A DNA stretch of 64,000 nt, taken from contig NZ_CP061739.1 in assembly GCF_014770435.1 (NCBI RefSeq), forward strand, positions 3,038,001 to 3,102,000, read 5' to 3'. This DNA is from Psychrobacter sp. 28M-43 (GTDB taxonomy: Bacteria; Pseudomonadota; Gammaproteobacteria; Pseudomonadales; Moraxellaceae). Of this stretch, positions 1-64,000 are shown one piece after another (positions within the stretch are counted from its first letter, which is position 1; each line of letters starts with the position of its first letter). The notes beneath the pieces were generated by a model, which saw nothing but the letters and a program-made list of their open reading frames with translations, was not told where the DNA came from and made no database searches. The position numbers and the translations under genes were made by a program.

Positions 1-23
1 GCCATGATCAAACTCTTCAGTTT
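1..23 (-). rRNA. rrs: 16S rRNA, first 23 nt of an upstream operon (partial)
   Basis: Bases 1-23 are identical to the 5' end of the complete 16S gene at 5975-5997, on the same strand, so a second 16S gene runs off the left edge. Only the 5' tip is visible. The 443 bases upstream of it repeat the leader of the complete operon, which shows that this is a real second operon rather than a stray fragment. Confidence 0.9.
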
Positions 24-336
24 AATCTTGCTATGAAGCTCTTTAAAGAAGCTTCTAAACTTGGCTCATTTAATCTGGCAAAATCGCTAAAAATTATGTT
101 CGTAATGAATTAACTTTGAGTTTTTCTGCTGTCTTAAATGATAATTTTTATAGTTAATAATCTTCCCGAAAAGAAAAGATAGTCAACTTTATTTTTTAGC
201 ATTCTGAATCAGCAAAAATCCACACAAGTTGTTCTTTAGTTATGCTTTTAAATAATGTCTGACACTGTCGTCCAGTGCTAGTATTTCAAACTAAACAAGT
301 CAGCCAATGTGGCTTATCCTATTTAGCGAGCTGACC

Positions 337-364
337 ATCATATCATGTTTTAATAGTCTGTCAA
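337..364 (-). promoter_or_regulatory. Internal leader promoter of the upstream rrn operon
   Basis: On the minus strand a perfect -35 TTGACA (359-364) and a -10 TATGAT (337-342) are separated by 16 bp. The element lies inside the repeat, so it also occurs at 6311-6338. It would act as a secondary rRNA promoter downstream of the main one. Function is inferred from the consensus match only. Confidence 0.55.
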
Positions 365-456
365 CTTCTTTTTTTAATTTGTTTCAACAAGTTAACTGGG
401 TTATTAATGTGTAATCTACACACTAGCTACTTCCAGCTCGTCTTGATGAGGTGCGT

Positions 457-484
457 ATTATAGACGCTATATTTATTTAGTCAA
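457..484 (-). promoter_or_regulatory. Proximal promoter of the upstream rrn operon
   Basis: The minus strand shows -35 TTGACT (479-484), a 16-bp spacer and -10 TATAAT (457-462). The -10 box is within the 466-bp repeat, while the -35 box is outside it and differs from the other operon, which has TTGACA. It would drive the operon whose 16S leaves the window at base 1. Confidence 0.75.
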
Positions 485-558
485 GAAGTATTTTCTATTT
501 AATTTAAACAATCTACATCGTTCAAATCAGTAAACCACTTCCCTTTCGACTGGGTGGC

Positions 559-586
559 ATTATACGCTTGTTTGAGTCTGGGTCAA
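559..586 (-). promoter_or_regulatory. Distal promoter of the upstream rrn operon
   Basis: The minus strand shows -35 TTGACC (581-586), a 16-bp spacer and a perfect -10 TATAAT (559-564), about 100 bp upstream of the proximal promoter. With 457-484 it forms the tandem arrangement typical of rRNA operons. I did not find an equivalent distal promoter at the same place upstream of the complete operon. Confidence 0.7.
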
Positions 587-674
587 GGTTAATTGCGCTT
601 TTTTTATAATTATTTTACTGAACGAGATTAGTGGCTATTGATCGAAGAATCCGCCATCAAACCGCGCACAAAGA

Positions 675-706
675 AAAGCCCCCATTGCGTTAGCAAAGGG
701 GGCTTT
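675..706 (-). terminator. Rho-independent terminator of the complete rrn operon
   Basis: A perfect 9-bp stem (675-683 with 698-706) reads AAAGCCCCC against GGGGGCTTT, followed on the minus strand by a T-rich tract. It lies 15 bp past the end of 5S and ends the 16S-23S-5S transcript before the promoters of the next operon, which start at about 586. Confidence 0.9.
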
Positions 707-720
707 ATCTAGAATAGAGA

Positions 721-833
721 GCTGACGATGACCTACTCTCACATGGGCGAACCACACTACCATTGGCGCTACGATGTTTCACTTCTGAGTTCGGGAAGGG
801 ATCAGGTGGGGCCATCGCGCTATTGTCGTCAGC
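721..833 (-). rRNA. rrf: 5S ribosomal RNA
   Basis: Read on the minus strand, the segment has the 5S core with the conserved CCGAACTCAGAAGTGAAA block and the GAGAGTAGG block. Its ends, GCTGACGA and TCGTCAGC, pair to close helix I. It is the last gene of the rRNA operon, about 185 bp after 23S and just before the terminator. The exact ends may be off by one or two bases. Confidence 0.95.
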
Positions 834-910
834 AAAGGGGGTTAGATATGAGTCTGTTATTGTTTTTATTGACATCAAGTTTGAGCTTGTTGTCGATCAA
901 CTTGTAACCT

Positions 911-938
911 AACTGAATCAAGGTTAAAGGTGATATCG
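911..938 (-). other. 23S processing stem, 3' arm
   Basis: Two blocks here are exact complements of blocks on the far side of 23S: 911-922 with 3953-3964 (12 bp) and 928-938 with 3931-3941 (11 bp). In the precursor they would close the 23S loop as the double-stranded RNase III substrate known for bacterial rRNA. This is seen directly as an inverted repeat; the processing role comes from family knowledge. Confidence 0.75.
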
Positions 939-1018
939 AAATATTCTTTCTTTATTCTATAGCCTGAGCTATACAAGATAGATTAATTAGACTTGTATAC
1001 AAACCACTTGGGTGTTGT

Positions 1019-3874
<2,856 letters not shown>

Positions 3875-4221
3875 ATACAACCCCAAGTAGTCTTTCGACT
3901 TCTAAGTGTCATACAATCTAATTATGATAACGATATCACCTATGTTTATACGCTTGATTCAGTTCTCTTTACTTTTTTTAATAACTCACCCCTGGGATAA
4001 CAACTGATGTCGTTAAGAGGTGAGTTATTAAGGTTAAGAAGTGCGCGTGAACACGCTCTTCTTAACCCAGACTCATATCTATGTTTTTAAATAGTCTCTA
4101 TGCTCTCGTCGAGTCACAGATTCTGTATAAAACAGAAAGAAGTAATCATTAACAATCACTTATTTCTATTTAATACCTATTTATTTATTGGCATCTAAAG
4201 CTTACTTAACCGTCTTAGTAG
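3875..4221 (-). other. tRNA-Ala to 23S internal transcribed spacer with hairpins
   Basis: This 347-bp spacer contains the 5' arms of the 23S processing stem (3931-3941 and 3953-3964). It also has two strong hairpins: a perfect 12-bp stem at 3979-3990/4019-4030 and a 10-bp stem at 4032-4041/4058-4067. No gene is visible. The hairpins are likely precursor-RNA structure, as neither is followed by a clear U tract. Confidence 0.7.
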
Positions 4222-4297
4222 TGGTGGAGCCAAACGGAGTCGAACCGTTGACCTCCTGCGTGCAAGGCAGGCGCTCTACCAACTGAGCTATGGCCCC
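4222..4297 (-). tRNA. tRNA-Ala (anticodon TGC)
   Basis: A 76-nt cloverleaf on the minus strand. The acceptor GGGGCCA pairs with TGGCTCC, the discriminator is A, and CCA is encoded. The anticodon loop carries TGC and the T-loop is GGTTCGACTCC. It sits between tRNA-Ile and 23S, the usual spacer position, and is co-transcribed with the rRNAs. Confidence 0.97.
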
Positions 4298-4306
4298 ATT
4301 GTAAAA

Positions 4307-4383
4307 TGGTGGGTCTAGGTGGACTTGAACCACCGACCCCCGCGTTATCAACACGGTGCTCTAACCAGCTGAGCTACAGACCC
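4307..4383 (-). tRNA. tRNA-Ile (anticodon GAT)
   Basis: A 77-nt cloverleaf on the minus strand with acceptor GGGTCTG/TAGACCC, a GAT anticodon, T-arm GGTTCAAGTCC and an encoded CCA. It is the first spacer tRNA after 16S, nine bases from tRNA-Ala, and is released from the rRNA precursor. Confidence 0.97.
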
Positions 4384-4413
4384 TAATACGTTTGTTAAAA
4401 ACGTAAGCTTAAA

Positions 4414-4429
4414 CTAAAGAACAACTTGT
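4414..4429 (-). other. 16S processing stem, 3' arm
   Basis: The 16 bases at 4414-4429 are the exact complement of 6198-6213 in the leader (and of 224-239 in the upstream operon's leader). In the transcript the two arms flank 16S and would pair into the RNase III precursor stem. The perfect match is seen directly; the role follows from known rRNA processing. Confidence 0.8.
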
Positions 4430-4458
4430 TGTGAATTCTTGCTGACCGAATGCGTCTA

Positions 4459-5974
<1,516 letters not shown>

Positions 5975-5997
<23 letters not shown>

Positions 5998-6440
5998 AAT
6001 CTTGCTATGAAGCTCTTTAAAGAAGCTTCTAAACTTGGCTCATCTAATCTGGCAAAATCGCTAAAAATTATGTTCGTAATGAATTAACTTTGAGTTTTTC
6101 TGCTGTCTTAAATGATAATTTTTATAGTTAATAATCTTCCCGAAAAGAAAAGATAGTCAACTTTATTTTTTAGCATTCTGAATCAGCAAAAATCCACACA
6201 AGTTGTTCTTTAGTTATGCTTTTAAATAATGTCTGACACTGTCGTCCAGTGCTAGTATTTCAAACTAAACAAGTCAGCCAATGTGGCTTATCCTATTTAG
6301 CGAGCTGACCATCATATCATGTTTTAATAGTCTGTCAACTTCTTTTTTTAATTTGTTTCAACAAGTTAACTGGGTTATTAATGTGTAATCTACACACTAG
6401 CTACTTCCAGCTCGTCTTGATGAGGTGCGTATTATAGACG
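5975..6440 (-). repeat. 466-bp direct repeat, copy 2 (rrn leader plus 16S tip)
   Basis: This is the second copy of the 1-466 unit, with one mismatch (6044 C against 70 T). It includes the 16S 5' tip, the whole transcribed leader, the processing arm at 6198-6213 and the -10 box of the main promoter. Beyond 6440 the two upstream regions are unrelated. Confidence 0.95.
6311..6338 (-). promoter_or_regulatory. Internal leader promoter of the complete rrn operon
   Basis: The minus strand has TTGACA (6333-6338), 16 bp, then TATGAT (6311-6316). It is identical to 337-364 because it lies in the repeat. It would add initiation about 310 bp before 16S. The match to sigma-70 consensus is strong but activity is inferred. 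Confidence 0.55.
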
Positions 6441-6458
6441 GTTTAACTTTTGTGTCAA
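6431..6458 (-). promoter_or_regulatory. Main promoter of the complete rrn operon
   Basis: The minus strand has a perfect -35 TTGACA (6453-6458), a 16-bp spacer and a perfect -10 TATAAT (6431-6436). Just downstream of the -10 is GACG-type sequence shared with the other operon. It initiates the long leader ahead of 16S. Confidence 0.85.
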
Positions 6459-7129
6459 CCCGTTTTATTAATGTTTTTAATCTTATTTTAGGAGATGAAT
6501 AAATCTGTATTTTTTTCAATAGGTTATGAATTCGATGTTATTTATTTTCTTAAATACTAGTGTGCAATACCATTTAGTTCATCAGTTTCCATTAAAGACA
6601 AGCTTTATCTAATCCTCATAACTGGACTTATTCATCTTGATATTCTTACATATTTCTCTTAAGCAGATGATCTATGATGTTTTTGAATGTTGATATTCAT
6701 ATAACTAGCACTATATAGAAGCTAAGTTATTCGGGGTTATATGATGCTTTCAATATATTGTCCTATATAGTTCAGTATTTGATACTACCTTTATCATAAG
6801 ATATGGCTCTTATATTAGTCGTCGCGCAATCCCTTGATATCTAGTGTTGATAGACGGTTTTTGCTATAATAGGTATTTTGCTGCATTACTTATATATGTT
6901 GGCTGTTGTATTATTCATATAGCGAAATGTATTTTGCTGTAATGCTATTGATTAACTGGCTTTAAGCCTTACATCAGCTCTAGCTTATATAGTCATAGTA
7001 AGACTCTAGGTAATGCGTCCCTCTCACAACATATCACGATGATTAGATATAATTGATGTGGTCTCACGGTTATATGATTGATGGTTGCAATCATCACTGC
7101 CAACGGACCCAATAATAGGCGAATAGATT
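6441..7129 (+). promoter_or_regulatory. AT-rich intergenic region with thrS promoter candidate
   Basis: This is 690 bp without a credible gene between the divergent rrn and thrS transcripts. An extended -10, TGCTATAAT, lies at 6862-6870 on the plus strand, with no good -35 at standard spacing. That would give thrS a leader of about 250 nt, long enough for the translational operator known for some thrS genes, though I could not identify one. AGGCG about 11 bases before the thrS ATG is a weak ribosome-binding site. Confidence 0.45.
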
Positions 7130-9064
7130 ATGGTAGCGATTACTTTACCCGATGGTAGTGTAAAAGACTTTGAAGGTCATACAACAGTCATGGAAGTGGC
7201 GCAAAGTATTGGGACAGGACTCGCTAAAGCGACGGTTGCTGGACGTGTGAATGGTCATCTGGTAGATGCACATGATCCTATCATCGCTGATGCCAATGTT
7301 GAAATCGTAACGCCAAAAGATGACGACGGTGTCGATATTATCCGTCACTCATGTGCTCACCTATTAGGTCATGCTGTTAAGCAGTTATATCCTGATGTGA
7401 AGATGGTCATCGGTCCTGTCATTGATGATGGTTTTTATTACGATATCTTTAGTGAAACGCCATTTACGCCTGAGCATATGGAAGCCATTGAAAAACGCAT
7501 GATGGAGCTGATCAAGCAAGATTATGACGTTATCAAAAAAATGACGCCACGTGCCGAAGCGATTGAGATATTTGAATCACGTAATGAAGACTATAAACTA
7601 AAGCTTATTAATGATATGCCAGGTGAAGAAGCCTTTGGTCTGTATCATCACCAAGAATATGTCGATATGTGCCGTGGCCCGCATGTGCCAAACACACGCT
7701 TTTTGAAAGTCTTTAAACTGACCAAAATGTCAGGTGCTTACTGGCGCGGCGATGCGAAAAACGAGCAGTTGCAGCGTATCTATGGTACTGCGTGGGCTGA
7801 TAAGAAACAGTTAAAAGCTTATATCCAGCGTATTGAAGAAGCAGAAAAACGTGACCATCGCAAAATTGGTAAAGCGCTGAACCTATTTCATATGCAAGAG
7901 CAAGCGCCAGGTATGGTGTTCTGGCATGCTAATGGTTGGACGATTTATCAAGTACTTGAGCAGTATATGCGCAAAGTACAATATGATAACGGCTACGAAG
8001 AGATTAAGACGCCTCAAATCGTTGATCGTAGTTTGTGGGAGCGCTCAGGACATTGGGGCAACTACGCAACCAATATGTTCACGACTTCTAGTGAAAACCG
8101 TGATTATGCAGTAAAACCGATGAACTGCCCTTGTCACGTGCAAGTGTTTAACCAAGGTCTAAAGTCTTACCGTGACTTACCACTGCGTATGGCTGAGTTT
8201 GGCTCTTGTCATCGTAATGAGCCATCAGGTTCATTGCATGGTTTGATGCGTGTGCGTGGCTTTACTCAAGATGACGCGCATATCTTCTGTACGCAGGCAC
8301 AGATTCAACAAGAAGTTGCTGATTTTATTAAGCTAACGCTTGCCGTCTATGAAGATTTTGGCTTTGATAACATTATCATGAAGCTCTCTACCCGCCCTGA
8401 AAAACGCGTTGGTAGTGATGAGTCTTGGGACTTTGCAGAAAAAGCGCTAGCAGATGCGCTTGATAGCTCAGGGCTAGACTGGGATTACTTACCTGGCGAA
8501 GGTGCATTCTATGGTCCAAAGATTGAGTTCAGTCTAAAGGATTCATTAGGACGTGTATGGCAGTGCGGTACCATTCAGGTCGATCCAAACATGCCTGAAC
8601 GACTAGATGCTGAGTTCGTCAATGAGCAAAACGATCGTGAAGTACCTATTATGTTGCACCGTGCAATCTTAGGTTCGTTTGAGCGTTTCATCGGTATTTT
8701 GATCGAAAACTACGCAGGTTGGATGCCAGTATGGCTAGCACCGCAGCAAGTTGTAGTCATGAACATCACTGATAAACAAGCTGATGTATGTGAAAACGTG
8801 GTTAGCGAGCTTAAAAATGCAGGTTTGCGCGCTATTAGCGACTTGCGTAACGAAAAGATTGGATTTAAGATACGAGAGAAAACATTAGAACGTATTCCCT
8901 ATATGCTAGTATTAGGGGATAAAGAAGTCGAATCGGGCAGTGTTAACGTCCGAACTCGCGAAGGTGAGAACCTTGGCGTGATGAGTGTTTCTGAATTTAT
9001 CACATTAGTACAGACCGCTGTCAGTAAAAAAGGCCGACAGACCCCAAAAACAGATGAGGAGTAA
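7130..9064 (+). CDS. thrS: Threonine--tRNA ligase
   Basis: Cytoplasmic class II synthetase that charges tRNA-Thr. The 644 residues match the family length. Order: TGS domain (about 1-62); editing domain with HxxxH at H73/H77 and the CRGPH element (C181, H185); catalytic core with zinc ligands C333 in NCPCH, H384 and H510; and a C-terminal anticodon-binding domain from about 545. The start gives the expected Met-x-x-I-T-L-P-D-G beginning. The stop lies five bases before the AUU start of infC, so the two genes are translated from one message. Confidence 0.98.
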
Positions 9065-9072
9065 TACCTATT
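9056..9072 (+). promoter_or_regulatory. infC ribosome-binding site and AUU start
   Basis: GAGGAG (9056-9061) overlaps the thrS stop and is followed, after eight bases, by ATT at 9070-9072. This is in frame with infC and upstream of the TTG at 9088. No ATG exists at the family's N-terminal position. An AUU start is the basis of IF-3 autoregulation in enterobacteria, so this site decides the start of the next gene. Confidence 0.85.
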
Positions 9073-9591
9073 AAACAGTCCAACCGTTTGAACATCAACG
9101 AAGATATCAATGTCAAAGAAGTCCGTCTCGTTAAAGAAGATGGCGAGCAAATGGGCGTGGTTGATATCGCAACCGCGATGAAAGCGGCACGTGATGAAAA
9201 TCTAGATTTGGTTGAATTAGTTCCTGAAGCTAAGCCGCCAGTGTGTAAGATCATGGATTATAAGCATTTCCTCTATGATCAAAAGCAAAAGGCTAAAGAA
9301 GCTAAGAAAAACCAAAAGCAGACTCAGCTTAAAGAGATGAAGCTACGTCCTAGTACCGAAGAGGCCGATTATCAGGTTAAACTGAGAAAAATCGTGAGCT
9401 TCTTGGAAGATCAAGACAAAGTTAAAATTAGCATCCGTTTCCGCGGACGTGAAATGGCGCACCAAGATATCGGTCGCAAACAACTTGATCGTATCATTGA
9501 AGATACTGCTGATATCTCAAACGTCGAACAGTACCCTAAGATGGAAGGTCGTCAGATGGGTATGCTGCTTGGACCCACTAAGAAAAAGTAA
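9070..9591 (+). CDS. infC: Translation initiation factor IF-3 (AUU start)
   Basis: Binds the 30S subunit and monitors start-codon and initiator-tRNA fidelity. With the AUU start it is 173 residues: an N-terminal domain containing the INEDI and KEVRLV blocks, a basic helical linker (about 70-90, rich in K and Q) and a C-terminal domain with the [13 protein letters not shown] block. The start was chosen because GAGGAG sits eight bases before ATT and the added residues (MKQSNR) match IF-3 N-termini. A 12-bp terminator follows at 9651, so rpmI and rplT do not follow as they do in many bacteria. Confidence 0.95.
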
Positions 9592-9650
9592 TCTGTCTAT
9601 TGGATTGCTTTGAGTGGTGGCTGTTAGTCTATATAGCTATTTATAACTCT

Positions 9651-9686
9651 AACCATCAATATGCTGCGGGATATTGATGGTTTTTT
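9651..9686 (+). terminator. Terminator after infC
   Basis: A perfect 12-bp stem (9651-9662 with 9671-9682, AACCATCAATAT against its complement) has an 8-base loop and is followed by T6. It ends the thrS-infC transcript. Confidence 0.9.
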
Positions 9687-9998
9687 ATTATTTGGACTCA
9701 AAAACTGCTGTAATGAACGCAGCTATATTGAACATAAATAGCCTAGCATCATTGACTGACGCTATTTTACAAAATCCACCTTCTCAACTTTCTGATTACA
9801 CGGTAATCTAAAGGTCTAGTTATATTTACTAGTTAGTATTTAGCAGTAACTAATGATCATTTGATAAAAATTAATACGAGCTAAAGACAAACCTATAAAT
9901 GTATAAAAGCTAAGTGTATAAATAAAAACAATGTATATCACGACTGTCAGAGTCGTTGACAAAAAACACTTCCCTTCTCCGATATCAGAGGATATTTC
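9687..9998. other. Gene-free AT-rich gap before the TelA-family gene
   Basis: About 310 bp with no credible reading frame, RNA gene or repeat. A TTGACA at 9956-9961 lies only about 38 bp from the next start and lacks a good -10, so I do not call it a promoter. GAGGA seven bases before the ATG at 9999 is the ribosome-binding site of the next gene. Confidence 0.5.
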
Positions 9999-11243
9999 AT
10001 GCAAGAATTGACGCCACCAGAAAACGCTACAACTCCCAGTATTTCTCTCACAGCGCCTGAACCTGTCAAAGAAATACAGAAAAGTGAAGCAGATCAGATG
10101 GTCAAATTGGATGAAAGCCAAATTCCTGAGCTCGATGCCAAGGTTGATGCTTTTGTTGATCATGTGCTTACCAACTCTGTGCATAGCGATGAGTTTCGAC
10201 AGAATGTGCAGTCTATTCATAATCTAGGTACCAAAGAGATTCGTGAATCTGCACAAGTATCTAACCGAATGTTAGATTTGCCCGCAAAAAGTCTGAATGA
10301 CAGCTTATTCGACAACTCTCCTATTGCTAAATCGCTAACGGAACTACGTGGTATTGTTGAAGACTTAGATCCGAGCAAAAAGGAGCTTACCAGCTCACGC
10401 AAGCTGTTCGGTCTCATTCCATTCGGCAACAAAGTACAAGATTATTTCCGTCAGTATGAGTCAGCGCAGTCGCACATCAATGCGGTCGTTACCAGTCTCT
10501 ATAATGGTAAAGATGAATTGCTCAAAGACAATGCGATGATTGAGCAAGAAAAAGTCAATATGTGGGAGCTGATGCAGTCTATTCGTCAATATGTCTACGT
10601 TGGCAAAAAGATTGATGAGCAACTTGAGCAAAAGGTCTATGCGATAGAAGCAACAGATCCAGAAAAAGCTCGCATCATTAAAGAAGAGATGTTGTTTTAT
10701 GTCCGTCAAAAAAACACTGATTTTTTAACTCAGTTAGCAGTGAATGTACAAGGCTATTTGGCGCTTGATACTATTCGCCGTAATAACTTAGAGCTGATCA
10801 AAGGGGTCGATCGCGCAACCACGACTACTGTGTCTGCATTACGCACGGCTGTTGTCGTCGCACAAGCAATGACCAATCAAAAATTGGTACTAGATCAAAT
10901 CACTGCATTGAATAAAACCACCAGTAGTTTGATTGAATCAACTTCAGCGATGCTTAAACGTCAGTCAGGTGAGATTCATGAGCAGGCGACTAGCAGTAGC
11001 ATTGAGCTTGATAAACTGCAAAATGCCTTCAATAATGTCTATGACACTATGGATATGATTAGTAATTACAAAATTGAAGCGCTAGAGAATATGAAGCAAA
11101 CGGTCAATACACTTACCACTGAAGTAGATAAAGCACAAAAATACTTGGATAAATCAAATCAGACTACGGTATTAGAAGTCTCAAAAGAGTTGGATAGTAA
11201 AAAAATCACTAACCAATCTAGCAATGTCGATATTGATATTTGA
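9999..11243 (+). CDS. TelA-family toxic anion resistance protein
   Basis: A 414-residue cytosolic protein matching the TelA/KlaA family by its long helical layout. Recognisable blocks include the LFGLIPFGNKVQDYF segment (about 126-140), the ATDPEKA segment (about 215) and the VSALRTAVVVAQAM segment (about 280-293). Family members are linked to tellurite and other stress tolerance, but the mechanism is unknown. The first 30 residues are a proline- and threonine-rich tail. A GAGGA site supports the ATG. It stands alone: the XpaC-type partner often found next to TelA is absent. Substrate specificity is not shown by the sequence. Confidence 0.85.
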   Translation: MQELTPPENATTPSISLTAPEPVKEIQKSEADQMVKLDESQIPELDAKVDAFVDHVLTNSVHSDEFRQNVQSIHNLGTKEIRESAQVSNRMLDLPAKSLNDSLFDNSPIAKSLTELRGIVEDLDPSKKELTSSRKLFGLIPFGNKVQDYFRQYESAQSHINAVVTSLYNGKDELLKDNAMIEQEKVNMWELMQSIRQYVYVGKKIDEQLEQKVYAIEATDPEKARIIKEEMLFYVRQKNTDFLTQLAVNVQGYLALDTIRRNNLELIKGVDRATTTTVSALRTAVVVAQAMTNQKLVLDQITALNKTTSSLIESTSAMLKRQSGEIHEQATSSSIELDKLQNAFNNVYDTMDMISNYKIEALENMKQTVNTLTTEVDKAQKYLDKSNQTTVLEVSKELDSKKITNQSSNVDIDI

Positions 11244-11382
11244 TTTATCCCTATAGCGGTCGCTAGAAAACTGACCGCTTCCTGCTACCGAATACACATA
11301 AGACAATTGACGCAAGATATTGCAACGTCGTTCGTGTTAAGATAGCCACTATTAATAATTTTAAAAATAGATACGGTAATTT

Positions 11383-13659
11383 ATGAGTTGGAATGATCCA
11401 AACGCCTCAAGTGAGGCAAAAAAATATGACAACCCGATTCCTAGTCGTGAGCTGATACTAAGCACGATTAATGAACATGGGGAGGTCACGCATCAACAAT
11501 TGGCAAAAGCTTTTAACATTGATGATCCTGATCAGTTTGATGCTTTGGGCAATCGCCTAAAAGCAATGGCGCGTGATGGCCAAGTGAATCGTGATGGTCG
11601 TCCTTATCGCTATCGCACAGTGACCAAGCAAGATATCGTCTCAGGTACAGTCTCTGCCCATCCAAAAGGTTTTGGATTTGTGGTGCTAAGTGATATGCCA
11701 GATTTGTTTTTACATGAAAAACAAATGCGCTGGGTATTCAATGGCGACACGGTAGCAGCCGTCGGCACTTCGACAGACAATCGTGGACGTACTGAAGGGC
11801 GTATCGTTGATGTTGTCGAACGTCGTCAAAACAACTTTATTGGTACACTTGCTCGCGATGAAGACGGCTATTGTGTTGAGCTTGGTAGCCCGAACAATCA
11901 TCAACCTATTACGGTTACTGATGACAATGTTCAGGCTCTAAATATCAAGCAAGGTGCTCCTGTCAAAGTCGATATCATTGACTGGCCAAACCAGCATGAA
12001 TTTGCCACTGGTAAAATCACTGAAGTGCTGTCTGATGATAATGACCGTGAATTGATTATTGAGACTACCCTGCTCAACTATGATATTCCATCAGATTTTA
12101 GCGAAGCTGCGCTCAAACAAGCTGATGACTATCAAGAGCCAACTGAGAAAGACATAAAAGGTCGTACAGACATACGTCATCTACCGCTTGTCACTATCGA
12201 TGGCGAAGATGCTCGTGACTTTGACGATGCTGTATTTGCTGAAAAGCGTTCTGGTGGTAACTACCGTGTCGTGGTTGCGATTGCGGATGTCAGCTATTAT
12301 GTGACACCGAATTCACCACTTGACCAAGATGCCTATGAGCGTGGTACTTCGGTATACTTCCCGCATCGTGTGATTCCGATGTTGCCTGAAGTGCTATCTA
12401 ACGGTCTATGTTCATTGAACCCTAATTTAGATCGCTTATGTATGGTTGCTGATATCAAGATATCGCGCGCCGGTAAAGTGACTGGATATGAGTTCTATCC
12501 GTCAGTGATGCACTCACAAGCCCGTCTCACCTATAATCAAGTAAATGATTATCTTGTGAACCCGAATGATAAGAGATTACCTAAATCACTAACAGGTAAT
12601 AAAGAAGTTAAAAAATCTGTTGATACGTTACATCAATTGTATGAGCTACTGCTTAAGAAGCGTGAAGAACGTCATGCAATGGAATTTGAAACGGTTGAGA
12701 CGTATATCAAGTTCAACGAAAAAGGCGGAATCGAAGCGATTTTACCGCGCACTCGTGGTGACTCTCAGAAGCTTATCGAAGAATGTATGCTGCTTGCCAA
12801 TACTTGTGCGGCAAACTTCGCGCTTAAGCATGAGTTACCAGTTTTGTATCGTAACCATGATAAGCCTGATAATGAGAAGTCGATGCGTATTCATGAATAT
12901 GCGAAAAACTTTGGCTTACCATTCCCAGAAGAAAATCCAACTCAAGCGGATTATCAGCGCATTATCGAAGCGACTAAAGATAGACCAGATGCCATCAGTA
13001 TTCATAGCATGCTACTGCGTTCAATGATGCAAGCAAACTATGCACCTGACAATATTGGTCACTTTGGTTTAGCATATGACGAATATAGCCACTTTACCTC
13101 GCCGATTCGCCGTTATCCAGATTTGATGCTGCATCGCGCGATTAAGGCAAAAGTCACCAACAGCCAACAACCTGTTATGGACTTTTCTCTTGAAGGTGCT
13201 GGTACACAAACATCAGATACAGAACGCCGTGCAGAAAAAGCATCACGTTATGTAGAGTCTTGGCTCAAGTGTCACTATATGACCGATCATGTCGGTGAAG
13301 AGTTCGAAGGCGTTGTGACTACGGTTACTAGCTTTGGTCTATTTGTCACACTGACTGACTTATATATCGATGGTTTGGTTCATATTTCAAACGTTGGCGA
13401 TGACTTTTTTGTCTACGATGAGCAGCAGCAGCAGCTTATCGGTAAAGATAAAGGCACGCTATTTGGACTGGGCGATTCGGTTAAAGTGAAGGTTGCGGGT
13501 GTCAATATGGATCTGCTACAAATTGACTTTGATTTGAAGGCTAAATTGCAATCTAGTGCAATGAACCAAAGCAAAAAAGGTCAACCGAAGAAAGAGCAGC
13601 CTAAGAAAGCCCCAGCGAAAAGAAGCAGCAACCGCAGAGGCGCTGCCAAAAAAAGCTAA
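11383..13659 (+). CDS. rnr: Ribonuclease R
   Basis: A 3'-5' hydrolytic exoribonuclease of the RNB family that degrades structured RNA and takes part in rRNA and tmRNA quality control. The 758 residues match the usual length (about 800). Order: winged-helix domain (about 20-80); cold-shock domains (about 85-230); RNB core with the metal-binding DGEDARDFDD motif at 273-282 (D273, D279, D281, D282); S1 domain (about 637-715); and a C-terminal Lys/Arg-rich tail (about 727-758). The basic tail is typical of RNase R rather than RNase II. The upstream ribosome-binding site is weak. A strong hairpin follows at 13700. Confidence 0.97.
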   Translation: MSWNDPNASSEAKKYDNPIPSRELILSTINEHGEVTHQQLAKAFNIDDPDQFDALGNRLKAMARDGQVNRDGRPYRYRTVTKQDIVSGTVSAHPKGFGFVVLSDMPDLFLHEKQMRWVFNGDTVAAVGTSTDNRGRTEGRIVDVVERRQNNFIGTLARDEDGYCVELGSPNNHQPITVTDDNVQALNIKQGAPVKVDIIDWPNQHEFATGKITEVLSDDNDRELIIETTLLNYDIPSDFSEAALKQADDYQEPTEKDIKGRTDIRHLPLVTIDGEDARDFDDAVFAEKRSGGNYRVVVAIADVSYYVTPNSPLDQDAYERGTSVYFPHRVIPMLPEVLSNGLCSLNPNLDRLCMVADIKISRAGKVTGYEFYPSVMHSQARLTYNQVNDYLVNPNDKRLPKSLTGNKEVKKSVDTLHQLYELLLKKREERHAMEFETVETYIKFNEKGGIEAILPRTRGDSQKLIEECMLLANTCAANFALKHELPVLYRNHDKPDNEKSMRIHEYAKNFGLPFPEENPTQADYQRIIEATKDRPDAISIHSMLLRSMMQANYAPDNIGHFGLAYDEYSHFTSPIRRYPDLMLHRAIKAKVTNSQQPVMDFSLEGAGTQTSDTERRAEKASRYVESWLKCHYMTDHVGEEFEGVVTTVTSFGLFVTLTDLYIDGLVHISNVGDDFFVYDEQQQQLIGKDKGTLFGLGDSVKVKVAGVNMDLLQIDFDLKAKLQSSAMNQSKKGQPKKEQPKKAPAKRSSNRRGAAKKS

Positions 13660-13699
13660 GCTTAGACTGATACTTAGATACTGGTGTTGTAACACAATA

Positions 13700-13730
13700 A
13701 AAAAGGCTAACGTGATCGTTAGCCTTTTTT
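13700..13730 (+). terminator. Bidirectional terminator after rnr
   Basis: The stem AAAAAGGCTAACG/CGTTAGCCTTTTT has a TGAT loop, and T runs flank it on both strands. It ends rnr and can also stop the minus-strand transcript of the small membrane protein that ends at 13777. Confidence 0.9.
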
Positions 13731-13776
13731 ATGCTATGTACTTTTCAATCATCAATGATATAGCTATTTATTGTGC

Positions 13777-14058
13777 CTATTGCGCATCGTCCAATTGCTC
13801 TACACGGTCTTGCTCGGCTTGCTGTGCTTGATCAATTTTGCTAGTAGCACTATCTACGATCGCTTTCGGCTGTTGACTAAGTGGCTGGCTAGTAATATCT
13901 GTATCAGAGGTAGCTACTGTAGAATCAGGCTGTTCAGCCGCTACACTACTGGTTGCAATCTCTCTATTTTGTTCGCGACTATTGCCATTGATAATGTTAA
14001 AGCCAAGCAATGCCACAATACCAATTATTGCAAAGATAATAACGTGTTTCATTTCCAT
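13777..14058 (-). CDS. Small single-pass membrane protein, unknown function
   Basis: A 93-residue protein that I do not recognise. One hydrophobic segment (about 4-23) is followed by a hydrophilic tail rich in Ser, Thr, Gln and Asp, ending in a Q/A/E/D-rich helix that is probably coiled-coil. This suggests a type II anchor with the tail in the periplasm. Two in-frame ATGs (14058 and 14052) are possible; GGA precedes the second. It lies between the rnr terminator and the MscS gene, 81 bp downstream of the latter, and could share its transcript. It is supported by its plausible membrane topology rather than homology. Confidence 0.6.
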   Translation of the reverse strand: MEMKHVIIFAIIGIVALLGFNIINGNSREQNREIATSSVAAEQPDSTVATSDTDITSQPLSQQPKAIVDSATSKIDQAQQAEQDRVEQLDDAQ

Positions 14059-14139
14059 AAAAAGCCCCGTATTTGAATAACCACCAAATATAGATTCTGT
14101 TGCACTTTTTATGCCTAAATCTTATTTAACGTCTAGTAC

Positions 14140-15819
14140 CTATTCTTGTGGACTATTATTATTCAATAAATCAGTCTCATCTGAGCTTTGAGCAATCTCT
14201 TGCTCAACCTTTTCCATCAGCTTATCGTCAGGACGGGCGTCGAGAACCTCATTAGCACTGCGACCTTGTAAAATGGTTTTGGCTCGAGCCTTGGCTTGTT
14301 TTTTATCTTGGTCATCCGTATGACTCTCGTTGACCTGATTTGTTTCAGCAGGTTTAGGGATAGTCGGCGTAATCGTCATATCAGATTGAATATTATTAGC
14401 ATTGCTGACACTGCTTTGCATGTGCTCAAAGGCTTTTTCTAACTTATTGTTGAAGCGCAAACGATAGATAGGCTCAGGTAAGCTAAAGCCTTTATCTTCT
14501 AGTGCGTGCTTGGTCTCACGAATGGCGATACTGCGTGCTTTAGCAAAGTCAGTCTCTGATTGGTCTACCCAAACCTGAAATTCCAAAACAATATTAGAAT
14601 CACCCACATTGGTAATAACCGCAATCGCTTTGGGCTCGTCCAAGACAAACGCCAGCGTATGTATCGCATCCAATCCGACTTTGATTGCTGCTAATGGATC
14701 ATCATTGGCATCAACGCCCAATTCAAAGGTAAATCGGCGCTCAGGGTTTTTGGTGTAATTTAGAATGGTACCTTTAAAGACTTCAGCATTAGGAATACGT
14801 AACTGATTACCATCTAATGTCATCAGTATCGTCGCGCGCGAGGTCAAACGAACCACGATGCCCTCTTGCCCATTAATTACGATATGGTCACGAGCACGAA
14901 AAGGTTGGCGAATACTCAGCATTAGTGAAGCGATATAATTCTCAATGGTATCTTTGACTGCGAAACCAACCGCAATACCAATGACACCTGCACCACCAAG
15001 CAATGTACCTAAAATAGTCTCTGCACCTATCAGACTTAGCCCTAGAATCAGACCAAAGATAATAAAGATGACTTTGACCGTTTGTGACAGCAGCTCAGCG
15101 ACAAAAGGATTAGGAGTCAGACGTTGCCACATCTTTTTGCGATTAGATAACCAACTGCCAAACCATGCTACCAAGGCAAATATAACGATGCCGACCAATA
15201 GTAGTGGTAGCGCCTTCACTAGATTGGTCACCTGCGCTTTTAGACCTTGATAGACCGTTGAGACATTCTCTTGAACATCTAGCGTGCGGTTAATTCTGTC
15301 TTCTACAGTGACGACATCTGTTAGTCGGTTGGTTAAGTTAATCGCTTGCTGTGCTTTTTTTTCGTTGGCTGTTTCTCCCGTTAGGGTAACGACCCCTTGG
15401 GTGACACTAACATTGACGGCTTGTAAGCCTTCGATTTCAGAGAAGATACCGCTGATACGTTGACGAATATCGTTGTCTTTTTGTGGTGTGGGTGTGGTCT
15501 CGATTTGAGCATTATTAGTGCTTTCACCACTGATTACTGGCGGTGGATCAGGCGTTGGCAATGAGCTGGCAGGTTCTGTGGTTTCACCTGTTGATGCTTC
15601 ATTTTCTGATGTGGCAGAATTATCGTTAGATACACTTGCCTCTGTCGTCTCTACACCTTCAGCTGTCTCTATACCTAGTGCTGCTGAGATACCAGAAATT
15701 TCTTCACTGGCAGCATGCGCTGAGAACGTAAAAAGGATGCTTAGTAGCAACACTATTTGACCCCACGCTTTTATAAAACTGCGTATTATTGGACGGTCAA
15801 TATAAGTGGCCATAAGCAT
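14140..15819 (-). CDS. MscS-family mechanosensitive channel with N-terminal BON domain
   Basis: Inner-membrane channel of the small-conductance mechanosensitive family, releasing solutes on hypo-osmotic shock. The 559 residues comprise a signal-like hydrophobic N-terminus (about 14-37), an acidic Ser/Thr-rich linker, a BON domain (about 117-185, with the VTLTGET core), three transmembrane helices (about 203-222, 250-270, 275-298) and a beta domain plus alpha/beta vestibule (about 300-460). The glycine-rich third helix (LLGGAGVIGIAVGFA) is the typical pore helix. A charged cytosolic tail of about 100 residues follows. The BON domain, usually a membrane- or peptidoglycan-associated module, would lie in the periplasm. 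It is downstream of hisA by 63 bp. Confidence 0.92.
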   Translation of the reverse strand: MLMATYIDRPIIRSFIKAWGQIVLLLSILFTFSAHAASEEISGISAALGIETAEGVETTEASVSNDNSATSENEASTGETTEPASSLPTPDPPPVISGESTNNAQIETTPTPQKDNDIRQRISGIFSEIEGLQAVNVSVTQGVVTLTGETANEKKAQQAINLTNRLTDVVTVEDRINRTLDVQENVSTVYQGLKAQVTNLVKALPLLLVGIVIFALVAWFGSWLSNRKKMWQRLTPNPFVAELLSQTVKVIFIIFGLILGLSLIGAETILGTLLGGAGVIGIAVGFAVKDTIENYIASLMLSIRQPFRARDHIVINGQEGIVVRLTSRATILMTLDGNQLRIPNAEVFKGTILNYTKNPERRFTFELGVDANDDPLAAIKVGLDAIHTLAFVLDEPKAIAVITNVGDSNIVLEFQVWVDQSETDFAKARSIAIRETKHALEDKGFSLPEPIYRLRFNNKLEKAFEHMQSSVSNANNIQSDMTITPTIPKPAETNQVNESHTDDQDKKQAKARAKTILQGRSANEVLDARPDDKLMEKVEQEIAQSSDETDLLNNNSPQE

Positions 15820-15882
15820 CCTTTATTTTTTACGGATTTTTCTCGCTTAGCTGATTGCTGATGATTAGCTGCCTGATTTTAT

Positions 15883-16620
15883 TTAGCTATCTAAATAGAG
15901 CTGTGCTTCGCTCAAGTTCAGCGTGCCTTCGTAGATAGCGCGACCAGTGATGATACCTTCGATACAATCACCATACGGCTTTAACAGCTCGATATCTTTC
16001 ATATCGGTAACGCCACCCGATGCAATCACAGGTAATCCGCCTTCACGCGCCAGATTAACGGTTTGTTCGACGTTGACGCCTTGCATCATGCCATCACGGG
16101 CGATGTCAGTATAAACGATTGATGACACGCCGACGTCTGCAAAGCGCTTAGCAAGTTCGGTCGCTTTGGTGTCTGTCACGTTTGCCCAGCCATGAGTGGC
16201 TACCATACCGTCTTTGGCGTCGATACCGACGATGATATGTCCTGCAAATTCGCGGCAAGCTTCCGCGACAAAATCAGGATCTTCAACAGCTTTTGTACCG
16301 ATAATGATATACGTCAAACCTGCGGTAATATACTGCTCGATAGTGTTCATGTTACGTACACCACCACCCAATTGAATAGGCAGGTTCGGATAGGCTTTGG
16401 TGATATCATTGACCACTTGTCTATGTACTGGCACGCCATCAAAAGCACCATTCAAATCGACCAAATGCAAGCGACGCGCACCTTCATCTACCCAACGTGC
16501 TGCCATGGCAACTGGGTCATCAGAGAATACCGTATCATCTTCCATACGGCCTTGTTTTAAACGTACACACTTACCATCTTTTAAATCAATAGCCGGGATA
16601 ATGACAGGCACAGCACACAT
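15883..16620 (-). CDS. hisA: HisA, phosphoribosylformimino-AICAR-ribotide isomerase
   Basis: Catalyses the Amadori isomerisation of ProFAR in histidine synthesis. The 245-residue TIM barrel has the two half-barrel signatures: [12 protein letters not shown] with catalytic D12 near the N-terminus, and GIDAKDGMV with the second catalytic Asp midway. Phosphate-binding loops QLGGGVR and ASGGV are present. I placed the start at 16620 because AAGGA lies six bases upstream; an upstream in-frame start at 16641 would add seven unsupported residues. hisH and hisB lie 22 kb away rather than adjacent. Confidence 0.97.
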
Positions 16621-17716
16621 ATAGCATTCCTTATAAAGCACAAGATTGGCAATAAATTTAGTAAATTAAAATTTTGAGAATGAAACGTTATTGAAGCGTC
16701 AAATAACGAGAGAAAACGCTGCTTAAAAGTAGCATAAATTATGGACAGATCGAAAACCAAGACATCGCTAAGTTAGCAATCTGTTTGAATACAAATAAGA
16801 AAGACAGAAACTAGACAATCATAACCATAAGTTTTAATACGTAGAATCACTACCAACAATCGTTAAATTCTATTACTGACTGGCAATTTTAGGTCAATTT
16901 AGCGTATAATCCTAGGTAAATTTTTATTTGTTTCTATGTGATAGTAACCATGTGTTACGCTTTTTGTTGAGTTGTTACAACTCACTAGTACAGCATGGTG
17001 ATCAGGATGGATCGAGCAATCGTTCAATACGCCAATAAAATATTGGCCAAGAAATTGCTAAAAAGGACTATCTGAAAAAATCTCAACCAATAGTCTCTAA
17101 ACCATCGATTCTGCGGTATTTAACCTTAATTAGATGTCTTGCAAGTCCCTATCACTAGCTAACTATATTAAAACTGTTACGATTGAAACTATAGCAGCTT
17201 ATAATAAGCGAGGTTTGCTTATCAGTTGCTTAGCTAGTTTGTCTTTTAACCAGTATATCATCTACCTTAATAGATCGTTATTTGGCCACACTCTTATTCT
17301 ATCGAATATCTTTAAACGGTATTCGTAAACGAGAGATGGTCAAACATGCTGGTGTTACAAGTTTTAAATTTCAATGAAACGTGTGATAAAGCCATTTGTA
17401 TTTAAACCAGTCTCTTTTAGCCATGTGCTGTAGCGATTGATTTCGATGAAACGGTTTTAGCATACACCTTGGTAGCCAGTCGCCACTTTGGTAATTCGAA
17501 TAAGACATTAACGTGTTGTTAAGGAGTCTAAGGTCAGCGTTAATACTCTTACTAGTAGTTATGATCATGTATTGTCTTCACAGAGCTTTCATCCCTATTT
17601 CACTATAAAGGAAATAGACGATTGAAGGCTTTGTTGAGTGATACAAACGTTCATGCTACCGATATACCAAACAGGACGTCTGGTATCGTTTTAGACTATG
17701 GACTAAGTTTTCGCTT
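16621..17716. other. 1.1-kb gene-free region between hisA and nqrA
   Basis: No credible gene is visible in 1,096 bp. On the plus strand a TATAAT lies at 16903-16908 with a plausible TGGCAA 18 bp upstream. Downstream are three short perfect dyads: GTAAC/GTTAC at 16944-16958, TGAGTTG/CAACTCA at 16968-16984 and GCCAATA/TATTGGC at 17031-17047. They could be operators or an RNA leader for the nqr operon. Short frames at 17134-17328 (plus) and 17371-17568 (minus) look non-coding. Confidence 0.5.
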
Positions 17717-19069
17717 ATGATTACCATCAAAAAAGGTTTGGATTTGCCCATCACTGGTGAACCCTCCCGCGAGATATCTGAGCACCAACCGACACATGTA
17801 GCACTTGTTGGCTATGATTACGTGGGCATGAAGCCCACTATGAATGTCAAAGAAGGTGACATTGTAGCCAAAGGTCAGCCCGTTTATGAAGACAAAAAAC
17901 GTGTTGGCGTGATCTACACTGCCCCTGCTGCCGGTAAGGTCGTCGCTGTTAAACGTGGCGAACGTCGAGTGTTTGAGAGTCTTGTGATTGCGGTCGACCC
18001 AAATGGTGAAGAAGTAGACTTTGAGCGCTATGACTCACAGCAGCTTGCTGACCTAGACTCTGAAGTCGTTGAAACCCAACTGATTGCCTCTGGCGAATGG
18101 ACGGCGTTCCGTACGCGTCCTTATAGCCGCGCACCCGAAATCGGCGCTCGTCCACATGCTATCTTTGTCACAGCAATGGATACTAATCCACTTGCCTTTG
18201 ACCCGATGCTTGTGATCAATGAGCAGCTACAAGCGTTCAATGATGGACTTGCTGTATTATCTACGCTTAGTCCAAAGACCTTTGTCTGCCATCATGGCGA
18301 TACCCAACTGACGCCAGTTACAAAAACTGCAGCGAATAACGTCACTGAGTATCATGGTTTTGCTGGTAAGCATCCTGCTGGTCTTGCTGGTACGCACATT
18401 CACTTTTTGCATCCTATTAGCCGCGGTGTAACCGTATGGACGATTGGTTATCAAGACGTGATTGCAATCGGTAAATTGTTCACGACAGGTCGTCTATATA
18501 CGCGCCGCATGGTGAGCTTAGCAGGTCCTGCTGTCACTAACCCGCAGTTGGTTATGACTGAGCGCGGTGCTGATATCACTGCATTGACCAAAGGTAAGCT
18601 GGCTGCTGGCGAGAACCGTATCATTTCAGGTTCAGTATTGTCTGGTCGCAAAGTGTTTGAAAACATCGCCTATCTAGGTCGTTTTCACAATCAGATCAGC
18701 GTATTGACTGAAGGCCGTGAGCGTCCTGCGTTCCACTTCTTTACTCCAGGTAAAAACCGCTTCTCAAAACTGCCTATCTATATTTCGCAGTTTTTTGGTG
18801 GCAAAAAATACGACTTTACTACGACCAGTAACGGCTCACCACGAGCGATGGTACCAATCGGTGTCTATGAAGAAGTCATGCCACAAGATTACCTACCAAC
18901 TCAATTACTACGTGCATTGATCGTCGAAGACATCATTAGCGCCGTAGATTTGGGTGTGCTTGAACTGGACGAAGAAGATTTGGCACTATGCACCTTTGTA
19001 TCTCCTGGCAAATATGAATTCGGTGATATTTTGCGTGATAACTTAACGCGCATTGAGCTGGAGGGCTAA
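17717..19069 (+). CDS. nqrA: Na+-translocating NADH:quinone reductase subunit A
   Basis: Peripheral cytoplasmic subunit of the Na+-NQR complex, which oxidises NADH, reduces ubiquinone and pumps sodium. The 450 residues match the family. The N-terminus ([12 protein letters not shown]) is the family signature, followed by the VGMKPTM block (about 36-42) and the TAPAAGKV lipoyl-like loop (about 74-81). The ribosome-binding site is weak, but the start matches known NqrA. It leads a six-gene operon and ends five bases before nqrB. Confidence 0.98.
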
Positions 19070-19074
19070 CCACG

Positions 19075-20310
19075 ATGAAATTTTTACACAATATGTTCGA
19101 TCGTATGGAGCCATCTTTCACCAAAGGCGGCAAACACGAAAAGTACTACGCTATTTTTGAGATGTTTGATACGTTCTTACGTCAACCAAGCTCAACCACA
19201 TATGCGTCATCGCATGTACGTGACGGGATTGACCTAAAACGTATTATGATTACTGTATGGCTATGTACCTTCCCAGCAATGTTTTGGGGTATGTACAACA
19301 TCGGTCATCAAGCACTAACCGCTATCGCTCAGCTTGGCTTGCAGCCTGAAGGCTGGCGTACTGTGATCACTAGCATGGCAGGCTATAACCCAGATAGTAT
19401 CTGGGCAAGTTTCGTCTATGGTGCGATGCAGTTTTTGCCTATTTATATCGTGACGTTTGCGGTAGGTATTCTCTGTGAGATTATCTTTGCTGTCGTCCGT
19501 GGACACGAAGTTAACGAAGGTTTCTTTGTGACTTCAGTTCTATTTGCATTATGTCTACCACCTGATATTCCTTTATGGCAAGTTGCCCTAGGTATTATCT
19601 TCGGTGTAGTCGTCGCAAAAGAAGTGTTCGGTGGTACTGGTAAAAACTTCCTTAACCCTGCCCTATCGGGTCGTGCATTCTTATACTTTGCTTATCCAGC
19701 CTATATGTCTGGTGACTCAGTATGGACAGCAGTAGATGGTTTCTCAGGTGCAACCCCTCTTGGCCTTGCAGCCCTTGGTGTGGTTCCTCAGGACTTCGTC
19801 GATGTCTATGGTAATGCCATCACGTGGAGTGATGCATTCTTAGGTAACATGCAAGGTAGTATCGGTGAAGTATCGACGCTAGCTATCCTAATGGGTGCTG
19901 CAGTGTTGCTATGGACGCGTATTGCTTCTTGGCGCATTATGGCAGGTTGTGTGGTCGGTCTGATTGCGACGTCTCTTGTATTCAACATGATTGGCTCTGA
20001 AGACAATACGATGATGAGCTTGCCGTTCTACTGGCACTTGGTTATCGGTGGCTTTGCTTTCGGTGCTGTATTTATGGCAACCGACCCAGTATCAGCTGCG
20101 CATACAAACAAAGGCCGCTGGGCTTACGGTATCTTGATTGGTTTTATGACCGTATTGATTCGCGTCATCAACCCTGCTTTCCCAGAAGGCATCATGCTGG
20201 CCATTCTATTCGCCAACTTATTTGCTCCATTGTTTGATTACTTTGTGACTCAAGCAAATATCAAACGCCAAACCGCTCGGAGGGTTCGCTATGTCCAAGC
20301 CCAAAAGTAA
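19075..20310 (+). CDS. nqrB: Na+-translocating NADH:quinone reductase subunit B
   Basis: Integral membrane subunit carrying covalent FMN and riboflavin and forming part of the sodium channel. The 411 residues contain about ten hydrophobic helices. The flavinylation motif DGFSGAT places the acceptor Thr at T227, fitting the ApbE consensus Dxx(S/T)GAT. The [17 protein letters not shown] block is typical of the family. The 3' end overlaps nqrC by 20 bp, implying translational coupling. Confidence 0.98.
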
Positions 20311-21193
20311 TAACGCGAAAACCATCAGTGTGGCTTTGACGCTATGCTTGGTGTGTTCAGTGTTGGTCTCAGCAGTGGCTGTTGGTCTAAAGCCTGCGCA
20401 AGTCGAAAACGCACGTTTAGACCGCAACAAAAACATCTTAGTTGCGGCTGATATGTATGACGCTGAGTCTGATACAGCAGATGATGTCGCCGAACGTTTT
20501 AAAGACTTTGAAGTAAAAATCATTGATCTAAACGAAGGTACTTATCTCGATGATGATGCGCTAAAAACTGCTGGCATCCCTGATCGTAATGCTTATGACG
20601 CCAGTCAAGCGACAAAAAACCAAGCTCTAAGTGAAGACTTGGGTGACAACGATCCTGCTGGTATTGGTCGTAAGCCAAAATATGCCAAGGTCTATGTTAA
20701 AAATGATGACGCCGGTCAACCAGAAACGGTTGTATTGCCAATTCAGGGCTACGGTCTATGGGGCACTATCTATGGTTTCTTAACGCTCGAAAGTGATATG
20801 AATACCATCAAAGGTATCAGTTTCTATGAGCATAAAGAAACCCCAGGTCTTGGCGCTCGTATCGAAGAGCCAGAATGGCGTGCAAAGTGGAGCGGTATCG
20901 AGTCTTATGACGAGAATGGTAACGTTGCCACTGGTGTAACCAAAGCTGGTAACCCAAAAGAAAACTGGGTTGATGGCATCAGCGGTGCAACATTGACTAG
21001 CCGTGGAGTCAGCAACATGATTCAGTTTTGGTTAGGCGAGCAAGGTTATAAGCCTTATCTAGATACGCTACGCGAAAAGAGCGGCCAAACGGTTGAAGGT
21101 GCAAACACGCAAGCAAGTCAATCAAAGCTGGCAGCTCAACCTAAAACCGAATTGGCAGCCAAGCTACCAGTAGCAAACGGCAAGGAGGCATAA
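20291..21193 (+). CDS. nqrC: Na+-translocating NADH:quinone reductase subunit C
   Basis: A subunit with one N-terminal transmembrane helix (about 11-31) and a periplasmic FMN-binding domain. The flavinylation motif DGISGAT puts the FMN acceptor at T234, matching the ApbE consensus. The 300 residues are somewhat longer than the usual 260 because of a hydrophilic C-terminal tail rich in Ala, Lys and Gln. Start: CGGAGGG six bases before the ATG, inside nqrB. It ends one base before nqrD. Confidence 0.97.
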
Positions 21194-21194
21194 C

Positions 21195-21866
21195 ATGGCT
21201 GACACTAAAAGCATTTTAACCACGCCTATCTTTGATAATAACCCTATTGCCCTACAGATCCTTGGTATCTGTTCGGCATTGGCTGTCACCACCAGCATGG
21301 CTAACGCTATGGTCATGTGTGTGGCATTGACCTTAGTAACGGCATTTTCAAGCTTCTTTATCTCGATTATCCGTAAGCAGATTCCATCAAGCATTCGTAT
21401 CATCGTACAGATGACGATTATTGCTTCGTTGGTTATCTTGGTTGATCAGGTACTAAAAGCAGTTGCTTATGACGTCAGTAAAGGTTTGTCAGTTTTCGTT
21501 GGTTTGATCATCACGAACTGTATCGTTATGGGCCGTGCTGAAGCATTTGCTATGAGCAACCCACCAATCCCAAGCTTTTTAGATGGTATTGGTAACGGTC
21601 TTGGTTACTCAGCAGTATTGCTATTCGTCGCAACTATCCGTGAGCTATTGGGCGCTGGTACTTGGTTCGGTATTACGATTCTACAGCCAGTCACTGATGG
21701 CGGTTGGTACATACCAAACGGTTTATTATTGTTACCACCATCAGCGTTCTTTATCATTGGTTTGTTCATCGCTGTTGTCCGTATCTGGAAACCAGAACAA
21801 GTTGAAGAAGCTGAGTTTGTAATGAAGCCGCAATCTAAAGGCATGGCACATGGAGGCGGTCACTAA
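21195..21866 (+). CDS. nqrD: Na+-translocating NADH:quinone reductase subunit D
   Basis: A membrane subunit of 223 residues with about six helices. With NqrE it forms the symmetric pair that binds a membrane-buried iron site. The [12 protein letters not shown] block (about 110-121) is diagnostic of NqrD/RnfE. The strong site AAGGAGG precedes the ATG. The stop overlaps the nqrE start by one base (TAATG). Confidence 0.97.
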
Positions 21867-22474
21867 TGGGACATTATGTTAGTTTATTTATAACCTCAGT
21901 CTTTATTGAGAACATGGCGCTTGCCTACTTTTTAGGCATGTGTACTTTTTTGGCCGTATCCAAAAAAGTCTCTACAGCGATTGGTCTAGGTGTTGCGGTT
22001 GTTGTCGTGATGGCAATTACCGTTCCACTAAACAATTTACTATTCCAGTTCATCCTAAAAGATGGTGCGCTGGCATGGGCAGGGTTCCCTGATATCGACT
22101 TGAGCTTCTTAGGATTGCTAAGTTATATCGGTTTGATTGCAGCCACCGTACAGATCCTAGAGATGTTCTTGGACAAGTTTGTACCGAGTCTATATAACGC
22201 ACTTGGGGTATTCTTACCGCTAATCACCGTAAACTGTGCCATCTTAGGTGGTGTACTATTTATGGTTGAGCGTGACTATAACTTTGGTGAATCTGTTGTC
22301 TATGGTGTGGGTGCAGGCTTCGGTTGGGCACTTGCTATTACAGCATTGGCGGGTATCCGTGAAAAGCTAAAATACTCAGATATTCCAGCACCGCTGCGTG
22401 GTCTTGGTATTACTTTTATCACGGTTGGTCTTATGTCGCTCGGCTTTATGTCGTTCGGTGGTATGTCCATCTAA
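21866..22474 (+). CDS. nqrE: Na+-translocating NADH:quinone reductase subunit E
   Basis: A six-helix membrane subunit of 202 residues, homologous to NqrD in inverted topology. The [13 protein letters not shown] block (about 23-35) and the TVNCAILGG block (about 118-126) carry the conserved Cys residues that bind the intramembrane iron centre. The start overlaps the nqrD stop, so translation is coupled. A 122-bp gap separates it from nqrF. Confidence 0.97.
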
Positions 22475-22596
22475 ACCGCTAAGCTCAAAGCTTTCATTAG
22501 CTATTTGACTTATTTAATTCATTTATTCGGTAGAGGTTTGGGTACAGCATAGATTATGCCCCCTCACCCCTACCCCATAGATTAAGGATACCTACC
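22475..22596 (+). other. 122-bp gap between nqrE and nqrF
   Basis: This is the only real gap inside the nqr operon; the other junctions are 1-5 bp or overlaps. No terminator is visible. AAGGA about nine bases before the nqrF ATG is its ribosome-binding site. A C-rich stretch (CCCCTCACCCCTACCCC) just upstream is unusual for this genome and might affect translation. Confidence 0.5.
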
Positions 22597-23832
22597 ATGG
22601 ATTACGCTACGGCGATTGGTGGCGTTGCTATGTTTACCTTGATCATCATGGGCCTCGTCGCTATTATTTTAGCGGCGCGCTCAAGACTGGTCAGTTCAGG
22701 CGATGTCACTATCCATATTAATGATAATCCCGATAATGATGTGGTGACACCAGCTGGCGGCAAACTACTACAAACGCTAGCGGGCGAAGGTATATTTTTA
22801 TCTTCAGCTTGTGGTGGTGGTGGTACTTGTGCGCAGTGTCGTTGCCGCGTTATTGAAGGTGGTGGTTCTATTTTGCCCACCGAAGAAGGCTATTTTACCC
22901 AAGGTGAAATCCGCAATCACATGCGCTTAGCTTGTCAGGTAGCTGTTAAGCAAGACATGAAAATTGAGATTGATCCTGAGTTCTTTGATGTACAGAAATG
23001 GGAATGTGAAGTTATCTCTAACGATAACGTTGCCACTTTCATTAAAGAGCTGGTACTAAAAATTCCAGAAGGCGAAGAAGTAAACTTCCGTGCTGGTGGT
23101 TATGTACAGTTGGAAGCGCCACCGCATGAAGTGCACTACAAAGACTTTGTGGTTGATGAAGAATATAGAGAAGACTGGGAAAAATTCGGTATCTTCAACT
23201 ATGTCTCAAAAGTTGATGAGCCAGTTATTCGTGCTTACTCAATGGCTAACTATCCTGAAGAGAAAGGCCTCATCAAATTTAACATCCGTATCGCAAGTCC
23301 ACCGCCACGTGGTCCTGACGGTATTCCACCAGGCAAAATGTCTTCATGGGTATTTAGCTTAGTACCTGGTGACAAAGTGACAGTTTCAGGTCCTTACGGT
23401 GAGTTCTTTGCCAAGAAGACCGAAGCTGAAATGATCTTTGTTGGTGGTGGTGCTGGTATGGCCCCAATGCGCTCGCATATCTTTGATCAGCTCAAACGCT
23501 TGAACACTGATCGTAAAATTAGCTTCTGGTATGGTGCTCGTTCTATTCGTGAGATGTTCTACGTTGAAGACTATGATCAGCTAGAAGAAGAGTTCGATAA
23601 CTTTGAGTGGCATGTTGCACTGTCTGACCCATTACCAGAAGATAACTGGGAAGGTCCAACAGGCTTTATCCATAACGTATTGCTCGAAAACTATCTGAAA
23701 GATCATCCAAACCCAGAAGACTGTGAATATTACATGTGTGGGCCACCGATGATGAACGCTGCCGTCATCGACATGCTACACAGCATGGGCGTGGAAGACG
23801 AAAACATCATGCTTGATGATTTCGGTGGTTAA
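22597..23832 (+). CDS. nqrF: Na+-translocating NADH:quinone reductase subunit F
   Basis: The NADH-oxidising subunit, with one N-terminal transmembrane helix (about 5-25), a plant-type 2Fe-2S domain and a ferredoxin-reductase module. The cluster ligands are C72, C78, C81 and C113, matching the family spacing. FAD-binding RAYSMANYP (about 210-218) and NADH-binding [10 protein letters not shown] and MCGPPMM follow. The 411 residues are the family length. A terminator at 23870 ends the operon. Confidence 0.98.
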
Positions 23833-23869
23833 GTTAGATACTTAATCTAGCAGCACAAATCTAAGAATA

Positions 23870-23902
23870 AAAAAGAGTCTCAATTGAGGCTCTTTTTTTT
23901 TG
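23870..23902 (+). terminator. Terminator after nqrF
   Basis: A hairpin of AAGAGTCTC and GAGGCTCTT arms around AATT, with one G-T mismatch, is followed by a run of eight or more T. It closes the nqrABCDEF transcript. Confidence 0.9.
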
Positions 23903-24006
23903 CGATTTTTACACATAACTGTGTCTTTGTAGGCTACAAATCTAGCTAGTAGAGTCGCTTTATTATCCTATATCATGGACTATCTAAACATTGAGAAAGG
24001 ACTCTT

Positions 24007-24807
24007 ATGAAAACGAAATACAAAGATCTAACCATTTGGATTACAGGTGCTTCTAGTGGTATTGGACAAGCATTAGCCGTTGCCTTCGCCAAACGCGGAG
24101 CTAGGATTATTCTAAGTGGACGTGACAGTGATAAGTTGGAGGTGGTCAAAAATAGCTGCAAACGCGCTAACAAGCATATCGTTGTTCCTTTTGATATCAG
24201 TGATGCCAATCAAACCAAAGAAGCTTATGACACTGCTAAAGCTCAGGCGGGGAAAATCGACTGGCTTATCAATAACGCTGGTATCAGCCAACGCTCACTC
24301 ATCATGGACACGGCTGAAGAGGTTGAGCGTCAAATCATGGAAATAGATTACTTTGCTCAGACGCGTCTTACTAGACTTGCATTGCCTGACATGATTGCAC
24401 AAGGCGGCGGCAAAGTCGTGATGGTCTCGAGTGTGGCCGGCCTATTGGGTACACAATATCGCGGTGCTTATGGGGCAGCCAAGGCAGCGCTGCATATGTG
24501 GGCAAACAGTTTGAGAGCTGAGCTACATGACCAAGGTATCGAAGTAGCCACGATATTCCCCGGGTTTATCCAGACTAATATCTCTATCAATGCGTTGACT
24601 GGCGACGGTAGCGCACAAGGTACGATGGATGAGGCAACCAATAATGGTCTGACTGCGACTGAGTTTGCCAAACAAGTCGTGAAGGCGCTCACCAAGGGAG
24701 AGGAATATATCATCGTCGCTGGTCGTAAAGAAAAACTGGCCACACGGGTCAACCGCGTCTCTCCGCCAAAACTCTATAAACTCATACGTGAGTCACAAGT
24801 GAAATAA
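24007..24807 (+). CDS. Short-chain dehydrogenase/reductase
   Basis: A 266-residue classical SDR resembling the DHRS7-like group. The NAD(P)-binding motif TGASSGIG is at 13-20, NNAG at 89-92, the catalytic Ser at S141/S142, and the YxxxK pair at Y155/K159. The basic residue at R39 after the second strand suggests NADPH preference, which is inference. The substrate is unknown. It lies between nqrF and apbE but has no known role in NQR assembly. Confidence 0.92.
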   Translation: MKTKYKDLTIWITGASSGIGQALAVAFAKRGARIILSGRDSDKLEVVKNSCKRANKHIVVPFDISDANQTKEAYDTAKAQAGKIDWLINNAGISQRSLIMDTAEEVERQIMEIDYFAQTRLTRLALPDMIAQGGGKVVMVSSVAGLLGTQYRGAYGAAKAALHMWANSLRAELHDQGIEVATIFPGFIQTNISINALTGDGSAQGTMDEATNNGLTATEFAKQVVKALTKGEEYIIVAGRKEKLATRVNRVSPPKLYKLIRESQVK

Positions 24808-24930
24808 GCTACTTAACCGAACGAATTGTCGCTGAATGGTGCCTACATTGGTATTTTTGGGTTCAAGGGGTGTAAAATAAGCGTGGCTTGTTTTACACCC
24901 TACTCATTTCTACGCCATACCGAAAATATT

Positions 24931-26085
24931 ATGAAAAACACTATATCTAGCTCATCTTCTAAAAAACCTCTGCACCTTACCTTAGTAGGCGTCGTCGGCC
25001 TTGCTAGTACTTTAGGACTCAGCGCTTGCCAGCAAACCCCAGACTATAATTATCTGATCGGTGAGACGATGGGGACGAGCTACCATATTAGCTATCAGTT
25101 GCCTGATGATGCAGACGAAGCTGCCATACAAGCTGCGGTAGACGAGCGCCTAAAACAAATTAACGATAGCATGTCTACTTATCAAAACGACTCGACTATA
25201 TCTACATTCAATCGTTTGGGCAAAGACAAACCTATCACCATCGATGCGGATTTTAGTCGTGTGCTAGATGTTTCGCAAATTGTCTATCAGCAATCAGGCG
25301 GTGCTTTTGACCCTACTGTTATGCCACTCGTAAACACCTGGGGCTTTGGGAGTACCATGACAGTCGAGCGCCTACAAAGTCCACCGACTGCCGTTGAGAT
25401 TGCGCAAGCCAAAGCGTTGGTCGATTTTGAGAGCATCATAAAGAAAGACGACACCATCTATAAAACCAAAGACGGCGTTGGTTTAGATTTTTCTGCTGTT
25501 GCCAAAGGTTATGGCGTCGATGTCATCGCTGATGTGTTGAGAGATGATTATCAAATTCGTAACTATATGGTTGAGATTGGCGGTGAAATTGCCACCTCTG
25601 GTGTCAATAATCAGCAGCAGCCATGGCAAATTGCGATTGATGCCCCTATTGAAGGCAGTACTGTCAGCGAACGTCAGACCATATCTGCTATTCGCCAACC
25701 AAAAAATACGGCTAGTCAAATGCATCTAGCGACCTCTGGTAACTATCGTAATTCTGTCATATTCGATGGCAAACGCTATAGCCATACTATCGACCCGACA
25801 ACGGGCAATCCCATTGCAGGTGGTGCACCTTCAGTCACTGTCGCAGCTGACTCTGTCGCGTTGGCAGATGCATGGGCAACCGCTCTTACCGCGATGCCTT
25901 ATCACAAAGCACTAGATGTCGCTAAAACACAAAATCTAGCAGCCATGTTTGTGGTACTAGCTGACGATGTAAAAGCAAAGGGTTCTGACGATATGTCTAA
26001 CGAAGCTGCTGACGATAACATTGACGATTGGCAAGTGGTACAGACACCAGCGATGAAGGCGTTACGTGCTGATAAAAAGCTATAA
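24931..26085 (+). CDS. apbE: FAD:protein FMN transferase (ApbE lipoprotein)
   Basis: Transfers FMN from FAD to threonine in NqrB and NqrC; both acceptor motifs are present upstream. From the start at 24931 the protein has 384 residues, with a lipoprotein signal (about 1-32), lipobox LSAC and lipidated C33. Core motifs include GETMGTSYH (about 44-52), a DFSAVAKGYGVD block and HTIDPTTGNPI, which lines the FAD and metal site. An upstream start at 24826 would add 35 residues before the signal peptide, so I rejected it. The C-terminal acidic stretch (about 350-366) is a low-complexity variation. Confidence 0.95.
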   Translation: MKNTISSSSSKKPLHLTLVGVVGLASTLGLSACQQTPDYNYLIGETMGTSYHISYQLPDDADEAAIQAAVDERLKQINDSMSTYQNDSTISTFNRLGKDKPITIDADFSRVLDVSQIVYQQSGGAFDPTVMPLVNTWGFGSTMTVERLQSPPTAVEIAQAKALVDFESIIKKDDTIYKTKDGVGLDFSAVAKGYGVDVIADVLRDDYQIRNYMVEIGGEIATSGVNNQQQPWQIAIDAPIEGSTVSERQTISAIRQPKNTASQMHLATSGNYRNSVIFDGKRYSHTIDPTTGNPIAGGAPSVTVAADSVALADAWATALTAMPYHKALDVAKTQNLAAMFVVLADDVKAKGSDDMSNEAADDNIDDWQVVQTPAMKALRADKKL

Positions 26086-26185
26086 ACGTTCTCCAAACTA
26101 TAGATGGCACACTCTAGAAGTCACTGGTAAGTGATAGATGTGAAACAAGAGAATACGTTAACGCACAACGAGCCACACTAAAATT

Positions 26186-26194
26186 TGCTATACT
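26186..26194 (+). promoter_or_regulatory. Extended -10 promoter candidate for nqrM
   Basis: TGCTATACT lies 92 bp before the nqrM start, in the gap after apbE. It matches the TGnTATAAT extended -10 form, with no clear -35. It suggests nqrM has its own promoter. Confidence 0.4.
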
Positions 26195-26285
26195 ATTATA
26201 CAGTTGTTATTAACGGTGCTTAGCTGTCATTGACTTAGGTAACACCACTAATAACTGCCCTACTTTTTAAAATGAGGTTTCCTCT

Positions 26286-26531
26286 ATGCTTAGCCAACTG
26301 CTTCCTATGCTTGCCATTACTTTCACCGTATTTGTCCTATTCTTCATTTTTATGGGCGTCGGTTATATGGTCAAAAAAAAGCCGCTTAGAGGATCTTGTG
26401 GCGGTGTTGCCAAATTGATGGGCGACGAAAATTGCTCGTTTTGTGGTAATGATCCCAATAAGTGCGATTCACTAATCGCTGAACAACAAGAGAATGCATT
26501 AAGAGCTGCTCAATTGGGTAAATCAGTTTAA
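26286..26531 (+). CDS. nqrM: Na+-NQR maturation protein NqrM
   Basis: An 81-residue inner-membrane protein of the NqrM (DUF539) family, needed to insert the iron centre between NqrD and NqrE. One transmembrane helix (about 8-28) is followed by four conserved cysteines, C38, C50, C53 and C60, in the family spacing, which probably carry the iron. It lies 200 bp after apbE, so the maturation genes follow the structural operon with an SDR gene between. Confidence 0.95.
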   Translation: MLSQLLPMLAITFTVFVLFFIFMGVGYMVKKKPLRGSCGGVAKLMGDENCSFCGNDPNKCDSLIAEQQENALRAAQLGKSV

Positions 26532-26583
26532 TAGCCTATTGGTTACCATACGCTGGTAGCATTTACCTGACATATGTTCTTAT

Positions 26584-26625
26584 AATAGCGTCAAGTCATT
26601 CAAAAGTGACTTGGCGCTATTTTTA
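26584..26625 (+). terminator. Terminator after nqrM
   Basis: A long imperfect hairpin (AATAGCG-CAAGTCA against TGACTTG-GCGCTATT, loop about eight bases) is followed by T5. It ends nqrM. Confidence 0.85.
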
Positions 26626-26927
26626 TTGTGCGATAAGACTACTTATTTAAGTTTCCTTATTATCGCCATCTTTTATTATCACTGTTCTAAAGCCGTAACT
26701 CGAAGTAACCACCCATATATTTTGACTAACCTGCCTGCCAATTTAGCAAAGTCAGTTAAGCAAACTGTATGTCTTACGCGCTACATATATTTTTCGGTAA
26801 CATTTAAGATATCGATTACCGTTTAGGTACGTGTCTGGGTAAATGCCTTCTGGTGTTATTTTATAAGCGGCAATGTCTTGGCGCTGTTTAATAACGTGTT
26901 TTTTTTCGCTGTCATCGTTGTGCTGCT
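26626..26927. other. Gene-free gap upstream of the MFS gene
   Basis: About 300 bp of AT-rich sequence with no supported gene; a 71-codon frame at 26611-26826 starts inside the terminator and looks spurious. No repeat or clear promoter was found. Confidence 0.5.
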
Positions 26928-28160
26928 ATGTCTACCTCGTCCAATCTATCTGCTTCATCTAGCCTGCCCTCCTCACGCTTTACCTTTTGGTTGGTACTGT
27001 GTGCCATGGTTCTGCTAGCCACCAATATGCGTGCACCTATCGTCGCGCTAGGTTCTATCGCCCCAGTGGTAAAGGACGCGCTTGGTATCTCTGAGTTTCA
27101 GATAGGCTGGCTAGGGGCAGTACCTATGCTGAGCTTTGCCGTTGGTGCGCTGATTTCCCCAACCATTGGCAAGCGATTCGGGCTAGAAAACACACTGATT
27201 GCTATGATTGGGCTGTTAACGGTAGGAATGGTTATCCGTACCGTTATCCCGACGTGGAGTGGATTTTTAACTGGTACTTTGTTGCTTACCCTCGCCATTG
27301 GTTTTGCTAATACTTTGGCAGCACCTGTTATTAAGCAGCGTACCCCTCAACATATTCCGCTAATTACAGGGTTGTTCAGTTTAACGATGACCACAGCAGC
27401 AGGTATCGTTGCAGGCGTCGTATTACCGTTATCTGAGCAAGTTGGTTGGCAGTGGGCATTAGGCGGTTGGACGGTACTAGGTGTTTTTGCTTTCGTGATT
27501 TGGTTGTTCTTACGTGTGCGGTTGGGTTCATCCAACCATCAAGCAGTTATCCCTGCGGCGTTAGGTTCTTCTGAAATTTCTATGTGGCGAACCACCTTTG
27601 CGTGGCAGATTGCTATTTTTATGGGATTGCAGTCATTATTGTTTTACACCGTTGCCAGTTTTCTACCCTCGATTTGGGTTAGTAAGGGACTATCTGCCGT
27701 CAGTGCTGGACAGATGGGCTCTGTATTTCAGTTTATGGCACCGGTTTCTATATTAAGTTTAACTTGGCTAGTCAATCGTGGCCGCCCCATTCAAGCATTA
27801 GCAGTATTTGCAGCTGTGCTAAATGTCGTTGGCATATTGGGCGTCAGCTATCTATCGACTGATTTGGCATGGCTATGGTCAGGCATGATGGGCATGGGCT
27901 GTTCAGCGATTTTTACCTTAAGCATGATGCTATTCTCGATGCGTACCTATACGACCAATCAGGCAAGTGAGCTGTCTGGTATGGCTCAAGCAGTGGGTTA
28001 TGTTATTGCGTTTTTTGGCCCATTGGGTACAGGTTGGCTGCATGAAATGACTGGTAGCTGGAGTATGCCGCTTTTTATTATGCTGATACTGATGATTGTC
28101 AACGTCGTGATTGCTTGGCTTGTTAGTCGTCCAGTGATGGTCGATGGCAAATATATTTGA
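26928..28160 (+). CDS. MFS transporter, CynX/NimT type
   Basis: A 410-residue inner-membrane carrier with about 12 hydrophobic helices. The first helix (about 19-37) leads into the NMRAPIVALGSIAP block typical of the CynX/NimT group (cyanate and nitroimidazole transporters). The loop between helices 2 and 3 has a short basic motif (GKRFG). The substrate is not predictable. A Ser-rich N-terminal 15 residues precedes the first helix. It is monocistronic by spacing. Confidence 0.88.
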   Translation: MSTSSNLSASSSLPSSRFTFWLVLCAMVLLATNMRAPIVALGSIAPVVKDALGISEFQIGWLGAVPMLSFAVGALISPTIGKRFGLENTLIAMIGLLTVGMVIRTVIPTWSGFLTGTLLLTLAIGFANTLAAPVIKQRTPQHIPLITGLFSLTMTTAAGIVAGVVLPLSEQVGWQWALGGWTVLGVFAFVIWLFLRVRLGSSNHQAVIPAALGSSEISMWRTTFAWQIAIFMGLQSLLFYTVASFLPSIWVSKGLSAVSAGQMGSVFQFMAPVSILSLTWLVNRGRPIQALAVFAAVLNVVGILGVSYLSTDLAWLWSGMMGMGCSAIFTLSMMLFSMRTYTTNQASELSGMAQAVGYVIAFFGPLGTGWLHEMTGSWSMPLFIMLILMIVNVVIAWLVSRPVMVDGKYI

Positions 28161-28471
28161 TTGCTATCAGCTTTCATTTCTATCAGTTTTTGTGGTCTAC
28201 AAGGCTATGATTGCTAACGCGCAATAAAGCGGCCTTAAATTAACCTTAGGGCAATATAGGTCGCTGTCTTATTTTGCTATAGTCAGTTCAATATAATTTA
28301 GATACTTAATATAAGCTGGATACTCAATGTAATCTGGATAAAATAAAGGCGAGTAAAAGCACTACCAATCGTAGACTGAACGAGCCTGACGATTCATTTG
28401 ACTGATACTGTATCTGGTTTAGATAGGATTTGACTATACCCTGGTTTGATTGCATATAGGACATAACACCC
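28161..28471. other. 311-bp gap with triplicated 18-bp repeat
   Basis: No gene is visible. It holds three tandem imperfect 18-bp units (28289-28342) and an extended -10 form TGCTATAGT at 28275-28283, both upstream of tesA. The repeats lie immediately downstream of this putative -10, where they could act on transcription or in the leader RNA. Confidence 0.5.
28289..28342 (+). repeat. Three tandem 18-bp imperfect repeats
   Basis: Units 28289-28306, 28307-28324 and 28325-28342 share the pattern YAATRTAAKCTGGATAMT with a few differences. The period is exactly 18 with no spacer. A related TATCTGGTTTAGATA block occurs about 70 bp further on. Possible operator array or variable repeat; function unknown. 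Confidence 0.7.
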
Positions 28472-29326
28472 ATGATGAATTTTCCCTCTCGTTTTGCTCA
28501 GCGCTTGCCTGCTATCGCCATGCTCGCAGCTGTAATGGCTATCAGTGGCTGTCAAAAAGAGGCCGAAACCACATCTGCTGATGACACGCAGAGTACCAGT
28601 ACTGAAGCGACTAACAGTCAAGCCAGCACTGCTCCAGTAGCCACTGAAACCTCAGCAACAACTGATCAACAGGTCAAATCCTCATCACTTACTATTCTAG
28701 CGCTTGGTGACTCACTGACAGAAGGTCTGGGAGTGGACAAAGACGACAACTATCCTGCTCAGTTAGAAGATCGTCTGCAAGAGATGGGCTATGCTAACGC
28801 CAAAGTTATCAACTCAGGTCTAAGCGGTGAGACCAGTACTGGTCTGGTCAATCGATTGGACTGGGTATCGCAAACCAAACCTGACATCACCATATTGACC
28901 ATCGGTGCTAACGATGCGATACGCGGTATCGATGTGGCGACCATTGAAGCCAATATCCGTACTGCGGTTAAGCATCTGCAGGACAATGGCAGTGTCGTCA
29001 TCTTAGGAGGTATGTCGATCTATGACAATCTAGGCAGTGAATACGTTGCGGCATTCTCAGACATTTATCCTCGTATTGCTAAAGACATGAATCTGACGCT
29101 TATTCCGTTTTTCTTAGAGGGTGTCGGCGGTGACCGAGAGCTTAACCAAGCAGATGCGATTCATCCGACTAAAGAAGGCTACGAGATTATCGTTAACAAC
29201 AATATCTTGCCTATTCTAGAGCCGAAATTAAATGAACTAGAAGAGCTAAAAACAACCGGTACAGATAAAACAGCTGCAACGGCTCAAGACAATACGACAA
29301 AAAATAAGACAAACGAGACTACTTAA
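28472..29326 (+). CDS. tesA: TesA-like SGNH esterase/thioesterase, lipoprotein form
   Basis: An SGNH-fold hydrolase of the TesA (arylesterase/acyl-CoA thioesterase I/lysophospholipase) type. The 284 residues begin with a lipoprotein signal and lipobox ISGC (C27), followed by a Ser/Thr/Gln linker (about 28-70). Catalytic blocks: GDSL with S81, block II SGLSGET, GAND with N147, and DAIHP with D228/H231. It is longer than E. coli TesA because of the linker and a Lys/Thr-rich C-terminal tail. It is followed by a LolD-like ATPase and YbbP, the same neighbours tesA has in E. coli, though here all are on one strand. Confidence 0.9.
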   Translation: MMNFPSRFAQRLPAIAMLAAVMAISGCQKEAETTSADDTQSTSTEATNSQASTAPVATETSATTDQQVKSSSLTILALGDSLTEGLGVDKDDNYPAQLEDRLQEMGYANAKVINSGLSGETSTGLVNRLDWVSQTKPDITILTIGANDAIRGIDVATIEANIRTAVKHLQDNGSVVILGGMSIYDNLGSEYVAAFSDIYPRIAKDMNLTLIPFFLEGVGGDRELNQADAIHPTKEGYEIIVNNNILPILEPKLNELEELKTTGTDKTAATAQDNTTKNKTNETT

Positions 29327-29351
29327 CGAGACCATTAAACGAGACACTGTA

Positions 29352-30071
29352 ATGACATCATCATCTTCGACTGCCACAGCAACGCCACAAGCAGATGCTA
29401 AGACACAAGCTCTACTGACCGCCTCACAGTTAAATAAAACCGTGCAAGTCGGTGAGCAAAAGCTGTCCATCATCAAAGACGTAGATATTTATGTCAACGC
29501 TGGCGAGTTTGTGGTCATCATGGGTAAATCAGGCTCAGGTAAATCTACTTTGTTAGGTTTACTCGCAGCATTAGACTATCCCGATAGCGGTACGGTATCG
29601 CTGGCAGGTCAAATGCTCAGTAGTCTGGACGAGGATGCTCTGGCGGTGATACGTCAACAGGATATGGGCTTTGTCTTTCAGTCATTTCATCTACTGCCCA
29701 CACTAACCGTCGCTGAAAATATTGCCTTTCCACTTGATATTGCCAGACGTCCAAACCCATCACGCGTAGACGAGCTGATAGATGCGGTCGACTTAGGTCA
29801 TAGACGTAACAGCTTACCCAATCAATTATCAGGTGGTGAGCAGCAGCGTACAGCGGTGGCGCGAGCACTGGTATCGCATCCAAAGATTGTGTTTGCTGAT
29901 GAGCCAACGGGCAACTTAGATGAGCAAAATGCCGATCAAGTTATGCAGCTGCTATTGGACTTACGCCAACAGGTTGGCTCGGCACTGGTGGTCGTGACTC
30001 ATGACCCTGCACTTGCCGAGATGGCAGATCGCGTCATCACCATGCATGACGGCCGCATTGTACCTACATGA
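29352..30071 (+). CDS. ybbA: ABC transporter ATPase, YbbA/LolD type
   Basis: A 239-residue ATPase of the MacB/LolD superfamily. Walker A GKSGSGKST is at 58-66, the Q-loop at Q110, signature LSGGEQQ at 159-165, Walker B IVFADE at 179-184, and the H-loop in VVTHD. The first about 20 residues are an unstructured Ser/Thr/Ala tail. It energises the permease encoded 19 bp downstream. In E. coli the YbbAP pair is a type VII ABC system of poorly known substrate. Confidence 0.92.
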   Translation: MTSSSSTATATPQADAKTQALLTASQLNKTVQVGEQKLSIIKDVDIYVNAGEFVVIMGKSGSGKSTLLGLLAALDYPDSGTVSLAGQMLSSLDEDALAVIRQQDMGFVFQSFHLLPTLTVAENIAFPLDIARRPNPSRVDELIDAVDLGHRRNSLPNQLSGGEQQRTAVARALVSHPKIVFADEPTGNLDEQNADQVMQLLLDLRQQVGSALVVVTHDPALAEMADRVITMHDGRIVPT

Positions 30072-30090
30072 ATAACTGGATTGTATCTTA

Positions 30091-32733
30091 ATGAATAGTA
30101 AGCCCACAGACAACAAATCGCCTGATACAAAAAAGACTGATACCAGTATGCATCAAGAGTCCAGTTATCCTAGCAGCATCCTTAGTCAACTATTTACCCG
30201 TACTCTAGGTTTTCAAACTCTAGGCTCGCAAGCACTCAGCCGTAGCTGGTGGCAGCACTGGGTGTATCCCGTGTTGTTTCTACTGACCTTGACCTTGTCA
30301 CTTGCAACCTACTTGACTCTCGACTCGGTGCAGCAGTCTGTCGATAGTTATATCAATGACAATCAGCGCGCGCTCGTTGGTGGGGATCTAATCCTAAACA
30401 GTAAGCAAGACTGGCCAAGCGAAGTATTGTCACAGGTAGAAACTCTCCCTGATACACAGACGGTGTATGACTATCAGTTTAGCGCCATGCTGGTCAATGA
30501 TGAGCAAACCTTGCTTGCCAGCGTCAAAGCCGTCTCGCCGTCGTATCCCTTATACGGCACAGCGGAGCTTGCCTCAGGACAGCCGCTGTGGGATCAGCTA
30601 ACATCTGACAGTGTGATCGTCGCGCCAGAAGTGCTCAGTAGTCTACAGGCTGATGTCGGCGACCGTATCACCATTGGCGATGCGCAATTTACGATCAGTG
30701 ATGTACTGACCAAAGAGCCTGACCGTCCGCTGACTACCTTTGGTTTTGGTGGGCGTGTGTTGATGAAACAAGATGCACTTCCGGCGACCAACCTATTGGG
30801 TCAACGTAGCCGCATAAACTATCGTATTGAGATGGCAGGCGACCCAGAGCTGATAACCACGCAGCGTGATGCGCTTACAGATATCCTGACCAACTATCCT
30901 GATATCGAGCTATCTGATGCAGAGTCTGCAGATACCTCGGTCTCGCGCATCTCTGACAATGTGCTGATGTTCTTAAAACTGCTAGTCATCGCGGTGTTGC
31001 TACTATCTGCGGTCGCCATGTACGGTGTCATTAGTGCGTTTGTCAGTAAGCAGCAGTCCAATAATGCCATTCGATTGGCGTTAGGCGAGCCGCTTGGCTC
31101 ACTCAAACGTAGCTATTATCAGCTGCTTATTGTCACGACTGTCATTGCTTGTATCGCAGCGGTTGCCCTTAGTCTGGGCTTGCTCAAAATAGGTCAGCCG
31201 TATCTGGTGGCTATCTTGCCTGCTGATGTGGGTCTCGCCATCAATCCAATCAGTGCGATCAAAACTATTGTAATTGCTTTAGCCTTGACGCTACTGATTG
31301 CACAGCGTGGTTTAAGCGCACTTAACACGACCAAACCGGCTACCCTACTCAATCAAGGGGCGAGCACGCAAACGCAAAACTTGCCGTGGTATCGACGCGT
31401 GCCGCTACTATGGTATGGCTTGGTGCTGGCAGGACTGTATGCCTTCTTTGCCTATGAAGTTGGCTCACTGTCATTAGGCGCACAGCTATTGGGCGGCTTG
31501 ATTGGCTTTGTGGCGATATTTTGGCTATTGGCGCGTGGGTGGCTATGGCTGCTTAATAAGTTAGCGAGCAATACCAAGGTCAGTTGGATGCAGCGTATCG
31601 CCATTCATAACCTCGCGCGTAAAGGCAACCAATCAGCGTTGTTCTTTGTCACCTTATCGCTATCGGTGGCGGTGCTGACGCTTATCACCACGCTCAATCA
31701 CAGTATCAATGCGCAGTTTATCAATGCCTATCCTGAAGACGCGCCCAATCTGTTTTTACTCGATGTACAAAGCGAACAACATGACGATATTGATGCGATC
31801 ATTGAGGCACCCGTCACTTATTATCCCGTCATTCGTGCCCGTGTGGAGACGGCCAATAATGTGGCGGCAAAAGACATCGAGCCTGCTGATGGCTTTGATG
31901 ATCCTACGCGTGTCTTTAACTTAAGCTATGCAGATACGGTCATGGAGACCGAATACATCACTGAATCGCTCACAGATGACGCGCTATACACCCCTATCGA
32001 TGCGACAAATGAGCAAATCAAACCCTTGTCTATCTTGGACACTGCCGCCAGTATGCTTAATGTTGGCATGGGCGATCAGGTACGTTTTAACATTCAAGGT
32101 ATCGAAATCATCGGGCAGATTACCAGTATTCGCAAGCGCTATGAGCGTGGCCCAAGTCCGTATTTCTATTTCTTATTTGAGCCGTCCGTGCTGTCCGCTG
32201 CCCCGCAGATTCAGTTTGCCACTGCCCACGTATCAGAAGACGCCATTCCAGAACTACAAGGCAAACTGGTACGCGAGTTCCCTGCGGTAACCACAATCGA
32301 TGGGACTGCTATTGCGAAGCAAATCCAAGAGCTGGTGGTACAAATGAGCCGCTTAGTCTATGTGTTCACCTTGCTTGCCCTGCTCACTGGAGTCATGGTG
32401 CTGATCAGCTCGCTGTTGTCTACTTCGCAAGATCGTATGAAAGACAGCGCGTCATTTAGACTGCTCGGTATGCAAAAGCGCGACTTATATATGCTCAATA
32501 TCTTAGAGTTGGGCGTGCTTGGGATTAGCGCGGCGACGTTTGCCGTGGTCATTGCTAGCGTTGGTGCATGGGCGGCAATCACTCAGTGGTTTAATCTACA
32601 GTTTAGTGTGCCGTGGACGAGCTTGGCGATTGGCGGTGTGGCGTTAATCGTATTGCTGTTTGCCATTGCCGTTATTTATGTGAGATTAGTGATTGGACGC
32701 GGAATTATGGCAAGGGTCAGGGCGATGATTTAA
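30091..32733 (+). CDS. ybbP: ABC permease, YbbP (FtsX-domain) type
   Basis: An 880-residue inner-membrane permease with two FtsX-type units. The layout is a first helix (about 62-84), a long periplasmic domain, helices around 290-315, 345-365 and 390-410, a central membrane pair (about 440-490), a second periplasmic segment (about 540-740) and C-terminal helices around 755-780, 800-830 and 845-870. This matches YbbP (E. coli about 800 residues). It is the partner of the upstream ATPase. A terminator follows at 32761. Confidence 0.92.
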   Translation: MNSKPTDNKSPDTKKTDTSMHQESSYPSSILSQLFTRTLGFQTLGSQALSRSWWQHWVYPVLFLLTLTLSLATYLTLDSVQQSVDSYINDNQRALVGGDLILNSKQDWPSEVLSQVETLPDTQTVYDYQFSAMLVNDEQTLLASVKAVSPSYPLYGTAELASGQPLWDQLTSDSVIVAPEVLSSLQADVGDRITIGDAQFTISDVLTKEPDRPLTTFGFGGRVLMKQDALPATNLLGQRSRINYRIEMAGDPELITTQRDALTDILTNYPDIELSDAESADTSVSRISDNVLMFLKLLVIAVLLLSAVAMYGVISAFVSKQQSNNAIRLALGEPLGSLKRSYYQLLIVTTVIACIAAVALSLGLLKIGQPYLVAILPADVGLAINPISAIKTIVIALALTLLIAQRGLSALNTTKPATLLNQGASTQTQNLPWYRRVPLLWYGLVLAGLYAFFAYEVGSLSLGAQLLGGLIGFVAIFWLLARGWLWLLNKLASNTKVSWMQRIAIHNLARKGNQSALFFVTLSLSVAVLTLITTLNHSINAQFINAYPEDAPNLFLLDVQSEQHDDIDAIIEAPVTYYPVIRARVETANNVAAKDIEPADGFDDPTRVFNLSYADTVMETEYITESLTDDALYTPIDATNEQIKPLSILDTAASMLNVGMGDQVRFNIQGIEIIGQITSIRKRYERGPSPYFYFLFEPSVLSAAPQIQFATAHVSEDAIPELQGKLVREFPAVTTIDGTAIAKQIQELVVQMSRLVYVFTLLALLTGVMVLISSLLSTSQDRMKDSASFRLLGMQKRDLYMLNILELGVLGISAATFAVVIASVGAWAAITQWFNLQFSVPWTSLAIGGVALIVLLFAIAVIYVRLVIGRGIMARVRAMI

Positions 32734-32760
32734 TTGTATTAGATTTTGGCTTTATACAAG

Positions 32761-32785
32761 AAAACCTCTTTATAGGGTTTTTTTT
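32761..32785 (+). terminator. Terminator after ybbP
   Basis: A short hairpin (AAAACC with GGTTTT, nine-base loop) is followed by a T-run. It separates the tesA-ybbAP operon from the AT-rich gene that follows. Confidence 0.75.
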
Positions 32786-32873
32786 AATTCGCTATCATTT
32801 ATCAGTCGCAGTAACGTCATGTACTTGCTAATATCTATTAACATTTTATCACTCAATCTCTTAAAGGTACAAA

Positions 32874-35800
32874 ATGATAATCCAACCAGATTGGAGTGTA
32901 TTTAAAGCAAAATTCAGTGCTAATCCTCATGATACTTTCGAATGGTTTAGTTATTTATTATTTTGTCGAAAGTATGACCTTAAAGAAGGATGGTTTGGTT
33001 ATAAAAATCAGTCAGGAATAGAAAAACAACCACTTGTACTGGGTAATAAAGTTATAGGCTTTCAGTCCAAATTTTACGACGTACCTTTATCATCTAAAAA
33101 AGATGAATTGATTAAAACTTTAAATACTTCTAAAGAACATTATCCCAATTTAACTCACTTAATAATTTATACGAATCAATTATGGGGACAAGGTAATGCT
33201 AAAGATGGTAAATCTACAGCTCTTATAGCTATTGAAGAGCGCGCATCTGAATTAAATATTGAAATTATTTGGAATGAGCATTCATTCTTCGAATCAGAAT
33301 TTGTTTGTATAGAAAATAACGACTTAGCCAGACACTTTTTTACGAATGATGATTATCAAGGTTGGGATAGATTTAAGGATTGGTCTAGCACCCAAGCCAA
33401 TGTAGACTCTCTATATTTTACTGATAACGATATCAAGGTAGTACTACCTAATCAGAAAAGAGAAGATGCAAGTCACGTAATCAACGGCATAAACGCTATA
33501 CGTAACGAGTTAAAACAGCCTAAAACCTCTGTTCGGCTTGTAGGCTTATCTGGTGTCGGTAAAACTAGATTAGCTCAAGCACTATTTGACGACCGTATAG
33601 GTAAGAATCCACTAGACGTTAGAGAGGTTTGGTATTGTGATTATGGTGAATCACCATCCCCTCTTCCACTACACTTTATAGAAGATCTTAAACAGAAAAA
33701 TAAGAAATTTATCGTTATCGTTGATAACTGTGGGCGTGACCAACACGAAATATTAACTAAATCTATCACTAATGATAATAGTCAGATTTCTCTACTGACT
33801 ATCGAATATGATATTTCTGATGACTTACCCGAAAAAACGTCAGTTTTTAAACTTGAGCCAAATAGTCCTACTCTTGTTCAAAAGGTAATAGAACGCCATT
33901 ACCCTAAAATCAACAGTCCTATCCCACATGATATTGCGCAGTTAACAGGTGGCAATTATCGACTAGCTCTTGCTATCGCGTCGACTGTGAATAAGGTAGA
34001 TAATATTGCTATATTAAATGATAAACAATTATTTGAGCGTTTGTTTTATCAAAATGGCCAGATCAATGAAGAGAACTACAAGATTGCTCAAGTTTTCTCA
34101 TTGGTTTTTTCATTTAATATTAAGGATTTATCAGAGCCAAACTCAGAACTCCAAATATTGTCTGATATCGCTGAAGTATCACCTAGAACTGCAAAACAAG
34201 TCATTGAGCAATTAAAGGCTAAAGATGTTGTTCAACAACGTGGTGATTTTAGAGCCATACTACCTCATGTCTTAGCAAACCATCTCTCTAAACAAGCCTT
34301 ACAGTGGATTGATGATGATGAACTACACGACATATTTGTTAAAATGCCAAGTCGATTACAACGCTCGATGATTAAACGTTTAAGTTACTTACATGATAAT
34401 GAAGTAGTATGCAATTTTGTTCAAAAAATATTAACTAAGGAAGGATTTATAGGTAAAAAGCTTCTTGATGGATCTATCTCTGAAGAAGAAATTAATTACT
34501 TGCGACTACTATCCCATATTGAACCTAGAGCTATCTTAGAGTTAATAGAAGAACGTCATACTCGAGATAATCTCTTTTTAACTTCTGAAAACCCTCACAT
34601 CTCTAAAATCGAATATCTTATTAAACTTCTATCTTATAAATATGAGAACTTCAGTCAGTCTTTTAATTTACTATTAGCTATAGCAAAAAATAAGCCAAAA
34701 GACTCATCTACTCAAAGCACTCTAACTTCAATGTTTAGTCTTTATACATCTGAAAGCTTAGCTACATTGGATTTGAAAAAACCACTACTACAACATCTAT
34801 TCGATAATAAAGACTTTGAGATACTCTTAAACATATTAAAATCAGCAATAGATTTTAATTCAGGTGGTGTTTTATATTCAAACTTAGATAATGGTGAAAA
34901 AAGAGATGGATATGGCTATCACCCCAAGACTAATGGTGAAATTTGGAATTGGACTGAATTTTTGTTAAACCTTTTGAATCAACTCGATATTTTGGGGTAT
35001 AAAGAAGCTAAAGAGATTTTTACCAGTCAGCTAAAGCCACTCATTCGAAGTTGTTATCAAGGTGGGTTTATGGATAGATATGTACTAGATTTCCATAGTA
35101 GGAAACCGTTTATCAAAGCCTCAATTGCCTTGAATGAGCTTATTTCATATGATTATGAAGAATTACAAAGCAATCACCCTCAAACCCTTAAAAACTTACA
35201 GAATTTAATTATTACGCTTCAACCTAAACTAGGTGAATTAGAACAGTTAATTCAGCACTATATACTGATAGGTGGTTTTGAGTTAGCAAGGTATCAAAGA
35301 GAGGCTGAAAAAAGATTAAGCCTTAAAGTTCCTAACTTTGATAGTTATGATGAATTTATTCAATATATTTCTAAAGAATTAATGAACAGTAATGACTTGC
35401 GCTCCTGTCTTGCACTATTACTAAGTAGTGATAACCCACACCTCAAATATACTGGCATAGTAATCTATCCAAAAATAGTAGAAAACAGCAATTTAAATGA
35501 CGTCTTACAGGGACTGACGGACTTGTCAATAAGTAGGCGTCCTTACTTATTACTAGGCTTGTTAAAGGAATTGAAAAACAACTCCCTTAATGACTATAAA
35601 TCAACTATCTTAGAGTTAGTGAAATCAGATGAATTTAAGCAAGTCGTACCTTGGTTAACTTTTGAGCTAAGTCAAACAGATGACGACTTTGACTTTCTGT
35701 GTGAATTGTTAGACTTAAAACTAGATATTGATTTTTACGACTATGCTTGGATTTCTGTAAAAAAAGAACGTGGGGAAATATCATCAGAGCAATTCGAAAA

Positions 35801-36608
35801 AGTTTTTGATTCTTTGATCCAGAATAGTTATGAAATTGCTATTGATCAAACCTTTCAACTTGAATCAACCTACATGAAAAGCCTGTCAGATAAATATATT
35901 TCTCCCTTTTTAAAACGTGTACCTTCAATCTATAGTAGTCATAAAACCTTTGACATAGAGGGTATGCTTAAGCTTTTACTCTCTAACAATAAGAGTATTG
36001 AAAGAGCTTTTGACGTATTCATTGAGCTATTTAACTCAGAAAAATATTTATCATTAAACCAAGAAAACCAAACTTTTGTAGCTTTAAAAGCTCTATTAAA
36101 AACTGATACTAAGCAGTTTATCAAAAGATTTGTAGAGAATGGATATCTAATATTCAATTTTATATCGTGGGGCCACTCAGATTTGCTATTTTATGCTGAA
36201 GAAAGTGCAGTAACTGATTGGATAAGTGAAGATGAGCAAGTAAGGATAGATTTTTGGATTAGATACGCGAATTTATTAAGGATTGAAGATCAAATAGGAA
36301 TTAGAAAATTCCATTGGAGTCACTTAATAGTTTATCTAATTGATAAGAGCAACAACCCTGAGTCTGTTATAGATGCAGTGTTAGCCCATAATGTTTATGA
36401 AATACACAGTTATACAGGTAGTTACTCCAATGGCATGCGAGATCAACTTGATGTCTTCGACTCACTTAAAGAACATTTAATTAAGAATAGCTTAGAAAAG
36501 TATATTCTATATTTAGAAATTAAACACACTGAATGGTTAGAGGCTATTAAAGCTCAAGAGTTAAAAGAAGCTGAAAAAAGGAAAAAAGACGAAGGTTTTG
36601 ATTATTAG
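32874..36608 (+). CDS. Avs-like STAND NTPase with nuclease-like N-terminus (candidate anti-phage protein)
   Basis: A 1,244-residue protein. Residues 1-145 resemble a PD-(D/E)XK nuclease: E23 in the FEWF helix, E50 in GIEKQP, and Q64/K66 in GFQSK match the usual E...(D/E)...QxK order. Residues 195-385 form a P-loop NTPase with Walker A GLSGVGKT (224-231), Walker B FIVIVDN (279-285, D284) and a sensor-like GGNYRLAL (359-366). A winged-helix-like region spans about 390-475. About 480-1215 is helical repeat-like, and the C-terminus is a Lys/Glu-rich helix. This is the layout of STAND defence proteins such as Avs, in which a nuclease is joined to a sensor that recognises phage proteins. AAAGG seven bases before the ATG supports the start. 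DNA is much AT-richer than neighbours (18 of 60 G+C at 35581-35640). Assignment to a named Avs type is not possible here. Confidence 0.75.
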   Translation: MIIQPDWSVFKAKFSANPHDTFEWFSYLLFCRKYDLKEGWFGYKNQSGIEKQPLVLGNKVIGFQSKFYDVPLSSKKDELIKTLNTSKEHYPNLTHLIIYTNQLWGQGNAKDGKSTALIAIEERASELNIEIIWNEHSFFESEFVCIENNDLARHFFTNDDYQGWDRFKDWSSTQANVDSLYFTDNDIKVVLPNQKREDASHVINGINAIRNELKQPKTSVRLVGLSGVGKTRLAQALFDDRIGKNPLDVREVWYCDYGESPSPLPLHFIEDLKQKNKKFIVIVDNCGRDQHEILTKSITNDNSQISLLTIEYDISDDLPEKTSVFKLEPNSPTLVQKVIERHYPKINSPIPHDIAQLTGGNYRLALAIASTVNKVDNIAILNDKQLFERLFYQNGQINEENYKIAQVFSLVFSFNIKDLSEPNSELQILSDIAEVSPRTAKQVIEQLKAKDVVQQRGDFRAILPHVLANHLSKQALQWIDDDELHDIFVKMPSRLQRSMIKRLSYLHDNEVVCNFVQKILTKEGFIGKKLLDGSISEEEINYLRLLSHIEPRAILELIEERHTRDNLFLTSENPHISKIEYLIKLLSYKYENFSQSFNLLLAIAKNKPKDSSTQSTLTSMFSLYTSESLATLDLKKPLLQHLFDNKDFEILLNILKSAIDFNSGGVLYSNLDNGEKRDGYGYHPKTNGEIWNWTEFLLNLLNQLDILGYKEAKEIFTSQLKPLIRSCYQGGFMDRYVLDFHSRKPFIKASIALNELISYDYEELQSNHPQTLKNLQNLIITLQPKLGELEQLIQHYILIGGFELARYQREAEKRLSLKVPNFDSYDEFIQYISKELMNSNDLRSCLALLLSSDNPHLKYTGIVIYPKIVENSNLNDVLQGLTDLSISRRPYLLLGLLKELKNNSLNDYKSTILELVKSDEFKQVVPWLTFELSQTDDDFDFLCELLDLKLDIDFYDYAWISVKKERGEISSEQFEKVFDSLIQNSYEIAIDQTFQLESTYMKSLSDKYISPFLKRVPSIYSSHKTFDIEGMLKLLLSNNKSIERAFDVFIELFNSEKYLSLNQENQTFVALKALLKTDTKQFIKRFVENGYLIFNFISWGHSDLLFYAEESAVTDWISEDEQVRIDFWIRYANLLRIEDQIGIRKFHWSHLIVYLIDKSNNPESVIDAVLAHNVYEIHSYTGSYSNGMRDQLDVFDSLKEHLIKNSLEKYILYLEIKHTEWLEAIKAQELKEAEKRKKDEGFDY

Positions 36609-36672
36609 ACAATTGCAATAAATACGTTGTACTTCTTTTATCCATCTAAAGCCTTATTAAGCTCCTCAAAAC

Positions 36673-36706
36673 AAAAAGTCTTCTATCCATACAGAGGACG
36701 TTTTTG
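36673..36706 (+). terminator. Terminator after the Avs-like gene
   Basis: An imperfect hairpin has arms GTCTTCT and AGAGGAC around seven to eight bases, A-runs before and T5 after. It closes the single-gene AT-rich insert. Confidence 0.7.
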
Positions 36707-36787
36707 CTTCATTCAATGTATCAGAATATAAACCAATATCAGCCATGCAGTTTGCTTATTTATTGGGGGGATTACCTAGCCCTCATT

Positions 36788-36796
36788 TGCTATACT
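36788..36796 (+). promoter_or_regulatory. Extended -10 promoter candidate for avtA
   Basis: TGCTATACT lies 63 bp before the avtA ATG. It matches the extended -10 form also seen upstream of nqrM. Confidence 0.5.
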
Positions 36797-36858
36797 AGCC
36801 TAATTTTTATCAATCAAATTCCTTCTTATAACACCCTCCCAAACAGCATGGTAGCCTT

Positions 36859-38181
36859 ATGAAATTCTCAAAGTTCGGTCAAAAATTCACCCAGCCTACT
36901 GGCATCTCACAATTGATGGATGATCTGGGCGACGCGCTAAAAAGCGATCAGCCAGTCAACATGCTAGGCGGTGGTAACCCTGCCAAAATTGATGCCGTCA
37001 ATGAGCTGTTTTTGGAGACCTATAAAGCGCTGGGCGTTGATAACGATACAGGCGTACCCAATAGCAGCGCGATTATCAGCATGGCGAACTACTCCAATCC
37101 GCAAGGCGATGCCGCCTTTATCGATGCGCTCGTTGGCTTCTTTAACCGTCATTATGATTGGAACCTCACTTCAGAAAATATCGCTCTGACCAATGGCTCA
37201 CAGAATGCGTTTTTCTATCTGTTTAATCTATTTGGCGGTGCGTTCACAGATGAGCAGAACGAATCTGTCGATAAGTCCATTCTACTGCCATTGACCCCTG
37301 AGTATATTGGCTATAGTGATGTGCATGTGGAAGGTCAGCATTTCACCGCCGTATTACCGCATATCGATGAAGTGACGCATGATGGCGAAGAAGGCTTCTT
37401 TAAATATCGTGTGGATTTTGACGCGTTAGAGAACTTGCCAGCGTTAAAGGAAGGTCGTATCGGCGCGATTTGCTGCTCACGTCCGACCAATCCAACTGGT
37501 AATGTGCTAACTGATGACGAAATGGCGCATTTGGCTGAGATTGCCAAACGCTATGACATACCGCTGATTATCGATAACGCCTACGGTATGCCCTTCCCCA
37601 ATATCATCTACTCTGACGCGCACCTGAATTGGGATAACAATACGATTCTATGCTTTAGCCTGTCGAAGATTGGTTTGCCTGGTATGCGTACGGGTATTAT
37701 TGTGGCCGACGCCAAAGTAATCGAAGCGGTTAGCGCGATGAATGCCGTGGTCAATCTAGCACCGACACGCTTTGGTGCAGCGATTGCCACGCCATTGGTA
37801 GAAAACGACCGTATCAAGCAGTTATCTGATAACGACATCAAGCCGTTTTATCAAAAGCAGGCCACCCTTGCCGTTAAGCTGTTAAAAGAAGCCTTGGGCA
37901 ACTATCCGTTGGTCATTCATAAACCTGAAGGCGCGATATTCTTATGGTTATGGTTTAAAGACTTGCCGATTAGCACGCTGGATCTATACGAGCGCCTAAA
38001 AGAAAAAGGCACGCTTATTGTACCAAGTGAGTACTTCTTCCCTGGTGTCGATGTTAGCGATTATCAGCATGCGCACGAGTGTATCCGCATGAGTATCGCC
38101 GCCGATGAGCAGACGCTAACTGATGGTATCAAAGCCATCGGTGAAGTCGTACGTGAGCTTTATGATGAAGCCGAAAAATAA
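36859..38181 (+). CDS. avtA: Valine--pyruvate aminotransferase
   Basis: A fold-type I PLP aminotransferase that moves amino groups among alanine, valine and 2-aminobutyrate. The 440 residues match AvtA: an N-terminal FSKFGQKFTQPTGI block, GGGNPA (about 37-42), the NGSQNAFFYLFNLF block (about 111-124) and the SLSKIGLPG motif with PLP lysine K270. These are close to E. coli AvtA. The gene is preceded by an extended -10 and followed by a terminator. Confidence 0.95.
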   Translation: MKFSKFGQKFTQPTGISQLMDDLGDALKSDQPVNMLGGGNPAKIDAVNELFLETYKALGVDNDTGVPNSSAIISMANYSNPQGDAAFIDALVGFFNRHYDWNLTSENIALTNGSQNAFFYLFNLFGGAFTDEQNESVDKSILLPLTPEYIGYSDVHVEGQHFTAVLPHIDEVTHDGEEGFFKYRVDFDALENLPALKEGRIGAICCSRPTNPTGNVLTDDEMAHLAEIAKRYDIPLIIDNAYGMPFPNIIYSDAHLNWDNNTILCFSLSKIGLPGMRTGIIVADAKVIEAVSAMNAVVNLAPTRFGAAIATPLVENDRIKQLSDNDIKPFYQKQATLAVKLLKEALGNYPLVIHKPEGAIFLWLWFKDLPISTLDLYERLKEKGTLIVPSEYFFPGVDVSDYQHAHECIRMSIAADEQTLTDGIKAIGEVVRELYDEAEK

Positions 38182-38220
38182 GATGAGCTGCTAAAATCAT
38201 AAATTCAAATAGCAAAACGA

Positions 38221-38251
38221 AAAAACGGACTAATTAATAGTCCGTTTTTTT
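38221..38251 (+). terminator. Bidirectional terminator after avtA
   Basis: The stem ACGGACT/AGTCCGT around AATTAAT is flanked by A and T runs on both sides, so it works in both directions. It overlaps the last codons of the minus-strand gene ending at 38234. Confidence 0.9.
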
Positions 38252-38623
38252 ATGGCGTTTGGTCAATGAAGTCGATTTATTGGTTGGTCGAAATATAGTC
38301 GTCCACTTATTCAGTGCAAAGAGCACATACGGCAGCATACAGGTATTAATCAAATCACGAATACTTGCGAGTATTTGATCACGGCTCAAGCCTGCCAAGC
38401 CAAGCGATTCAATCGTATCTCGATTGTCCAGATACTCACCCAACAGCGCAATGCAAGTCACGACGATCAATGCAATAAATGACCGAATACCTTGGCTTTT
38501 GATAATAGGACGCAGCGCAACCAGACACAGCAGATAAACACCGACACCGACATAGATATGTAAGGCATCTTTGGCAAGGCCAGTTGTTTCCACAACATTC
38601 ATTTTAAAGGCAGTAAAATCCAC
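38234..38623 (-). CDS. VanZ-like small membrane protein
   Basis: A 129-residue protein with about three hydrophobic segments (about 22-40, 46-62, 90-108) and a basic C-terminus. The KDALHIYVG, GEYLD and DLINT pattern resembles VanZ-like proteins, which are integral membrane proteins of unclear function. I judge that similarity by eye only. No ribosome-binding site is obvious. Its 3' end runs into the avtA terminator hairpin. Convergent to avtA. Confidence 0.65.
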   Translation of the reverse strand: MDFTAFKMNVVETTGLAKDALHIYVGVGVYLLCLVALRPIIKSQGIRSFIALIVVTCIALLGEYLDNRDTIESLGLAGLSRDQILASIRDLINTCMLPYVLFALNKWTTIFRPTNKSTSLTKRHKKTDY

Positions 38624-38806
38624 TGAGATATTCCAAGTATAAGCGAGTAGAAAATAACTGAGCGTATCACTAAACCATGATGGCTAAACTATAATAGCTA
38701 AAGAATAGTAGCTACAAAGTGATGGCTGAGCATAAAAAAGGCAGATTATACAATTGATAATCTACCTTCTACTAAATTAAATATTCACTTCACGTTTATC
38801 GCCTAC

Positions 38807-39442
38807 TCACACATTCCACTCTACAAAGTTCTTGAGCAGTTGCAAGCCAGCAGTATGGCTCTTTTCTGGATGGAACTGGGTGGCAAATAGATTGTCTTGG
38901 ATCACACTGGCACAGAACGGTTGACCATAGTCACATACCGCCGCTACTTGTGAGCTATCGGCAGGCTCACAGTAATAACTATGCACAAAGTAAAAATGCG
39001 CGTTGTCTTCGATACCGTGCCATAGCGGATGGTCAAAATCCATATCGCTAATGGTATTCCAGCCCATATGCGGTACTTTTATCGTTGCACCCTGCTTGTC
39101 TTTCCACGTAGGGTCAAACGCTTCTACAGTGCCGTTTAAGATGCCCAAACAGTCCGTGCCACCATTTTCAGCTGACTGCTCAAACAATGCCTGCATGCCC
39201 ACACAGATGGCCATAACGGGCTTGTTAAACACTGCATGACGTATCACTTCATCAATGCCCGCCTCTTGCATGCCAGCGATACAATCACGCATCGCACCCA
39301 CACCAGGGAAAACGATTTTATCAGCCGCCGCCACGACTTTTGGATCATTGGTGATAGAGACTTCTGCCCCGACTACCGATAGGGCCTTGCTAGCAGAGTG
39401 CAGGTTGCCCATACCATAATCTAATAGTGCTACTTTAGTCAT
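38807..39442 (-). CDS. hisH: Imidazole glycerol phosphate synthase subunit HisH
   Basis: Glutamine amidotransferase that supplies ammonia to HisF in histidine synthesis. The 211 residues have the class I triad C80 (in ICVGMQ), H191 and E193 (FHPEKS). The [10 protein letters not shown] oxyanion block is at about 45-54. I chose 39442 as start because the next residues ([12 protein letters not shown]) are the family N-terminus; 19 upstream residues have no support. It lies 175 bp downstream of hisB, without hisA or hisF after it. Confidence 0.96.
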
Positions 39443-39617
39443 CGATTGGTTCTCATTTTTAAATATTTTGACTACTGTACTATTTATATTATTGACCATT
39501 TATATTGTTGGCTATTACTAAGGTGTAGATAAGGTTTTGCTACAAGGAAGTCAAGCGCAGGCTGTACAACCAGTACGCTAAGCTTGACTGACACCGTAGA
39601 AGAGCCTTAAATGCGCC

Positions 39618-40283
39618 TTAGAAAGCCTCTTTGGTCGATGGCAAGGTGTTTAGCGCACGCTCATCATATTCACAGGCCATACGTAATGCACGAGCAAAGG
39701 CTTTAAAGGTTGATTCGATCTGATGATGGCTGTTTTTGCCTTTTAGATTATCCAAATGCACAGTCATCCATGAGTGATTGACGAACCCGTAAAAGAACTC
39801 ACTGAACAAATCAACATCAAAACGGCCGACGTGCGAGCGTGTAAATGGGATATCCATGTGTAGACCAGGACGCCCTGACAGATCGACGACAGCACGGGTC
39901 AATGACTCATCTAGCGGCGCATAAAAATGCCCATAACGACGAATGCCTTTTTTGTCACCCAATGCTTTGTTAAATGCTTGGCCAAGCGTAATGCCAGTGT
40001 CTTCGACGCTATGATGGTCATCAATAAACGTATCACCGGTACATTTGATGTCTAGGTCAAACAAACCGTGACGCTTGATTTGATCAATCATATGATCCAA
40101 AAATGGCACACCTGTGTCTACCGTGCCTTTACCTGTACCATCTAAATTAACGGTACAAGTGATTTGCGTTTCGGCAGTGATACGCTCAACGGTCGCGATA
40201 CGTTCAGGGCGACCATATAGATTTACGTTTTTTGACTCAGTTTGCTCAGGTGTGGCAGCAGTCGTCGTTGCATTGGCTGTCAT
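39618..40283 (-). CDS. hisB: Imidazoleglycerol-phosphate dehydratase
   Basis: A manganese enzyme catalysing the dehydration of IGP. The 221 residues contain the metal-binding motifs FLDHM (H64) and DDHHSVED (H90, H91, E94), and their repeated counterparts near the C-terminus. It is the monofunctional form, without a phosphatase domain. A 20-residue Thr/Ala/Glu-rich tail precedes the conserved region, so the start could be slightly downstream. AGAGAG precedes the ATG. Confidence 0.96.
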
Positions 40284-40657
40284 GGCTACTCTCTATCAGT
40301 TTTTATCAGTGAAAAGCGGTCAATAAATAAGGAAAAAACCTGCCCAAAATATTTTACTAGTGTCTGGGACAGACCTTAGCAGAAAATGATATATACAAAA
40401 GATATCAACATATTAGGGCTGATACATACTAAATATTATATAGCCTCATCATAGCAAACCCTAACATTTACTGCCACGACCAAGCGGTAAACCACGCACA
40501 AAATCACCTCATTCTGCTAAAATAGTGTGTTCAGTATTATCAATCATGACTCGCGCTGACTTTGAAGACCCTTACTTACGGCACTACACGCTATGACATT
40601 GTGCTGTCTCATATTGCTAATTTATACTATAGAAACCCTCTATTTATAGGAACTGCT
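40284..40657. other. 374-bp divergent gap between hisB and the GNAT-like gene
   Basis: No gene is visible. A TGCTAAAAT extended -10 lies at 40515-40523 on the plus strand. The first 30 codons of a longer frame from 40562 are probably non-coding because the ribosome-binding site is at 40648. No clear promoter was seen for hisB. Confidence 0.4.
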
Positions 40658-41080
40658 ATGCCTTTAGAAGCGATCGCCATTAATAGTTTGGATGCGCCAC
40701 TTATCAAAAAACCTGCTCGCGACAATGAGCTAGCAGAGCGTTTGCAGGCGTTGTACGATAGTGATGATGCGCAGCCTGACGGTATCGAGGTATTAAATAT
40801 CGTTGAGCAAGGGTTTAAACGTGGACAGTACCTGTATGTTGGGATGTTCAATGATAAGCCTATCGCTGCGGTCGCCTGCTTTGATGACGGGCAGACCAAT
40901 GCTAAGCGTCTACAATATCTCACTGTGCATCCAGAGAATCGTAAACGTGCTATCGATGCTAAGTTTATTAAACTGGTCTATGATTGCGAAGTTAGAAAAG
41001 GCGTACGTGAATTTGTCCCCGCGGACGCCGATATTCACCGTATCATGAGTGAGTACGAACTGTTGCGTGTAAAAGACTAA
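40658..41080 (+). CDS. GNAT-like acetyltransferase-fold protein
   Basis: A 140-residue protein with a GNAT-like core: a strand pair around YVGMFNDKPIAAVACF (about 65-80) and the LQYLTVHPENRKRAIDAKF segment (about 89-107), where an acetyl-CoA-binding loop would lie. It is not a textbook Q/RxxGxG/A motif, so it may be a non-catalytic member. The start at 40658 follows AGGAA by five bases; a frame from 40562 would add 32 residues. Function unknown. Confidence 0.65.
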   Translation: MPLEAIAINSLDAPLIKKPARDNELAERLQALYDSDDAQPDGIEVLNIVEQGFKRGQYLYVGMFNDKPIAAVACFDDGQTNAKRLQYLTVHPENRKRAIDAKFIKLVYDCEVRKGVREFVPADADIHRIMSEYELLRVKD

Positions 41081-41156
41081 ACTGAGCGCTAAAATGGTTA
41101 ATTTTGCCAATATCTAATTATTTATCGTCTTTTATCAGATATAATGCAAAAACAGC

Positions 41157-41185
41157 TTGACAGAAGCGCGTATATTTAGTTTAAT
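41157..41185 (+). promoter_or_regulatory. tRNA-Phe promoter
   Basis: TTGACA (41157-41162), a 17-bp spacer and TTTAAT (41180-41185), 18 bp before the mature tRNA. The -35 is perfect. Confidence 0.75.
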
Positions 41186-41203
41186 AGCGACCTCAACGAA
41201 GAC

Positions 41204-41279
41204 GGCTCGATAGCTCAGTAGGTAGAGCAACGGATTGAAAATCCGTGTGTCGGCAGTTCGATCCTGCCTCGAGCCACCA
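41204..41279 (+). tRNA. tRNA-Phe (anticodon GAA)
   Basis: A 76-nt cloverleaf with acceptor GGCTCGA/TCGAGCC, discriminator A and encoded CCA. The anticodon loop TTGAAAA gives anticodon GAA. T-arm GCAGTTCGATCCTGC. It is a stand-alone tRNA between its promoter and a terminator. Confidence 0.97.
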
Positions 41280-41296
41280 TTCGTTAATAGAATTCT

Positions 41297-41332
41297 AAAA
41301 AGCCCTGAACAGCAATGTTTGGGGCTTTTTTT
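41297..41332 (+). terminator. Terminator after tRNA-Phe
   Basis: AAAAAGCCC and GGGCTTTTTT arms around a 16-base loop with a T-run. It lies 18 bp after the tRNA. Confidence 0.85.
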
Positions 41333-41422
41333 ATGTTTAAATTTTACCCTACTCTTTAGCGTTCATTCTATTCATGCGTCGCTCTTATTTGTAGAGCCGA
41401 CCACTATTCGTAAAAACGACAA

Positions 41423-41779
41423 CTATTCGTACAACCGACCACGTAGTAGTAAATTACAGCGCTCACGCGAATCCAAGTCGTATATAGTTGCGCGGTAATC
41501 AATACCGTGACGCCCCTCAAAGAATATCACTCGGTCGCCTACTGCCAAAAAACAAGACGTACGCGCATCATAGATAAAGCCATCTATCACAAATGCCAAA
41601 TCGCGATCTATCTCGCGTACCGTATAAGTCTCCCCTTGCGGAATCAAACGTTCAAACCACGCGCTGTGGGCAGCCGTAGTAGCTAGTATGCTTGTCGTTA
41701 ACAATAGCCATGCCACCAGTGTATTTTTGGGCAATAGCAAGCGGCTCGGCTTCTTGACACTTATCTTATTTCTCAACAT
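41423..41779 (-). CDS. Small secreted protein, unknown function
   Basis: A 118-residue protein that I do not recognise. It starts with a basic N-terminus, a hydrophobic core (about 20-36) and a probable signal cleavage after AHSA. The mature part of about 80 residues is charged and has exactly two cysteines, in SCF and RCN, which could form a disulfide. The start at 41779 follows GAGAG by five bases; an upstream start at 41905 would add 42 unsupported residues. It is monocistronic, divergent from the DUF4385 gene. Confidence 0.65.
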   Translation of the reverse strand: MLRNKISVKKPSRLLLPKNTLVAWLLLTTSILATTAAHSAWFERLIPQGETYTVREIDRDLAFVIDGFIYDARTSCFLAVGDRVIFFEGRHGIDYRATIYDLDSRERCNLLLRGRLYE

Positions 41780-41985
41780 AGTATCTCTCGTGGCATTGCG
41801 TTCATCATATTTGTAGCCTTCATATGTCTCGCATCTGACTTTACCATAACAATTTCTACTTAACGCTCTTAATGCTAAATACCTACTGTCACGGTTGCAT
41901 AACATTTTTGTGCTTTTATCTAAACAGCTTGGCTAAGTATACTCAATAACCATATACGAATAGATAAGAATAATAGGTCATAGAT

Positions 41986-42486
41986 ATGAGAGAGTTTGAT
42001 TACGACTTGGATTATAAGAGTTTGGATTTGCGCGCTCAGCCTGAGTTGTACCGTGTTGGTCGCGGTGAGCAAGGCGTGTTACTGGTAGAGCCTTATAAGT
42101 CTGAGATTTTACCCCATTGGCGCTTTGCGACTCCTGACATCGCCCGCGAAAGTAGTGAAGCTATCTATCAGATGTTTTTAGATTACTTGGCTGACGATGA
42201 CTTCGTCGGTGCAGATATGGCGCGCAAATTTATCCAAATGGGCTATACCCGTGCTCGTCGTTATGCCAATCACAAAGGTGGCAAAAAATATAAAGGCGCG
42301 GTACCTGATGATAAAAAAGGTCAAAGCGGCGCCCATGGCCGCGAAGAACTGCCACGACAAGAGGAAGATCCAGTCAAAGCAGAATCTGCACGGATCTTTA
42401 AAGTTAAATGGGATGAATGCCGCGAGAACGAAGATTATTTAAGAATGAAGAAAGAGCATCGTGAACGCTATAAAGATGTCGAATAG
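41986..42486 (+). CDS. DUF4385 family protein
   Basis: A 166-residue cytosolic protein of the DUF4385 family. The FDYDLDYKSLDLR start, GRGEQGVLLVEPYKSEILP (about 23-41) and DMARKFIQMGYTRARRYANH (about 66-85) are the family blocks. The function is unknown. The C-terminal third is rich in Lys, Glu and Arg and looks helical. The start ATG follows a weak purine-rich site. Confidence 0.88.
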   Translation: MREFDYDLDYKSLDLRAQPELYRVGRGEQGVLLVEPYKSEILPHWRFATPDIARESSEAIYQMFLDYLADDDFVGADMARKFIQMGYTRARRYANHKGGKKYKGAVPDDKKGQSGAHGREELPRQEEDPVKAESARIFKVKWDECRENEDYLRMKKEHRERYKDVE

Positions 42487-42603
42487 TTGCTAATACTCAA
42501 GATATTAAGCACAACAAGTAACTAAATTGACTGGTCTCGAAATACTACTGTGCTAAGGTATGGCCAATATAATAAATATAACGATTTTTAATAGTGAGGA
42601 ACA

Positions 42604-43287
42604 ATGAATAAGCAGCTTTTAATTTTTGATTTTGATGGAACACTCATTGATAGCGTACCCGACTTGGCCGACGCAACTAACGCCATGCTAACCACATTGG
42701 GCAAAGACACCTACCCTATCGAGACGATACGCAATTGGATAGGAAATGGTTCGCGACTGCTCGTAGAGCGCGCGTTGGTTGGCAAGGTAGAAGTAGCAGA
42801 AGGTGAGCTAACAGTCGAGGAAGCCGATCACGCAGAGCAAATATTTTTTGAGGCTTATAAGAATCTTAGTGGCAGCAAAACCGTTGCCTATCCAGATGTT
42901 GATGACGGACTCAAAAAACTGCACGCAGCTGGCTATACACTTGCTTTAGTCACCAACAAGCCCATTCGCTTTGTACCGAAAATATTACAGTCATTTGGCT
43001 GGCAAGACTTATTTAGTGAAGTGATGGGCGGTGACAGTTTACCTGTCAAAAAACCAGACCCAACGCCCCTACTGCATGTCTGTGAGACTCTCAATGTCAG
43101 TGTCGAGCAGTCAGTGATGATTGGGGACTCTAGGAACGATATGTTGGCTGGACAGAACGCCAATATGGACACGCTCGGCCTGTCTTATGGCTACAACTAT
43201 GGGCAAGATATTCGCGAATTAAATCCGACTGAGGCATTTGACCACTTTGCTGACTTGGTTGCTTGGATTATGAAAGATAAAGGCTAG
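42604..43287 (+). CDS. gph: Phosphoglycolate phosphatase
   Basis: A HAD-family phosphatase that removes phosphate from 2-phosphoglycolate, for example that formed during repair of DNA ends. The 227 residues match Gph. Nucleophile motif DFDGTLIDS (D9, D11), the Thr motif VTNK (about 117-120), lysine in KKPDP (about 148-152) and the acidic MIGDSRND motif (about 172-179) are all present. Start AGTGAGGA precedes the ATG. Confidence 0.93.
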   Translation: MNKQLLIFDFDGTLIDSVPDLADATNAMLTTLGKDTYPIETIRNWIGNGSRLLVERALVGKVEVAEGELTVEEADHAEQIFFEAYKNLSGSKTVAYPDVDDGLKKLHAAGYTLALVTNKPIRFVPKILQSFGWQDLFSEVMGGDSLPVKKPDPTPLLHVCETLNVSVEQSVMIGDSRNDMLAGQNANMDTLGLSYGYNYGQDIRELNPTEAFDHFADLVAWIMKDKG

Positions 43288-43337
43288 TCTATAAAGAACC
43301 TATCAAATCATCATGATGTAACTTGCTCAAACATAGG

Positions 43338-44921
43338 TTACGCTTTGCTGCGATAGCTCAGCGCCTCAGATACGTGGGCGCTGTTGATATCGGTACTGTT
43401 AGCCAAATCAGCGATTGTACGTGCGACTCGTAACACTCGGTGGTAGCCACGCGCGGACAAATTCAAACGCTGCTGAGCAAGTTGCAGTAACTGCTTTTCA
43501 TTGTCGCCTAGCTGGATATACTCATCGATTTCGCTAGGGCTAAGCTCATTATTAACCTTTTGCTGGCGCTGCATTTGATGCTGATGCGCGACCACTACCC
43601 GATCCCGTACTTGCTTGGAGGTTTCACCTACCTGACTATTTTGCAGATCGGCAATCGGTAATGCAGGTACGGTGATATGCAAATCAATACGATCTAAGAG
43701 AGGCCCAGATAATTTGTCTTGATAGCGTTTGATCTGCTCAGGTCGACAGTGACAACGTCCTGATGTATCGCCATCATAGCCACATGGGCAAGGATTCATC
43801 GCAGCGACCAGTTGAAAATTCGCCGGAAAAGTCATTTGAGAGTTAGCGCGGCTAATAGTAATTTGCTTAGCTTCTAGCGGCTGACGCAATACTTCCAGTA
43901 CGCTTCGATCAAACTCAGGTAACTCATCTAGAAATAACACGCCTTTATTAGCTAGCGTAATCTCCCCCGGTTTTGGCCGTGAACCACCACCGACCAACGC
44001 CACAGCAGATATCGTATGATGCACTTGTCTGAACGGCCGCGTCCCATAATCGTAGTCGCTGTCTGCCACCGAGTAGGTACTGGCAACCTCTAGCGCATCT
44101 TCATCACTCAAGTCTGGCAATATCGTTGGCAATCGTGATGCCATAAGCGTCTTACCAGAACCCGGTGGCCCTGTAAATAACAATGAATGACCACCCGCAG
44201 CGGCAATCTCTAACGCGCGTCTGGCATGGTGCTGTCCCTTGACATCAGCTAAATCCACTTGATAGCCAACATGCTGCTGTGCAGGACTAGGCTGTACCAC
44301 TGACAAACTCTCATAGCTTGCACTTGGGTTAACGAGTGACTGCAGATGATCGCAAACCGCTTTTAGACTCTGAGCAGCTAGTATCGTTACGCCATCAACG
44401 CGGCTGGCCTCACGACCATTATCAATCGGTACGATCAGTTGCGGTGTTATCGGCGGCGAGGTATCCGAGTTATTTTGCTCTTGGTCACTCGCTGCTACTA
44501 ACTTCGACAATGCTAATGCCAACTTCTCAGCTTTGATTGCTCGTGCGACTGCCAAACTACCAGTTACTTGTCGCAATTGACCATTGAGCGCTAATTCGCC
44601 AATAAACTCATATCCTGATAGCACCTCTGGCTCAAGCTGTCCGCTTGCTGCCAGTATACCGATAGCAATTGGTAAGTCTAAACGCGCCCCATCTTTAGGT
44701 AAATCAGCAGGAGCTAAATTGATTGTGAGGCGGCGGTTAGGAAACTGGAAACCTGAATTGAGAATGGCGGAGCGTACCCTGTCCTTACTCTCACGCACGG
44801 CGGCCTCAGGTAGCCCAACGATGGTCAATGCAGGCAGTCCTTGCGATAGATGCACTTCAATGATGACCTTGGGAGCATGCAGACCAACCACCGAACGGGT
44901 ATAGACTTGGGCAAACGACAT
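43338..44921 (-). CDS. comM: ComM/YifB AAA+ ATPase
   Basis: A hexameric helicase-like ATPase of the Mg-chelatase family that promotes branch migration during natural transformation. From 44921 it has 527 residues (E. coli YifB 506). The N-terminal lonC-like domain begins SFAQVYTRSVVGL. Walker A GPPGSGKT is at 251-258; Walker B is in VLFLDELPEF; a CxCGYxGD-type zinc-like cluster occurs in the MNPCPCGYDGD block. The start follows AGGAAG by six bases; 32 upstream residues were excluded. Confidence 0.94.
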   Translation of the reverse strand: MSFAQVYTRSVVGLHAPKVIIEVHLSQGLPALTIVGLPEAAVRESKDRVRSAILNSGFQFPNRRLTINLAPADLPKDGARLDLPIAIGILAASGQLEPEVLSGYEFIGELALNGQLRQVTGSLAVARAIKAEKLALALSKLVAASDQEQNNSDTSPPITPQLIVPIDNGREASRVDGVTILAAQSLKAVCDHLQSLVNPSASYESLSVVQPSPAQQHVGYQVDLADVKGQHHARRALEIAAAGGHSLLFTGPPGSGKTLMASRLPTILPDLSDEDALEVASTYSVADSDYDYGTRPFRQVHHTISAVALVGGGSRPKPGEITLANKGVLFLDELPEFDRSVLEVLRQPLEAKQITISRANSQMTFPANFQLVAAMNPCPCGYDGDTSGRCHCRPEQIKRYQDKLSGPLLDRIDLHITVPALPIADLQNSQVGETSKQVRDRVVVAHQHQMQRQQKVNNELSPSEIDEYIQLGDNEKQLLQLAQQRLNLSARGYHRVLRVARTIADLANSTDINSAHVSEALSYRSKA

Positions 44922-45273
44922 CAGCATCTTCCTAATACAGAGTGTCATTGATAATAAAGTATTATTTATCAACGCGCAAATGTCGTGTTTTATTGTTGGT
45001 ATAGAGAGAATCACCAAAACCTCAGCGTCGTTCTGGGGTTTTTTATGTATAAATAACGCTCTATTTCAATAGTTAAGAATACTCACTGACCACCCCACTG
45101 CTAATAAGGATTTGTTATACTATCTACTATACATTTAGCGATACATACTGCTGCCGATGACGTATTCAAATTTTATTATCGATCATTCATAAAATTTGAA
45201 AATAAACACCACATCCGAAATCATTTTTAATCCAAAAACCAGCAGTATCTAGAGTAAAGACGAGGAATATCGC
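44922..45273. other. 352-bp divergent gap between comM and hemN
   Basis: No gene is visible. It contains a plus-strand terminator-like hairpin at 45016-45046 and an AT-rich promoter-like zone at about 45110-45135 with TTGTTA and TATACA-type elements for hemN. No FNR box could be recognised. Confidence 0.45.
45016..45046 (+). terminator. Orphan terminator-like hairpin between comM and hemN
   Basis: A ten-bp stem (AAAACCTCAG/CTGGGGTTTT with one T-G pair, loop CGTCGTT) is followed by T6 on the plus strand. No plus-strand gene precedes it: comM runs the other way and starts 95 bp to the left. It may end an unannotated small RNA or an antisense transcript. Confidence 0.65.
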
Positions 45274-46830
45274 ATGACAGACTATTCAGAACAGAATACT
45301 CAGCAGCCCTACAACCGTGCGGACGAGCCGCCCACGACTGTGCGCCCTGTTATGCAACCTGACAACCCTTATGCCAGTACACGTGGCAGTATTACTAGCA
45401 AGCAGCTACCAGCATTTGATGAAGCAATTATCAATAAGTACAATCGCTCAGGGCCACGTTATACCTCTTATCCGACTGCTTTAGAATTTACTCCAATACC
45501 GGATAGCTTCGAGAATATCGGTCTTGAGACAAAAATCCTACAGAATCGTGAAGCGCGTGCTCCCTTATCGCTATATTTTCATATTCCGTTTTGTCGCCAC
45601 CTTTGCTACTACTGTGCTTGTAATAAGATTATTACCAAAAAAAATAGTGATTCTGGTGATTACTTGCAGTATTTAATTACTGAAATTACGCATAAGCGCC
45701 GTTTGTTATCTACGCCAGAAGGCAGCGACAAACCATTGGTCAAACAGCTACATTTGGGCGGTGGTACACCAACGTTTTTGCATGACGAAGAGATGGTGCA
45801 GTTATGGGAGTTTTTACAGACTCAGTTTGAATTTTTGCCAGAAGATGATGGTGACTACTCTATCGAAATTGATCCTCGTGAGCTGAGTGAAAACACCTTA
45901 CAGATATTGCGTAATCTCGGTTTCAATCGTATCAGCTTAGGCGTGCAAGATTTAGATGAAACGGTGCAAATCGCTGTTAATCGTGTGCATTCAGCAGAGC
46001 TTATTGAAAGCGTGCTAACAGAAGCACGTGAGCTTGGTTTTCGCTCTATCAATATTGATTTGATTTATGGTTTGCCGCATCAAACACCTGATACGTTGGA
46101 CAAAACTGTAAATCGTATCATCGAGATGTCACCAGACCGCCTGTCAGTCTTTAACTATGCGCATTTGCCTGAGCGATTTAAGGCCCAACGTCAGATAAAA
46201 GATGAAGACTTGCCCAGCCCAGCTGCCAAACTGACGATGCTCGGCAATACTATCAACACATTGACCGAAGCTGGCTATCAATATATCGGTATCGATCATT
46301 TTGCCAAACCGGATGACGAGTTGGCTATTGCCCAGCGCGAAGGTAAATTACATCGTAATTTTCAGGGTTACACCATCATGGGTGATTGTGACTTATTAGG
46401 CTTTGGTGTCTCATCAATCAGTCAGATTTCTAATGCCAATACGCGCTATATTTTGCAAAACGATACTAATCTACAGAGCTATCAAGCCAAGATTGATATG
46501 GCGAAAATCAATCCAACTGTCATGCCTGCGGTAAAGTACATAAAAACCTCTATCAAAGACCGCTTGCGTGAATACGTCATCATGAACCTACTGTGTCATG
46601 ATTACCTCGATTTTAAAGATGTGAATCAAAAGTTTGGTATCGATGCCATCACCTACTTTATTAATGAGATACAGCAGTTAGGCGCTATGCAAGACGACAG
46701 GCTGATAGATATGGATGCAGCAGGTATTCGCGTCTTACCCAGAGGTCGCTTGCTTGGCCGTAACGTCGCCATGGTATTTGATGAATACTTAGAAAAGAAA
46801 CACCAAAACCGCTTTTCAAAAGTTATCTAA
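45274..46830 (+). CDS. hemN: Oxygen-independent coproporphyrinogen III oxidase
   Basis: A radical SAM enzyme that decarboxylates coproporphyrinogen III in haem synthesis without oxygen. The 518 residues exceed the usual 457 because of about 50 extra N-terminal residues rich in Gln, Pro and Thr. The cluster motif is C107xxxC111xxC114, with the extra C116. The HLGGGTPTFL block and GLPHQT block are family signatures. The start follows GAGGAA; no internal ATG gives a better family N-terminus. Confidence 0.95.
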   Translation: MTDYSEQNTQQPYNRADEPPTTVRPVMQPDNPYASTRGSITSKQLPAFDEAIINKYNRSGPRYTSYPTALEFTPIPDSFENIGLETKILQNREARAPLSLYFHIPFCRHLCYYCACNKIITKKNSDSGDYLQYLITEITHKRRLLSTPEGSDKPLVKQLHLGGGTPTFLHDEEMVQLWEFLQTQFEFLPEDDGDYSIEIDPRELSENTLQILRNLGFNRISLGVQDLDETVQIAVNRVHSAELIESVLTEARELGFRSINIDLIYGLPHQTPDTLDKTVNRIIEMSPDRLSVFNYAHLPERFKAQRQIKDEDLPSPAAKLTMLGNTINTLTEAGYQYIGIDHFAKPDDELAIAQREGKLHRNFQGYTIMGDCDLLGFGVSSISQISNANTRYILQNDTNLQSYQAKIDMAKINPTVMPAVKYIKTSIKDRLREYVIMNLLCHDYLDFKDVNQKFGIDAITYFINEIQQLGAMQDDRLIDMDAAGIRVLPRGRLLGRNVAMVFDEYLEKKHQNRFSKVI

Positions 46831-46861
46831 GTTAGCGAGTCATTCCTCAATTATTAAACAT

Positions 46862-46888
46862 AAAAAAGACCTCAAGCGAGGTCTTTTT
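46862..46888 (+). terminator. Bidirectional terminator after hemN
   Basis: A perfect AAAAAGACCTC/GAGGTCTTTTT stem with an AAGC loop and T run. It serves hemN and, on the minus strand, the stomatin gene ending at 46908. Confidence 0.9.
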
Positions 46889-46907
46889 TTATTATTGCTG
46901 TGGCTTT

Positions 46908-47768
46908 TTAAACTTTTAATTTATCACCGACCATACCTTTTACGGTACTTAAAATATCTGCTGGTAGTACCACCATTTTGGAGTTATCGGACTCAGCCAA
47001 CTCTCGTATCGCTTTGATATACTGCTCACCCAGCAAGTATACGATCGGCATCTCTTCCTCTCCCATCGCGCTAGTAATCAAACGAATCGACTCTTCAGAA
47101 CCTCTGGCTAGTACCACCTGCGCTTCAGCATCACGGCGTGACGCTTCCAGGCGACCATCCGCTTCTAAGATAGCAGCTTGCTTTTGACCATCAGCACGGG
47201 TCACGGTTGCACGGCGTAAACGCTCTGCCGCTGCTTGCTCTTCCATGGATGCTTGCATGGTCTGCGAAGGATTAATATCTTGAATCTCTACTGTCTTAAG
47301 GGTAATACCCCAATCCGCGATATCTTCTGAAATCGCATGTTTTAGCTTGGTTTTGATCTCGTCGCGACTAGACAATGCACTATCAAGATCCATTTCACCA
47401 ATAATCGAACGTAGCGATGTTTGCACCAGATTACGAATACCGTACTCATAATCTTCGATGCCATAGACCGCTTTATCAGGACGCACGATATTAATATAAG
47501 CGACAGCGTTTGCAATAATAACGACGTTGTCACGAGTAATGACTTCTTGTGACGGAATATCAAGTACGATGTCCTTGGTCGTTACCTTATAAGCCACATC
47601 ATCTACATAAGGGATGATGAGGTTGAGTCCAGGCTCTAGCGTTTGGCTATATTTGCCCAGTCGCTGCACAACCCATTTATAACCTTGCGGTACAATACGT
47701 ACGCCTTTAAATACGGTGAATACCACCAGTGCAATCAATACCACCATGACAATACTAAAGCTTTCCAT
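46908..47768 (-). CDS. qmcA: SPFH/stomatin-like membrane protein (QmcA type)
   Basis: A 286-residue protein with one N-terminal transmembrane helix (about 5-22) and an SPFH domain (about 23-185), with the RIVPQGYKWVVQRLGKY block and LDIPSQEVITRDNV. An Ala/Glu/Arg-rich coiled coil (about 170-225) follows. Such proteins form cage-like membrane assemblies, and their partner is NfeD, encoded just upstream in the same operon. The symbol is based on similarity to E. coli QmcA. Confidence 0.88.
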   Translation of the reverse strand: MESFSIVMVVLIALVVFTVFKGVRIVPQGYKWVVQRLGKYSQTLEPGLNLIIPYVDDVAYKVTTKDIVLDIPSQEVITRDNVVIIANAVAYINIVRPDKAVYGIEDYEYGIRNLVQTSLRSIIGEMDLDSALSSRDEIKTKLKHAISEDIADWGITLKTVEIQDINPSQTMQASMEEQAAAERLRRATVTRADGQKQAAILEADGRLEASRRDAEAQVVLARGSEESIRLITSAMGEEEMPIVYLLGEQYIKAIRELAESDNSKMVVLPADILSTVKGMVGDKLKV

Positions 47769-47784
47769 AACTCATCCCTTATTA

Positions 47785-48264
47785 TTATACCTGCATACTT
47801 TTATGCATCGCTGCCTGCGCTTTTGTACTGCTCACAATCAGCTCATTACCCACGATATCTGTCACGACCACTCTATCGCCGATTGCCACCTGCTCCCCTC
47901 TCGTACGGCACATCCATTCAGCCGCACCAACGATAGGAACACTAAATCTAACCGTGCCAGCTTTATCTAGCTGCGGTGACACGATAATCATGCCGACCTC
48001 ACCAACTATGACACTACCGCCTAGCCCAGCTTTGGTACGATCTACTGACAACGGTTTGATAAACTTGAACCAAGCCAGCAAAAACACAGCTGAGAGCACT
48101 AACCAGACAATAATCTGAACAGAGACAGAAATAGGCAGCAGCCATGATAGCGCTGCTACGATGATGGCGGCGGCACCAAACCACAGACTGGCAAACGTCG
48201 GTACAAACATTTCAACTATTAATAATAAGAAGCCTAATACTAACCAATGCCAAGGTTCAATCAT
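47785..48264 (-). CDS. NfeD-family membrane protein
   Basis: A short NfeD protein of about 159 residues with four hydrophobic segments (about 6-24, 25-42, 46-63 and 68-80) and a C-terminal OB-fold domain (about 95-150, with the GEVGMIIV and GDRVVVTDIVGNEL blocks). It partners the stomatin encoded 16 bp downstream. The start is uncertain: 48264 has GGAG nine bases upstream; 48279 and 48306 are alternatives. Confidence 0.85.
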   Translation of the reverse strand: MIEPWHWLVLGFLLLIVEMFVPTFASLWFGAAAIIVAALSWLLPISVSVQIIVWLVLSAVFLLAWFKFIKPLSVDRTKAGLGGSVIVGEVGMIIVSPQLDKAGTVRFSVPIVGAAEWMCRTRGEQVAIGDRVVVTDIVGNELIVSSTKAQAAMHKSMQV

Positions 48265-48421
48265 CCAAAGTATCTCCATCCTTGCCACCATTCCTATCTT
48301 TATCAATCCAGTTTTTAATGTAGCACATTTTTAAGGATAACAACGCTTTAACGATAATGATATATTACTTATTGGATGCTTATAAATTACCGTCCTAAAA
48401 GCTTCTGCATAAATTTTAAGC

Positions 48422-48456
48422 AAAAAAAACGACCACTTAAAGTGATCGTTTCTTTA
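48422..48456 (-). terminator. Terminator after the outer-membrane barrel gene
   Basis: The stem AACGACCACTT/AAGTGATCGTT with one mismatch, followed on the minus strand by T8. It ends the gene starting at 49030. Confidence 0.85.
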
Positions 48457-48493
48457 TTATAGCTGTTTAGCTAAAAGCTTATTTTCTAAGTGC

Positions 48494-49030
48494 TTAGAAT
48501 TTTAGCTGTGCGCCAACAGTCATAAGATCTGTATCATCGCCTAGCATATCGTATTCAGCTTCAACACTGAAGTCAGAGTTTACTGCATAACCAAGACCTA
48601 CACCGCCAGCAAGGTTGGTATCATCTTTTGAACCGTCGTATAAACCTAAAGTAGTATTAGATGCTTCTACTTCAGTTTTTGCAACACCTAGCTTACCTTT
48701 TGCGTACAAGCCGCTATTTGGGAATGCATAACGGTAAGTACCATAAGCGCCGTATGTCTTAGCATCGATGTCACCGCCTCTATAGTCAGCATCATCTGAA
48801 CCTACATATTCTGCTTCTACACCGAAATTAGGATCAAAGTTATAACCAGCAGTCACACCATATGCAGTTGGGTCATCAGCACCATCGATATCTAGATCGA
48901 ACTGACCAACTTTAGCAGCAACGTATGGCTGACCTGTGTAGCCATTGCCATAGTTAACAGCGGCTTGTGCGCCTACAGAAAGTAAAGAACCAGTTGCTAG
49001 TGCAAGTATTGTTTTTTGTAAAGTTTTCAT
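48494..49030 (-). CDS. Small outer-membrane beta-barrel protein
   Basis: A 178-residue secreted protein. The signal peptide runs to about residue 23 (cleavage after AQA). The rest has alternating short strands and tight turns with many Gly, Tyr, Val and Asp residues. The last residue is Phe in VGAQLKF, a typical barrel C-terminal signal. It resembles the opacity/OmpA-like eight-stranded barrels, but its function is unknown. The start follows AAGGAG by seven bases. Confidence 0.88.
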   Translation of the reverse strand: MKTLQKTILALATGSLLSVGAQAAVNYGNGYTGQPYVAAKVGQFDLDIDGADDPTAYGVTAGYNFDPNFGVEAEYVGSDDADYRGGDIDAKTYGAYGTYRYAFPNSGLYAKGKLGVAKTEVEASNTTLGLYDGSKDDTNLAGGVGLGYAVNSDFSVEAEYDMLGDDTDLMTVGAQLKF

Positions 49031-49334
49031 TATTAGCTCCTTGAAAGAAATTTGGACAAACAAGTTATTTATTTATATTGGCCTTGTGGCCCTATCGCCT
49101 TGTCTGCTAACGATGAATACATAGTAACAAACTATTTCAGACACTCTGTCAGTGTTTAATGGTACGAAAGTTAAGATTTGAAAGTGTTTATCAGTGTGTG
49201 GGTTACAAAGGCTTAGATATGAAACCTTTTGTTACATCCACTCAGTTTATGCAATAATCCGTACTCATTTCACAGTTTTCTTGCTAGATAAGTCAGCTAA
49301 ACATGGCTGATATAACAATAATTAGAGAGAGAAA
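49031..49334. other. 304-bp divergent gap between barrel gene and bioF
   Basis: No gene, repeat or terminator is visible. AGAGAGAG just before the bioF ATG is its ribosome-binding site. Promoters for both directions must lie here but none is convincing. Confidence 0.4.
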
Positions 49335-50567
49335 ATGCAAAATTCTATCACTGAGCGTGTGCAAAGCGCACTTGCAGACTTAAAAGCAAAGCAGCAGTAT
49401 CGTCAATTACCAAACTTGCAGCACGATGGACGATACGTCGTTAGTGCAGGTAAGGCTTTACTCAATATTGCGAGTAACGACTATCTTGGCTTAGGTGGTG
49501 ATACTGAGCTGCAAGCTGAATTTCTAGCTCAAGTGGGACAGCTATCTACTACGCACACTCCTAAAATGAGTGCCACTTCCTCACGCCTACTCACAGGCAA
49601 CGATATGCAGTTAGAAGCTCTAGAAGAGGAACTGCAAAACTGGTATCACAGTGTCATAGAGAAACAGAGTTTAACCGATTCAAAGTCGGTGCTGGTGTTG
49701 AACAGTGGCTATCACGCCAACCTAGGTATCTTGCCAGCATTGACAGCTTTGCCAGTCAAGACACTCGTTTTGGCTGATAAGCTAGTACATGCCAGCATTA
49801 TCGATGGGATGCGCTTGAGCCAAAGTAAACTTGTCACCTATCGTCGTTACCGTCATAACGATTACGAACATTTGGCCAAGTTTATTGAACAAGCAGACGA
49901 GACGGTTGAACGCATCATTATTGTCACCGAGAGTATATTTAGTATGGATGGTGACCGTGCTGACTTGCCTCAACTAGTACAATTAAAATCCAAAGATGCT
50001 CGTATTGAGCTGTATGTCGATGAAGCACACGCTGTTGGAGTGCTTGGCGATACAGGTTTAGGATTGGCGGAAGAAACGCAGACCTTGGCGGATATTGATT
50101 ATTTGGTGGGTACCTTTGGTAAAGCATTTGCTTCAATGGGTGCTTATATAATGTGTGATAAAGTCGTCAAACAGTGGCTGATCAATGCCATGCGTCCACT
50201 GATTTTTAGTACTGCACTCCCTCCTATCAATCACGCATGGACACGATTTATCTTAGCAAAAATGCCGACCTTAACTGACCAACGTGCGCATCTAGCACAG
50301 CTATCTACCACGCTTAGTCAAGCCATCGACCCACGACACCGTGTATCGCCAACTGTAGAAGATATAGATTATCAGTCTCCTATCATTCCTTATATATTAG
50401 GCGATAATGCGAGTACCCTTGCCAAAGCACAACAGTTACAAGCCGCTGGATTTTACGCGCTGCCTATCAGGCCACCTACTGTGCCTGCAAACACTGCTCG
50501 CATTCGTTTAGTTATGAATGCCAAACTGACTAACGAAGACTGCGAGCGATTGATACAGCAGTTGTAA
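49335..50567 (+). CDS. bioF: 8-amino-7-oxononanoate synthase
   Basis: PLP enzyme that condenses pimeloyl-ACP with alanine in biotin synthesis. The 410 residues carry SNDYLGLG (about 48-55), LNSGYHANLG (about 122-131), VDEAHAVGVLG and the lysine motif TFGKAFAS with K263. The motif is slightly divergent from the more usual GKALG. bioC follows 71 bp downstream. Confidence 0.94.
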   Translation: MQNSITERVQSALADLKAKQQYRQLPNLQHDGRYVVSAGKALLNIASNDYLGLGGDTELQAEFLAQVGQLSTTHTPKMSATSSRLLTGNDMQLEALEEELQNWYHSVIEKQSLTDSKSVLVLNSGYHANLGILPALTALPVKTLVLADKLVHASIIDGMRLSQSKLVTYRRYRHNDYEHLAKFIEQADETVERIIIVTESIFSMDGDRADLPQLVQLKSKDARIELYVDEAHAVGVLGDTGLGLAEETQTLADIDYLVGTFGKAFASMGAYIMCDKVVKQWLINAMRPLIFSTALPPINHAWTRFILAKMPTLTDQRAHLAQLSTTLSQAIDPRHRVSPTVEDIDYQSPIIPYILGDNASTLAKAQQLQAAGFYALPIRPPTVPANTARIRLVMNAKLTNEDCERLIQQL

Positions 50568-50638
50568 CCTTATCGTTTGACACAAACTTTACTCCTACTA
50601 TTGATAGATAACTGGCGCACTTGGACATAATAAAGCCT

Positions 50639-51448
50639 ATGACAACATTCGACACAGCTGACGACCTCAGTGTTAGAAAACAAACCATCGCTCGCCACTT
50701 TGCTAATGCAAGCGATTATGACCAGCATGCCAGTATCCAGCAAACCGTTTGTCAGTACTTATTAGACAGTATTGCTCATACCAAGCAAAGTAGTGTGCTA
50801 GAAGTGGGTGCAGGTACAGGTCAAATGACGCGCCTACTCGCTGATCATATTCAAGGCCAGTACTGGCTCATCAATGAGTTATGTAGTGAGCAGACTGCTA
50901 CATTGCAATCAATACTGCCGACTGCTGAGATCATTATCGGCGATGCTGAAACGATAGATTTAGCAGAAAATCATAGCTTGATAGTTAGTGCCAATGCCGT
51001 GCAGTGGTTTGATAATCCATTGAGTTTCGTCACGCAATCAGCGCAGCGTCTACAATCTGGAGGCCAGCTAGTCTTTAGTACTTTTACGCCAAATAACTTT
51101 TTACAAATTAAGACTCTCACTGGCCAAGGACTTCACTACCCAGATATTGACGAATGGCAATTGGCATTAGATAGTGCTGGCTTTGAGAATATTGAACTCT
51201 TAATTCGGCGCTTTGATTTACCATTTCCTACCCCCTACGCTATCTTAAAGCATATGAAACTCACCGGCGTATCGACCAATCAAACGCAAGTTAAATCAGA
51301 AGATACTCAAACCTTTGTATGGACAAAGTCGCGTTTACAGCAATTTGAGTCAGACTATTGGCAACATTTTTCAGAAGTGGACGAAACAGGACAGCTCATG
51401 GTTAATTTAACCTATGAAGTGCTCATAATAAGTGCGTTTAAACCATAA
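50639..51448 (+). CDS. bioC: Malonyl-ACP O-methyltransferase
   Basis: A SAM-dependent methyltransferase that primes pimelate synthesis by methylating malonyl-ACP. The 269 residues contain the SAM motif LEVGAGTGQM (about 54-63), an N-terminal RHFANASDYDQHA block typical of BioC, and a C-terminal domain of the family. I placed the start at the ATG at 50639; a TTG at 50621 would add six residues. No bioA, bioB, bioD or bioH lies nearby. Confidence 0.92.
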   Translation: MTTFDTADDLSVRKQTIARHFANASDYDQHASIQQTVCQYLLDSIAHTKQSSVLEVGAGTGQMTRLLADHIQGQYWLINELCSEQTATLQSILPTAEIIIGDAETIDLAENHSLIVSANAVQWFDNPLSFVTQSAQRLQSGGQLVFSTFTPNNFLQIKTLTGQGLHYPDIDEWQLALDSAGFENIELLIRRFDLPFPTPYAILKHMKLTGVSTNQTQVKSEDTQTFVWTKSRLQQFESDYWQHFSEVDETGQLMVNLTYEVLIISAFKP

Positions 51449-51511
51449 GCACATAACTTATTAATAGAAACAATAGTTAGCAGAAACAGTAGCCGATAGG
51501 AAAAACAGCCA

Positions 51512-51545
51512 TAAAAAAACGCACCCCAAAGGATGCGTTTTTTAA
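51512..51545 (+). terminator. Terminator after bioC
   Basis: AAAAAAACGCA and TGCGTTTTTT arms around CCCCAAAGGA with a T run. It lies 65 bp after bioC and also faces the 3' end of dnaK. Confidence 0.9.
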
Positions 51546-51676
51546 TTTAACTAGTTATCGATTTGTATCGACTATACCATTTTCAAAAACTTGAGTAGCA
51601 AGGAAAACGAGCGTAAGTACTACATTGAGTAGACTAAGCGAGTTTGACGCAGCTAATCGCGTTTTTGGATTTGGTA

Positions 51677-53617
51677 TTATTTTTTGTCTTCGTCTACTTC
51701 AGTGAACTCAGCATCAACGACGTCGTCATCAGCTTTGTTGCTACTAGCATCGTCAGCACCTTGTTGGAACTGGCTTGGATCCATACCTTCTGCGCCAGCG
51801 CCGCTATCAGCGTAGATTTTTTGGCTGATTGGCAAGAATGCATTGTCTAATGCTTCAAGCTTAGCTTTGATTTCGTCATGGTCATCTTCTTTCGCTGCTG
51901 CTTCAAGCTCAGTGATAGCAGATTCTACTGTTGATTTTTCTTCATCAGTGACTTTATCTTCTGCTTCTTTTAGCGCTTTTTGTACAGCATGAATACGACC
52001 ATCTGCTTCGTTACGAACTTGCGCTAGGTTAGCGAATTTCTCATCTTCAGCAGCATTGGCTTCTGCATCGCGAACCATTTGTTCGACTTCTTCGTCCGAC
52101 AAACCAGAATCCGCTTTGATTTGGATACTTTGCGCTTTACCAGTACCTTTATCCGTTGCAGAGATGTTCATGATACCATCAGCATTGATGTCGAAAGACA
52201 CTTCGATTTGCGGTAGGCCACGTGGTGCTGGTGGAATATCCGTCAAGTCAAAACGACCAAGCATTTTGTTTTGATTAGCGATTTTACGCTCACCTTGATA
52301 TACCTGAATCGTTACAGCTGGCTGGTTGTCTTCAGCCGTTGAGAATACCTGTGATTTCTTAGTAGGAATCATAGTGTTTTTCTCGATAACTGGCGTCATA
52401 ACACCGCCCATCGTTTCGATACCTAGGGTCAATGGCGTTACATCAAGTAGCAATACGTCAGTTTTGTCACCCGACAATACGGCACCTTGAATCGCTGCAC
52501 CAGCTGCAACTGCTTCATCAGGGTTCACGTCTTTACGTGGCTCTTGACCGAAGAAGTCTTGTACTTTTTGCTGTACTAGTGGCATACGAGTCTGACCACC
52601 AACCAAGATTACATCGTTGATGTCGCCAATTTTTAAGCCAGCATCTTCAAGTGCAGTCTTACAAGGACCCATTGTACGTTGTACCAATTCTTCAGTTAGG
52701 CTCTCTAGTTTCGAGCGGCTGATAGTAACAACCAAATGCTTAGGGCCACTGCTATCAGCAGTGATGTATGGCAAGTTTACTTCAGTGCTTTGTGCACTTG
52801 ATAGTTCAATCTTCGCTTTTTCAGCGGCTTCTTTTAGACGCTGCATCGCAAGAGAGTCACCTTTTAGGTTAACGTCTTGCTCTTTTTTGAATTCAGCAAC
52901 TAAGAAATCAATCAATGCTGAGTCAAAGTCTTCACCACCTAGGAAAGTATCACCGTTGGTTGCTAGTACTTCGAACTGTTGCTCACCATCTACGTCTGCG
53001 ATTTCGATAATTGAGATATCAAAAGTACCACCGCCCAAGTCATATACAGCAACAGTGCTATCGCCCTGCTTCTTGTCCATACCATAAGCAAGTGCAGCAG
53101 CAGTTGGCTCATTGATGATACGTTTTACATCAAGACCAGCGATTTTACCCGCATCTTTAGTTGCTTGACGCTGTGAGTCATTGAAGTAAGCAGGTACAGT
53201 TACAACCGCTTCAGTCACGCTCTCACCAAGATAATCTTCTGCTGTTTTTTTCATTTTTTTCAAGATTTCAGCAGAAACCTGTGGTGGCGCAAGCTTTTTA
53301 CCGTTGATTTCTACCCATGCATCGCCGTTGTCTGCTTTAGCGATTTTGTAAGGAACCATACCGATATCTTTTTGCACGACTTTGTCATCAAAACGACGAC
53401 CGATCAAACGCTTGATCGCAAACAAAGTGTTGCTTGGGTTGGTTACTGCTTGACGCTTAGCTGACTGACCAACAAGCGTTTCGTCATCTTTATAAGCGAC
53501 GATCGATGGTGTTGTACGAGTACCTTCAGCATTTTCGATGACTTTAACTTTGTCACCTTCCATTACTGCTACACACGAGTTAGTAGTACCTAGATCAATA
53601 CCAATTACTTTACCCAT
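51677..53617 (-). CDS. dnaK: Chaperone DnaK (Hsp70)
   Basis: Hsp70 chaperone that binds unfolded peptide under ATP control. The 646 residues begin [13 protein letters not shown] (phosphate loop 1). Further ATPase motifs are [22 protein letters not shown], and the linker [10 protein letters not shown]. The acidic lid ends in EVDEDKK. The start at 53617 follows AGGAG by nine bases; a TTG two codons upstream was rejected. GrpE lies upstream; dnaJ is not nearby. Confidence 0.98.
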
Positions 53618-53690
53618 AATCAATTGCTCCTAATTTGTTTTTAACTATAAATACTTATTTATCCAGACCGTAGTCGGTCACTTGTTGCTA

Positions 53691-53720
53691 TATATCGGTT
53701 TACCCGTCGTATTTTTCAAG
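53691..53720 (-). promoter_or_regulatory. Sigma-32-like promoter for dnaK
   Basis: On the minus strand CTTGAAA (53714-53720), a 15-bp spacer and CCGATATA (53691-53698). It fits the heat-shock form CTTGAAA...CCCCATNT at the -35 and partly at the -10. It lies 74 bp before the dnaK ATG. Confidence 0.5.
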
Positions 53721-53800
53721 GTAGTAATCACGCAAAAACTGTGTTTCATGTCATTTTTTGTGAAAAACCTTCATATTAGTAGGGTTTAGCCCTAAAAATA

Positions 53801-54400
53801 TTACTGACCAACACGAACCATGGCCGGACGTAATAGACGGCCGTTTAGGCTATAACCTTTTTGTAAGACTGTACCAACTGTGTCTGCCGCTGCTTCTGGG
53901 TCAATGCCCACTGCTTCATGGAAGTCAGCGTTAAATTTTTCGCCTTGTGGATCGACCACTTCTACGCCGTTTTTGGTCAATACTGCTACCAATGCTTTGT
54001 GCGTTAATTGCACACCCTCAGCGACTGGATCATTGGCATCGGCATTTTCGATAGCGCGCTCTAAGTTGTCAACGATGTCTAACAATTCTTTAGCAAATTT
54101 CTGTAGCGCAAACTTTTTGCTCTTATCCGCTTCTTGCTCCATGCGTTTTTGCGCATTGTAAGCTTCAGCATTAGCGCGTGCAGTACCTTCTTTGGCTTGT
54201 TTTACTTCGCCTTCTAGCTCAGCAATACGCGCTTTGAAAGTATCAAGGTTGATTTCGTTTTCGATAGTCGTTTCTTCACCTGAATTATTCTGTGGATCAA
54301 ACTCTTTCATGGTTTCTTCTAAGATACTGTCATTGTGATCAATATTCTCATGTGCCACATTTTGGTCAAGATTTTCGTGGTTCGGGTTTTGCTCGCTCAT
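53801..54400 (-). CDS. grpE: Nucleotide exchange factor GrpE
   Basis: Nucleotide exchange factor for DnaK, a homodimer. The 199 residues have an acidic N-terminal tail (about 1-47), a long coiled coil (about 48-100) and a beta-rich wing with the HEAVGIDPEA, GTVLQKGYSLNGRLLRPAMVRV blocks in two parts. The start at 54400 follows AAGGAG by six bases; seven upstream residues were excluded. It is upstream of dnaK by 183 bp on the same strand. Confidence 0.96.
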   Translation of the reverse strand: MSEQNPNHENLDQNVAHENIDHNDSILEETMKEFDPQNNSGEETTIENEINLDTFKARIAELEGEVKQAKEGTARANAEAYNAQKRMEQEADKSKKFALQKFAKELLDIVDNLERAIENADANDPVAEGVQLTHKALVAVLTKNGVEVVDPQGEKFNADFHEAVGIDPEAAADTVGTVLQKGYSLNGRLLRPAMVRVGQ

Positions 54401-54833
54401 GATAGCTCCTTGGAATTTCAATAATGAAGATTAAGAGACAGCACAGTAGACCGAATAATTACTGGTCCTACTATGCCATTATTAAATGCTCGATGTTTCT
54501 GACTCATTGTTTTTTTAATACGCTTCAATAGCTGCTTGATAAAGGTGATAAGGACAAATTTCAAGCCTAGAGCAAAGGAATTTTTACCATTTATGACAAA
54601 TATTCATGAAGTGTCATTAATACGATGCGTCAAACATTTTTGTTCCATGTCAATAAATCTCAATATTTACTCACAAAAAGAACAAAAAACCGCTATTTAT
54701 TCCCATTGCTTTACGCTTATTAATCAAGCTATTACCAAACGATACGCTATTACTCTGCTGTCTATTTTATCATTGCTATAAATATTATCGCCCACACTCA
54801 AATGCACGCTAAAAATCATTTATGAGAGCTGTT
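54401..54833. other. 433-bp divergent gap between grpE and the hydrolase gene
   Basis: Holds the grpE promoter candidate at 54538-54565 and no supported gene. An 81-codon plus-strand frame at 54536-54781 has no family match and starts within that promoter. GAGAG before the ATG at 54834 is the likely site for the next gene. Confidence 0.45.
54538..54565 (-). promoter_or_regulatory. Sigma-32-like promoter for grpE
   Basis: On the minus strand CTTGAAA (54559-54565), a 13-bp spacer and CCTTTATC (54538-54545). The -35 and the spacing match the heat-shock form; the -10 is partial. It lies 138 bp before the grpE ATG. Confidence 0.45.
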
Positions 54834-56246
54834 ATGTCTAATTCAAAAAATTTATCTATCAATACTTTGCTTAATAAAGCATTGATGACATTGCACTTAG
54901 CGTCAAAAGAAAATCCAGTGTCAAAAGAATCATCAAATCAAGATGCGAAAGCGTATGACTCATTAGAAAAACGTTTGAGCGTTAAAGAGAAAATACTCGC
55001 TTATAACCCTGTGGCAAACTATCAGCCGCATACATTGCATTACGCAATGAAAAGTCTCGGCTACTTACCAGACCCTATTTTGGAAGGCGCGATTGGTTAT
55101 CTTAAAGGCCCTAATTCAAAACAGTATCTGCATGCAAACGCTCATCTACGTCTCATCCTTGCAGTAAATAGTTACCTCAAAACGCCGTTAGAACTAACCC
55201 CAATGCCGGAATTGCGTGAGAGATTTACTGCTGATGCGGTAGCCATGCAATCACCTAGAATATGGCAGCAAGCCAATACGACTATGCTAGGCAATATAAA
55301 GCCCTTCACTAAAAAAGGTGACTCAGCTGTTAGTTGGAAAGATGAAACGATTGCCAATGCGGATGATGGCGACATGACTGTTCGTTGCTATAAAGCAGGC
55401 GGCAAAAAATCTGGTTTTAGAAGGAAACGTATCCATAACCCTGATGAAACAGTCATGCTGTTTTTTCATGGTGGCGGGTTCTGCATTGGTGATGTCGATA
55501 CACATCATGAGTTCTGTCATGCGGTCTGTGAGCAGACTGGCTGGTCTGTGGTTAGTGTCGATTATCGCTTAGCGCCTGAATGCCCTGCTCCAGCAGCCTT
55601 AAAAGACTGTATCACTGCATATGCTTGGTTGGTTGAGCATTGTCACACGTTGGGCGCATTACCTTCTCGTATCGTCTTGGCTGGTGATAGCGCAGGTGGT
55701 GGTCTATCAACTTTAATTGCGCAGCAGCTGACCGCGCCGAGTAAAAGCGCATGGGCAGACCTAGGCATAGATGGTCAGAAAATATTTAGTCTATTAGAAA
55801 AACTACCCGAACCTCTAGCGCAGATGCCTTTGTATCCAGTCACTGATATTGAAACGGATTACCCTAGTTGGGAGCTATACGGCGAAGGTCTACTATTAGA
55901 TCATGCTGATGTAGCAGTATTTGATGCTGCTTGTTTGGAAAATAGCCCACTGCCTCGCTTGCATATACTGAATTCACCTATGCTGGGCGATAACAGTAAA
56001 GTTTGCCCAACTTACATTGTGGCTTCTGAGCTCGACGTATTACGTGATGAGGCATTTGCTTATGCAAAGCAGCTGAAAGGTTACGGCGTTGCTGTAGAGA
56101 CCTATACTGTGCTTGGTGCACCGCATGGCTTTATTCATTTTATGAGTGTTCATCAAGGTCTTGGACAAGAAACAAACAATATCATTCATGGGTTTAATAG
56201 CTTTGTACGTGAAATCATCAGTACACAGTCACGCTTAGCTGCATAG
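54834..56246 (+). CDS. Alpha/beta hydrolase, hormone-sensitive lipase family
   Basis: A 470-residue esterase/lipase of the HSL family. The oxyanion HGGGF motif is at H212-F216, the nucleophile motif GDSAGG has S286, and the final APHGFIHF gives the His. The first about 150 residues, with no motif, form an N-terminal cap larger than in many HSL enzymes. I chose 54834 (MSNSKN) as start; 54822 is an alternative. It has no signal peptide, so it should be cytosolic. Substrate unknown. Confidence 0.88.
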   Translation: MSNSKNLSINTLLNKALMTLHLASKENPVSKESSNQDAKAYDSLEKRLSVKEKILAYNPVANYQPHTLHYAMKSLGYLPDPILEGAIGYLKGPNSKQYLHANAHLRLILAVNSYLKTPLELTPMPELRERFTADAVAMQSPRIWQQANTTMLGNIKPFTKKGDSAVSWKDETIANADDGDMTVRCYKAGGKKSGFRRKRIHNPDETVMLFFHGGGFCIGDVDTHHEFCHAVCEQTGWSVVSVDYRLAPECPAPAALKDCITAYAWLVEHCHTLGALPSRIVLAGDSAGGGLSTLIAQQLTAPSKSAWADLGIDGQKIFSLLEKLPEPLAQMPLYPVTDIETDYPSWELYGEGLLLDHADVAVFDAACLENSPLPRLHILNSPMLGDNSKVCPTYIVASELDVLRDEAFAYAKQLKGYGVAVETYTVLGAPHGFIHFMSVHQGLGQETNNIIHGFNSFVREIISTQSRLAA

Positions 56247-56282
56247 ACCGTTAATTAGTTAGTTATCGGTTTGTATAACTAA

Positions 56283-57416
56283 TTAATTTGTATTGCCAGA
56301 TAGCGTAATCAACCAAATCTCTGAGCGCGATCCCAATCGAAAGGGAATGCCCCAAAAGCCATAACCAGAGGATACGACAAAGTGTCCTTTACCAATCTGC
56401 TCATAGCCATAGCCTAATCTATTAATAGCATTTACGATGAAATTAGCGGGAAATACTTGACCATTGTGAGTATGTCCCGAGACTTGTAAATCAATAGGTA
56501 ATTGACTGTGATTATCTATATCACTCGGTCTATGATCTAACAATATCACTGGCTGCGACGTATCTACTTGCGCAAGCAGCTCGGTAGTCGCTATACGTTG
56601 ACGTTTATGATTATCAAAACGTCCAACTAACCATACTGGTTGTCCCTCATGCTCGATACAGAGCACCTTATCGTTCAACAGTTGTGTACCTGCATTTTGC
56701 AGCGCTTCGCTAATAGGTCGCTCGTGACCATATAAATCATGATTGCCCAATGTCGCATAGACACCACCTGGCAGACTATTGCACAATTCTGCTAGGTTTT
56801 GCTCCATATGATATTCATTAAAGGCCTCTGTATTATCATCCATAATATCCCCTGGCATTAGTAGCATATCTGCACCAGAGCGAATCATAAGTTGCTGCAA
56901 TCTATCTATGGCTTTTACACCAAATAATCGCCCTATATGCAAGTCACTAGCGACTGCAATGCGTAGCGGCTTGGTTAAAGGTTTATCTATCTTAATAGAC
57001 AACTTGCGTATAACAGGAGCATAGGCACTATATAATGAATAAATAAATAGTCCTATAAATAGGAATAGCGCTAGTACTCTTAGACCTATAGCCATCTCAT
57101 TCGATTGGTGCAACGTACTGCCTGATAAAGCATTTACTAGTAGATACCCTCCGTAGAGTAGACTCACTGCCAACGCTGTCAGTATCATAAAATGCATGAT
57201 TAGCATCCACCCACTAATCCAACGATAACTGTTAGCAAATGCTCTTTTTACGCTCAATACTAATAGGCCATTAGTAATAATGAATACACTGGCCCATATC
57301 ATGGTCTGTAATGTTGGCGTTATCCAAGGCTGGAGCCACCACTGTATGCTCAATACTGTACCTAAGCTAAACAACTGTAATAGCAAAAAGATGGTGAAGA
57401 AAAATGCGTAACGCAT
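56283..57416 (-). CDS. Membrane-anchored metallophosphoesterase
   Basis: A 377-residue protein of the calcineurin-like phosphoesterase family, YaeI-like. Four to five hydrophobic segments (about 3-24, 30-52, 65-92, 110-132) precede the catalytic domain (about 147-370). Metal ligands are in ASDLHIG, PGDIMDD, GNHDLYGHE and SGHTHNGQ. The catalytic domain would be anchored at the inner membrane. The natural substrate is unknown; some relatives act on lipid A precursors or nucleotides. Confidence 0.9.
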   Translation of the reverse strand: MRYAFFFTIFLLLQLFSLGTVLSIQWWLQPWITPTLQTMIWASVFIITNGLLVLSVKRAFANSYRWISGWMLIMHFMILTALAVSLLYGGYLLVNALSGSTLHQSNEMAIGLRVLALFLFIGLFIYSLYSAYAPVIRKLSIKIDKPLTKPLRIAVASDLHIGRLFGVKAIDRLQQLMIRSGADMLLMPGDIMDDNTEAFNEYHMEQNLAELCNSLPGGVYATLGNHDLYGHERPISEALQNAGTQLLNDKVLCIEHEGQPVWLVGRFDNHKRQRIATTELLAQVDTSQPVILLDHRPSDIDNHSQLPIDLQVSGHTHNGQVFPANFIVNAINRLGYGYEQIGKGHFVVSSGYGFWGIPFRLGSRSEIWLITLSGNTN

Positions 57417-57502
57417 GGACTGCCCTTAGACATAAATACGGATCGGTAAGCGATTATCAGAAGATAGTTTGTAATGTTTCACATGAAACAACTGCTATAT
57501 AA

Positions 57503-58513
57503 CTATTTCCGATTTTCTAATGCTTGCTGGAGTGTCGAGTGTTTGAACGAATAACCTGCATCCAATAGCGCCTGTGGCAGTACCTTTTGACCATCGATAA
57601 GTAAGGTCGACATTTCGCCAAACATCAGCTTAAGCAAAAACTCTGGTAAAGTAAAAAACGTTGGGCGATGTAGCCATGAACCAAGTGCTTTGGTAAAAGT
57701 ATGATTGGTCACAGGATTCGGAGCAGTAAGGTTATATACGACTGCATTTCTATTATTTGCGGTACCGCTTGCAGATTTGATAGTGCTGTCACTAATAGGT
57801 GTATTGTCTTGGGCTAAGCTTTCAATGTGATTAACGTCTGGTTCTTTAGTAAGTTTAAGCTGCTGCTCAATAATAAAGATGACCGCACTAACCCAATCTT
57901 CACGGCTGATCCAGCTCATGATTTGTTGTCCATTACCCAACTGACCACCGACACCAAATTTAAAGGGTAGTAATAATTTAGCCACCATACCACCTTCAGG
58001 ATGGATGACTACACCTGTTCTGACGATAGCTACAGGAACATCGTGATCGGTTGCTTTAAGTGCTAATTGCTCCCATTCATCACATAATGTATGAGCAAAG
58101 TCTGTCTCATAATCGCTGTTTTCAGTCAGTGGCTTATCGCCTTGTGTACCATACCAGCCAATCGCTGATCCGCTCATCAGTAACTTGGGTTTTATACTAG
58201 CACGTGCGATAAAATCCAATATTGACTGAGTAGGTTTGATACGGCTCGCCATCAACTGTTCTTTTCGCTCATCGCTCCAACGAGAGTCAGCAATCCCAGC
58301 ACCTGCTAAATTTAATATGACATCAAAGCTCATATCAGAATTCGCAAGTTCATCATAAGTCATCATATTGATATCATCGGGATGTGGTTGACCGCTATTA
58401 CGAGTTAGCCAAGTAATCGCCACGTCTTTATTTTGCGCGCGAGACCGTGCTAGTAGCTCTCGACTGAATGCACTTCCCAAAAACCCTGAACCGCCACTGA
58501 TCAAAACATTCAT
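57503..58513 (-). CDS. TIGR01777-family NAD-dependent epimerase
   Basis: An extended SDR of 336 residues, homologous to E. coli YfcH and human SDR39U1. The nucleotide motif is GGSGFLG (7-13). Conserved LAGAGIADSRWS (about 68-79), SGSAIGWYG (about 112-120), and the C-terminal DUF1731 segment with the LPQALLDAGYSFKH block. The reaction is unknown. No operon partner is within 80 bp. Confidence 0.9.
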   Translation of the reverse strand: MNVLISGGSGFLGSAFSRELLARSRAQNKDVAITWLTRNSGQPHPDDINMMTYDELANSDMSFDVILNLAGAGIADSRWSDERKEQLMASRIKPTQSILDFIARASIKPKLLMSGSAIGWYGTQGDKPLTENSDYETDFAHTLCDEWEQLALKATDHDVPVAIVRTGVVIHPEGGMVAKLLLPFKFGVGGQLGNGQQIMSWISREDWVSAVIFIIEQQLKLTKEPDVNHIESLAQDNTPISDSTIKSASGTANNRNAVVYNLTAPNPVTNHTFTKALGSWLHRPTFFTLPEFLLKLMFGEMSTLLIDGQKVLPQALLDAGYSFKHSTLQQALENRK

Positions 58514-58803
58514 ACCCTACTCCCTATATGCCTCAAATATCACCACTATGACTTATCTTTGAGTTACTCATCGTTGAATTACTTATCGTTCAATAAAAAC
58601 CAGACCGTTATAACCATCGTCTGCTTTTTTGTGGTTTTTATCAAAACGACTTTTACATGTTTTTGGTAAAGGAAGGTAGAAAAATAGGCAAGCTAGCAAA
58701 TAATTAATCTATAAACGCTCACGTAGATAAGGCACAGCGAAACCTATCACTTTGCATTGCAAGCAATCGCATCTGAGAAATTTAAGAGTTCGTATAGAGA
58801 TCG

Positions 58804-59433
58804 CTATCGAATGACGAAACCTGTCGTTGCGTCCCGAATCTGGCTAGGCAAGGTATAACCTAAAGTATCGCCCTGCAAATAACCAATTTGCTCATCAAAA
58901 TAAGCATAGGCGGCTTCAAAAGTGCTAGCAGGCGTTTGCCCTGATGGGTTGCAGCTTGTAGAAACTAATAGACCAAATGGATTCTGCTCACTGACCATCT
59001 GCTGGCAAAGCTGGCGAACTGTAGGATGCGAGATAACTCGGACTGCAATAGTCTGATGCTGACCTGTGATCCAAGTGGGTACAGTGCTCGCAAGCGGCTG
59101 AGGAATCGGTAATAACCAAGTATGTGCTTGGCGATTGTCCTGTTCATCTCCGCTATCATCTGTCTGCCAACTATCAATAATATGCTGGCACTGAACATCA
59201 TTTAAAGAGGCTAGTAAGGGGGCTAAGCGAGACACACTATCAGTAACGACTATCATGCCTTTGGCTTGTGGACGTTGTTTGATATCCAAAATACGCTGAA
59301 CAGCTGCTTGGTCATAAGGGTCGCAACCAATACCCCAAACGCTTTCTGTAGGGTACGCGAGCAGTTGCCCTTCTTTTAGCCATTTAGCAGCTTGGGTAGC
59401 AGAATTAGTAATAAGAGGTGTAAGTTGGCTCAT
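58804..59433 (-). CDS. tsaC: Threonylcarbamoyl-AMP synthase
   Basis: Makes threonylcarbamoyl-AMP for t6A modification of tRNAs reading ANN codons. The 209 residues are a single YrdC domain with LLAYPTESVWGIGCDP (about 23-38), KQRPQAKGMIVV (about 52-63) and STSCNPSGQTP (about 163-173). It lacks the Sua5 C-terminal domain. It is the third gene of a minus-strand LysM-dprA-tsaC set, 117 bp after dprA. Confidence 0.93.
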   Translation of the reverse strand: MSQLTPLITNSATQAAKWLKEGQLLAYPTESVWGIGCDPYDQAAVQRILDIKQRPQAKGMIVVTDSVSRLAPLLASLNDVQCQHIIDSWQTDDSGDEQDNRQAHTWLLPIPQPLASTVPTWITGQHQTIAVRVISHPTVRQLCQQMVSEQNPFGLLVSTSCNPSGQTPASTFEAAYAYFDEQIGYLQGDTLGYTLPSQIRDATTGFVIR

Positions 59434-59550
59434 GACTTAAATGGTTCGTAGAAGTAAATTCTAATAATACCACAAGAGAGATATTGTCTAGGAGAGTCTA
59501 TAACTAAGGGCTGTCTATGCCAGTGTCTAATAAGGAATATTTACAATACT

Positions 59551-60801
59551 TTAAACGCGCAAATATCGTCCACCTTGTTCGCTGATAAGACCCATTAGTT
59601 CAAGCTCCATTAGCTGACCAATCAACTGCGGCGGTGCAAGCTTGGTTGCACTAATAAGCGCATCTAAATCTTGCCCATGCCAGTCAAGCTGCTCATAGAT
59701 TGCAGCTAAATGCTCAGGCACAAAGACTGTGCTGCGCGCAGGTTTTATCTCAAAGGATGATTGCTGGCTAGTAGATTTGATTGAGTTTTTCTCTATCTCA
59801 AACTCGTCAGAAGTCTGAGTAATATTCGAGAGATTGCTATTAGAATTGGTAGCGTTCGCTGTTCTATAAGTGCCTTTATCATAGTCAAGCTGACCATTGA
59901 CGTCTTCTAGTACTTGCTGAGGATGATAAACCAAGGTTGCGCCTTCACGTATCAAATGATGACAGCCCTCTGCATTGCTATTGTCAATATGACTGGGAAT
60001 AGCAAAGACCTGTTTACCTTGTTCAGACGTGAGACGTGCTGTGATAAGCGAGCCGCTTTTAATTGTCGCTTCTGTTACAATGGTTGCGAGACTCAGCCCA
60101 GCTACCAGACGATTACGACGCGGAAAAGTATGTTTATGAGGCTGCGTATGCGGTAGTAGCTCACTGATAATGCAGCCACCTTGCTCAATAATTTGAGTAA
60201 ATAACTGATCTCGATGATTGGGATAGTTTACATCGATCCCCGTACCCATTACACCAACCGTCCGTCCCTGATAGTCAGGGTCTGCCTGTGCTAGTGCACC
60301 TAAATGTGCGCGTTTATCTACACCCATAGCTAAGCCGCTAGTAACAATATAGCCTGCCTGCGCTAGGTATTGCGCCATATCAAACGTGATTTTTTGCGCA
60401 TGCGCGGTGGGTTTGCGGCTACCTACTATAGCTATTTGTGCTTGATGTAGGCGCGCGCTATTCCCACGATAAAATAATAATGGCGGCGGGTCGTAGATTT
60501 GTGAGAGTTGGGCAGGATAATCGGCGTCATCAGCGAACAGCAAACCATAACGCCCATCTATCAATGCTTGCTGAATCTTATCGATATTGGCGAGTGTTTG
60601 CTCTGGCTGTTCATGACGTTTGAGATGAGTATGATGAATACCGAGCTGCTTCCATGCCTCTACTTTAGCTTGCCAAGCAAGCTGCGGATAACTGAAAGAA
60701 GTGATCAATTTGTGATAAGCAGATAACGATGCATTCACCTCGTACCACAGCGCTAGGATAGCGCGCTGATCGTCGGATAAAGAAGAGGTGACTGCCGTCA
60801 T
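59551..60801 (-). CDS. dprA: DNA-processing protein DprA
   Basis: Loads RecA on incoming single strands during natural transformation. About 416 residues: an N-terminal SAM-like helical part, a Rossmann domain with GSRKPTAHA, TSGLAMGVDKRAH, MGTGIDVNYP and PRRNRLVAG, then a low-complexity linker (about 300-360) and a C-terminal winged-helix domain. The start is 60801 or 60807 (two Met in a row). The LysM gene lies just upstream. Confidence 0.95.
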   Translation of the reverse strand: MTAVTSSLSDDQRAILALWYEVNASLSAYHKLITSFSYPQLAWQAKVEAWKQLGIHHTHLKRHEQPEQTLANIDKIQQALIDGRYGLLFADDADYPAQLSQIYDPPPLLFYRGNSARLHQAQIAIVGSRKPTAHAQKITFDMAQYLAQAGYIVTSGLAMGVDKRAHLGALAQADPDYQGRTVGVMGTGIDVNYPNHRDQLFTQIIEQGGCIISELLPHTQPHKHTFPRRNRLVAGLSLATIVTEATIKSGSLITARLTSEQGKQVFAIPSHIDNSNAEGCHHLIREGATLVYHPQQVLEDVNGQLDYDKGTYRTANATNSNSNLSNITQTSDEFEIEKNSIKSTSQQSSFEIKPARSTVFVPEHLAAIYEQLDWHGQDLDALISATKLAPPQLIGQLMELELMGLISEQGGRYLRV

Positions 60802-60876
60802 TGTCATCTGTCTCGTATAGGCAAGCTTAGATTAGTATTTAGTTTAATATATTGCTTAATAAAACCTTATAGTTAT

Positions 60877-61974
60877 TTATAAATAAGGAGGTGGTAATAA
60901 CTGATCGCCAATATTAAGTGGCAGCTCAGAATCAAGTACATAAGCATAGCTGATGTGGTCAAAGGTATTAAAAACCATTACCATACCGCTAGGCTCGTTT
61001 GGTAGACGTACCGGTGTGTCATTATCTTTAGTATCACGTACCAAAGGCCCTTTTTGATAAACCGTCAGCACATCACCTGGCTTAGCACCTTGTAAGCTGC
61101 CTAAATTGATGGCGACCACACTACCCTTCGCAGCCGAGCTGATAGAGTCCATCACACGTACGATCATACCGCCGCGACTGACACTTGCAGGCGTTGGATA
61201 AAAGACAGGAGGAATAGCGTTGTCTAACTCTACAAACACCCGATCCCCTTCACGCACTTCTTTGCCATAACTATCAATAAGCTGCAAGCTAGTCACACCA
61301 TTACTTTCTGTAGAAGTAACGAGACCAGTCGCCACCTGCGTAACTTCTAAGCCGATCACTTCTTGCGTTTTGGGGTCTACATATAGCTCACCCTCACGGT
61401 AGACACCGTAACGCTGGCCTACGATAAGCGGTACGCCTTTAGCATAGACTTTATCACCGCGCGCAGTAATTAAGTTACGGTTTTTAGAAGCTAAAATATA
61501 AGGCGTGGTATTAAAGTCTTGAGGATTAACGATAAGCGTTTTATCAAGCCAATGCTGAATAGCCGACCACGGAATAGGAGGAATGCTATTGGCCGTCGAG
61601 GTAATCGCGACCGTGCTCGTACTTACATTTCCAGTAAGCTGCTTTTCAACGCCAGCACAGCCTTCACCAGTATCAACGCCAATCAGCGTTTTACCTTGAA
61701 TCACACAAAGGATAAGAACGTCATTAGGGTAAATAAGGTTTGGATTTTTGATTTGCTTATTGGTTGCCCAAATTTCTTTCCAGCGCCATGGGCTATCTAG
61801 ATAGCGACCTGAGATGTCCCATAAAGTATCGCCTTTTTTGACGATATAACGATTGGGCGCATCAGCTTTGATAGTTGGCGGCGGATTGTTAGCTTGAGCC
61901 GTGCTCATCAACATGGCACTACTAAACGTCGTAATTAACAGTGCTTTTGCTATCTTTTTTAAGCTCATCTTCAT
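60877..61974 (-). CDS. LysM-domain periplasmic protein
   Basis: A 365-residue secreted protein. Signal peptide about 1-29 (cleavage after AQA), then a LysM domain (about 41-95) with YIVKKGDTLWDISGRYL. The remaining about 250 residues form an uncharacterised beta-rich region common to LysM proteins upstream of dprA. It should bind peptidoglycan. The start at 61974 has a weak GTGGA site; a start at 62010 is less likely. Confidence 0.9.
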   Translation of the reverse strand: MKMSLKKIAKALLITTFSSAMLMSTAQANNPPPTIKADAPNRYIVKKGDTLWDISGRYLDSPWRWKEIWATNKQIKNPNLIYPNDVLILCVIQGKTLIGVDTGEGCAGVEKQLTGNVSTSTVAITSTANSIPPIPWSAIQHWLDKTLIVNPQDFNTTPYILASKNRNLITARGDKVYAKGVPLIVGQRYGVYREGELYVDPKTQEVIGLEVTQVATGLVTSTESNGVTSLQLIDSYGKEVREGDRVFVELDNAIPPVFYPTPASVSRGGMIVRVMDSISSAAKGSVVAINLGSLQGAKPGDVLTVYQKGPLVRDTKDNDTPVRLPNEPSGMVMVFNTFDHISYAYVLDSELPLNIGDQLLPPPYL

Positions 61975-62300
61975 CGTTATATCCACAATATATACCACTG
62001 TGTTCGACACAAAGAGCTGTACTTAACTTATCACTGCAAAAAACCTCTAAAATTAATAAAAGTTTAATTATGTCAGCAACTTATCAGTAAAATTCTCATG
62101 GCGATTATAGGGTAACTGTTCAGTGTAATTGGCTAGAATAATTCCTAAAAAAGCGCCTAGCACGATGATGACTTGCTGACGCTGTTTCTAATATTACAAT
62201 TATATCTACCATAACACAATCATAAACACTTTATTACAATGGTGTAACTTTCACGCGGATACTTTTCTTTGTTGATGATAAGCATAAAGACCGTAATTAC
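61975..62300. other. 326-bp gap between the LysM gene and thrC
   Basis: AT-rich with no supported gene, repeat or clear terminator. It must hold the 3' end of the thrC transcript and the promoter of the LysM-dprA-tsaC set, both on the minus strand. Confidence 0.4.
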
Positions 62301-63722
62301 TTAAGTAAGATTCGGCGTGACATGTTGGCGGATTTGTTCAGCGACCAGTTCGGCCTTATTATCCAGTACCACTACATGCTGTGGTAAATCTTCTAACCCT
62401 TCAGTGTGTGCTGGACGAGCAATGTCTATCTGACCAATGGCCTCAACGATAGTATCTGCAAACTTAACAGGTAGTGCCGTCTCTGCACAAACAATGATTT
62501 CGCCATCCAGCTGTAGCTCTTTAGCAACTTTAATTCCGTCTGCGGTATGTGGGTCAACCAATTCACCATGCTGCTCATAAAGCGCTTTGATAGTCTGCAA
62601 GCGGTCGCTATGAGTAGATTTACCAGCAGCAAAGCCATAGCGATTATTAACTGCTTCCATTAGCTCAGATAAATCGAAACCTTGACCAGATTTCACCCCT
62701 TCAAATAACTCATGAACGCGTACGCTGTCTTTTTCTAATAGCAAATAAACAAAACGCTCAAAGTTAGATGCTTTTGAAATATCCATCGACGGACTAGAGG
62801 TTACGTAGGTTTTTTCAGTCGGACGTGGTTGATAAGCACCTTGGTTAAAGAAGTCATTTAAAACGTCGTTTTCATTGGTTGCGACAATCAGACGGTCAAT
62901 TGGCAGTCCCATTTCGCGAGCGATGTGACCGGCACAAATATTACCGAAGTTACCTGATGGTACGCTAAAGCTGACTTTTTCATCGTTGCTCGTCGTGACC
63001 GCAAAGTAAGCTTTAAAATAGTAAACAATCTGCGCTAGGATACGACCCCAGTTGATAGAGTTTACCGTACCTAAATTATAAGCCGCTTTAAACTCTGCAT
63101 CTTGCTGTAGCGCTTTAACGATGTCTTGGCAATCATCAAACATCCCATCGATAGCAATGTTATGAATATTATCATCGGTCAAACTATACATCTGCGCACG
63201 CTGGAATTCACTCATTTTGCCATGTGGAGATAGCATAAAGACTTCGATGTTTTCTTTGCCACGCAATGCATACTCTGCTGCACTACCCGTGTCACCACTG
63301 GTCGCACCAATGATCGTAATACGTGCGTCTTTTTTCTTAAGCACATATTCAAAGGCATTACCCAAAAACTGCATAGCAACATCTTTAAATGCCAATGTCG
63401 GACCGTTTGATAGTCCTAGAATATATAAGTTATCTTCAAGTTTGCGGACAGGAACAATCTCGTCAGAGCCAAACACCTCAGTGGTATAAGTGCGTTCAAT
63501 GAGGTCTTGCAAATCAGCCACAGGAATATCTGTCGCAAAACGCTGCATAATCGCCATCGCAAGCTGTGGATAGCTGAGCGTACGCCACTCATCAAGCGTT
63601 GCACTATCGATATTCGGATAATGCTCAGGCAACATCAAACCACCATCTGGGGCAAGACCCATCAAAAGCACATCACTAAAATCCATCGGCGCTGTCTGAC
63701 CACGGGTACTGATATATTTCAT
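62301..63722 (-). CDS. thrC: Threonine synthase
   Basis: PLP enzyme forming threonine from O-phosphohomoserine. The 473 residues begin MKYISTRGQ, the family N-terminus. The PLP lysine is K113 in TLAFKDVA, and the SATSGDTGSAAEYAL-type block binds phosphate. Start at 63722 follows AGGACA by seven bases; 56 upstream residues lack support. It follows rsmB by 46 bp. Confidence 0.96.
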   Translation of the reverse strand: MKYISTRGQTAPMDFSDVLLMGLAPDGGLMLPEHYPNIDSATLDEWRTLSYPQLAMAIMQRFATDIPVADLQDLIERTYTTEVFGSDEIVPVRKLEDNLYILGLSNGPTLAFKDVAMQFLGNAFEYVLKKKDARITIIGATSGDTGSAAEYALRGKENIEVFMLSPHGKMSEFQRAQMYSLTDDNIHNIAIDGMFDDCQDIVKALQQDAEFKAAYNLGTVNSINWGRILAQIVYYFKAYFAVTTSNDEKVSFSVPSGNFGNICAGHIAREMGLPIDRLIVATNENDVLNDFFNQGAYQPRPTEKTYVTSSPSMDISKASNFERFVYLLLEKDSVRVHELFEGVKSGQGFDLSELMEAVNNRYGFAAGKSTHSDRLQTIKALYEQHGELVDPHTADGIKVAKELQLDGEIIVCAETALPVKFADTIVEAIGQIDIARPAHTEGLEDLPQHVVVLDNKAELVAEQIRQHVTPNLT

Positions 63723-63768
63723 TAGATTGTCCTGTCTACAATAATGTTGTTCAATATTTAAAAACGGT

Positions 63769-64000
63769 TTATTCAGCAGTTTTTTGTAGCAATGCATAAT
63801 AAAAACCATCGCCACTCGCGCTATCAATCGGCAAGCACTGACGACCGATTGCTTGTTCGATGCCCCAGTTGCAATCGTCGGTAAACTCAATCACTACCGC
63901 ATCATTATGATGAGTGATAAAGTCCTGCATTTGCTCGACGTTTTCTTGCTTTAAGATGGAACATGTCACGTACAGCAAATAACCACCAGCTTTGAGTTGT
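63769..64000 (-). CDS. rsmB: 16S rRNA m5C967 methyltransferase RsmB, C-terminal part (partial)
   Basis: The last 76 codons of a gene running off the right edge. GGYLLYVTCSILKQENVEQM is the end of the SAM-methyltransferase domain, with the conserved TCS preceding the catalytic-site helix, and GRQCLPIDSASGDGFYYALL is the typical C-terminal RsmB block. The full enzyme would be about 440 residues. It lies immediately upstream of thrC. Confidence 0.85.
   Translation of the reverse strand, partial: QLKAGGYLLYVTCSILKQENVEQMQDFITHHNDAVVIEFTDDCNWGIEQAIGRQCLPIDSASGDGFYYALLQKTAE

Follow-up and report, generated by a model that had tools for sequence, protein, structure and literature searches.

The gene at the centre of the window (the 64,000-nucleotide stretch of Psychrobacter sp. 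28M-43 DNA analysed here) encodes a protein that looks like a chimera, in which an Mrr/PD-(D/E)XK nuclease head of Avs4 type is joined to an NTPase and α-solenoid body of the PD-lambda-4 type (Table 1). The protein is probably a single-gene anti-phage STAND sensor-nuclease of the abortive-infection type. Its reading frame of 1244 residues opens with an ATG codon and is uninterrupted along its full length, while frame 1 of the reverse strand contains stops throughout. The GC content of the gene is 32.6%, compared with 49.8 and 47.2% in the adjoining DNA. The terminator-like stem-loop on its 3' side is weak evidence, since chance alone would yield 2.2 such elements in the region and the scan gave two.

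Table 1. Features of the gene and of its insertion site, with positions in the window.
Feature	Positions	Strand	Basis
Left flank, FtsX-like permease	30091..32733	+	Pfam FtsX/MacB_PCD; left flank of 82 compared sites
Inserted segment (approximate), permease stop to shared TTTGCTATACTA	32734..36785	.	By-eye comparison, seven empty sites
Complete gene, predicted STAND sensor-nuclease of 1244 residues, with Avs4-type head on PD-lambda-4-type body	32874..36608	+	ORF; PADLOC, NCBIfam and PDB matches
Head, residues 1-160: Avs4-type Mrr/PD-(D/E)XK nuclease (predicted)	32874..33353	+	PADLOC, PDB, hhalign
E23, conserved head residue	32940..32942	+	Invariant, 41 rows; 116/116 heads
E50, predicted catalytic acid	33021..33023	+	116/116 heads; identical in aligned solved Avs4
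Q64-S65-K66, predicted (D/E/Q)xK motif	33063..33071	+	Q64 and K66 in 116/116 heads; QSK in solved Avs4
STAND NTPase (NB-ARC-like) and winged-helix region, residues 161-480	33354..34313	+	
Head-body junction, start of conserved GW.....W motif, residues 163-170	33360..33383	+	G163, W164 and W170 invariant, 41 rows
Walker A, GLSGVGKT, residues 224-231	33543..33566	+	G224 and S226-T231 invariant, 41 rows
Walker B, VDNC, residues 283-286 (D284)	33720..33731	+	D284, N285 and C286 invariant, 41 rows
GGNYRLAL, residues 359-366	33948..33971	+	G360, N361 and R363 invariant, 41 rows
Sensor, residues 481-1244: HEAT/importin-like α-solenoid, β-hairpin at ~1135-1148	34314..36605	+	AF2 model
Terminator-like stem-loop 3' of gene	36678..36699	+	Consensus scan
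Right flank, class I/II aminotransferase	36859..38181	+	Pfam Aminotran_1_2; matched in 105/105 genomes of the genus

Domain architecture and proposed mechanism

The first-pass annotation had described a nuclease head, a STAND NTPase and a helix-rich C-terminus, and the positions that it gave for the head motifs, Walker A and D284, together with its GGNYRLAL block, are borne out by the sequence. The head matches Avs4 in PADLOC (residues 3-246, E 4.2e-68), the solved Avs4 structure 8dgf in the PDB (residues 3-242, E 7e-43) and a set of Avs4 heads in an hhalign comparison (probability 99.9, E 5.9e-32), and these matches uphold its reading as a nuclease of Mrr/PD-(D/E)XK type, with cleavage predicted. 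The conserved acid and the (D/E/Q)xK element that characterize PD-(D/E)XK enzymes are present as E50 and Q64-x-K66, which are common to all 116 heads of Avs4 type, a count that takes in near-copies. Since E23, E50, Q64 and K66 are invariant both in these heads and in the 41-row alignment, the head motifs are not attributable to chance; the invariance of E23 is in part by construction, because the pattern used to select most of the rows holds this residue, unlike E50, Q64 and K66, which lie outside it. Model confidence in the head is lowest at residues 44-48, immediately N-terminal of E50. By analogy with Avs relatives, the head would be expected to cut DNA.

The motifs and models of the central region place a P-loop, a Walker B motif and an NB-ARC/NACHT-like fold with a winged helix between the effector and the repeat sensor, the arrangement that defines a STAND protein. 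The GGNYRLAL segment presumably corresponds to the GLPLA motif of NB-ARC proteins. In a fold search with the model of residues 2-480, Avs4 (8dgf) was the nearest solved structure, in agreement with the proposed NB-ARC-like NTPase; weighing on the other side, the match has a TMq of 0.40 and an r.m.s.d. of 11-12.6 over the whole model. The protein differs from the NB-ARC immune NTPases plant NRC1 and Apaf-1 in carrying a nuclease head and in lacking a leucine-rich-repeat or WD40 sensor.

Beyond residue 480 the model contains only helices and one hairpin (counting elements of at least three residues), as expected from the annotated helix-rich C-terminus, and the AF2 model of residues 441-1244 (pLDDT 86.4, pTM 0.70) forms an α-solenoid that fits the suggested helical-repeat sensor. 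Fold searches with the sensor returned generic solenoid matches only, such as condensin. Analogy with Avs relatives suggests that this region binds a phage protein; a portal trigger is not predictable from Avs4, because no match between this sensor and that of Avs4 was detected.

If the protein behaves like Avs4 and other STAND proteins, it would rest as an ADP-bound monomer until the α-solenoid captured a phage-made protein, whereupon the NB-ARC-like NTPase would take up ATP and oligomerize. The clustered heads could then cut double-stranded DNA and so stop the phage, probably at the expense of the cell. A search of the open-access literature found no experiments on this protein or on relatives sharing its pairing of head and body.

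Relationship to Avs4 and PD-lambda-4

The earlier description of the protein as Avs-like stands for the head but not for membership of Avs4, since the match ends at residue 246. As a family assignment, Avs4 is not supported: the NCBIfam Avs4 equivalog model gives 203.5 bits over residues 6-246 only, against a cut-off of 1500, whereas the four true Avs4 genes of the genus score 1935-2007 bits. Both proteins have homologous Mrr-type heads in which E50 and the QxK residues coincide, and both are ordered as head, NTPase and helical sensor; however, Avs4 models span ~1570-1580 positions compared with 1244 residues here. An hhalign comparison of the body with the Avs4 body detected no sequence relation (probability 0.5), with an Avs4 profile that is shallow (four closely related rows).

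The C-terminal part had been thought to match no named type. This is contradicted by PADLOC PD-Lambda-4_A, which covers the body (E 2.8e-114, best stretch residues 160-786), taking in the NTPase and the first part of the sensor. Because this stretch ends at residue 786, the sensor is far from the catalogued PD-lambda-4 one, and its C-terminal portion has strongly diverged. The head of PD-Lambda-4_A is missing from the protein, the best stretch starting at model position 178. Three relatives (P0116, P0118 and P0119) match the PD-Lambda-4_A model end to end and carry a different PD-(D/E)XK-like head (GGxQxAxDGGxD, FQxK; assigned by eye), to which neither blastp nor hhalign detected any similarity in the head studied here. 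Pfam produced no match above a cut-off for the protein.

The single-gene layout in the first-pass annotation withstood examination of the neighbours of the gene and of the compared loci. PD-Lambda-4_B (PADLOC PDLC03992) had no match in the source genome, and elsewhere in the body family the neighbour cluster common to the largest number of loci is response-regulator-like, occurring in five loci and not adjacent.

Exchange of heads on a common body

Among the matches listed, relatives of the body carry four kinds of head. The 318 listed records, which are not a census and include near-copies and some genomes twice, comprise 185 with the canonical nuclease, 116 with the Avs4 type, six with an α/β hydrolase, two with a membrane-like head and nine that are truncated. 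They derive from the best 120 of 360 and the best 120 of 3495 matches, both sets drawn from candidate lists of limited size, and 12 labels left open by pattern assignment were set by eye. In one pair, P0112 and L083, the bodies are 84.8% identical and the heads unrelated, with strong identity starting at the GW.....W junction. Body trees were built from 70 and 69 hand-chosen rows over the first 640 body residues, with row L005 left out of the second on account of its very long branch.

These observations bear on whether the protein could instead be a Type IV restriction-like enzyme, whose Mrr-type head and NTPase would themselves attack DNA that is modified or foreign, with the solenoid serving as a scaffold or as a DNA-binding part. 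The Mrr group is named among modification-dependent restriction types in PMC10286901, and HEAT solenoids of DNA-bound complexes figure among the generic fold matches. However, the nearest fold to the NTPase, which is NB-ARC/STAND-like, is that of Avs4, and the occurrence of α/β-hydrolase-like and membrane-like heads on the same body makes a role of that body in feeding DNA to a nuclease hard to explain, so that such an enzyme is considered unlikely.

It is somewhat more likely than not that the PD-lambda-4-type body forms an independent chassis among bacterial NLR-like proteins, into which unrelated effectors (two nuclease types, an α/β hydrolase and a membrane head) have repeatedly been plugged at the GW.....W junction near residue 163. 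The Moraxellaceae branch, with its Avs4 head and fast-changing C-terminal sensor, may on this somewhat favoured view be an unnamed Avs type sensing a phage protein not yet tied to any Avs. If this is true, a bacterial NLR-like receptor can swap its effector at one short junction with the receptor unchanged. Since P0112 and L083 differ mainly in the head, the indifference of the receptor body to the killing domain is directly testable with natural proteins.

The gene could also be non-functional or purely selfish cargo decaying in a variable spot, and the relative in Psychrobacter sp. TAE2020 is indeed split into two pieces lying ~80 kb apart. Against decay, the 1244-codon frame is intact, the predicted catalytic residues are invariant among the Avs4-type heads and the dN/dS ratio relative to P. 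phenylpyruvicus is 0.08-0.22 in every domain, with dS near saturation; this explanation is regarded as very improbable. The dN/dS of the sensor is two to three times that of the head. In the comparison with UBA3480 the NTPase has a dN/dS of 0.61, based on very few changes, which exceeds that of the sensor.

A variable insertion site

The gene is cargo at a junction between the FtsX-like permease and the aminotransferase that was examined in 88 of the 105 genomes of the genus (the window, seven empty sites from the initial set of loci, and a further 80 regions). Six sites (L052, L059, L073, L231, L238 and L240) were dropped because the flanks were not side by side or a contig ended, leaving 82 readable sites. 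Of these, 16 are empty and the other 66 hold 57 different cargo sets, counting only ORFs of at least 90 residues; the occupied gap measures 1.2-5.8 kb and contains one to five ORFs.

Each cargo family was represented by its longest protein, which gave 47 proteins with the gene in the window set aside, and 30 of these representatives were scanned one at a time (the first 20, in list order except in two cases, plus ten longer ones picked by hand). Known defence families in PADLOC were matched by 15 of the 30, in keeping with the defence setting proposed for the gene, while in a small control only one of ten ordinary neighbours of the gene gave a match below 1e-15, to a generic ABC ATPase. For the remaining 15 representatives PADLOC gave nothing below 1e-15. 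On present evidence the hotspot is therefore not purely defensive, and the junction offers a ready-made search ground for new small defence systems.

Both this setting and the nuclease head would fit equally well if the same logic of sensor, switch and nuclease were directed at plasmids or other mobile DNA, as the sequence names no invader. Described Avs relatives, in the portions of the sources available, respond to phage proteins, and one full-length relative of the present protein is itself located on a Moraxella plasmid; a plasmid target is accordingly judged improbable, slightly more so than the restriction-like enzyme, and an anti-phage role is preferred.

The changing cargo at a fixed chromosomal spot resembles the core defence hotspots of Pseudomonas aeruginosa as presented in PMC10250203, from which the present site differs in lying between a permease and an aminotransferase of Psychrobacter and in the size of its gap. 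No recombinase adjoining the gene was found among its neighbours. One cargo protein at another of the sites holds an integrase-core domain.

Architecture and family assignment

The gene is a single open frame of 1244 codons, alone between its two flanks in a host genome of 3.1 Mb in one contig. Its GC content is 32.6%; the left-hand permease has 49.8% and the right-hand aminotransferase 47.2%. Every motif position read by the first-pass annotation was borne out on translation (see table), and E50, Q64 and K66 are retained in all 116 Avs4-type heads.

Features of the gene, its flanks and compared loci
Feature	Location	Strand	Remark
FtsX-like permease	window 30091-32733		left flank
Hotspot	window 32734-36858		junction compared across loci L001-L076 and L197-L239
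STAND sensor-nuclease gene	window 32874-36608	+	1244 residues
Class I/II aminotransferase	window 36859-38181		right flank
E23 / E50 / Q64-x-K66	head of the protein	+	translated sequence
Walker A	residues 224-231	+	translated sequence
D284 in VDNC	NTPase	+	translated sequence
GGNYRLAL	residues 359-366	+	translated sequence
Mosaic-like jump in dS	window 33354-36605		against compared locus L077
Weak Avs4-head match	G094:C13:227929-228420
Weak Avs4-head match	G109:C9:5097-5453
Weak Avs4-head match	G073:C1:2678677-2678874

Two PADLOC matches follow one another along the protein: residues 3-246 match Avs4 (E-value 4.2e-68), and the best stretch of the PD-Lambda-4_A match spans residues 160-786 (E-value 2.8e-114). 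Profile comparison of the head with Avs4 heads gave a strong match (probability 99.9, E-value 5.9e-32); that of the body with the Avs4 body showed no relation (probability 0.5), a result weakened by the shallow Avs4 profile. The sole convincing sequence match among solved structures is Avs4 (8dgf; residues 3-242, E-value 7e-43), in which E50 and the Q-S-K motif are identical in the alignment. The head is homologous to that of Avs4, but the Avs4 match ends at residue 246. Full Avs4 membership is not supported, as the protein scores 203.5 bits on the NCBIfam Avs4 model against a cut-off of 1500, whereas 1935-2007 bits are reached by the true Avs4 genes in four genomes of the genus; as membership in Avs4, the Avs-like assignment of the first-pass annotation is supported for the head only. 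Such true Avs4 genes above the cut-off (loci L157-L160) occur in at least four of the 105 genomes of the genus, and the head of one of them (L157) is 32% identical to the head described here.

The protein combines two catalogued defence families, Avs4 and PD-lambda-4, in a natural chimera. The anti-phage reading proposed earlier is well supported, but both halves can be assigned to known families. Searches of the open-access literature, with subscription journals and bioRxiv largely outside their scope, showed among the records listed no paper on this combination of head and body or on the insertion site, and the term PD-lambda-4 is absent from the main text of PMC9519451.

In Avs proteins the C-terminus senses phage packaging proteins and ATP-dependent oligomerization activates the N-terminal effector, as described in PMC12724215 and PMC12931631. 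By analogy, the solenoid would recognize a phage protein, the NTPase would then assemble and the nuclease heads would cut DNA; the presence of the parts is established and each later step is proposed on the Avs model. No match to PD-Lambda-4_B was found in the window's own genome, and no widely shared neighbour gene was found where the body family occurs elsewhere, the largest neighbour cluster comprising five loci with a response-regulator-like, non-adjacent gene. If it works, the gene would act as a single gene.

Exchange of heads on a common body

A protein search returned at least 360 relatives, the best 120 of which were listed. Among these, near relatives carry the same head, the named ones being from Psychrobacter and Acinetobacter, and more distant relatives retain the body with a different head. 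Among the records and loci listed, the nuclease heads were labelled as canonical PD-lambda-4 (185) or Avs4-type (116), with six alpha/beta-hydrolase-like heads, two short membrane-like heads with hydrophobic stretches and nine truncated records.

In a tree built from the first 640 residues of 69 bodies, with the head excluded, Avs4-type heads occur in two separate places, and a single clade of Avs4-headed bodies is rejected under the model used (AU p 2.1e-13). The head tree, built with only three true Avs4 heads, unites those from the Psychrobacter/Acinetobacter branch in one group (40 rows); a second Avs4-type group (four rows) lies beside one true Avs4 head in an unresolved relation. The clearest case of exchange is the relative P0112 and the locus L083, from a Campylobacteraceae MAG: their bodies are 84.8% identical over 1085 residues, their heads give no match on direct comparison, and strong identity begins at the conserved GW.....W motif that marks the start of the body. 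The sequences therefore record effector exchange at one junction, from which a functional meaning may be inferred.

In P0115 and L083 the nuclease is replaced by a short head with hydrophobic stretches that, judged by eye, probably span the membrane. The alpha/beta-hydrolase-like head (HGLGG, GxSxGG; about 215-283 residues) is found on the same body at L084, L095, L104, L127, L148 and L005, the last (Psychrobacter genome G035) with a body only 22% identical and of unsure placement. Other open frames, of 1360-1499 residues, give weak Avs4-head matches (E-values 2.6e-5 to 5.9e-5) and perhaps represent additional bodies that carry a remote version of this head.

Divergence and distribution

The gene is maintained under selection. 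In the comparison with Psychrobacter phenylpyruvicus, the head and NTPase have dN/dS values of 0.08 and 0.09 and the two sensor halves 0.19 and 0.22; dS, at 1.0-1.3, is close to saturation. Amino-acid identity drops from 84% in the head to 58% in the last part of the sensor. The sensor shows the fastest amino-acid change, as expected of an arms-race receptor, although a sensor under relaxed constraint would give a similar picture. Against Psychrobacter sp. UBA3480 the ratios are 0.10 for the head and 0.30 and 0.26 for the sensor halves; the NTPase value of 0.61, based on a dN of 0.020 and a dS of 0.033, is out of line with this simple picture. In the same comparison (locus L077) dS jumps from 0.03-0.05 in the head and NTPase to 0.18-0.23 in the sensor, a mosaic-like pattern that points to allelic exchange of part of the gene.

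A search with the Avs4 profile, in which no more than four candidates were scored for each genome listed, found strong head matches (E-value <1e-50) in open frames of 749 to 1253 residues in at least five of the 105 genomes of the genus, including that of the window. The P. phenylpyruvicus gene likewise lies after the permease, but no aminotransferase comes next. In Psychrobacter sp. TAE2020 (G029), one of the five genomes, the relative is split into two pieces (L003/L080 and L006) about 80 kb apart; as these are 85% and 53% identical to the relative P0080, the second may derive from another allele.

Matches were found in 69 plasmid records, in one case spanning 80% or more of the protein, and in six viral contigs; a phage collection yielded no relative. 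A Moraxella osloensis plasmid carries a full-length relative (37% identity). This gene (L220, plasmid pSKB0120-2) lies in a same-strand run with genes for proteins of 397, 709, 1586 and 290 residues, none of which matches PADLOC at <1e-10.

A variable insertion site

Among the 105 genomes of the genus, 88 were inspected at the permease-aminotransferase junction and 82 were readable at both flanks. The site is empty in 16 (gap of 107-225 bases), and the other 66 hold 57 different cargo sets between them; among these 82 sites the gene described here is present only in the window and in UBA3480 (91% identity). This junction is shorter than 300 bases in only nine of 74 loci, compared with 72 of 73 for the lipase-ABC and 68 of 73 for the ABC-permease junctions next to it, which served as controls. 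A resident family of about 315 residues (seven members) recurs as cargo in more distant species, and therefore not all 66 occupied sites are recent arrivals.

Thirty of 47 longest cargo proteins, one per family, were scanned with PADLOC, and 15 matched at <1e-15: Drt8, Drt2, Drt3b and one further reverse transcriptase; AbiU, LmuB, ThsA, a CBASS cyclase, a PtuA-like ATPase, RmrA and HEC-05/PDC-M55C; and two PD-T4-6-like kinases, a model called 'beta' and a type II methyltransferase. The hits to kinases and to the methyltransferase are generic. Pfam domains in 68 cargo proteins include reverse transcriptases, kinases, HEPN, ThsA macro and CBASS-type domains, among others, with an integrase core in one protein. 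The neighbourhood in related genomes, a variable genus-wide hotspot with half of the scanned cargo representatives matching defence families, agrees with the first-pass annotation and gives strong circumstantial support to a role of the gene in defence. The 15 representatives with no PADLOC match at <1e-15 are candidates for new defence families.
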